DNA of 30,458 nucleotides, from the IMG/VR virus record IMGVR_UViG_3300036831_000243, positions 1 through 30,458 of that record. One strand, written 5' to 3'. Positions 1-30,458 of the stretch are shown here, in pieces. Position 1 is the stretch's first letter. Each line of letters starts with the position of its first letter. The DNA comes from a virus. Position numbers and translations under genes: made by a program. Under the pieces are notes generated by a model. That model ran no database searches, had not been told where the DNA came from, and saw only the letters and a program-made list of their open reading frames with translations.

Positions 1-489
1 TTACTTCTTCTTCTTACCCTTGCCGTTCTGAGGGGGCTTCTTCGGCCGCCTGCGCTGCACCTCGGCGGCGAGCATGCGGATCGTGCCTAACAACTCGGCC
101 TTATCTTCGTCCGACAGCTCCTCAAAGCCTTTGAACATTACGAAGATTTCGCTATCGAAGACCTCGGGTGCGGAGAGGGATTTACCGCGCGCCGCCGCAA
201 AAACTTCATCCTCGGAGACGCCTAAGCCTCTGGCGATGGCTCTCAACTTATCGCGGGAAGGATTGCTCGCGGCACCGCTCAATAACTTGCTTAAATAACT
301 ATGTGTGATTTCCCCGCCGCTCTGTTCTTCAATGCCACGCAGGGTCAGCCCCGGAACGTCTGTTAGTTTTTCCCGGAGGTAATTCGCCAAATCATCATCG
401 TGTTTCCTGGACACGCCGCGAAAAATAATATTTTCAGCGGGTACTGCGAGAACCTTTTCGGTGAAAATAATGCTTGACATGGTTTCCAT
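1..489 (-). CDS. XRE/Cro-CI-type transcriptional repressor
   Basis: A 162-aa protein and the only leftward gene in the window. Residues about 45-100 form a Cro/C1-type helix-turn-helix: LTLRGIEEQSGG, then SYLSKLLSG and DKLRAIARGLGVSEDEVF, the usual pattern in which recognition helix and following helices choose an operator. The C-terminal half (EELSDEDKAELLGTIRMLAAEV) looks helical and suits dimerization, and the tail is lysine-rich. There is no LexA/CI-like peptidase domain, so RecA-driven self-cleavage is not expected. Two in-frame ATGs (489 and 480) are possible; neither has a good Shine-Dalgarno. It is divergent from the RHH gene at 540 with an 18-bp palindrome between them, the standard layout of a phage immunity region. 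Role as lysogenic repressor is inferred from fold and position. Confidence 0.85.
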   Translation of the reverse strand: METMSSIIFTEKVLAVPAENIIFRGVSRKHDDDLANYLREKLTDVPGLTLRGIEEQSGGEITHSYLSKLLSGAASNPSRDKLRAIARGLGVSEDEVFAAARGKSLSAPEVFDSEIFVMFKGFEELSDEDKAELLGTIRMLAAEVQRRRPKKPPQNGKGKKKK

Positions 490-502
490 GAAGACTTAGG
501 AT
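474..502 (+). promoter_or_regulatory. sigma70-like rightward early promoter
   Basis: TTGACA at 474-479, a 17-bp spacer, and TAGGAT at 497-502 (4 of 6 matches to TATAAT). The expected start is near 508-510, at the left edge of the palindrome at 508-525, so a protein bound there would block it. The -35 box lies inside the first codons of the leftward repressor gene. It would drive the RHH gene at 540 and probably the early genes beyond. Confidence 0.6.
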
Positions 503-507
503 TCGGT

Positions 508-525
508 CGGGTCATATATGACCCG
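508..525. promoter_or_regulatory. 18-bp perfect palindrome, likely repressor operator
   Basis: CGGGTCATATATGACCCG is identical to its reverse complement. It lies between the divergent XRE repressor and the RHH gene, on the predicted transcription start of the rightward promoter. The symmetry suits a dimeric HTH or RHH regulator. Which of the two neighbouring proteins binds it cannot be told from sequence. Confidence 0.7.
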
Positions 526-539
526 CAAGGAGAGAATGG

Positions 540-731
540 ATGGCAAAGGAAAAACCACAAGAGAAAGTAGTGAACATCACCTTCCAACTCAAAGGCGCGT
601 CCGCCGAAGATTTCGAGGCCGTGAAGAGCGCACAGTTCGCGTTCATAGCGTCAGACGCGACAATCGCGAAAAAACTGATGCTCGAACGCCTCTACCAACT
701 TAAGCCGGAGACGGCAGGCGCTCGCCAATGA
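540..731 (+). CDS. ribbon-helix-helix (Arc/MetJ-like) small DNA-binding protein
   Basis: A 63-aa protein. After a charged N-terminus, VVNITFQLKG is a likely beta strand, followed by helix SAEDFEAVKSAQFAF and helix TIAKKLMLERLYQL. This strand-helix-helix order and length fit the ribbon-helix-helix fold of Arc, MetJ and antitoxin-type repressors. The start at 540 is set by AAGGAG at 527-532, 7 nt upstream; an ATG at 535 is out of frame. It is the first rightward gene after the operator, the position held by Cro in lambdoid phages, so a Cro-like role is plausible but inferred. The fold is judged by eye; no conserved catalytic residue applies. Confidence 0.65.
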   Translation: MAKEKPQEKVVNITFQLKGASAEDFEAVKSAQFAFIASDATIAKKLMLERLYQLKPETAGARQ

Positions 732-939
732 CTTCCGAAAATAGAAAAGGGAAGCAGCCCACCTGTGCCCACAGGCGGAATGCTCCCTTCGCCACATAGG
801 ACGCGCCGGCGTCGGCCAGCGTTAACTTGAAATTTTAATTTCGCGCGCCGCCGGGGTGAGGGGCACGTGAAACGGAGGGCGGGGCCGGAGGGGGACGTGA
901 CCCGGCGAGGCTTTGGCCTTGCCCTCCGCGGAGTCAGCC
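732..939. other. intergenic stretch with small inverted repeats
   Basis: No convincing gene. A 23-codon ORF (728-799) overlaps the preceding stop as ATGA but has no further support. A small hairpin (CCTGTG/CACAGG, 762-775) and an AT-rich inverted repeat, GAAATT-TT-AATTTC at 829-842, are present. The latter stands out in otherwise GC-rich DNA and could be a regulator site for the HTH gene at 940. Confidence 0.4.
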
Positions 940-1254
940 GTGAGCGAAGAGAAGAAGAGCACACCGCGAAGCAAGGGGCCGCGCCTCTCCCGCGCGCCCT
1001 CGTCGCGCTGGATGAGTTACCGCGAGGTCGCCGACCACTTTCGCGTGAGCGAGTGGACGGTGCGCACGGGGCAGGGAGTCTTCGCGCGGCTCCGTCGTGT
1101 GATGCTCACCGAGAGGCGCGTCGTCATCCCGCGCTCGGATGTGGAGCGGCTCGACAAGTTGATGGAGCGCTCTGCGCTCGCGCTCGACGAGTCGCCGGAA
1201 GAGTTCGGGGCCGAGCTGGTCTCGATTGATGAGGGGCGGCGAAAGAGCGCTTGA
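940..1254 (+). CDS. MerR/excisionase-like HTH protein
   Basis: A 104-aa protein read from GTG at 940, chosen because GCGGAG (928-933) sits 6 nt upstream; a TTG at 913 would add nine residues but has no such site. The segment MSYREVADHFRVSEWTVR, then LRRVMLTERRVVIPRSDVERLDKL, has the order of the HTH_17/excisionase winged-helix family: helix, turn, recognition helix, basic wing, and the final 'I-P-R-x-D-V-x-x-L' helix. The N-terminus is basic and probably disordered, the C-terminus acidic. Such proteins act as excisionases or small regulators. It is far from the integrase gene, so the excisionase function is only a possibility. Confidence 0.65.
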   Translation: MSEEKKSTPRSKGPRLSRAPSSRWMSYREVADHFRVSEWTVRTGQGVFARLRRVMLTERRVVIPRSDVERLDKLMERSALALDESPEEFGAELVSIDEGRRKSA

Positions 1255-1335
1255 AAAATTAAGAGGCCGGAAGGGAGCGCCCGCGAAAGCAATCACCCTG
1301 CCGACCCCGAATCTCACAGGAAGGAGATCACTTGC

Positions 1336-1491
1336 ATGATAGCACACAGGAACGAGATGCCCGCACTACAACCCGCGGTAAATTTCTACTCCATCGAGAC
1401 GAACTCGCCGGCGCGCGCCTTCTGGGTGAGCCTCGCGCATCTCCTCTTTCGCTTGGGCGCAGCGGCGCGGCGGAAAGGAGAGGTGCGGTGA
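1336..1491 (+). CDS. 51-aa hypothetical phage protein
   Basis: A short ORF with strong translation signals. AAGGAG (1321-1326) lies 9 nt before the ATG, and its TGA stop (1489-1491) overlaps the ATG of the next gene as TGATG, a common coupling arrangement. The protein begins MIAHRNEMPALQP, has a mildly hydrophobic centre (AFWVSLAHLLFRLGAAA) that could be an amphipathic or short membrane helix, and ends in basic residues. I do not recognise the family. The coupling to the zinc protein downstream is the main reason to call it real. Confidence 0.6.
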   Translation: MIAHRNEMPALQPAVNFYSIETNSPARAFWVSLAHLLFRLGAAARRKGEVR

Positions 1492-1754
1492 TGACTACCT
1501 GCCGCCGATGTCCGGCTCCCATCTTTTTCGCGCAGCAACATCCGACGAAGCGTAACCCTTATCCCGCCAACAACCCGCTCAACGCGAAGCCGCACCCGAA
1601 TGGGAATCTTCGACTCGACCGCGAGACGATGCTCTACGACGTGCTGACGGGCGCGGAGCTTCAGGCGGCGCAGGCCGCGGGTGAGGAGCTGTATCTCTCA
1701 CACTTCGCAGACTGCGCGGCGCGTCGGCAATTCAGGAAGGCAGGCCAGCGATGA
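1491..1754 (+). CDS. small zinc-binding phage protein
   Basis: An 87-aa protein starting at the ATG that overlaps the stop of the preceding gene; longer in-frame versions starting near 1332 would overlap that gene entirely. The N-terminus TTCRRCPAPIFFAQ carries a CxxC pair and the C-terminus SHFADCAARRQFRK supplies His and Cys. Together they resemble a known type of small phage zinc protein in which a 'CxxCxxPI' start and an 'SHFxxC' end bind one metal. The function of that type is not established. The stop overlaps the next gene (ATGA). Confidence 0.7.
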   Translation: MTTCRRCPAPIFFAQQHPTKRNPYPANNPLNAKPHPNGNLRLDRETMLYDVLTGAELQAAQAAGEELYLSHFADCAARRQFRKAGQR

Positions 1755-2053
1755 GCTTAACTCCTGTACGCACTAAGAAGGTGCGCGCTCTCATGCCCGA
1801 CGCACACGAGCGACGCATCTCCTTCGTCGAACAGCATGAAGAGGCGCTGCTGCACAAAGTATTCAGTGGCTTCTTAACGACCTTCGTTCTGTCTGACTTG
1901 AATGCGGCGGCCGAGCTGGTCGGACAACACGCGCAGGATCATGGGATGAGCTTTCACGAGGCGCTCTTCGCGCTCTGCTTTGTGCTCGACAATTCAGGCC
2001 ATCTCTTCCACTGGAAACGGTACGACTTAGACGCTTACACACCGGAGGTCTGA
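1751..2053 (+). CDS. hypothetical early phage protein
   Basis: A 100-aa protein starting at the ATG of an ATGA overlap with the zinc protein, with GGAAGG about 9 nt upstream. It is predicted mostly helical (FVEQHEEALLHKVFSGFLTTFVLSDL, then AAAELVGQHAQDHGMSFHEALFALCFVLDN). No motif identifies a function. Position and overlap place it in the early operon. Confidence 0.65.
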   Translation: MSLTPVRTKKVRALMPDAHERRISFVEQHEEALLHKVFSGFLTTFVLSDLNAAAELVGQHAQDHGMSFHEALFALCFVLDNSGHLFHWKRYDLDAYTPEV

Positions 2054-2055
2054 CA

Positions 2056-2382
2056 ATGAACGAGCGCCGGCGAGACCGCTTCGAGCTGAAGACGCACGCC
2101 GAGTGGTGCGACGAGCTACGCGTCCTCTGCACGCGCCTCAACGCCGCGGGCTTCACTCCACCGTGGACGCCGCGCGCGCTGCGCGAGTATGTCAACCGGC
2201 GCTTCGACGTGTTGCTCGGACTCGACGCCCTGACGTTCGACGAACTGCGGGATGTGCGCGATGCGCTGAAGCTGAAACTTTGGACGATGGAGGCTGAGGC
2301 CCACGCGGCGCGGAGCTTGAGCACCGGAACGGCGCGGCACGCATTATCACGTCACGCGGAGGCCGAGGACTCCACGGCATAA
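2056..2382 (+). CDS. hypothetical early phage protein, Arg-rich helical
   Basis: A 108-aa protein, 2 bp after the preceding stop, with GGAGG (2044-2048) upstream. It is charged and helical (ELKTHAEWCDELRVLCTRLNAAG, then LTFDELRDVRDALKLKLWTMEAEAHAA). The segment TPRALREYVNRRFDVLLGLDALTFDEL could be a small HTH-like bundle, but this is not strong enough to name. It is the last gene before the terminator at 2391. Confidence 0.65.
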   Translation: MNERRRDRFELKTHAEWCDELRVLCTRLNAAGFTPPWTPRALREYVNRRFDVLLGLDALTFDELRDVRDALKLKLWTMEAEAHAARSLSTGTARHALSRHAEAEDSTA

Positions 2383-2390
2383 AAGAGGTT

Positions 2391-2430
2391 GGCCGGGCGC
2401 TCATCGGCAAGTGCGAGCGCCCGGCCTTTT
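2391..2430 (+). terminator. strong intrinsic terminator
   Basis: A perfect 12-bp GC-rich stem, GGCCGGGCGCTC (2391-2402) with GAGCGCCCGGCC (2415-2426), a 12-nt loop and then TTTT (2427-2430). It separates the first early genes from the replication gene. A longer reading of the downstream ORF from 2389 would cross this hairpin, which argues for the TTG start at 2461. Confidence 0.85.
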
Positions 2431-2460
2431 CACTTACTCCCGGGACAGGAGAGAGCGAAC

Positions 2461-3390
2461 TTGGCTGATGATAACACGGCGCGCGCGCCGCTCCGGGTCG
2501 CGCCCAACACCAGGCCCGCGGCCGAGGCCGTCCGCTTCTTCAGTATCCGCGACTTCGAGCGGCTCCAGCACTACAAAGACCGCGCGCTCGTCTGGGTGAA
2601 GCTCTACGTCGAGATGCTCGACGACTACGAGTTCGCCGCCCTCCCGGACTCGGCGAAGTACCACGCCGTCGGGCTGATGCTGCTGGCCGCCCGCTCGGGC
2701 AACAAGCTCCCGAACGACCCGGCGTGGGTCGCGGCGCGGATCGGCGCGAGCGAGCCGGTGAACCTCGCGCTCCTCTACGACTCGGGCTTCCTGGACGCGT
2801 GGCAGCCACGCGTCCAGGAAGCGAGGCCCGGCGAGCAGCTCCTCCCGCTCTCGGACGACGCGGCCCCCGCGCCGGTAAGTCCAACAGAGCCGGTGTCGGC
2901 GGAGTCTGCTAGCAACTTGCTAGCAACTTGCTATCAAGTTGCTAGCACAGAACAGAACAGAACAGAACAGACGAGAGCAGACACAGACACAGACACAGCG
3001 CCCGCTAGTGCGGCGCGGCTGTGCCCGTGCTGCGGTGTGAGTGTGTGTTCTCAGTTCTCTCTTTCCGAAGCCGCGGAGTTGGTGAAGCGTTGGAAGCGTG
3101 AGGGGCGGCTCGTCGGCGGGCGCTCGATCGAGAACATCTACGGGCTGGCCAGGACGATCCACCGCGAGGGGACGGCGGACGAGGAGATCAAGCTCCTCCT
3201 GCGCCCACCGCCGCGGCGCGAGTTCCTCGACGAGCCGTGCCTGTCATGTTTCGGCTCGAAGTTCAAGGCCGAGCCGGGCAAGGGCGGCGTGCGCGATTGC
3301 CCGGACTGCCTCGACGAGCGCGGCGTGCGGACGGGGAAGCGGGCGAAATCGGCGGGCGCGCCCGAAGGCGTGCCGTCGCGGGGAGGATGA
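2461..3390 (+). CDS. phage replication initiator / replisome organizer-like protein
   Basis: A 309-aa protein read from TTG at 2461 because AGGAG (2447-2451) is 9 nt upstream and the longer form would run through a terminator. Residues 38-115 (YKDRALVWVKLYVEMLDDYEF, then ALPDSAKYHAVGLMLLAARSG, IGASEPVNLALLYDSGFLD) resemble the N-terminal winged helix of phage replisome organizers and O-like initiators. Residues 130-185 are low complexity and are encoded by a cluster of direct and inverted repeats. The C-terminal third has two Cys groups: CPCCGVSVC (188-196) and CxxC-x16-CxxC (260-283), a DnaJ-like zinc ribbon. An initiator with origin repeats inside its own gene is the lambda O arrangement. 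Replication role is inferred; no helicase motifs are present. Confidence 0.6.
   Translation: MADDNTARAPLRVAPNTRPAAEAVRFFSIRDFERLQHYKDRALVWVKLYVEMLDDYEFAALPDSAKYHAVGLMLLAARSGNKLPNDPAWVAARIGASEPVNLALLYDSGFLDAWQPRVQEARPGEQLLPLSDDAAPAPVSPTEPVSAESASNLLATCYQVASTEQNRTEQTRADTDTDTAPASAARLCPCCGVSVCSQFSLSEAAELVKRWKREGRLVGGRSIENIYGLARTIHREGTADEEIKLLLRPPPRREFLDEPCLSCFGSKFKAEPGKGGVRDCPDCLDERGVRTGKRAKSAGAPEGVPSRGG
2908..2998. repeat. iteron-like repeat cluster, candidate replication origin
   Basis: GCTAGCAACTT occurs twice in tandem (2908-2918, 2919-2929). The second copy is the left arm of a perfect 12-bp inverted repeat with right arm 2935-2946 and loop CTAT. Then follow nearly five units of AACAG (2947-2970) and three of ACACAG (2981-2998). 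The + strand has no T from 2947 to 2998. All of this lies inside the initiator-like gene, as lambda's origin lies inside O. Confidence 0.6.
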
Positions 3391-3392
3391 GG

Positions 3393-3758
3393 ATGCCGGC
3401 TTTGATGGGCGACGAAGGAGAAGAGCGGCGCGACTACACCGCGCTCTTCATCCGCTTGTGCGACTGCGCCGGGCCGCAGCCGTCAACCAACAACCCGCGC
3501 TCTGACGAGCACGCGGCCACGTGCCCGTACCGGGCGGAGGTCGAGGGAGGTGGCAATTCTCGTGAACGATGCGGAGGTGAGAAGAAGGAAGGGAACACTT
3601 ACGTCGTCAGGAACCGCTACACGCGCACGACGAAGGGCGAGCGCGCGTCGCACGCCGCGGCGCAGCAGCTTTGCGACCGGCTCAACCGCGAGCACGAGCG
3701 CGCCGGATCGCGACACGCGCTCGCCGTGCGCGCCGCCGGAGAGGCGATTAACCGTTGA
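3393..3758 (+). CDS. hypothetical early phage protein
   Basis: A 121-aa protein. ATG at 3393 is preferred over ATG at 3387 because GGGAGG (3381-3386) is then 6 nt upstream; the 3387 start would overlap the preceding stop as ATGA. The N-terminal half has CDCAGPQ and DEHAATCPYR, which could ligate a metal (C, C, H, C). The C-terminal half (RTTKGERASHAAAQQLCDRLNREHERAG) is a basic helix similar to tails of many small early phage proteins. Function unknown. Confidence 0.6.
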   Translation: MPALMGDEGEERRDYTALFIRLCDCAGPQPSTNNPRSDEHAATCPYRAEVEGGGNSRERCGGEKKEGNTYVVRNRYTRTTKGERASHAAAQQLCDRLNREHERAGSRHALAVRAAGEAINR

Positions 3759-3772
3759 ATCATGGAGGGGTC

Positions 3773-4054
3773 ATGTTCCGGGGCGAGTGGGCGGCGGCTG
3801 AGCGGCGCCTGGTCGAGATGTGCGTCTCGGCGGTGGACGAGTATCTCGACGCGCACATGCCCGAGCCGTGGGTGTTCGAGAAAGCGCCGGGCGGCTTCAG
3901 CGTGACGCAGCCCAGCTTACTCGTCACGGGCGCCCGCACGGCGACTCTGGCGGCGCTCGTCGGCACCGTCAGACGGGCCGCGGAGTTCGCTGCGCCCTTC
4001 GTCACGCACCCAAATGCTCCACCCGATTTTGTTGGAGGTGATGATGAGAACTGA
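3773..4054 (+). CDS. hypothetical early phage protein
   Basis: A 93-aa protein. The ATG at 3773 is chosen for the GGAGGGG tract at 3764-3770; an in-frame TTG at 3755 lacks a site. The first part is helical (EWAAAERRLVEMCVSAVDEYLDAHM) and the rest may form strands. No recognisable motif. Its end overlaps the next gene by 11 bp. Confidence 0.6.
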   Translation: MFRGEWAAAERRLVEMCVSAVDEYLDAHMPEPWVFEKAPGGFSVTQPSLLVTGARTATLAALVGTVRRAAEFAAPFVTHPNAPPDFVGGDDEN

Positions 4055-4463
4055 AAAATGCGTGAAGCATCCGGAGGTGGACTCGATCCACTGCAATGTC
4101 GAGACCGAGGAGCCGCTGTGCGTGACGTGCGTCGTCTCTGCGCGTCGAGACGACCCGGCGCTAGCGGCAAAGATTCGCAAGTATTACGACCTCGAGGCGC
4201 GGCTGCCGGAGGGGCGGCACTCCGCGAAAATCTGCTTCCAGGTCCTGGCCGGTCTCATTCCCGGCAAGGGAGAGCCGGAGTTCACCGAGGAGTGGTGGAT
4301 CACGAGCGCGCAGTTGGCGGAAATCATCAGCGACCCAATGATGACACCCGAGTCGCCCGACAATCTTTTTATGAGAGCCGGCGACGAGGCGCGCTGGTAC
4401 GTGGAGCGAGTGACCGACCCGCGAGTCGTCAACTTCGCCCGTCTCGACTTTATCTATTTTTAA
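4044..4463 (+). CDS. hypothetical protein with N-terminal B-box-like zinc motif
   Basis: A 139-aa protein. GGAGG (4034-4038) is 5 nt before ATG 4044, favouring it over ATG 4041. The N-terminus CVKHPEVDSIHCNVETEE, then PLCVTCVV gives C-x2-H-x8-C ... C-x2-C, a B-box-like zinc pattern that may serve protein binding. The remainder (FTEEWWITSAQLAEIISDPM and ARWYVERVTDP) is mixed and unrecognised. It overlaps the preceding gene and is followed by a structured intergenic RNA. Confidence 0.6.
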   Translation: MRTEKCVKHPEVDSIHCNVETEEPLCVTCVVSARRDDPALAAKIRKYYDLEARLPEGRHSAKICFQVLAGLIPGKGEPEFTEEWWITSAQLAEIISDPMMTPESPDNLFMRAGDEARWYVERVTDPRVVNFARLDFIYF

Positions 4464-4468
4464 TACAT

Positions 4469-4511
4469 ACGGGCGAGTGCGGTTGCCGCAGGAGCGGCTC
4501 CGGCCCGTCCT
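4469..4511 (+). terminator. compact three-way hairpin, possible terminator or leader RNA
   Basis: A closing stem ACGGGC (4469-4474)/GCCCGT (4503-4508) encloses two adjacent hairpins, TGCGG-TTG-CCGCA (4478-4490) and GGAG-CGG-CTCC (4491-4501). CCTTTC follows, so the T-tract is weak. It lies 30 nt upstream of the ribosome binding site of the gene at 4541, so it could end transcription or shape the leader of that gene. Confidence 0.5.
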
Positions 4512-4540
4512 TTCAATCCGACACGAAGGAAGGAGAAGCG

Positions 4541-5053
4541 ATGCCTGAAAAGTTAGCGATAGACACGACCGAGCTTGAAGACCTGATCGCCGACGGTAAG
4601 AGCGTGAAGGAGGCCGCCGAAGAGATGGGAATCCACGCGACGACGCTGTACCAGCGCTCGACCACGGATCAGGAAGTGAAGGGAGCCATCACCCGCGGCC
4701 AGGCGCGCGCCCGCGCCGACGGTAACGGCGCGGGCGCTACGGCGAACGGGAACGGCACGGGCGGCCCGCACGCGAATGCGCAGACCGAGCCGACCGCGCG
4801 CAGGAAGGGGGCGAAGAAAGCCGGCGGGAAGAAACGGGGTGCAGTCAAAGCCGCGGGCGCGAAAAAACAGGCCACGCGCATGCGCAAGGGCGCGGCGCAG
4901 GAGCCTCTTACTGCCCCCCCCCTCAACAATTACGGCGACGCCCTCGAAGCCGCCTACATCGAGCTTCTCTACGTCCGCCGCTACCGTGTTTCAAGCGAGC
5001 GCTCCGGAGAGGTGATTCGCCAACTGGAGGCGGCGCGCGCGACTTCGAATTAA
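4541..5053 (+). CDS. HTH protein with histone H1-like basic tail
   Basis: A 170-aa protein starting at 4541 after GGAAGGAG. Residues 10-52 (LEDLIADGKSVKEAAEEMGI, then HATTLYQRSTTDQEV) look like a homeodomain-type HTH similar to those that precede phage packaging and regulatory proteins. Residues 58-85 are Gly/Asn/Ala-rich. Residues about 87-122 are Lys/Arg/Ala-rich (ARRKGAKKAGGKKRG and AKKQATRMRKGAA), like bacterial histone H1 or HU tails. The C-terminus (ALEAAYIELLYVRRYRVSS) is helical. It probably binds DNA both specifically and non-specifically. Whether it is a regulator or a nucleoid-type protein is unknown. Confidence 0.6.
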   Translation: MPEKLAIDTTELEDLIADGKSVKEAAEEMGIHATTLYQRSTTDQEVKGAITRGQARARADGNGAGATANGNGTGGPHANAQTEPTARRKGAKKAGGKKRGAVKAAGAKKQATRMRKGAAQEPLTAPPLNNYGDALEAAYIELLYVRRYRVSSERSGEVIRQLEAARATSN

Positions 5054-5065
5054 GGCGCGCGGGGG

Positions 5066-5129
5066 ACTGATTTTCGCCCCATTCGCCCATGTCAAAAAGT
5101 GACACGGGCGAATGGGGCGAAAATCCAGT
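5066..5129. repeat. long inverted repeat upstream of integrase
   Basis: Two perfect 20-bp arms (5069-5088 and 5106-5125) are separated by an inner TGTCA-AAAAG-TGACA hairpin and one A/C mismatch. With one bulged C (5126), three more pairs form (5066-5068 with 5127-5129). The symmetry centre is at 5097. The stem is not followed by a T-tract on either strand, so it is not a classical terminator. It overlaps an upstream ATG (5112) of the integrase frame. Confidence 0.9.
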
Positions 5130-5171
5130 AAAAATGCGGGTTGCGTGGGTCGCGGGGGTCTTCTGACGGTT

Positions 5172-6227
5172 ATGAAAAAACCCATTCTCATAACCAAGCC
5201 TCCGGAGGGGCCGGGCCGCGGCCTCATCCGTCTCGTCGGCGGGCGCGCCGCAACGGCCTCGGCGCTCGACAATCTCCACGCCTTAAACCCCGCCCGGCGC
5301 TACCTGGACACGCTTAGTCCGGGCTCGCGCCGGGCCGGTCGGGTCTGCCTCCTCCGGGTCGCCCGGGCGCTCCGGGTGCCCTTCGACGCGGTGCCGTGGG
5401 AGCTGCTGCGGGCCTCCCATATCGAATCGCTCAGGGCGCGCATGCAGGACGCGCGCCTCAGCTCCAGCTCCATCAACGGGACTCTGGCCGCACTCAAAGG
5501 CGTCGCGCGCCAGGCGTTCGCGCTCCGGATGCTCGCGGCGGAAGAGTATCAGCTCATCCGCGAGGTGCGGGGCGTGCGCGGCTCGCGCACGCAGGCGGGC
5601 CGGGCGCTCGCCGTCACGGAGGTCGCCGCGCTCCTCGATGCCTGCGTGCGCGACCCGTGCCGGGCGGCAGGCGCGCGCGACGCCGCCCTGGTCGCGCTCC
5701 TGGCCGGCGCCGGCCTCCGCCGGGCCGAGGCCGTCTCCTTGAGAGTCGAAGACTATCGCGCCCGCTCGCACGCTCTGCGTGTCCACGGCAAGGGCGACAA
5801 GGAGCGGGTCGTCTACTTCGACGACGGAGGCGCGCGCAAAGCCTTGCTCGCCTGGCTGGAGGTCCGCGGGGCAGAGCCGGGGCCGATGCTCACGCCCGTG
5901 GATCGCGCCGGCCACGTCCAGGTGCGCCACCTGACGGGCGAGGCCGTCTACAAGGCTCTGCGAAAGCGCGCGCGCGAGGCCTCGGTCACGCGCCGCTTCT
6001 CGCCGCACAGTCTGCGTCGCTTCTTCGCAACGCGACTCCTCGACGAGGGCGCGGGGTTAGGAGAAGTGTCGGGCCTTCTGGGTCACGCCTCGGTCGTGAC
6101 GACGGCCATCTACGACCGGCGCGGCGAGCGAGCGCGGCGCGAGGCATCGCGGTTGATCAGCTTGCCGTATCGCGGCGCGTCGGGTCGTCGCCGGCGGAAG
6201 CGAAGGAAGCGCCGCCGGCGCTCTTAG
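5172..6227 (+). CDS. int: tyrosine recombinase (XerC/D-type phage integrase)
   Basis: A 351-aa protein with an N-terminal SAM-like core-binding domain (about 35-135) and a C-terminal catalytic domain. The full active-site set is visible: R183 (GLRRAEAVSL), K207 (VHGKGDKERVVYF), H279 and R282 (SPHSLRRFFATRLL), H305 (LLGHASVVTTAIY) and the nucleophile Y314. The last 13 residues are almost all Arg/Lys. An earlier ATG (5112) lies in the long inverted repeat, so I chose ATG 5172 although no good Shine-Dalgarno precedes either. It would catalyse site-specific integration and excision; the neighbouring inverted repeat is a candidate binding or regulatory site. No int-adjacent attP core could be proven. 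Confidence 0.92.
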   Translation: MKKPILITKPPEGPGRGLIRLVGGRAATASALDNLHALNPARRYLDTLSPGSRRAGRVCLLRVARALRVPFDAVPWELLRASHIESLRARMQDARLSSSSINGTLAALKGVARQAFALRMLAAEEYQLIREVRGVRGSRTQAGRALAVTEVAALLDACVRDPCRAAGARDAALVALLAGAGLRRAEAVSLRVEDYRARSHALRVHGKGDKERVVYFDDGGARKALLAWLEVRGAEPGPMLTPVDRAGHVQVRHLTGEAVYKALRKRAREASVTRRFSPHSLRRFFATRLLDEGAGLGEVSGLLGHASVVTTAIYDRRGERARREASRLISLPYRGASGRRRRKRRKRRRRS

Positions 6228-6243
6228 GCTGAAAGGGGGAGAG

Positions 6244-6516
6244 ATGATCACGGACGCCAAAAAAGAGGCCATCACCAGGCGCGCCGCGGAGAGACTTCGC
6301 GAGCGCGAGGCCCCGATCACCTTCGAGTTGGACGTGACGCTGGTCGTCGGATAGATCGGGCAGCTTCAGCTTGCCTTCAGGCACCCCGGCAACAGCGGCC
6401 CGACGCGCCAGATGCTCGAGTGCTTCGTCCGCGACCTGATCGAGCGGATAGACCCCGAGCACGGCGACGTGCACACGTTCCTGATGATGGGCTTTTGCGA
6501 GGAGTACGACGAATGA
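6244..6516 (+). pseudogene. small phage gene interrupted by an in-frame TAG
   Basis: Read from ATG 6244 after AAAGGGGGAG, the frame is open to 6351 (ending DVTLVVG), meets TAG at 6352-6354, then continues open in the same frame for 53 codons (IGQLQLAFRHPGNSGPT, then CFVRDLIERIDPEHG) to TGA at 6514-6516. That stop overlaps the next ATG as ATGA. The second half looks like real coding sequence: the 'QLQLAxRHPGNxGP' stretch is familiar from small phage proteins. One C-to-T change in CAG would explain the stop. Genes around it end in ordinary TAG, so genome-wide recoding is unlikely. Read-through by a suppressor tRNA or a sequencing error remain possible. Confidence 0.7.
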
Positions 6517-6713
6517 CGCGCGAAGCAACCGCGGACGCTTGCCCCAAATGCGGCTCGACCGACATCAAGACCTGGACGGCCATCGGCCAGTGCCCGATGG
6601 CCGTGTGCCGCGCCTGTAAACACCGCTGGACTCTCTTCGTCCGGGCCTGGAAAGAAAAGGGCGAGCGAAATAAGCGCGCCGCCGCGCTTTCTGCGAGAAA
6701 GGTCGGACAATGA
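6513..6713 (+). CDS. small zinc-ribbon protein
   Basis: A 66-aa protein from ATG 6513 (ATGA overlap; GAGGAG at 6499-6504, 8 nt upstream). ACPKCGSTDIKTW and AVCRACKHRW give C-x2-C ... C-x2-C, a classic zinc ribbon, followed by a basic tail. Such ribbons occur in small phage proteins that contact nucleic acid or polymerase. Specific function unknown. Its stop overlaps the next gene. Confidence 0.75.
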   Translation: MTREATADACPKCGSTDIKTWTAIGQCPMAVCRACKHRWTLFVRAWKEKGERNKRAAALSARKVGQ

Positions 6714-6823
6714 ATAGACGAATTCAGAAACTGCTCGACGTCGTCATTATCGGCGGCACCCTGGCGCTGGTTGGTTGGCTCTTCTACTACGCCGTCACGC
6801 GCGGCTATCTCAATTTGATGTAG
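6710..6823 (+). CDS. 37-aa single-pass membrane protein
   Basis: A short gene starting at the ATG of an ATGA overlap with the zinc-ribbon gene and ending TAG at 6821-6823. Residues about 9-27 (LDVVIIGGTLALVGWLFYY) form one transmembrane helix, with MNRRIQK, a positive N-terminus, on the likely cytoplasmic side. The next gene's ribosome binding site (TAGGAG) includes its stop codon. Possible roles are a small membrane regulator or exclusion peptide; nothing specific can be shown. Confidence 0.65.
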   Translation: MNRRIQKLLDVVIIGGTLALVGWLFYYAVTRGYLNLM

Positions 6824-6831
6824 GAGCCGGG

Positions 6832-7194
6832 ATGAAGAACAGGCCGACAGGAATCATTCGCACGCTGCCATCATTCAAGTCCGGCCAAGTCGGGCGCCTC
6901 AAGATGGAGCGCGCGATCGCGCTCATGGAAAAGGGGCGCGACGTGGAGATTTACATCGCGCTTTCAGCGCAGCCCAAAGTCGAGGTGCTTCACATGTACC
7001 TGCTCATCGAGGGCCGCATCGAGCTCCGCATGAACATCTCCGGCTACCTACCGGGCGACCGGCGGGAGTGCTGGGACGGCACGCATCGCCAGCCAAAGTT
7101 TTGGGCGGTCTGCACTGCGCCGGTTACTCGTCCCGAGGAGCCGATCAAGCGGCGCGGCTTTCAAGGTTTCCGCTATACCGAGGAGCTTTGGTAG
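6832..7194 (+). CDS. hypothetical phage protein
   Basis: A 120-aa protein starting at 6832, 5 nt after TAGGAG. It is basic, with strand-rich central segments (VEVLHMYLLIEGRIELRMNISGYLPGD) and CWDGTHRQPKFWAVCTAPV toward the end. No family recognised. It lies in a run of coupled accessory genes between integrase and the lysis/head region. Confidence 0.6.
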   Translation: MKNRPTGIIRTLPSFKSGQVGRLKMERAIALMEKGRDVEIYIALSAQPKVEVLHMYLLIEGRIELRMNISGYLPGDRRECWDGTHRQPKFWAVCTAPVTRPEEPIKRRGFQGFRYTEELW

Positions 7195-7196
7195 TG

Positions 7197-7397
7197 ATGA
7201 AAGAGATAACACTGGCAATCAAATTCTTCCGCAACGAAGAGGGCGACGTTATGGCCGTGCTCAAAGAGCATCCAGGCCTGTCTGCTTTCGGCCCGACGCC
7301 AAACGAGGCTTTGAAAGAGGTTGGGCTAATGATTCAGAACGTGGCCGAATCTTTCATCGAACAAGGTGACACCTTTTCGGAATTTGAAGGTCTATGA
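7197..7397 (+). CDS. HicB-like small protein (orphan)
   Basis: A 66-aa protein from ATG 7197. LAIKFFRNEEGDVMAVLKEHPGLSAFGPTPNEALKEVGLMIQ matches the pattern of the HicB partial-RNase-H fold: beta strand, acidic turn, strand 'xxExPGLxxxG', then 'TxxEALxExxxxI' helix. HicB proteins usually neutralise HicA toxins. No HicA-like ORF (50-80 aa, Gly-x-His motif) is next to it and no extra DNA-binding domain is attached, so it may be a solitary anti-toxin-like protein that protects against a host toxin, or simply a fold relative. Confidence 0.6.
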   Translation: MKEITLAIKFFRNEEGDVMAVLKEHPGLSAFGPTPNEALKEVGLMIQNVAESFIEQGDTFSEFEGL

Positions 7398-7510
7398 TGA
7401 ATTTCAAGCGAGAGCCACTCTTCTGGATCGCCGCCGCAGCGCTCGCGCTGCTCTTAGTCACACTGGTGTCTTCCATCGTGGACGACGTGGCCGCGACTTG
7501 GGGACGTTGA
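7394..7510 (+). CDS. 38-aa single-pass membrane protein
   Basis: A short gene beginning at the ATGATGA overlap with the HicB-like gene (ATG 7394 or 7397). After MMNFKREP comes one hydrophobic helix, LFWIAAAALALLLVTLVSSIV, then an acidic end (DDVAATWGR). It is the second membrane micro-protein in this operon. It might be a small holin-like or exclusion peptide, but no test is possible from sequence. Confidence 0.6.
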   Translation: MMNFKREPLFWIAAAALALLLVTLVSSIVDDVAATWGR

Positions 7511-7530
7511 AGGGAATCGTGAACATGAAG

Positions 7531-7579
7531 TTAACTTATAAGTTAAAGGATAACTATAACGTCAGATAATAGTAGTTAT
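7531..7579 (+). promoter_or_regulatory. AT-rich promoter/operator region with two inverted repeats
   Basis: A perfect 16-bp palindrome, TTAACTTATAAGTTAA (7531-7546), is followed by an inverted pair ATAACTA (7550-7556)/TAGTTAT (7573-7579). TTAACT (7531-7536), 18 bp, then TATAAC (7555-7560) form a candidate promoter. The region is strikingly AT-rich for this genome and precedes a new operon starting at 7634. Confidence 0.5.
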
Positions 7580-7633
7580 GTGGAAAGGGAAAGCGCGAAG
7601 TTCAACCGCCACCCGAACCGAAAGGAGTTTCTG

Positions 7634-7747
7634 ATGATTAAAATCGTCATTTTATTTCCCAGCGGCATGCTGGCCGGCGGCTCGCACAACGCCTTCGTCC
7701 GCATCGGGGAAGCCTTTACGGTCCTGACTAAGGGGGCAAGCAGGTGA
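7634..7747 (+). CDS. 37-aa hypothetical protein
   Basis: A small gene with a clear AAGGAG (7622-7627) 6 nt upstream. It ends TGA at 7745-7747, overlapping the GTG start of the next gene. The protein (MIKIVILFPSGMLAGG, then NAFVRIGEAFTVL) is mildly hydrophobic and may form a small beta structure. No family recognised; signals and coupling support translation. Confidence 0.6.
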   Translation: MIKIVILFPSGMLAGGSHNAFVRIGEAFTVLTKGASR

Positions 7748-8298
7748 ACCTCACGGAAGAACAACTTGAGCGCATCGCCGAAGTTGCACAGACGGCCAAC
7801 AACCTGCTCGGCGCGCTGGAGCTGCCGCTGCCGGCGCACCTGCACCTCGAGGGCTGCCGCGGGAACATCCAGGACATGCGCGACGAGCTGCGCAAGATCG
7901 TCGTCGAGCTGAAGGGCGAAGACCCTTGGGAGGGCGTAAATATACTTGGCGCACCATCTCTTGCCAGATTGCGGATTACGGATTGCAGAATGAGTGATAA
8001 GGGAGAATTTTTCATCATTCATCATTCCCTTATCCCCTATGGTGAGCCAACTATATTATTACCCTTGGGAGGGACATCCGGGATGGCGCTGAATCTTGAA
8101 GAGGCGCTCGAAGTACTCAAACGCCATCGCCACCGCTCAAGCGACACCTGGGCCGTGGTGCGCGGCCTGCGCCACGTCCAGGTGCGCGCCTTCCACGACT
8201 CGCCCAGCCCCGAATGGCTCACGGAGTTCGAGACCATCGCCATCGCCGAGAAGTACCAGCGCGACGCTGCGCCCGGTGCAGATCATGACGAAAGTTAA
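7744..8298 (+). CDS. chimeric ORF made by MITE insertion joining two genes
   Basis: A 184-aa reading frame from GTG 7744. Residues 1-64 are a helical protein of its own (LTEEQLERIAEVAQTANNLL, then DMRDELRKIVVELKGEDPWEG). Residues 65-113 are encoded by a MITE-like element (7935-8060) plus its second target copy. From codon 114 the frame is that of the next gene (ATG 8083). Deleting one 13-bp repeat and the insert restores ...EDPWEGHPGWR and a stop that overlaps the next ATG, giving a 69-aa ancestral protein. The insertion therefore replaced the natural end and fused the genes in frame. Whether the long form is made is unknown. Confidence 0.65.
   Translation: MNLTEEQLERIAEVAQTANNLLGALELPLPAHLHLEGCRGNIQDMRDELRKIVVELKGEDPWEGVNILGAPSLARLRITDCRMSDKGEFFIIHHSLIPYGEPTILLPLGGTSGMALNLEEALEVLKRHRHRSSDTWAVVRGLRHVQVRAFHDSPSPEWLTEFETIAIAEKYQRDAAPGADHDES
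7922..8073. mobile_element. 126-bp MITE-like element with 13-bp target site duplication
   Basis: ACCCTTGGGAGGG occurs at 7922-7934 and again at 8061-8073. Between them, 7935-8060 is AT-rich with imperfect terminal inverted repeats: TAAATATACTTGGCGCACCAT near the left end pairs with the complement of the right end, with two mismatches and one indel. Internal features are GATTGCGGATTACGGATTGC tandem repeats and an inverted pair, GATAAGGGA/TCCCTTATC. It has no transposase, so it would be mobilised in trans. TSDs of 10-13 bp are known for IS4-type elements; the parent family is not identified. Confidence 0.75.
8083..8298 (+). CDS. hypothetical protein, intact downstream half of the chimera
   Basis: Read from ATG 8083 after TGGGAGGG (SD about 10 nt upstream, supplied by the second target repeat), a 71-aa protein: LEEALEVLKRHRHRSSDTWAV, then VQVRAFHDSPSPEWLTEFE. 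This is the native gene that existed before the MITE insertion, since the restored upstream gene would stop at the overlapping TGA. It likely still has its own start. Function unknown. Confidence 0.6.
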   Translation: MALNLEEALEVLKRHRHRSSDTWAVVRGLRHVQVRAFHDSPSPEWLTEFETIAIAEKYQRDAAPGADHDES

Positions 8299-8316
8299 TT
8301 CCCCGCCCCGCCTGAC

Positions 8317-8346
8317 CTGTCACTTTTCCACACACTCCGACATAAT
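8317..8346 (+). promoter_or_regulatory. weak candidate promoter
   Basis: CTGTCA (8317-8322), 18-bp spacer, then CATAAT (8341-8346), with 4 and 5 matches to the consensus boxes. It is the only promoter-like pair in the 115-bp gap before the gene at 8414. Confidence 0.3.
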
Positions 8347-8413
8347 GCTTGCGTTTGGCTCGCCCCGGACTCTCACGGAGTTCTCGACGAATTTCAGGCC
8401 GCAAGGAGGGCTG

Positions 8414-8626
8414 ATGGCGGACGATCTGACGACAGACGAAGTGGCCGAGTTCGGCGACATCTTCGCTGAGATAGACCACGCGAAGGCGCGACTCGAACGG
8501 GCCGCACAGATGCTTGTGCAGCGCGGCTACCGCGAGCGTGCACACAAGCTCCTCGGCACAGCTCAGGTGGCCGACTCTCAGAAGTATCTGCTCGTGCAGG
8601 ACTGGCGGCAGAAGCCCGCCGCATAG
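8414..8626 (+). CDS. small helical hypothetical protein
   Basis: A 70-aa protein starting at 8414 after AAGGAGGG. It is mostly two amphipathic helices (TTDEVAEFGDIFAEIDHAKARLERAAQMLV, and ERAHKLLGTAQVADSQKYLLV), suggesting a helical hairpin or coiled-coil dimer. No known family recognised. It is followed by a 9-bp hairpin, so its transcript may end there. Confidence 0.6.
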   Translation: MADDLTTDEVAEFGDIFAEIDHAKARLERAAQMLVQRGYRERAHKLLGTAQVADSQKYLLVQDWRQKPAA

Positions 8627-8634
8627 ACACGAAA

Positions 8635-8666
8635 GCCGTCTCGTACAAAGCTGCGACCGAGACGGC
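8635..8666 (+). terminator. hairpin, possible weak terminator
   Basis: A perfect 9-bp stem, GCCGTCTCG (8635-8643)/CGAGACGGC (8658-8666), 14-nt loop. Only AATCGTTTA follows, so the T-tract is weak. It lies just after the stop of the preceding gene, in a 150-bp gap. Confidence 0.45.
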
Positions 8667-8776
8667 AATCGTTTAATGGGCCTCGCGCGAAACCCGACTA
8701 ACCATGTGTGCTAGAAAGCGTAAGCCGTCGCTTGCGCCCGTGTCAACCCTGCACAAGCACAAGGAGCAAAAACCTT

Positions 8777-9193
8777 ATGGCAACCCCTGAAGGTAAGATC
8801 GACGATAAGAGTGGCGACAAGGGTTCATCGTTCGCCCAGGAGCGCGCGGCGTCCACACAGACAGGTAGCATCGAGGCCGAAGGCGGCCTCCAGCCCGGCG
8901 GCGTCTTTCGCTCACAGGCCACACAGACAGGCGACATCAAGGGCGAAGGCCAGGCCGGCTACATTCCCTTCGCAGAGACAGGCCGGACGTTCGCCAAATG
9001 GTTCAACGACGCGCTGACCCGCGCCAACAAACCCACGATCGCGCTGGGCACGAAGACGGCCACCGTCATCATGCTCCGCGACGACGGCGTGCTCGTCGTG
9101 GACGTGGACGGCGAGGACGTGAAGGGCGACCGGCAGCACGTCGCGCTCGATGCGGCGCACCTCAATGCGCTGATGCCCCAGCTCAAGGGCTGA
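8777..9193 (+). CDS. hypothetical protein with internal repeat
   Basis: A 138-aa protein from ATG 8777, with AAGGAG 10 nt upstream. The N-terminal half is Gly/Ser/Thr-rich and low complexity, with two copies of a short unit (STQTGSIEAEG and ATQTGDIKGEG). Residues 36-45, GGLQPGGVFR, are identical to a peptide in the tape measure protein (residues 836-845). The C-terminal half (TATVIMLRDDGVLVVDVDGEDVKG) appears to form beta strands. Function unknown. The shared peptide hints at interaction or gene conversion with the tail gene, but this is inference. Confidence 0.6.
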   Translation: MATPEGKIDDKSGDKGSSFAQERAASTQTGSIEAEGGLQPGGVFRSQATQTGDIKGEGQAGYIPFAETGRTFAKWFNDALTRANKPTIALGTKTATVIMLRDDGVLVVDVDGEDVKGDRQHVALDAAHLNALMPQLKG

Positions 9194-9215
9194 AGCGCCT
9201 GACACCTGACGAGCC

Positions 9216-9256
9216 GAGGGGCGCGTGGCCGCTGATACCCACGCGCCTCTCATTTT
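9216..9256 (+). terminator. intrinsic terminator
   Basis: A 13-bp stem, GAGGGGCGCGTGG (9216-9228) with CCACGCGCCTCTC (9239-9251), one G-U pair, then ATTTT. It stands between the genes at 8777 and 9269. Confidence 0.8.
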
Positions 9257-9268
9257 GAGAGGAGACCT

Positions 9269-9517
9269 ATGGCGCGCACTTATGAGATCGCCTGCCACGA
9301 TTGCAAGGTCAGGTTGTGGATCGGCCAGGGCAGCGGTGAGAAAGCCTACATCTACTCGACCGATAGGCACATAAAGCAACTGCGCGATTTCCTCTTCAAT
9401 CACCAGTATCACCGGCTTGAGTTCGGTGACGATGAGCGTCTCGCGCTAGACGACTATATGGAACTGAATTCTGATGACGATTACGACATCAGCACCCCTG
9501 AGGGAGGAAAGCCGTAA
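9269..9517 (+). CDS. small phage protein with CxxC motif
   Basis: An 82-aa protein after GAGAGGAGACCT. ACHDCKVRLWIGQG opens with one CxxC; LRDFLFNHQYHRLEF adds two histidines, so a metal site of C, C, H, H is possible. The end is Asp-rich. The 'CxDCxxxLWxGQ...FLxxHxxHxL' arrangement is familiar from small phage proteins, but no function is known to me. Its stop is directly before the next ATG. Confidence 0.65.
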   Translation: MARTYEIACHDCKVRLWIGQGSGEKAYIYSTDRHIKQLRDFLFNHQYHRLEFGDDERLALDDYMELNSDDDYDISTPEGGKP

Positions 9518-9958
9518 ATGATCCCTGAAGTGAAGAAAGTCTGGGTCGCCGAGCGGCTGCCGTGGATGCTTAAAGCCTATGAAGAGGCGGAGGCCATCCG
9601 TGACGCCATCAGTGGCATGAACGAACATATATCCGACCGGATAAATTCTATGATCATGGGCGGGAGCGTGACCGAGGCCGAACATCCGTCGGTGCCCACT
9701 CTGACCTATCAGTCGTTGAAGGGGCTGCACGATTATTACAAGACCGAGACGCTGCGCATCGGTGACGAGGAACATGAGATATTCGGCTACAGCGTACATC
9801 AGGACGGACACATGCTCGAAGGTTGCGCCGTGCTGATAGAGAAGCGTCCGCCTAACGAGTGGCCACCGCGCACGCCGAAGATGCTCATCATAAACACAAC
9901 GGAGGGCACAGCTATTATGTATGACCCTGAAGGCGAGGCTGATGGCGCACATACTTGA
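9518..9958 (+). CDS. hypothetical phage protein
   Basis: A 146-aa protein whose ATG follows the preceding TAA directly; GGGAGGA lies about 10 nt upstream. Acidic and mixed (LPWMLKAYEEAEAIRDAISGM, then EHEIFGYSVHQDGHMLEGCAVLIE). No motif recognised. Codon use is less GC-rich than that of the structural genes, like its neighbours to 11240. Confidence 0.6.
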   Translation: MIPEVKKVWVAERLPWMLKAYEEAEAIRDAISGMNEHISDRINSMIMGGSVTEAEHPSVPTLTYQSLKGLHDYYKTETLRIGDEEHEIFGYSVHQDGHMLEGCAVLIEKRPPNEWPPRTPKMLIINTTEGTAIMYDPEGEADGAHT

Positions 9959-10220
9959 GACCTGCACGTGCCGGGGTTGTGAGGGATTGAGAGACATGCA
10001 CCGCGTGACATCAGGCCAATGTCCCTATTGCCGCCTCGGCTTCAGTACGACTGAAATGGAATGGGCGCAACACATTAAGGAATGCCGCGCCTCCGCAGAG
10101 CACCAGGCGGCAATGTCCTACCGGCTCGGCTCTCATTCATGGCAAGGCGATGAGCCGAGCGAGCCCGCGCCTCAAGTAATGCTGCCCTTTCAAGGTACTT
10201 CCCCAGCCTCGAAAAAGTGA
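9942..10220 (+). CDS. small zinc-finger protein
   Basis: A 92-aa protein; ATG 9942 is chosen, ATG 9921 would lengthen the overlap with the preceding gene. TCTCRGCEG and CPYCRLGFSTTEMEWAQHIKEC give two Cys pairs and a C2H2/C2HC-type finger (C-x2-C ... H-x3-C). The tail is Pro/Ser-rich. Probably nucleic-acid or protein binding; function unknown. Confidence 0.6.
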   Translation: MAHILETCTCRGCEGLRDMHRVTSGQCPYCRLGFSTTEMEWAQHIKECRASAEHQAAMSYRLGSHSWQGDEPSEPAPQVMLPFQGTSPASKK

Positions 10221-10265
10221 GGGTAACGCGCCACCCCAAATTGTCGCTAGTCATAGGACTTTTAT

Positions 10266-10278
10266 TCAAATCATCAAC
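10266..10278 (+). repeat. left 13-bp direct repeat of the endonuclease cassette
   Basis: TCAAATCATCAAC, repeated exactly at 11246-11258. The two copies bracket the endonuclease gene and its partner. They may be an insertion footprint. Confidence 0.6.
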
Positions 10279-10362
10279 GAGTCAGGCGGTTTTCTTCGTA
10301 TTTACTGAGGAATTTTTAATTTTATGTTGGTGACTCGTGGTAAAATATCGCCAATAAGAAAC

Positions 10363-10394
10363 GGCTTGAACGAAGCGTCAACTTCGCCCAAGCC
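10363..10394 (+). other. leader hairpin before the endonuclease gene
   Basis: GGCTTG (10363-10368)/CAAGCC (10389-10394) encloses CGAAG/CTTCG (10371-10375, 10382-10386) with a 2x2 internal loop and a 6-nt loop. It follows an extended -10-like TGGTAAAAT (10338-10346) and lies 20 nt before the ribosome binding site, so it may be in the 5' leader. The rest of the 208-bp gap is AT-rich and shows no gene. Confidence 0.45.
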
Positions 10395-10428
10395 TAACCA
10401 CGTCACTTGCGATAGGAGCGCAAGCAGC

Positions 10429-10968
10429 ATGGCTACTTCCGAACATAACATACCTACATCGAAGCGCTGCAAGAGGTGTGGCGAGGAGAAACCACTGGAA
10501 GCTTTCTACAAGTTTTCAGAGGGTAAGTATGGCCGACGCCCCGATTGCAAAGCCTGTCACAATAAAATCCGGGCAGAATGGGCGAGAACTAAATACCAGC
10601 CGAAGACCGGACGCCGCTATCGAAGGGATAGAGCGCCATATGGACAAGGTAAAAGATATGAGCCGATTATAGCTGGCCGCTTCCTCTACCTTTTTCACAT
10701 GACGCTTGATGGCAAGTCGGTCTATAAAATCGGAATATCTAAAGACCCGATTTTCAGACTCGGCGTCCTGCGCCGCGCCTACCAAGCCGAGATTACTTTC
10801 AAAGGCTCATTCTACTTTCGGAACGCCGTCAGGCAGGAGAACAAATGGCATCGTGAATTTCGGCAGCGCCGGATATTTATCCAGGGATGTCGTGAGTGGT
10901 TTAGGCTCACAAGTGACGAAGTAAATCTTTTCCTGAAGACCAACCTTCAAATGGAGGATGTCAAATGA
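10429..10968 (+). CDS. GIY-YIG-type (T5orf172/MUG113-like) endonuclease with zinc finger
   Basis: A 179-aa protein from ATG 10429, with AGGAG 10 nt upstream. Residues 14-43 (CKRCGEEKPLEAFYKFSEG, then DCKACHNK) form a four-Cys zinc ribbon common in phage homing endonucleases. Residues about 84-170 carry LYLFH, SVYKIGISKDPIFRLGVL, ENKWHREF and EWFRL, the order of the T5orf172/MUG113 branch of GIY-YIG nucleases (Tyr, Arg, Glu and His of the catalytic site). Lower GC than its neighbours and flanking direct repeats point to horizontal acquisition as a mobile cassette. Nuclease activity is inferred from family. Confidence 0.75.
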   Translation: MATSEHNIPTSKRCKRCGEEKPLEAFYKFSEGKYGRRPDCKACHNKIRAEWARTKYQPKTGRRYRRDRAPYGQGKRYEPIIAGRFLYLFHMTLDGKSVYKIGISKDPIFRLGVLRRAYQAEITFKGSFYFRNAVRQENKWHREFRQRRIFIQGCREWFRLTSDEVNLFLKTNLQMEDVK

Positions 10969-11240
10969 CTGTAGAAGAAAAGATAAATGAGATAACGAAC
11001 GGGAAACCTAATTATCTCAGCATCACTTTCAATGACCATTGGGCTGCTCACGAACCCATTGAAAGGGCGTTGGAAGATATTTCCGACCGTGATTTTGCCG
11101 CCCCGGACGAGCGTCAAAAATGTCTCGAATCAAATTCCATATGGGAAGTTCACTACTACCCAGTGACGCCTGTCGGTTTCGTCCATTGCTATGCAAGTAC
11201 ACTAGATGCCGCCCTTGATGGACTACTCAAATTGTTATAG
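10965..11240 (+). CDS. hypothetical protein of the endonuclease cassette
   Basis: A 91-aa protein with GGAGG (10953-10957) and an ATGA overlap with the endonuclease gene. Acidic, mixed alpha/beta (LSITFNDHWAAHEPIERALEDI, then IWEVHYYPVTPVGFVHCYA). It shares the lower GC content of the cassette. Could be an accessory or immunity-type partner; no family recognised. Confidence 0.6.
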   Translation: MTVEEKINEITNGKPNYLSITFNDHWAAHEPIERALEDISDRDFAAPDERQKCLESNSIWEVHYYPVTPVGFVHCYASTLDAALDGLLKLL

Positions 11241-11245
11241 GGCGG

Positions 11246-11258
11246 TCAAATCATCAAC
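11246..11258 (+). repeat. right 13-bp direct repeat of the endonuclease cassette
   Basis: TCAAATCATCAAC, identical to 10266-10278 and 980 bp away; the sequence after it (AGGTTTTC) also resembles the sequence after the left copy. Confidence 0.6.
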
Positions 11259-11272
11259 AGGTTTTCATTTGT

Positions 11273-11293
11273 GCCAGCGTTTTACTGGCTTTT
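11273..11293 (+). terminator. short intrinsic terminator
   Basis: GCCAG-CGTTTTA-CTGGC (11273-11289) followed by TTTT. A 5-bp stem, so weak, but placed just after the cassette's last gene. Confidence 0.55.
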
Positions 11294-11304
11294 GGCGGGC
11301 AGGG

Positions 11305-11334
11305 GTTGGTGATCGGGGCCGAAAAATCACCAAC
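11305..11334. repeat. 9-bp inverted repeat in intergenic gap
   Basis: GTTGGTGAT (11305-11313)/ATCACCAAC (11326-11334), 12-nt loop, no T-tract. It lies 50 bp before the winged-helix regulator gene and may be an operator or a leader hairpin. Confidence 0.5.
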
Positions 11335-11384
11335 TCACAGATAGGCTCCGGGGTCGTGTCAGAATTCTCGCAGTTGGAAAGGGA

Positions 11385-11873
11385 GTGAAGGCCCGGCATC
11401 TACCGAAAGCTGCTAGTTCCTGCATGAGCTCACACGCCACAACCCCGCCACAGACACCCGCCGCCGGGCTTCCTCCTTCGACGCCGGAAAAATCGAAGCG
11501 CGATCGGGTCTCTACCAGGAGGCGCAGGCGCGGGCTCGAACTGCTCCAGGAGCTTTACCTTCTGGACGCGAAATTCGGCGAGTTCTCGGCGCTCTTAGCG
11601 CCCGCGATCCAGGCCGTGAAGCATGCCGCGGAGCGGACACGCGTCTCGGATCGCGATCAGGTCCTCATCGCCATCGAGCAGGGCAACTTCAGGAAAGACG
11701 AAATCTGCCGCTCGACCGGCCTCTCCGAATGGGACGCCCGCAAGATACTCGAAGAGCTCGAGGACCTCGACCTGGTCGAAGTCTCCCGGCAGCGCCGCCC
11801 CGACTGCGACGCGGGCGACGGCGTTCCGGTCCTGCTCTACACGCTCACCCACAGCCCTGCGGTGCTCCCGTAG
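11385..11873 (+). CDS. winged-helix DNA-binding regulator
   Basis: A 162-aa protein from GTG 11385 with GGAAAGG just upstream; ATG 11424 is an alternative. The N-terminus is Pro/Ser/Arg-rich and disordered. Residues about 92-158 (DQVLIAIEQGNFRKDEICRS, then TGLSEWDARKILEELEDLDLVEV) have the helix-turn-helix and following wing of MarR/ArsR-like regulators. It stands alone before the lysis and head genes, where a late regulator would be expected. That role is inferred from position only. An 18-bp sequence at its stop codon recurs at the end of the portal gene. Confidence 0.6.
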   Translation: MKARHLPKAASSCMSSHATTPPQTPAAGLPPSTPEKSKRDRVSTRRRRRGLELLQELYLLDAKFGEFSALLAPAIQAVKHAAERTRVSDRDQVLIAIEQGNFRKDEICRSTGLSEWDARKILEELEDLDLVEVSRQRRPDCDAGDGVPVLLYTLTHSPAVLP

Positions 11874-11890
11874 CTTCTCACAAATAGGCC
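11873..11890 (+). repeat. 18-bp repeat, copy 1
   Basis: GCTTCTCACAAATAGGCC, identical to 19165-19182. It starts on the last base of the preceding stop codon. The other 120 bp of this gap contain no gene I can support. Confidence 0.7.
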
Positions 11891-12014
11891 CTCCACTTTC
11901 GCTAGTCTCCGTAGCCAAGGCGGGTGCGTCCGAGCCGCTAAGCGTCGCGGGGTGCTCCACCGCGCTGTGCGAAGCGTACCCGCCGGCACATTTCTGTTAG
12001 CGGAGGACAAATAA

Positions 12015-12494
12015 ATGAGAATCGCTTTACTCGTGCTGGTCATCGTCGCCGCGCTGGGCCTTGCCGCGTGCGGCTCGAAGGGCGTGCCCGGAGTCGCCGC
12101 AATCGTCAAGGTCGGCGCGCAGGAGTTCAAGGTCGAGATCGCCGCGGAGCAAGCTGCGGGGCAGTTGAGCTCCGACGAGGCCGCTTTCCTCAATCCCGTG
12201 CTCGATGGGGTCGCACAGGCAGCCGACGGCGTGCTGGCGAGTTCTGTCGATTGGAGGAAGCTGAATAAAGCCGACAAGCTTGAGATCGCGCACCTGGCCG
12301 TGACGCAGATCGGCGACGCCGTCGAGAGACTTTCTCAAAAGAGCATTGGCCTGAAGTCCGCGCAGGCGAAGGCGACCTTCGAGCGATACCTGCGCGACGC
12401 GCGGCTCGCTGTCGCAACGCTGCGCGTCATCGAGGCCGGCTTATCGCAGCCCCCGAATACCTCGCCGTCGTCCACTCCGACGCCCGCGCCGTAA
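12015..12494 (+). CDS. phage-encoded lipoprotein
   Basis: A 159-aa protein with GGAGG 8 nt upstream. MRIALLVLVIVAALGLAACG is a signal peptide ending in a lipobox (LAAC), with Cys19 the expected lipidated residue. The mature part is helical (IAHLAVTQIGDAVERLSQKS, then YLRDARLAVATLRVIEAGL) and ends in a Pro/Ser/Thr linker. It precedes the holin-like gene. Candidate roles are an outer-membrane spanin-like lysis protein or a superinfection-exclusion lipoprotein expressed from the prophage. It is longer than typical Rz1 proteins. Confidence 0.75.
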   Translation: MRIALLVLVIVAALGLAACGSKGVPGVAAIVKVGAQEFKVEIAAEQAAGQLSSDEAAFLNPVLDGVAQAADGVLASSVDWRKLNKADKLEIAHLAVTQIGDAVERLSQKSIGLKSAQAKATFERYLRDARLAVATLRVIEAGLSQPPNTSPSSTPTPAP

Positions 12495-12517
12495 CAATCA
12501 TGGAAAGGGCTTCAGAG

Positions 12518-12865
12518 ATGAACGGCGGCTACCTCGCAACCTTCTCGGCGATGGCAGTGACTTACGTCACCGGCATGGCATTCAGTGTGACGGGCTGGCT
12601 GGGAGACGCGTGGACGCACCTCACGCCCGGCCAGGCGGCGCTCATCATCGGCCTCCTGACTTATGGCACGCATAACGGCTCGAAGCTGTTCAAGCTGCCT
12701 GGCGTGCGCCGGCTTGGCATAAAGCTGTGCGCGCGGCTTGAAGGGATGTTGCGAGGCCCCGAGGCGGATGGGAAGAGAGAGTTTCTCTTCTTCACGGCGC
12801 TCACCCTCGCCGTGTTTCTGGCCGGCGTCGGCGTACTCGCCCTCATCTTTCACGTCTCCCCGTGA
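12518..12865 (+). CDS. holin-like membrane protein
   Basis: A 115-aa protein; ATG 12518 is preferred because GGAAAGGG (12502-12509) is 8 nt upstream. Hydrophobic segments: YLATFSAMAVTYVTGMAFSV (about 4-25), AALIIGLLTYGTHNGSKLFK (about 38-57) and FLFFTALTLAVFLAGVGVLALI (about 90-112). The 'LTPGQAALIIGLLTYGTHNGSKLFKL' middle is like the HP1-family holin core, where a loop with N or T-x-N precedes a basic helix. Positioned after the lipoprotein, as in lysis cassettes. No endolysin gene is visible nearby. Confidence 0.55.
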   Translation: MNGGYLATFSAMAVTYVTGMAFSVTGWLGDAWTHLTPGQAALIIGLLTYGTHNGSKLFKLPGVRRLGIKLCARLEGMLRGPEADGKREFLFFTALTLAVFLAGVGVLALIFHVSP

Positions 12866-13071
12866 CGCGCGTGCAGATGAAGTACCTCGCAGTCGAGTGC
12901 CCATGCTGCCGGGAGTGGATGTCGCTCTCGGAGTTCCACGTCCAGTGGGGCGTGCAGGCGGGCCTGACGGTCGAGGGCGAGATCGAGTGCCCCGTCCCCG
13001 AATGCGGGCTGGTCTTTTCGATTGAAGGCGGCGTGGCGGTCTACAGATGCCCGGAAAAACCTTCGACTTAA
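12862..13071 (+). CDS. small zinc-binding protein
   Basis: A 69-aa protein from GTG 12862 (GTGA overlap with the preceding stop); ATG 12877 is the alternative. ECPCCREWMS and IECPVPECGLVF give two Cys pairs, a zinc ribbon. Its end overlaps the next gene by 25 bp. Function unknown. Confidence 0.55.
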   Translation: MTRVQMKYLAVECPCCREWMSLSEFHVQWGVQAGLTVEGEIECPVPECGLVFSIEGGVAVYRCPEKPST

Positions 13072-13616
13072 GCCGTCAGGTCACGTTCGCGCTCGCCGCG
13101 ACGCTCACGACGGTCGCCAAGGAAGCGCAAGCCGCCTCGATTAAAGAAATCGAGCGCGACTTCACCGTGCGCAACAACTGGGACCAGCCGGGGAACGCGA
13201 TGGGCATCAAGGCGCTTCCCGCCACGAAAGACGATCTCTCCGCCGCGGTCGCGACGAAGGCCGACTGGCTCATCCCACACGAGGAGGGGACGGACAAGAC
13301 GCCGCTGCGCATCGGCGGACAGCTCGCCATCCCGACGACCGCCGTGCGCCGCACGAAGCGGGACATCATCCGCAAGAACCAGCGCCCGCGAGCGCTCTCG
13401 AGGGCGTTCCTCCTGAAGACGAAAAACGGCCCCGTCATCGCGCAATGGCAGGGGCGCGGGAAGAACCGGAAGCTCGTCGTCCTCTACCACCTGAAGCCGC
13501 GCGCAAAAATACGCAAGCAGTCCACTGTGGTCACGCCGACGGTGAAGGTCTTCGAGAAGCGGTTCGACGCGATCTTTTTCGATCAACTGAAGAAGGCGGT
13601 AGCGACGGCGAGATGA
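13047..13616 (+). CDS. tail/head completion-like protein (gp10-type candidate)
   Basis: A 189-aa basic protein. The pattern 'LxxVAKEAQxAxxKEIERDFTVRNNW' followed by a low-complexity linker, LIPHEEGTDKTP, RIGGQLAIPTTAVRR and a C-terminal FEKRFDAIFFDQLKKAVATAR resembles a recurrent family of phage morphogenesis proteins similar to HK97 gp10/neck or minor tail proteins. Its position just before the terminase genes is earlier than usual for a neck protein. It overlaps its neighbours at both ends (25 bp and 4 bp). Confidence 0.5.
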   Translation: MPGKTFDLSRQVTFALAATLTTVAKEAQAASIKEIERDFTVRNNWDQPGNAMGIKALPATKDDLSAAVATKADWLIPHEEGTDKTPLRIGGQLAIPTTAVRRTKRDIIRKNQRPRALSRAFLLKTKNGPVIAQWQGRGKNRKLVVLYHLKPRAKIRKQSTVVTPTVKVFEKRFDAIFFDQLKKAVATAR

Positions 13617-14080
13617 GCGGGGCATGCAGGCTCAAAGGTGGACTCAATTTCGAGGGACGCGCCCAGCGCGCTCTCTTCGTCTCCGCTGCTGCCGGCGACG
13701 GCCTGCGTGAGCACGACCATCAGACTTTGTTTTTTCTCTGGCTGAGGCGTAACGAGCAGCGCCATCCCGTGCTCGCGCGCTTCTTCGCCATCCCGAACGG
13801 GGGCAAGCGCGACGTGCGAGTGGCGATGAAGCTCCGGGACGAGGGCGTCAAGCCGGGCGTCCTGGATACTCACCTGCCGGTGCCGCGCGGCGGCTTCAGC
13901 GGCTTGTGGATCGAGTTCAAGGCGGGCAGGAACAAGCTCACGGACTTGCAGGAGGAGTGGCGCAACTTCCTCGAACAGCAAGGGCACAAGGTCGAGGTCT
14001 GCTACTCGTGGCAGGAAGCGGCGCTCGCCACTGTGCGTTACCTGAAGTTAGAAGGCTACACGCCGATTACGGCGAGGTAA
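13613..14080 (+). CDS. VRR-NUC family nuclease
   Basis: A 155-aa protein from ATG 13613 (ATGA overlap). EHDHQTLFFLWLRRNEQ (E33, Q37), FFAIPNGGKRDVRVAMKLRDEG, KPGVLDTHLPVPRGG (D85) and GLWIEFKAGRNKLTDLQEEW (E101-x-K103, Q113) are the signature positions of VRR-NUC (PD-(D/E)xK type) nucleases. These are common in phages near packaging genes and are thought to process branched DNA such as Holliday junctions. Function is inferred from family; all catalytic positions appear intact. Confidence 0.85.
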   Translation: MSGACRLKGGLNFEGRAQRALFVSAAAGDGLREHDHQTLFFLWLRRNEQRHPVLARFFAIPNGGKRDVRVAMKLRDEGVKPGVLDTHLPVPRGGFSGLWIEFKAGRNKLTDLQEEWRNFLEQQGHKVEVCYSWQEAALATVRYLKLEGYTPITAR

Positions 14081-14090
14081 GGAGTCACGG

Positions 14091-14708
14091 ATGTCAAACA
14101 AGAGCTACACGGCCGCGAGTAACAAGACGCACGCCGAGGCAGAGGTGCCCCTCGTGGATGTGAACACGACGGAGGCGGCTGCCGCCGTCGCCGCGACCGG
14201 AACTGTCACCCTCGCCGGCCAGCCCGCCGACGGCGATACGCTGACGGTGAACGGCGTCGCCTTCACCTTCAGGAATTCCCCGTCGGGCGCGCACCAGGTC
14301 GGCATCGGCGCGAGCGTCGCGGCGACGCTCGCCGCTCTCACCGCTGCTCTCACCGCCGCCCCCGACGCAGGCGTGCAGGCCGCGACCTATGCCGACAACG
14401 GCGTGAGCGTGCTGACGGTCACGGACGCGACGCCTGGTGCCGCCGGCAACGCCTTCACGCTCGCCAGGTCGGGCACAAACATCAGCGTCTCCGGCGCGAC
14501 CCTCACGGGCGGCACCGACGCCATCGCCGACGGTCAGGAGTTCGCCCTGCCCTTCTCGCTGCGACTGTCGGCCCCTGGCGGCAGCGTCGAGGCCGGCACC
14601 ACGGCGCACCCGATTGCGATCCGCCTGGTGGACGCCGCCGGTCACGCGATCACCTTCGTTTCGGACGGCGCGGGCGGCTGGGCGATCCCCGTCAAGACGA
14701 TCGCGTAA
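14091..14708 (+). CDS. phage structural protein with repeated beta domain
   Basis: A 205-aa protein after AAGGAG. Residues about 37-145 (GTVTLAGQPADGDTLTVNGV, then QVGIGASVAATLAALTAALT, then TVTDATPGAAGNAFTLA) are a beta-rich unit found in tail, tail-sheath and decoration proteins of many phages. The tail segment (IADGQEFALPFSLRLSAPGGS) suits a strand-rich end. It lies between the nuclease and the terminase and is probably a virion decoration or adhesion protein. Its precise role is unclear. Confidence 0.6.
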   Translation: MSNKSYTAASNKTHAEAEVPLVDVNTTEAAAAVAATGTVTLAGQPADGDTLTVNGVAFTFRNSPSGAHQVGIGASVAATLAALTAALTAAPDAGVQAATYADNGVSVLTVTDATPGAAGNAFTLARSGTNISVSGATLTGGTDAIADGQEFALPFSLRLSAPGGSVEAGTTAHPIAIRLVDAAGHAITFVSDGAGGWAIPVKTIA

Positions 14709-14715
14709 AAGGGCT

Positions 14716-15204
14716 GTGACGAAGCAAAAGGCCGACGAGCTGCTCTCCATCTCGAAGCTGGCCGCGCGCTTCGAGCTCGACCGCGCCACCGTGCGCAAGC
14801 GGCTCACGGCGGCGGGAGCGGTGGCGCGGCGCGAGACGGCACGCGAGAAGCTGTACGCGCTCGCGGAGGTCGAGCGATTCCTCACGGACGTGGGCGATCC
14901 GCTCGATGCCGCGCGCCTCCGGAAGATCGAGCAGGAGTCAGACCTCCTCGAGCTGCGACTAGCGCGCGAGCGCGGAGACCTGGTCTCCATGCAGGAGGTC
15001 GGCGACGAATTGCAGGAGGTCTTCAAGCGCCTCTATCAGAAACTCGCCGTCCAGTACCCGCGCGAGATCGCCGCACAGCTCTATAAAGCCGAGTCCCCGG
15101 GCCAGATCACCGACATCATGCGGCACGATATGGGGCGCATCTTCAATGAGATCAGAGAAGATTACACGTCTCTTTTCCGCGAGGATAAGCGCCGCGATTC
15201 CTGA
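14716..15204 (+). CDS. terminase small subunit (Nu1-like)
   Basis: A 162-aa protein from GTG 14716. N-terminal winged helix (LLSISKLAARFELDRATVRKR, then YALAEVERFL), then a helical region (RLRKIEQESDLLELRLARERGDLVSMQEVGDELQ) and a C-terminal segment that would contact the large subunit. Layout and length match Nu1/gpNu1 of lambda, which recognises the packaging site and starts DNA cutting. It overlaps the large-subunit gene by 59 bp. Confidence 0.85.
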   Translation: MTKQKADELLSISKLAARFELDRATVRKRLTAAGAVARRETAREKLYALAEVERFLTDVGDPLDAARLRKIEQESDLLELRLARERGDLVSMQEVGDELQEVFKRLYQKLAVQYPREIAAQLYKAESPGQITDIMRHDMGRIFNEIREDYTSLFREDKRRDS

Positions 15205-17062
15205 GTCGTCGCTGACCGTGAGTCAGTGGGCGGACTCATATCGCTATCTTTCCGCGGAGCGCTCGGCGAGACCGGGCCGCTGGCGCACCTCTCTCGTCCC
15301 TTACACGCGCGAGATCATGGACTGCGCGTCGCGCTCCGACGTGCGCAAGATCGTCTTTATCTCTTCAACCCAGACCGCCAAGACAGAAACCATCTCCAAT
15401 ATCATCGGCTTCTACATCCATGCGGACGCCAGCCCGCAGATGTACGTGGCCGAGACGGAGCTGAAGGCGCGCGCCTGGTCGCAGGAGTGTCTCGCGCCGA
15501 TGATCCGCGACACACCCGTACTCCAGCAGCTCGTCGAAGACCCGCGCTCGCGTGATTCCGGCAACACCATCGAAGGCAAGTCATATCCCGGCGGGCATCT
15601 CGCCATCGCGTGGGCGACCTCTGCCGCAATGCTCTCGTCGCGCCCGCGCCGCATCGTCGGGTGCGACGAGCGCGACGGCTTCAAAGGATCGAGCGAGGGC
15701 GACCCCGTCGCCCTCGCCGAAGAGCGGACGAACACGTTCGAGAACAGCCTCGTCATTGAAGTCTCGACGCCGCGCGACGCCGAAGCGCCGCCCGCCGGCT
15801 CGCCTGAGGATGCACCGTGGCTCTCGCCGATTGAGCGCTCATACGAGGAGACGGATAAGCGCAAATACTTTGTGCCCTGCCCACATTGCAGCGAGTTTCA
15901 GACGCTCGAATGGTCGAATGTGCATTGGGATTCGCCGGAAGAAGCTCATAACGCCTACTACGTCTGCGTCAACGGCTGCCTGATCACCAACGACAGCAAG
16001 GCCGACATGCTCGCGCGCGGCCAGTGGCGCGCGGAGAAGCCCTTTCGCGGCAAGGCCGGCTTCAAGATATGGGCGGGCTACAGCCCGTTCGTCACGTTCG
16101 GACAACTCGCGGAGAAGTGGCTCGCCGCGCAGAAATCCACCGACCGGCTGCGGGTCTTCATCAATACGAGTTTGGCTCAAAGCTGGAAGCCGCTCGCCGA
16201 CAAAATCGAGACTCACGACCTCGAAGGCAGGCTCGAACCTTACCCGGCGGAGGTGCCGCGCGGCGTGCTCCTGCTGACCGCTGGCGTTGATGTGCAGGGC
16301 GACCGCCTCGAGTACGACATCACGGGCTGGGGCCTCGACGAGGAGTCCTGGGCGATCAGGTACGGTTGTATTTACGGCGATCCGGCCTCGTCAGAGGTAT
16401 GGGAGGAGCTGAAAGAGCGCCTCAGCGCCGATTTTATGCGCGAGGGGGATACTTTAATGCGTGTCTCCGCTGCCTGCATAGACTCGGGCGGCCATCACAC
16501 GCAGGAGGTCTACCGTTTCTGCCGCTCGATGCGTGGGCGCAAGTTCTGGGCAATTAAAGGCGCGAATACGCCCGGACAGCCGCTCGCGCCCCGCCAACCG
16601 ACGCTCCAGGGCAAGCCCGCCGTCAAATTGTTCAAGATCGGCACCGAGACGGCGAAAGACACGCTCGCCGCGCACCTGAAGGTCAAAGAACCCGGCCCCG
16701 GCTACTGTCATTTCCCGAACACCACGGACGACGCCGGGGTGCCCGTGTACGGCGAAGCCTATTTCAAGCAGTTATGCAGCGAGCGCGCCGTGACCAAGTA
16801 CACGCGGGGCGTGGGTGTGCGCGTCTGGCAGAAGATCAAGCAGGGCGCGCGCAACGAGGCGCTCGATTGCAAGGTTTACGCGATGGCCGCAAAAGCCATC
16901 CTGAACCCCGACATGAGGCGATTACACAAAAAGGCCGAATCGGTGACTGATAATCCCGCCCCGGAAGGCGAGGCGCGCGAGGAAGCGCCGCCCGTCCCGC
17001 AGCGGCAGCGCCCCCGGTTCGTGGCCGCGCGCCGCGGCGGATTCGTAAAGGGCTTCAGATAG
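15146..17062 (+). CDS. terminase large subunit (GpA family)
   Basis: A 638-aa protein. The N-terminal ATPase has a GpA-type Walker A (SSTQTAKTE, 73-81) and Walker B (VGCDERDGF, 171-179). The C-terminal nuclease has the expected acidic residues: D382 (GVDVQGDRLEY), D446 (ACIDSGGHHTQEVYRF) and D574 (NEALDCKVY). A zinc site is formed by C245, C248, C274 and C278 (CPHC ... CVNGC). Length fits GpA. It packages DNA through the portal and cuts the concatemer, probably at cohesive ends as in lambda; the cos site is not identified. Confidence 0.97.
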   Translation: MRSEKITRLFSARISAAIPESSLTVSQWADSYRYLSAERSARPGRWRTSLVPYTREIMDCASRSDVRKIVFISSTQTAKTETISNIIGFYIHADASPQMYVAETELKARAWSQECLAPMIRDTPVLQQLVEDPRSRDSGNTIEGKSYPGGHLAIAWATSAAMLSSRPRRIVGCDERDGFKGSSEGDPVALAEERTNTFENSLVIEVSTPRDAEAPPAGSPEDAPWLSPIERSYEETDKRKYFVPCPHCSEFQTLEWSNVHWDSPEEAHNAYYVCVNGCLITNDSKADMLARGQWRAEKPFRGKAGFKIWAGYSPFVTFGQLAEKWLAAQKSTDRLRVFINTSLAQSWKPLADKIETHDLEGRLEPYPAEVPRGVLLLTAGVDVQGDRLEYDITGWGLDEESWAIRYGCIYGDPASSEVWEELKERLSADFMREGDTLMRVSAACIDSGGHHTQEVYRFCRSMRGRKFWAIKGANTPGQPLAPRQPTLQGKPAVKLFKIGTETAKDTLAAHLKVKEPGPGYCHFPNTTDDAGVPVYGEAYFKQLCSERAVTKYTRGVGVRVWQKIKQGARNEALDCKVYAMAAKAILNPDMRRLHKKAESVTDNPAPEGEAREEAPPVPQRQRPRFVAARRGGFVKGFR

Positions 17063-17644
17063 ATGTCATTTGCAGACCATTTGCCGGAATACGAGCCGGA
17101 GCGCATCGCCATCGGCGAGACAGCCGAGTGGCGAAAGGTCGTTCCCGACTTCCCGCCAGGCGAAGGCTGGACGCTCACGTACTACGTCCGCGGCGCAGGC
17201 CGCGGCTTCGATCAGGCCGGAGTAACGGACGGCGATGGCTACAAAATAGTCGTCGCGAACACCGTCACGGCGCTCATGTCCGCCGGCAAGTATTACTTCG
17301 AGGCGCGGGTCTCCAACGGCTCGGAAGAGCACGAGGTCGCGCGCGGCGAGATGCTGGCCGTCCTCTCGATCAAGGGGATGGCGACGACCGCCACGCTCGA
17401 CGATCGCAGCCCGGCCCAGCAGATTCTCGACGCGATTGACGCGATGGCCGTCGGCAAGGCCACGCTCGACCAGCAGAGCTACCAGATCGGCACGCGCCAG
17501 CTCGCGCGCATCCCCATCTCGGAACTCCTGAAGCTCCGCTCCACTTACGCGCAGCTCGTCGCGCGCGAGCGCCGCGCGGCGCGGCTCAAAGAGGGCGCGC
17601 CGTTCCTGAAAAATGTTCTCGTGAGGTTCGACCGCCCGCAATGA
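17063..17644 (+). CDS. gpW-like head-tail joining protein
   Basis: A 193-aa protein between terminase and portal, where lambda has gpW. The C-terminal half (SPAQQILDAIDAMAVGKATLDQQSYQIGTRQLARIPISELLKLRSTYAQLVARERR) has the helix-strand-helix order of gpW: two helices around a short basic hairpin. The N-terminal half (GEGWTLTYYVRGAG, then YYFEARVSNGSEEHEVARGEML) is a beta domain. Larger than lambda gpW (68 aa), so it is gpW-like with an extra domain. Joins head to tail by inference. Confidence 0.6.
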   Translation: MSFADHLPEYEPERIAIGETAEWRKVVPDFPPGEGWTLTYYVRGAGRGFDQAGVTDGDGYKIVVANTVTALMSAGKYYFEARVSNGSEEHEVARGEMLAVLSIKGMATTATLDDRSPAQQILDAIDAMAVGKATLDQQSYQIGTRQLARIPISELLKLRSTYAQLVARERRAARLKEGAPFLKNVLVRFDRPQ

Positions 17645-19179
17645 TAAGCCTGTTTGAGCCGGGAGACCTCCCGCCCATGTCAGAGGTCGTGCGAGAGCGC
17701 CGCAGCGTCGCGCAGAAGCGCCGCGCGGCCATAAAGCGCACCTACGCCGCCGCGCAGTTCAACCGGCTCACGAACGACTTCGTCTCGCAGCGCACGTCCG
17801 CCAACGCGGAGCTCAGGCGCGGGCTTCGCACGCTGCGCGCACGCTCGCGCGAGCTCGCGCGCAACGACGACTACATGAAGAAGTTCCTCTCGATGGTCGT
17901 CTCGAACGTGATCGGCCCGGCGGGGATCAAGCTTCAGCCGCGCGCGGAGGTCTCAACCGGCAAGCCCGACGAGAGGTTGAACAAAGCGGTCGCCGCGGCG
18001 TGGTCGCGCTGGTCTCACAAGGAGTACGCCTCGGCCTCCGGCAAGCTCTCGTGGGTTGACGCGCAGCGTTATTACCAGAGGGTCTTGGCGCGTGACGGCG
18101 AGGTTCTGTGTCAGTTCGTCGAAGACAGTAACCCTTACGGGTTTTCGATCAAGTTCATTGATGTGGACTGGCTGGATGAGACCTACAATTTGCTCCTGCC
18201 GAACGGCAATAGAATTTTGATGTCGGTCGAGGTGGACCAGTACGGCCGGCCAGTCAATTACTGGCTCACGCCGCCCTCTTACGATTACCTCTACCCGGAG
18301 AACGGGCGCGCCCGGCAGAGAGTCGCGGTGCCCGCCTCGGAGATCATCCACGACTTTTTAGTCCTCGACGATGAAGAGCAGACGCGCGGCGTGCCGTGGG
18401 CGCACACGGCAATGCTCCGCCTGCACAGCCTCGGCCAGTATGAGGAGGCGGAGATAATTGCCGCGCGCGTGGCCGCCTGCAAGGGTACGTACATCATCCC
18501 GCCCGCAGACGACGAGCTCGCGGGCGAAGGCGAGGACGCGCTCCACCCGCAGATCGAGGAGTCCATCGAGCCGGGCATGAGTCAGGAGCTTCCGCCCGGA
18601 TACACCGTCCACGACGTGAACCCACTTCACCCGAACGCGAACGTCGCGGGCTTCTCGAAGGTCATCCTTCAGGGCGTCGCCGCTGGGCTAGACGTGGACT
18701 ACGTCACGCTCGCCAACGACCTTGCCGGCGTCAACTTCTCATCCATGCGTGGCGGGATGATCGAGACGAGGGACGTTTACCGCGGCCTCCAGACGCACGC
18801 CAAAGAGCACTTCTGCCGCCCCGTCTATCTTCGCTGGTTGAGGCAGGCGATCTTCATGGGCGCAATCGAGGGCGCGCACGCCTCGGACTTCGCCCGCCTC
18901 GACGAGCCGAAGTTTCAGCCGCGCGGGTGGGATTGGGTTGACCCGATGAAGGACGTGCAGGCGACGGTGATGGCGATCAACAACGGACTCGACTCGCGCA
19001 CCGACGCGCTCGCCGAGCGCGGCGAGGACTTCGAGCACGTCGCGCAGAACCTCAAGGCCGAAGCCGACATCGCCGGAGAGTACGGCCTCAACCTTTCCGC
19101 CGGCGCGCCGACGAAGCCCTCCGTGAAGGCCGAGGAAGGCTCGGAAGACGAGGGCGGGGACGGCGCTTCTCACAAATAG
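17641..19179 (+). CDS. portal protein (lambda gpB family)
   Basis: A 512-aa protein overlapping the previous gene by 4 bp. N-terminal Arg-rich helix, then the conserved core (LRARSRELARNDDYMKKFLSMVVSNVIGPAGI, then FIDVDWLDETYNLLLPNGNRI, then VPASEIIHDFLV). The central 'EIIAARVAACKGTYIIPP' and 'GYTVHDVNPLHPNANVAGFSK' blocks are also typical. It forms the dodecameric ring through which DNA enters. The acidic C-terminal tail is as expected. An 18-bp repeat shared with 11873 covers its stop codon. Confidence 0.95.
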   Translation: MISLFEPGDLPPMSEVVRERRSVAQKRRAAIKRTYAAAQFNRLTNDFVSQRTSANAELRRGLRTLRARSRELARNDDYMKKFLSMVVSNVIGPAGIKLQPRAEVSTGKPDERLNKAVAAAWSRWSHKEYASASGKLSWVDAQRYYQRVLARDGEVLCQFVEDSNPYGFSIKFIDVDWLDETYNLLLPNGNRILMSVEVDQYGRPVNYWLTPPSYDYLYPENGRARQRVAVPASEIIHDFLVLDDEEQTRGVPWAHTAMLRLHSLGQYEEAEIIAARVAACKGTYIIPPADDELAGEGEDALHPQIEESIEPGMSQELPPGYTVHDVNPLHPNANVAGFSKVILQGVAAGLDVDYVTLANDLAGVNFSSMRGGMIETRDVYRGLQTHAKEHFCRPVYLRWLRQAIFMGAIEGAHASDFARLDEPKFQPRGWDWVDPMKDVQATVMAINNGLDSRTDALAERGEDFEHVAQNLKAEADIAGEYGLNLSAGAPTKPSVKAEEGSEDEGGDGASHK

Positions 19180-19182
19180 GCC
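19165..19182 (+). repeat. 18-bp repeat, copy 2
   Basis: GCTTCTCACAAATAGGCC, identical to 11873-11890 and spanning the stop codon of the portal gene, 17 bp before the capsid-gene terminator hairpin. Confidence 0.7.
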
Positions 19183-19198
19183 GCGGGCGCGTGCCAAT

Positions 19199-19256
19199 AT
19201 CGCCCACGTGATGATTCGGGAGACCTTCTCGAATGTCCGTGGGCGATTCTTTTTTT
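19199..19256 (+). terminator. strong terminator overlapping the capsid gene start
   Basis: ATCGCCCACG (19199-19208) pairs with CGTGGGCGAT (19238-19247), 10 bp perfect. An inner stem, ATTCGGGAG/TTCTCGAAT (G-U pairs), extends it. TCTTTTTTT follows. The next in-frame ATG (19257) touches the T-tract; the earlier ATG (19233) and its GGGAG site (19218-19222) lie inside the hairpin, so translation and termination may interfere. Confidence 0.85.
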
Positions 19257-21224
19257 ATGGCACGAACGAACCTCAAGCGAGACCTCCGCGACCTCGTCGG
19301 CAAGCGCCAGCAGCGCACGTTCACGATCAGCCGCGAGGCTCCCGCTTTCGACGAGGCCGCGCGAACAGTGCCGATGGCACTCACTTCCGACGAGCCGATC
19401 TTCCACGGGTTCGCCTACATCATCCTCGACCACTCCCCCGCGAGCATCAACCTTGAACGCTTCACGGGCGGCCTCGCGCTCCTTGAGAACCACGATTCGG
19501 ACAGGCGGCTCGGACGGCTCCGCAACCCGGAGACGAACGGCCATGTCCTTCGCGCAAACGCGCGCTTCTCGACGCGGCCTTACGCCGACGAGATTTTTCG
19601 GGAGGTCGTCGAAGACCTGAAGGCAGGCGACGTGCCCGGCACGTCCTCGATGTTCACGATTGACGAGATCGCGGACAAGCCCGAAGGCGATATCGAGGGC
19701 TACCCCGTTTTCCGCGCGACGAAGTGGACGATCTACGAAGGCTCGGTCGTCTCAATCCCCGCTGACATCAGCGTCGGCGTCGGTCGCTCGATGGAAGACG
19801 ACGACGAGGAACGCGCGAAAGACGAACGTGAGAAGCGCGAAGAGGTTTGCGAGGAGTGCGACGGCGCGGGCTGCGATGCCTGCGGGGGTGATGACGACGA
19901 CGAAGAGGAGCGCGCCGCAAGAGAAGGCGACCCTAAAACAGATTCCGGCGGCGAGCGCGCCGCACCCACACCTTCGATTCAAGTGAGGACGGCAATGGAA
20001 AACGAGAAAAAACTGATTGAGCTGGGCGAGCTGATCGGCGAGGTCGAGATGGCCCGCGACTTCCTCCTGGCTAACAAGACGGTCGCGGAGTTCCGTGCCG
20101 CCGTCATCGAAAAGCGTAAAAACGCTCCGCCGCCGGTGCAGAAGCCGCTCGTCGAGCTGAACGAGGCCGAGCAGCGCCGCTACTCGATCTGCCGCGCGAT
20201 CATGGCGGACGCCAGCGACCGCCACGGCTACGAGGGCGAGAAGGTCAAGGCCAGCTTCGAGCTGGACATCCACCAGGAGATCGACCGCAAGCTCGACAAG
20301 TCCGTCCGTCGCAACGGCGGCATCTTCATCCCGACGGTCGTTAGCCGCGAGCAGCTCGTGCGCGCTGGCCTCGACTCGAAGACCTCGACGAAGGGCAGCG
20401 AGGTCGTTTTCACCGAGCCGGGCGACTTCATTCAGTTGCTCCGCAATAAGGCGCTCGTCCTCGCTTTAGGCGCGCGCATGCTCGCCGGCCTCCAGGGCAA
20501 CATCGCGTTCCCCCGCCAGACCGGCGCGGGCACGTTCACCTGGACGGGTGAGAACCCCGGCTCCGACGTGGCCGAGTCGAATCTCCTCCTCGACCAGGTG
20601 ACGATGTCGCCGAAGACGGGGCAGTCAACGACCAGCTACTCCCGCCAACTCCTGACGCAGGGCGTCATCAGCGTTGACCAGCTCGTCATGGACGACCTCG
20701 CGCAGATCGCCGCGCTGGAGATCGACCGCGTGTCGCTCCACGGTTCCGGCTCGTCGAACCAGCCGCGCGGAATCTACAACACCTCCGGCATCGGCTCGGT
20801 CGCCTTCGGCGGCCCCATCACCTTCCCGCTCGTCGTGGACATGGAGACGGCGGTCGCCGGCGCCAACGCCGACATCGGCACGATGGCCTACCTGACGACC
20901 ACGAACATCCGCGGCACGGCCAAGAAGACCGCGAAGCTCTCGAACACCATCGCCGAGGCGCTCTGGGAAGACGGCGAGATGAACGGCTACCGGGCCGAGG
21001 CGTCGAACAACGTCTCGAAGACGCTCGGCACCGGCTCCGATCACGGCATCGTCTTCGGCGTCTGGGGCCAGCTCGTCATCGGCGAGTGGGGCGCGCTGGA
21101 GATCATCACCGACCCCTACGCCAAGAAGAAGCAGGGCATGATCGAGGTCACGGAGTTCCTGATGATCGACGTGGCCGCGCGCCAGGCCGCGGCGTTCTGC
21201 AAGGGCACGACGCTCGTTCCCTAA
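19233..21224 (+). CDS. HK97-type prohead protease fused to major capsid protein
   Basis: A 663-aa protein (from ATG 19233; ATG 19257 would give 655). Residues 50-180 are an S78-type protease: H87 in LLENHDSDRRLG and S138/S139 in GTSSMFTIDE. Residues 190-240 are a charged linker with an unusual CEECDGAGCDACGG motif (C206, C209, C214, C217). From 255 (MENEKKLIELGEL) come the delta domain, then the HK97 fold: N-arm, E-loop, A-domain (GTFTWTGENPGSDVAESN, then YSRQLLTQG, LHGSGSSNQPRGIYNTSG). The protease would cut the delta domain and itself during maturation. ATG 19995 with GAGG 6 nt upstream could start a 409-aa capsid-only product. Confidence 0.92.
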   Translation: MSVGDSFFMARTNLKRDLRDLVGKRQQRTFTISREAPAFDEAARTVPMALTSDEPIFHGFAYIILDHSPASINLERFTGGLALLENHDSDRRLGRLRNPETNGHVLRANARFSTRPYADEIFREVVEDLKAGDVPGTSSMFTIDEIADKPEGDIEGYPVFRATKWTIYEGSVVSIPADISVGVGRSMEDDDEERAKDEREKREEVCEECDGAGCDACGGDDDDEEERAAREGDPKTDSGGERAAPTPSIQVRTAMENEKKLIELGELIGEVEMARDFLLANKTVAEFRAAVIEKRKNAPPPVQKPLVELNEAEQRRYSICRAIMADASDRHGYEGEKVKASFELDIHQEIDRKLDKSVRRNGGIFIPTVVSREQLVRAGLDSKTSTKGSEVVFTEPGDFIQLLRNKALVLALGARMLAGLQGNIAFPRQTGAGTFTWTGENPGSDVAESNLLLDQVTMSPKTGQSTTSYSRQLLTQGVISVDQLVMDDLAQIAALEIDRVSLHGSGSSNQPRGIYNTSGIGSVAFGGPITFPLVVDMETAVAGANADIGTMAYLTTTNIRGTAKKTAKLSNTIAEALWEDGEMNGYRAEASNNVSKTLGTGSDHGIVFGVWGQLVIGEWGALEIITDPYAKKKQGMIEVTEFLMIDVAARQAAAFCKGTTLVP

Positions 21225-21285
21225 CCGCATACCTGATGAGTGATGACCGCCTGGGCGAGGCCGCCGGGCGGATCACACTGATGAA

Positions 21286-21313
21286 GAGGGGCGGGGCAAA
21301 ATCCCCGCCCCTC
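21286..21313 (+). terminator. perfect 11-bp hairpin after the capsid gene
   Basis: GAGGGGCGGGG (21286-21296)/CCCCGCCCCTC (21303-21313) with a 6-nt loop, no T-tract. May be a terminator, an mRNA 3' protector, or a processing site for the abundant capsid message. Confidence 0.6.
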
Positions 21314-21341
21314 ACATAAAACCGAACGGAGCACAACCGCA

Positions 21342-21590
21342 ATGGCAGTCGAATTCGCGAACAGGAAAAAGAAGGTTCTCGTCACCGTGCGGGAAGACCT
21401 CGCACACGGCTTCGCCTATGGGGACGAGGATCAGAAGCTCGACGACTACTACCCCGGCGACACCCTGGCAGTCACGGAAGGCGACGCGGCGGCATTCATC
21501 GCACAGGGCTGGGTCGAGCGCGCCAAAGAAGGCGCTCGCCCGGGCCGCGCGGCTCGACGGGCCGAGGGTGCCGGCGCGGCGAAGAAGTAG
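21342..21590 (+). CDS. small protein after the capsid gene
   Basis: An 82-aa protein (GGAG upstream) with a strand-rich centre (KVLVTVREDLAHGFAYGDED, then DDYYPGDTLAVTEGDAAAFIAQGWVE) and a basic end. Position after the capsid gene is typical of a head completion or decoration protein, but there is no diagnostic motif. Its stop touches the next ATG. Confidence 0.6.
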   Translation: MAVEFANRKKKVLVTVREDLAHGFAYGDEDQKLDDYYPGDTLAVTEGDAAAFIAQGWVERAKEGARPGRAARRAEGAGAAKK

Positions 21591-21887
21591 ATGGCCTTCG
21601 CGGAAGATTTAACGCAGTTCTTTGACACGCGCGATTTCGCAGAGGTCGCGACACTCCACCTGACGGGCAGCGTGACGAGGGCGATCAACGCCATCTTCAA
21701 TCACCCGTCGCAGGAGGTCACGGTCTATGACACCGCGGTCGAGGCCGACAGCCCCAACATGCAGTGCCTGAAGACAGATGTCGCGGGCTTGGCGCGCGGC
21801 ACCACCGTTGACGTGGGCGGCGGGACGCACAAGGTCGTCCGGGTCGGCGACGACGGCACGGGGTTAGTAACGGTCTACTTCGAGTAA
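21591..21887 (+). CDS. head-tail joining protein (lambda FII-like)
   Basis: A 98-aa protein; length and pattern (AFAEDLTQFFDTRDFAEVATL, then HKVVRVGDDGTGLVTVYFE) match FII-like attachment proteins, which form the ring between portal/neck and tail tube. Its stop overlaps the next ATG (TAATG). Confidence 0.75.
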   Translation: MAFAEDLTQFFDTRDFAEVATLHLTGSVTRAINAIFNHPSQEVTVYDTAVEADSPNMQCLKTDVAGLARGTTVDVGGGTHKVVRVGDDGTGLVTVYFE

Positions 21888-22354
21888 TGCCGACTCCTCC
21901 TCCGAAAACAATCCGGCAGAAACTCGTGGACGCCATCGTCGCGAGGATGAATGGCATCAACGGCGCCGACCCTTACCAGACCACGCCGCTCTCGGTCGAG
22001 GAATGGGCGACGCACTACCAGGAGGACGAGCTCACGAACGGCTACCGGCTCTCGGTCTGCGACATGACGAACGAGCCGCAGACACAGAGCCGGCACGACC
22101 TCAACCAGGCGAACCGCCTGAAGGTGCAGGTCAGGGTCTTCACGTCTTCGGCCACGCGCGTTACGGATTTGCGGCAGATCATCGGCGACGTGCTGACGGC
22201 CATCCGCACGGATCAATTCTGGGGCGGCCTCGCCCAGTACAGCGAGCCGGGGCAGGACGGTTTCATCGTCCCGCAGGAGTCGGCGGGAGTGGCGGGCGCG
22301 GCAGTCGAGTTCATCATCGTTTACGGCTCGCAGCGCTTCGACGCTTTCGAGTGA
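21887..22354 (+). CDS. tail terminator-like protein (gpU-like)
   Basis: A 155-aa protein in the slot held by gpU/tail terminator between head joining and tail tube. IRQKLVDAIVARMNGI, then a strand-rich core (LKVQVRVFTSSATRVTDLRQIIGDVLTAIRTDQFW) and GAAVEFIIVYGSQRFDAFE follow the usual alpha/beta order. Caps the tube and fixes its length. Called on position and pattern, not on a diagnostic residue. Confidence 0.65.
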   Translation: MPTPPPKTIRQKLVDAIVARMNGINGADPYQTTPLSVEEWATHYQEDELTNGYRLSVCDMTNEPQTQSRHDLNQANRLKVQVRVFTSSATRVTDLRQIIGDVLTAIRTDQFWGGLAQYSEPGQDGFIVPQESAGVAGAAVEFIIVYGSQRFDAFE

Positions 22355-22367
22355 GAGGAAAAGAGAA

Positions 22368-23147
22368 ATGGGCGTTACAACAAATTATCTGATGGGGCGC
22401 GGGGCGCTCAAGCTCGCCAACCGCGCGGCGGACGGCAGTCCCGGCGCGCTCACGGACGTGGGCGAGAACGTCGTTTTCAGCGTTGAGATCACGAAGGAGT
22501 ATAAGGAAAATTACTCCTCGCGATACGCCATTAGCGAGAAGGACGCGCACGTCCCCATCCGCCAGGCCCTCAAGGTCATGCTCACGATTAAGGAGGCGGT
22601 CGCCAAGAACCTCGAAATCATCCTCCACGGCAAGAGCACTACTTACGCCGGCGGCACGGTCACGGGCGCGGCCTTCCCTTCCGGCATTCAGGCCGGGGAA
22701 ACCTATGAACTGCCCGGCCTCCAGGGCGCGCCCTCCGCGCTCACGATCGTGGACAGCACCGGCTCACCCGTGACACTCGTCGCCGGCACCGACTACGTCG
22801 CCGACTTGCAGTTCGGCACTGTGAAGTTCAACTCTTCGGCGCTCGCCGGGAAGATTCAGCCCTTCAAGGCCAGCTACACGCAGGCCGGCGCGACGCGCAC
22901 CTCTATCCTCGCCCAGGAAGTGCCGGACAAATACCTGCGCTTCGAGGGCATCAACATCGCCAACAACGACGGGCCGCGAAACTTCCTCGCCGTCATCTAC
23001 AACGCGAAGCTGCTGCCCGCGAAGAAGGTGGATTTCAAGGGCGAAGACTACGCGCAATTCGAGATCGAGTGCGAGTGCCTCATCGACCCGAACAAGGCGG
23101 AAGACCCGGAGCTCGGGCGCTACGGCTACTACCTGCCGTTCTCGTAA
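22368..23147 (+). CDS. major tail tube protein
   Basis: A 259-aa protein just before the tail chaperones. MGVTTNYLMGRGALKLANRA is typical of tube proteins, and the body (NVVFSVEITKEYKENYSSRY, then FEGINIANNDGPRNFLAVIYNAKLLPAKKVDFKGEDYAQFEIECECL) matches the two-sheet, loop-and-stack architecture of siphovirus tube subunits. The insert (about 95-185) carries a beta domain that may project from the tube. Stacked hexamers form the DNA channel. Confidence 0.85.
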   Translation: MGVTTNYLMGRGALKLANRAADGSPGALTDVGENVVFSVEITKEYKENYSSRYAISEKDAHVPIRQALKVMLTIKEAVAKNLEIILHGKSTTYAGGTVTGAAFPSGIQAGETYELPGLQGAPSALTIVDSTGSPVTLVAGTDYVADLQFGTVKFNSSALAGKIQPFKASYTQAGATRTSILAQEVPDKYLRFEGINIANNDGPRNFLAVIYNAKLLPAKKVDFKGEDYAQFEIECECLIDPNKAEDPELGRYGYYLPFS

Positions 23148-23190
23148 AGCGCGGGTGCGCTCGGCCCGCGCAGCGAAATCTACACACCCG

Positions 23191-23224
23191 GCGCGGGACG
23201 CTCTCAAGAGATGTCCCGCGCTTT
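23191..23224 (+). terminator. intrinsic terminator after tail tube gene
   Basis: GCGCGGGAC (23191-23199)/GTCCCGCGC (23213-23221), perfect 9 bp, with an inner CTCT/AGAG stem, then TTTC. It stands 26 bp before the chaperone start, so upstream transcripts of the abundant tube protein may end here. Confidence 0.75.
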
Positions 23225-23246
23225 CGATTAGAAGGAGCACGCAGAA

Positions 23247-23645
23247 ATGGCTAAGTTCAAATCTACGCAGTTGCGCGCTGACGCGCCGCACAAGGCTATG
23301 GTCAAGCTCGTCATCCGCGACGAGCAGGGAGAGAAGCAGGAGGTCGAGACGGCTGTCTTCTACCGCGCGCTGTCGCTCGACGATCAGGCGACGTTTCCGA
23401 GCGTCGAGGGCAAGGAAGGCAAGGAGCGCATCGAGGCCGTGAAAGCGCAGCTCGCCCTGCTCGTCCACAGCATTCCGGAGTTCGGCGTCGGGCCGGATGA
23501 CGAGCAGGAGCCGTCGCCCGAGTTCTTCGGCACGCTCGAAGACGCGCACGTCAACGCGATCAGCGAAGCCATCGCCGAGGATCGCGACCCAAACTCGTTG
23601 CCCTCCAGCTCCTCGCCGCTCACTACCGGAGCGGAGGGCAAGTAA
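23247..23645 (+). CDS. tail assembly chaperone G
   Basis: A 132-aa protein with AAGGAG 9 nt upstream. KSTQLRADAPHKAMVKLVIRDEQGEKQEVETAVFYRALSLDD is the strand-rich N-terminal half typical of gpG; the C-terminal half is helical and acidic, ending in a Ser/Pro-rich tail (NSLPSSSSPL). It is immediately upstream of the tape measure gene and carries the -1 frameshift site at 23588-23594. gpG-type proteins bind the tape measure protein while the tube is built. Confidence 0.85.
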   Translation: MAKFKSTQLRADAPHKAMVKLVIRDEQGEKQEVETAVFYRALSLDDQATFPSVEGKEGKERIEAVKAQLALLVHSIPEFGVGPDDEQEPSPEFFGTLEDAHVNAISEAIAEDRDPNSLPSSSSPLTTGAEGK

Positions 23646-23794
23646 CGAATCCGCTGCTGCCGCTCGACCAGACCGTCATCGCTCTGGTCGAGCGGTACGG
23701 GTTTCTCCCAAGCGAAATACTCGGCGAAGACGAGTATTGGATAAATCGCCTGCTCCTAAACATGCAGGCGCGCGCGCGCGCGAGCCGGAAGTAA
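23247..23794 (+). CDS. tail assembly chaperone GT, made by -1 frameshift
   Basis: Join of 23247-23594 and 23594-23794. Zero frame reads GAC CCA AAC; slippage on C CCA AAC (23588-23594) moves reading one base back, giving 66 further codons: LVALQLLAAHYRSGGQ, then NPLLPLDQTVIALVERYGFLPSEIL, ending RARASRK. Total about 182 aa. The extension is continuous coding sequence with no internal stop and fills the gap to the tape measure gene at 23801, so the T segment has no other explanation. In lambda a similar -1 shift makes gpGT in a small ratio that loads the tape measure protein. The event itself is inferred from the sequence signal. Confidence 0.8.
23588..23641 (+). promoter_or_regulatory. -1 ribosomal frameshift signal (slippery site plus stem-loop)
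   Basis: Slippery heptamer CCCAAAC (X XXY YYZ in zero frame) at 23588-23594. After 3 nt comes a stem: TTGCCCTCC (23598-23606) with GGAGGGCAA (23633-23641), a bulged A at 23607, then GCTCC (23608-23612) with GGAGC (23628-23632). This is 14 pairs, loop of 15 nt. The G stop codon follows the stem directly at 23643. Confidence 0.8.
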
Positions 23795-23800
23795 ACGACG

Positions 23801-26758
23801 GTGGCGACCAAGAATCTCGACGCCTACAAGCTCGGAGTCGTGCTCGATGCCTCGGGCGCGGCGAAGGGGATCGCCGCGCTCAATGACGCCGACAAGGCGG
23901 CGACCAAGACTTACTCGTCACTCACACAGCTCTCCAAAAGCTTTAAGTTCGGACTCGCCGACAAGTTCAAGTCCGAGCTTGCAGAGGCCCAGAAGGTCGC
24001 CGGCTCGTCGCGCGCTTCAGCCGTCGGGCAGCAGCTCGGCTCGATGGTCGGCGACGGGATCAAGAACGGCATCGGCTCGGTCTTTACCGCCGCGAATCTC
24101 GGCAAGCTGATCGGCACCGCCATCGCGCCCGGGATCGGCACCGTCGTGGGCGGGATCGTCGGCTCGGGCGTGGACGCGGCCTTAGAGAAAATCTCCGGGC
24201 CGCTGATGAATCAGATTCAGCGCGGCATCGAGCTGAATAAACAACTCGAATTAGCCCAACTTCATTACACGGCCTTTACGGGCAGCAGCGCTGAGGCCGA
24301 AAGGCACCTCGCTTCACTCAAAAAGCTCTCCGTAGAAGCGGGCCTCGACCTCCCGCAGCTCCTGACCGCCGACCAACGACTCGAAGAGTTCAACGACAAC
24401 GTGAAGCTCTCGGAGTTGGAGTTGCGAGCGGCTGCCGACCAGGCGGCGCGCTTCGGCGGCGGCGTGGACGGCTTCAATTCGATTGCCTCCGCGCTCGGCC
24501 TGATCGCCGAGCGGGGCGAACTGTCGAGCAAGTCGCTCCTCAAGCTCTATAAGCAGGGGATTGACGCGCCGAAGCTCCTCGCGCAGGCGACGGGCCTTTC
24601 GGAGAAGGAGGTCAAGGCGCGCATCAAGGCTGGCCATGTCAACGGAGCTTATGCGGCGCAGGCCATCAGTGAAGGCATCGAGGTAAATTCCGGCGGCTAC
24701 GCGCAGCGGGTCGCCACCTCGACGCTCTCAGGTCAGCAGGCGCGGTTTCAGGCGCTCCAGGACAGCCTCGCGCAACGCGGCACGGCCAATATCACGCAGG
24801 GGATGAAGGATGCTTACGGCCTCGGCAACAACATCCTCGCGAGCGGCATGGCGGACAAGACGGTCGCCTTTATTGACCGTGCCGCCGGGTCGCTCAAGAA
24901 CCTGATCGAGGTCGCGGTCAAGACCGGCTACAACGCGACCTCCGGCCTCATCGAAGGGATGCTCGACACCGGCAACCTCGGCGCAGGCGTGAGTAAATTC
25001 GTCGGCAAGTTCACCGACGCGCTGACGAGCACGGCGGGCTTCGACATCAACTCGCCCTCGAAGAAGATGATCCCCGTCGGCGAAGACGCCGCAGAGGGCG
25101 TCGTCGTCGGATTTGAAAACTACATGGCCGGCGAGGGCGCGCAACGTCTCACGGCCACGATTACAGAGACGGTGCGCCAGGCGCAGAACAGGCAGCGCCT
25201 CAACAATCTCGCACAGCGCGAGCCTGATTTTCTCCCGACGCTTGAGCGGGAAGCCGCCAAGCGGAACATGAACCCCGACGACATTCTGAACCTGCTGGCG
25301 ATTGAATCGGGATTCAATAAGTCGGTCACTAACAAGTTCGGCTATTCGGGCTTGGGGCAGCTTGGCAGAAACGAGCGCGCGAGTCTGGGATTGCCTTCAA
25401 GCGATGCCGCCGCGCGAAATTTGTTCGCTTCCAAGTCCGCCGCGTGGCAGTTGGTCAACGCCGTCTTTCCCCTGATTGACCAGAAGAACCGGGCGGCGAT
25501 ACGGAGCGGCGTTGGCCCGCTCGATGACCTTTCAAAGCTGTACGCGGCTTGGGGCGCGGGGCACGCCGAGCGCGACCCCAACGCAGTCATGGCCGTGCGT
25601 GGAGGGAAGCGCGCGGGGATGTACGCCAACAATCCCCTGTGGGATTACAACCATGACGGGGTCATCCGACAGTACGAGTTCGGGCAGGCCGCGCGCGCCG
25701 CGCTGGGCGCGGGTACCAACTTCACAGTGAGCGGCATCCCCGTCTCCGCGTCGAACCCCGTGCCCGTGCAGATGATGGGCGACCTCACGGGCAGCGTCGG
25801 CGTATTAGCGGGCGACACCTTCAACCCGTCTCGCGCGCCCTCCGTCCTCAACCAGTTCAGGCAGACGCTCAAAGACACCGTGCCCGTCGTCGTTGATGTG
25901 ACGGAGAAGCAGGACGCGCTCGAACAAACGACCGGCGTCACGGCCACGCAGCTCTTCCTCTTCAACAAAACTCTGCTGCCCGTGCCCAGCGTCCTCGACG
26001 CCTCCGCGAAGGCCACGAACGCCTTCTCGATGTCGCAGGAGGAATACGCAAAAAAGATTTTCGGCGGCGCGTCCAAAATATCGCAGGCCATCACGAATAT
26101 CGCCGGCGCGCTCGGCGAAATCTCCGGCCTCATGCCGTCAGGCGGGCAGGTCGGAAAGAAAAGAGGCTTCTTCTCGAAGCTCCTCGGGTTCGCTGCGCCG
26201 TTTCTCTCGTTCATCCCCGGCGTCGGCCCGATCCTCTCGACGCTCGCCGGCATGGGGAGTAACGCGCTCGCGGGTAACTGGGGCGGAGTCGTCTCCGGCC
26301 TCGCGGGCGGACTCCAACCGGGCGGCGTCTTCCGCGGCAAGCCTTCGGCGAACACTCCCGCGCCGGCTCTCGGCGACGTGAGCGTATCGGGCGCAAACGG
26401 CGGCGACACCTCGATGCCGCACCGTGCGACGGGCGGCCCCGTGCGCCGCGGGCGCGCCTATGTCGTGGGCGAGTACCGGAACGAGGTCTTCGAGCCGAAC
26501 GAGGACGGATGGATCCACCCGTCGGTTGACTCTTACCTTGCAGGTATGCGCGGGGTGCCGCGCACCGGCGGCGACTTCGGCGCGGTGCTCTCGCGGCTCG
26601 AAGCGCACTTCGCGCGGCTCGACGCCTACCCGCCCGAATACGTCTTCGCGACCGGCGCGCAGCGCAACCCCGGAGCGGTCACGGACGCGTTCATGACGCA
26701 TGGCAGCCGCGACCCGCGCGTCATCGAGTGGATGAGCAGAAGGGTGGCCGGAATATGA
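23801..26758 (+). CDS. tape measure protein with lytic transglycosylase domain
   Basis: A 985-aa protein from GTG 23801. N-terminal tape-measure domain (QLHYTAFTGSSAEAERHLASLKKLSVEAG, then LRAAADQAARFGGGVDGFNSIASALGLIAERGELSS) and helical body, a hydrophobic Gly-rich segment (about 95-125), and residues about 470-610 an SLT domain: DDILNLLAIESGFNKSVTNKFGYSGLGQL with catalytic Glu502 (LAIES). The C-terminus (TGGPVRRGRAYVVGEYRNEVFEP) is typical of tape proteins. By the usual 1.5 angstrom per residue rule the tail would be about 150 nm long. The SLT domain probably cuts peptidoglycan during DNA injection. It shares GGLQPGGVFR (836-845) with the protein at 8777. Confidence 0.93.
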   Translation: MATKNLDAYKLGVVLDASGAAKGIAALNDADKAATKTYSSLTQLSKSFKFGLADKFKSELAEAQKVAGSSRASAVGQQLGSMVGDGIKNGIGSVFTAANLGKLIGTAIAPGIGTVVGGIVGSGVDAALEKISGPLMNQIQRGIELNKQLELAQLHYTAFTGSSAEAERHLASLKKLSVEAGLDLPQLLTADQRLEEFNDNVKLSELELRAAADQAARFGGGVDGFNSIASALGLIAERGELSSKSLLKLYKQGIDAPKLLAQATGLSEKEVKARIKAGHVNGAYAAQAISEGIEVNSGGYAQRVATSTLSGQQARFQALQDSLAQRGTANITQGMKDAYGLGNNILASGMADKTVAFIDRAAGSLKNLIEVAVKTGYNATSGLIEGMLDTGNLGAGVSKFVGKFTDALTSTAGFDINSPSKKMIPVGEDAAEGVVVGFENYMAGEGAQRLTATITETVRQAQNRQRLNNLAQREPDFLPTLEREAAKRNMNPDDILNLLAIESGFNKSVTNKFGYSGLGQLGRNERASLGLPSSDAAARNLFASKSAAWQLVNAVFPLIDQKNRAAIRSGVGPLDDLSKLYAAWGAGHAERDPNAVMAVRGGKRAGMYANNPLWDYNHDGVIRQYEFGQAARAALGAGTNFTVSGIPVSASNPVPVQMMGDLTGSVGVLAGDTFNPSRAPSVLNQFRQTLKDTVPVVVDVTEKQDALEQTTGVTATQLFLFNKTLLPVPSVLDASAKATNAFSMSQEEYAKKIFGGASKISQAITNIAGALGEISGLMPSGGQVGKKRGFFSKLLGFAAPFLSFIPGVGPILSTLAGMGSNALAGNWGGVVSGLAGGLQPGGVFRGKPSANTPAPALGDVSVSGANGGDTSMPHRATGGPVRRGRAYVVGEYRNEVFEPNEDGWIHPSVDSYLAGMRGVPRTGGDFGAVLSRLEAHFARLDAYPPEYVFATGAQRNPGAVTDAFMTHGSRDPRVIEWMSRRVAGI

Positions 26759-27213
26759 GCGTTGATTTTGAAAAGCTCATCACGGACGGCTTCTCGTTCG
26801 AGCTGGCTTCGATCAAGGGGGCGGGCCTCTTCGCCTCTTACGGCGACGGCTACGGCGAGGGAGCCGTGATCGGCAACCCCGACGGCCTACTCTCGTGGAA
26901 GATCAAGGTCTCGGCGCTCCCCGACTCTGACGACTACCTGCTCAACGCGGGCGAGTTCGGGTTGCAGACGAGGTTTCAGTACCTCTGGGACTTCTACGCG
27001 CGCCACAACGTCGCGCAGTGGCACAAGGTCTTTCAGTTCCACGACCCGCTCAGCAAAAAAGATTTCCTCGCCGACATCGCCGAGGAGCAGCTCGACTACC
27101 AGCTCTTCTGCCTGACGGTGGCCACTGTCGGCTTAACGATCCGGCAGCGGCGGGTGCACGGCGTCGAATCGCCGGGAGACGTGGTCGAGGTCGAGAACAA
27201 CCAGGAGATTTAA
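26755..27213 (+). CDS. minor tail protein following the tape measure gene
   Basis: A 152-aa protein at an ATGA overlap with the tape measure gene. FELASIKGAGLFASYGDGYGEGAVIGNPDGLLSWKIKVSALPD, then YLWDFYARHNVAQWHKVFQFHDPLSKKDFLADIAEEQLDYQLF and TIRQRRVHGV match the pattern of a short distal tail protein, a first ring at the tail tip. The 'pdYLxxfxeDxLxYQxF' and 'QRRV' pieces recur in this position in other siphophages. Called on pattern and position. Confidence 0.65.
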   Translation: MSVDFEKLITDGFSFELASIKGAGLFASYGDGYGEGAVIGNPDGLLSWKIKVSALPDSDDYLLNAGEFGLQTRFQYLWDFYARHNVAQWHKVFQFHDPLSKKDFLADIAEEQLDYQLFCLTVATVGLTIRQRRVHGVESPGDVVEVENNQEI

Positions 27214-27250
27214 GTAGTACCGCCCGCGGTACCACTTCGATGCCACAAAG

Positions 27251-29467
27251 ATGCCGGCGACGACACTCTCAACAGACGACCAGGCGAAGCTCGACGCGCT
27301 GACGGCCCTGATAGCCGCGGCGCGGGCTGCCGGGCCGCAGGTGCAGGTCGTCGAGCTCGTCGCCGCTACCTGGCCGGCTCCCGATGGTCTCGTCTATTAC
27401 GCCTCGACCTTTGCCGACGACACATGGCCGAGCCTCAAAGCCAAACTCGCCGGCACAACCCTGGAGCCGAGGTTGAATGGTGGGCAGTTCCTCGATCTGA
27501 CGCGCGATAGTGGGATTAGCGACGACTCGGTCTCGCTCGACCTGTGGGACGCCGATCACAAGATTTCCGATCTCTTCGAGACGCACGGCGAGGGCGTGAG
27601 GATAGAGATATTTTTCTACTTTCCGCAGGTCGATCTACTCCTCTCGATGTGGTTCGGACATCTACGCCCGCCGACGGACGCGGATGAGGAACGCTTCACG
27701 GCGAGCGCCGAGAACGGCTTCATGTCGGTGCTGCTGCCGCTCCCGCGCCGCGCCTTCTTCAACACCTGCCAGGCGGTCTTCGGCGCTCTCCTCTCGAGCC
27801 AGGCCGAGATAGACGAGCATGACTGCCCGTACAACCGCCACCTCGGCGGCGCGACCGGCCTCCTCGACCCGGCGACGGGCCTACCCTTCACCTCCTGCCC
27901 GCGCAACACGCGACAGGCGTGCATCGACCGGCTGGGCGACTCGCTCTCTTATCTCTCCTTCGACACCGTCATTCAGTCGTACTCGGTTCAGGCCACGCAC
28001 GGCTCGACCATTGCCACCTCACGCGGCAACGAGACCAACCTCAAGCGCCCGCTGCGCGTCATCGCCGGCAAGCGTGTCGTGCGCGACCTCGACCTCCTCG
28101 AATACGTCGTCGAGATCGGCAACCCCGATCATCCGGAACGCGGGAGTATCAAGCTCCTCTACGCCGTCGCCGAGGGGCGCAACCGCTCACTCACCTCCCC
28201 CAAAGCAAACAACACGGCCATTCAGCCGCAGCACTTCAGTGTGCGTGTGGGCGCGAAGCGGCAATCCTCGACCGGCTTCACCACGAACGTCAACAACTAT
28301 TCCTCGACCGCCCTTCTGAACGCCGTCCTCCAGGGCGATTTTTCCAAAGTTGACCCGTCGCAGATTTCCACCGAGATCACCGTCGAGGGCCTCGACGACG
28401 TGCGCGTCTACGCCTCAGAAGACCCGACCGACTTCGTCGAACAGTATTCGCAGGATCGCGCCTGGTGGCTCCTGCATGCCTACCGTCACAAACGCTGGGG
28501 ACTCGGCTCGGACGTGCGCCGCTTCTTCCTTCAGGACTTCCGCGACCTCTCCACCTGGTTCGCCGACTCGGTCTCCTATCACAATCCGGACGGCACCGTG
28601 ACGACCGCCCCGCGCTCGACCTTCAACGCGGAATTGATTGACCGCACCGCACAGCAGCAGATCAACGACATCTGCCTCGCGGGCCGATGCACGGTGCCTT
28701 TTCCATTTGAAGGCAAGCTCCGGGTCTTCCCGCTCAAAAAACTCACGACGGACGAGCTGGCCGCCGCGCCGGTCTTTACCGATTACGATTCCGGGTACCC
28801 GCGCAACATCATCCGCGACGAGCAGACGGGGAAATCAACACTTACGCGGTCGGCCACCTCGGATGCGGAATTGCCGAACTCCATCGTCGTCACCTACAAC
28901 GATGCCGCGCAGGACTATAAGGAAATCCCGCTCCCTCCGATTGACTCGATTGACCAGCAGCTCCGGGCTGGGCGTGCCTTCGGCGACACTGGCCGGCGAG
29001 CAGTCGAGAAGCGCTACGGGCTCCTCGGCGTGACCACGCCGGGCGAAGCCGCGCGCGTCGGCGTCCTCATCCGCGACCTCGGAGAGTTCGACGAGGGCGG
29101 CATCGAGAATAATCAGCGGATTAAATTCCAGACCTTCTTCACGCAGGGCTTAGGGCTCTACAAGTCGAAGGTCATCCGCGTGCTCTCGCGCTCACTCATC
29201 AACACCAGAACGGGCGTGCAAAGGTTCGAGCACTTCCGCGTGCGCTCAACCCGCCAGCTCCCGAATCTGCTCGTGGAAGTGAGCGCGCAGGCTTACCCGG
29301 TCGCGTACTACGCGACGACGGAAGACCTGACGGCTCCGGTCGCACCCGCGGTGCCCGACCCGCTCTTTAATCCCGGCGGCGATCCCGGAGACAGGCCGCG
29401 CCCCGTGATCTTTCCGCGGATAGATGTGACGGCTGATCAGATCATCGTGGAGATGGCGAGGAGTTAG
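27251..29467 (+). CDS. large tail-tip / hub protein
   Basis: A 738-aa protein. After about 40 variable residues, ELVAATWPAPDGLVYYASTFADD and LARDSGISDDS-like strands form a beta-rich N-terminal domain. A Cys motif at about 195-230 (DCPYNRHLGGATG, then SCPRNTRQACIDRLGD) recalls the 'C ... CxR ... C' metal site in gpL-like tail proteins. The rest, up to EVSAQAYPVAYYATTED, resembles the hub/baseplate-like tail proteins of siphophages. It would link the distal tail ring with the receptor-binding proteins downstream. No ribosome binding site is strong at 27251. Confidence 0.75.
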   Translation: MPATTLSTDDQAKLDALTALIAAARAAGPQVQVVELVAATWPAPDGLVYYASTFADDTWPSLKAKLAGTTLEPRLNGGQFLDLTRDSGISDDSVSLDLWDADHKISDLFETHGEGVRIEIFFYFPQVDLLLSMWFGHLRPPTDADEERFTASAENGFMSVLLPLPRRAFFNTCQAVFGALLSSQAEIDEHDCPYNRHLGGATGLLDPATGLPFTSCPRNTRQACIDRLGDSLSYLSFDTVIQSYSVQATHGSTIATSRGNETNLKRPLRVIAGKRVVRDLDLLEYVVEIGNPDHPERGSIKLLYAVAEGRNRSLTSPKANNTAIQPQHFSVRVGAKRQSSTGFTTNVNNYSSTALLNAVLQGDFSKVDPSQISTEITVEGLDDVRVYASEDPTDFVEQYSQDRAWWLLHAYRHKRWGLGSDVRRFFLQDFRDLSTWFADSVSYHNPDGTVTTAPRSTFNAELIDRTAQQQINDICLAGRCTVPFPFEGKLRVFPLKKLTTDELAAAPVFTDYDSGYPRNIIRDEQTGKSTLTRSATSDAELPNSIVVTYNDAAQDYKEIPLPPIDSIDQQLRAGRAFGDTGRRAVEKRYGLLGVTTPGEAARVGVLIRDLGEFDEGGIENNQRIKFQTFFTQGLGLYKSKVIRVLSRSLINTRTGVQRFEHFRVRSTRQLPNLLVEVSAQAYPVAYYATTEDLTAPVAPAVPDPLFNPGGDPGDRPRPVIFPRIDVTADQIIVEMARS

Positions 29468-29470
29468 AGG

Positions 29471-29713
29471 ATGAGCACCTACGCGGCCTTCGAGCTGGTG
29501 ATTGATAACAACGACGGGACATTCACGCCCGTCGCGTCGCAGACCGTGCATGTCTATGACGTGACGCACTCGACGGCGCTCGCCGATACCGCCTCGGACG
29601 CAAACGGCACGGTGCCTGCGGCGAGCGTGGCCGTGGCCGTGGGCACACTGTTGCGCTTCAGCTTCCTGCTCGCCAACGGAATCTGCGGCTTCGCCGAGAA
29701 CGCGACAACTTGA
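29471..29713 (+). CDS. small beta-sandwich tail protein
   Basis: An 80-aa protein 3 bp after the hub gene with GAGG upstream. AAFELVIDNNDGTFTPVASQTVHVYDVTHS, then TLLRFSFLLANGICGFAE look like one carboxypeptidase-regulatory-like or fibre-type beta domain. Probably a small tail-tip accessory protein. No catalytic motif. Confidence 0.6.
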   Translation: MSTYAAFELVIDNNDGTFTPVASQTVHVYDVTHSTALADTASDANGTVPAASVAVAVGTLLRFSFLLANGICGFAENATT

Positions 29714-29723
29714 GGTAAGTGAA

Positions 29724-30458
29724 GTGGACGTAATTGCGAGACGATCAGGTGGACAGAACATCGTGGGGCGGCCACAGGCTCGCCCGGCGTGGTACGCGCC
29801 CGCCTCAGTGGACGCGCACGAGGTCGAGTTGTTCACGCAGGAGATCGACCCGACGACGGGAGCCTTCATCGGCACACCGAAACCCTTTGGGCGCTTTCCA
29901 GCGGTCGGCACCGTCGCCATCCCGCACAACCCGGACTCGGATCGCGACGTGGTCATCTACGCCATGCCCTACTCGGGCTCGAGCACGCCCGGCTTCTCCG
30001 AGATCGCGCACGCGACACAGGCGACCGCTCTCTTCCGCCGCGAGGTGGATGCGCCGCTCATCGGCCTGACGGCGGACGTGACCGTGGACACGGCGCAGAT
30101 CGGCATCACCGGCTTCACCCGCTTCGCGCGATACAGACGCTTGCGCGTGTGGGCCGACGCCGGGAAGGCGACGATGCTCCGCGAGGTGATGCTCGACTCT
30201 AACGACTACGCCGCGCACGAACTGCCGCGCGACTTCCTCCTGTCGCGCACGGCGAACGTGCTCAGGAATGAGGACGGCACGCCGCTGCTGAATGAGGACG
30301 GCACGCCGCTGCTCGCCGAGGACAATTCCGGTGCGCTGCCGCAGATGATCTACGTCACCGTCGCGCATTCGGGCGGGGTCTCCTGGACGCCGGAGAGCAA
30401 CGTCCTCCTGATCACTTTCGCGTCGGGCGATGGCACGACGCCCGGCTCAACCGGCACC
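29724..30458 (+). CDS. tail fibre or receptor-binding protein, truncated by the window edge
   Basis: An open frame of 245 codons from GTG 29724 (GAGG about 9 nt upstream) to the last base of the window, without a stop. It reads VDVIARRSGGQNIVGRP, then strand-rich stretches (VGTVAIPHNPDSDRDVVIYAMPYSG, then VTVDTAQIGITGFTRFARYRRLRVWADAG) and NEDGTPLLNEDGTPLLAEDN, a motif in two copies. Position after the hub and the beta-rich character fit a tail fibre or upper receptor-binding protein. Its C-terminal binding part lies outside the window. Confidence 0.6.
   Translation, partial: MDVIARRSGGQNIVGRPQARPAWYAPASVDAHEVELFTQEIDPTTGAFIGTPKPFGRFPAVGTVAIPHNPDSDRDVVIYAMPYSGSSTPGFSEIAHATQATALFRREVDAPLIGLTADVTVDTAQIGITGFTRFARYRRLRVWADAGKATMLREVMLDSNDYAAHELPRDFLLSRTANVLRNEDGTPLLNEDGTPLLAEDNSGALPQMIYVTVAHSGGVSWTPESNVLLITFASGDGTTPGSTGT
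30267..30314 (+). repeat. 24-bp tandem repeat in the tail fibre gene
   Basis: AATGAGGACGGCACGCCGCTG and the next three bases are repeated directly (30267-30290, 30291-30314, last base differs), giving NEDGTPLL twice. A tandem repeat here could change length by slippage and alter fibre spacing. Confidence 0.8.

Follow-up and report, generated by a model that had tools for sequence, protein, structure and literature searches.

Introduction

Transposable elements of the IS1595 family usually have 8-bp duplications on their flanks, and Merlin elements, which are related, carry a terminal 5'-GG; outside the IS1016 group, IS1595 elements have a Zn finger and a DDE domain (PMC8101967). Within that group, ISApl4 also generates 8-bp repeats (PMC12561309). 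Bacterial MITEs are short, bounded by terminal inverted repeats (TIRs) and flanked by a target duplication; they contain no gene and are presumed to be moved by a transposase acting in trans. A literature search for MITEs and IS1595 in Acidobacteria returned nothing specific.

Here we describe a short element in a temperate phage, contained in a 30,458-base viral record that was analysed over its whole length (the window). The element resembles the IS1595 family (Zn_ribbon_IS1595 plus DDE_Tnp_IS1595) in its GG...CC ends, its 8-bp duplication and a TIR of the type found in full-length elements, but it is only 131 bp long and lacks a transposase. It shares all of the MITE features listed above, but it lies in a phage, and no other copy with its interior came to light. 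We propose, with a probability of about 0.93, that it is a MITE that would have been mobilised in trans by an IS1595-family transposase of the bacterial host, of a type common in one class of Acidobacteriota. It is an ordinary mobile element, of a known kind, in a little-studied host group.

Results

A short segment bounded by IS1595-type ends

A sequence-only reading of the window had described a 126-bp AT-rich segment between two copies of a 13-bp sequence, and this proved exact: ACCCTTGGGAGGG occurs at 7922-7934 and again at 8061-8073. At a spacing of ~100-200 bp, the whole window has just one other exact 13-mer repeat, AGCGCCGCGCGGC (17568-17580 and 17717-17729), which lies in predicted coding sequence. 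The features of the locus are as follows.

7933-8063, no strand assigned: putative non-autonomous IS1595-type MITE, 131 bp, termini GG...CC; ends set by comparison with ten longer elements that share its TIR and have perfect 8-bp duplications
7925-7932, no strand assigned: target duplication CTTGGGAG, left copy, 8 bp
8064-8071, no strand assigned: target duplication CTTGGGAG, right copy, 8 bp
7922-7934, no strand assigned: 13-bp direct repeat, first copy, made of ACC (target), the 8-bp duplication and GG (element)
8061-8073, no strand assigned: 13-bp direct repeat, second copy, made of ACC (element), the 8-bp duplication and GG (target)
7933-7955, plus strand: left TIR, GGCGTAAATATACTTGGCGCACC; the degenerate TIR pattern described below was written to include this end
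8041-8063, minus strand: right TIR, GGTAATAATATAGTTGGCTCACC on that strand; near-identical ends were found elsewhere by blastn before any pattern existed
7967-7993, plus strand: heptamer-type repeat around GATTGCGGATTACGGATTGCAGAATG, resembling dispersed Acidobacteriota repeats (blastn, 92-96% over 25-28 nt)
7996-8004, plus strand: internal inverted pair, arm GATAAGGGA
8011-8033, plus strand: TTCATCATTCATCATTCCC-type repeat, also dispersed in genome G490 (exact 23-nt match)
8026-8034, plus strand: internal inverted pair, arm TCCCTTATC

The internal GATTGCGGATTACGGATTGC repeats and the inverted GATAAGGGA/TCCCTTATC pair reported earlier are indeed present. The imperfect terminal inverted repeats also stood, with one correction: once the GG is counted in, the supposed indel vanishes, and the ends match in inverted orientation at 18/24 positions without a gap, a score reached by 0 of 20,000 shuffles. 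The element has a GC content of 42%, against 63% for the window, and each strand of the segment gives a better fold than shuffled sequence does (z -3.4 and -4.0). A promoter scan placed a single site, on the minus strand, within the left end (7967-7939), where 0.2 would be expected, and Rfam gave no match in the window. Since its 131 bp hold no transposase gene, the element is not an autonomous IS1595 member.

A family of terminal repeats in Acidobacteriota

Our entry to the phylum was a Holophagae bacterium (L003), the single match to a first pattern among genome contigs; the palindromic repeat at this locus has GTAGGGTGGGCC ends, is of another type and was not accepted as a relative. When the segment was compared by blast with 396 Acidobacteriota genomes, only its interior was matched. 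Within one Acidobacteriota class (that of G260, 162 genomes), blastn gave two further matches, in two other genomes, that fell on the right end (L045 and L056). At L056 both ends are present, 1.1 kb apart, with CAAATTTG on each side.

From the ends of the window element, L045 and L056 we built a degenerate TIR pattern, GGGYRWWAATATASTTGRCKCACCA, allowing up to 3 mismatches; the ends of the window element were among those used to write it, so that it matches them perfectly by design. It matched 50 of the 162 genomes of the class, with 118 matches listed, against 1 for the reversed-pattern control, and the highest count in the class (9) was in G443. A stricter pattern matched 3 of 297 genomes sampled across the phylum. 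A shorter one gave four 1-mismatch matches in another class (38 genomes), the same as the four in its control.

Ten longer elements with these ends (1.1-8.5 kb) carry perfect 8-bp duplications directly outside GG...CC, namely CAAATTAT, CAAGGAAG, ATTATTTT, CAAATTTG (twice), CTAATTTG (twice), CTATTTTC, CTTTCAAG and CAAATCAG. Seven have the form C-N6-G, a tendency that CTTGGGAG fits, and in none of the ten does the duplication extend to 13 bp. Because this rule holds in the ten relatives, we bound the window element at 7933-8063, with CTTGGGAG lying directly outside GG...CC on both sides and with TIRs that begin GG and that it has in common with full-length members. The 13-bp target duplication originally proposed is thereby reduced to 8 bp.

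This leaves five extra repeated bases, which we read as the target and the element ends matching by chance. Such a match is expected about once in 1000 for a given insertion, which counts against our reading and is uncomfortable, although the family rule is consistent. The perfect 13-bp repeat would instead be accounted for by a true 13-bp duplication around an element at 7935-8060 if the transposase came from another family, one whose duplications are long. We consider this highly improbable, since ten relatives with the same ends duplicate exactly 8 bp, the GG/CC belong to the element whatever flanks it, and the core CTTGGGAG fits the relatives' C-N6-G tendency.

Full-length relatives carry an IS1595 transposase

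Of the 10 longer elements with duplications, 9 contain sequence homologous to the IS1595 transposase, as a gene or a remnant. Full-length relatives with both a Zn ribbon and an IS1595 DDE transposase are among the elements with paired ends: six transposases pass the NCBIfam model NF033547 (183-210 bits, cut-off 75), and the same six pass Pfam DDE_Tnp_IS1595 and Zn_ribbon_IS1595. Five of these lie in elements with perfect duplications (L099, L100, L102, L108 and L111); the remaining one, in L114, is bounded by paired ends at which no duplication could be recognised. By tblastn, the transposase region is nearly full length in L106, L112 and L113, a broken remnant in L098, and absent from L115 and from the short elements. 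The earlier suggestion that a non-autonomous transposable element left its insertion footprint here is strongly supported, and the transposase family can be named as IS1595.

Two viral contigs, L151 and L153, hold elements of the same end type with perfect 8-bp duplications; unlike the window element, these are 1.5-3.5 kb long and carry genes. In L151, a phage contig that encodes a terminase and a portal, the IS1595 element at 4747-7533 has the same ends, the perfect duplication AAACGCAG and a DUF3800 passenger. The IS1595-type ends of L153 are nested and side by side, such that the element at 5419-8947 (CAAATGAA) encloses another at 6936-8463 (ATCGGCTC), while at 8979-10588 paired ends without a matching duplication surround a C-5 DNA methylase-like frame. 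The same contig encodes, on the minus strand (2099-2983), a 294-aa protein with the IS1595 transposase Zn ribbon and an HNH endonuclease domain, in which Pfam finds no DDE domain.

The TIR of full-length elements contains TTGACT, with a -10-like hexamer, seen by eye, ~17 nt further on and before the transposase start (for example L151:7511-7533 and L152:432-454), and it may double as a -35 box. DUF3800 recurs in three other elements with IS1595 ends (L101, L106 and L113), and several passengers match antiphage-defence models or domains: Schlafen/AlbA_2 with HATPase (L098), AIPR/AbiU-like (L099), GmrSD_N/NsnA-like with a RiboL-PSP-HEPN neighbour (L102), PDC-M24B-like (L111) and GmrSD/HEC-06-like (L112). 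The IS1595-end elements of Acidobacteriota may be a candidate defence-cargo transposon family.

Short relatives and the origin of the interior

Pairs of these ends also occur just 110-183 bp apart, without a transposase, in six genomes (G431, G443, G444, G445, G488 and G497). Two short pairs in G497 have one common interior, and the short elements of G444 and G445 look alike. Among the short copies a duplication was seen only at L110, with one mismatch; most have none that is recognisable. The search for relatives with the same termini, proposed earlier, yielded such copies in genomes, and none with the same interior. The window interior is absent from all short elements with these ends, and searches of viral contigs, phages, plasmids, genome contigs and the 162 genomes gave no second copy of it. 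A double-TIR pattern search of the viral contigs gave no match, and distant blastn comparison gave only 25-31-nt matches of low significance in phages and none in plasmids. Judged by its ends, the window element belongs to a MITE-making family, and of this particular MITE one copy is known.

The interior resembles dispersed GGATTGC-type repeats, which it matches at 92-100% in several Acidobacteriota genomes. It might therefore be supposed that the segment is simply a dispersed heptamer-repeat hairpin of the host (GGATTGC / GGAATGATGAAT type), with no transposable element involved. At the loci read, though, such repeats have neither TIR nor duplication, whereas the TIR and 8-bp duplication in the window fit a transposon family, and the repeat looks more like material internal to the MITE; we give this explanation very little credence. 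In several Acidobacteriota genomes, inverted heptamer repeats of the GGATTGC / GGAATGATGAAT type occur commonly (various loci, L029-L067), and a literature search with the heptamer sequence found no paper.

Effect on two small phage genes

The insertion lies at the junction of two small genes, with the following features.

7744-8298, plus strand: open frame of 184 aa that passes through the insert, made of 64 aa of the upstream gene, a 49-aa linker and 71 aa of the downstream gene
8083-8298, plus strand: downstream small phage gene, which keeps its own ATG
8067-8073, plus strand: GGGAGGG, Shine-Dalgarno-like, 9 nt 5' of the downstream ATG, read from the sequence

Joining the flanks over one duplication restores a 69-aa upstream protein ending in EDPWEGHPGWR, with its TGA (8090) just inside the gene that starts at ATG 8083, as had been predicted. 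The insertion adds 139 bp, that is 3 x 46 + 1, and shifts the frame by one, so that the upstream frame enters the downstream gene through the insert. The fusion of the two genes, which the sequence-only reading had also claimed, holds for the reading frame but would not necessarily extend to the protein, because the downstream gene retains its ATG and GGGAGGG, the latter made of the right-hand duplication and the next GG of the target, and can still start alone. We think it improbable that the two formerly separate small proteins are now expressed and retained as one new 184-aa phage protein, joined by a 49-aa linker of transposon origin.

The whole 184-aa frame matches no Pfam family and neither half matches a PHROG. 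No homologues of the two flanking proteins were found in viral contigs, the 162 genomes or phages, and tblastn against the prophages of G443 and G446 gave no convincing match. The related phage with an empty site, for which a search had been proposed, was not found in any of the collections covered (viral contigs, the 162 genomes and phages), where neither small protein has a recognised homologue. That the segment is native to the phage, either as the linker of one 184-aa gene or as a regulatory hairpin, with a direct repeat due to chance or selection, would suit the open frame and the good folding of the strand but hardly deserves belief, given that removing the segment yields the usual tight overlap of two phage genes, that its ends are those of a transposon family, and that neither the frame nor its halves belong to a recognised family.

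A related prophage in a genome rich in these ends

The phage itself is defined by the following genes.

1-489, minus strand: repressor-like protein
5112-6227: tyrosine recombinase

Further genes of the window are those for terminase, portal, major head protein and tape measure, and one for a tail protein that is fibre-J-like. In G443 (contig C11), a prophage has a terminase 60% identical to that of the window, and its repressor, integrase, terminase, portal, capsid and J-like protein follow the window's order. Because of this prophage kinship, and because G443 has the most TIR matches, a relative of G443 is likely to be both the host and the source of the element.

Discussion

Our results suggest a model in which a host transposase of the IS1595 family (Zn ribbon plus DDE) would recognise ends of the GGYAATAATATAsTTGrCkCACC type and insert the MITE by an 8-bp staggered cut, duplicating CTTGGGAG. 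The target before insertion would have read ...GAAGACC-CTTGGGAG-GGACATCC..., and the element would have entered it during the phage's stay in a host cell, probably in the prophage state. It would have struck within the final codons of the upstream small gene, at the ribosome-binding site of its neighbour. The added 139 bp would then have caused the upstream stop to be bypassed, carrying the upstream frame into the downstream gene, while the right-hand duplication and the two next bases of the target would have supplied the full GGGAGGG for the downstream gene.

The window offers an IS1595-type MITE whose limits within a temperate phage can be placed precisely, and ties that phage to one Acidobacteriota class by two lines, prophage kinship and a common TIR family. 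It also illustrates how chance matches between the target and the element ends can make a target duplication, if judged by the direct repeat, look longer than it is. Beyond the MITE itself, the IS1595 transposons whose passengers match defence models are perhaps the more interesting object.
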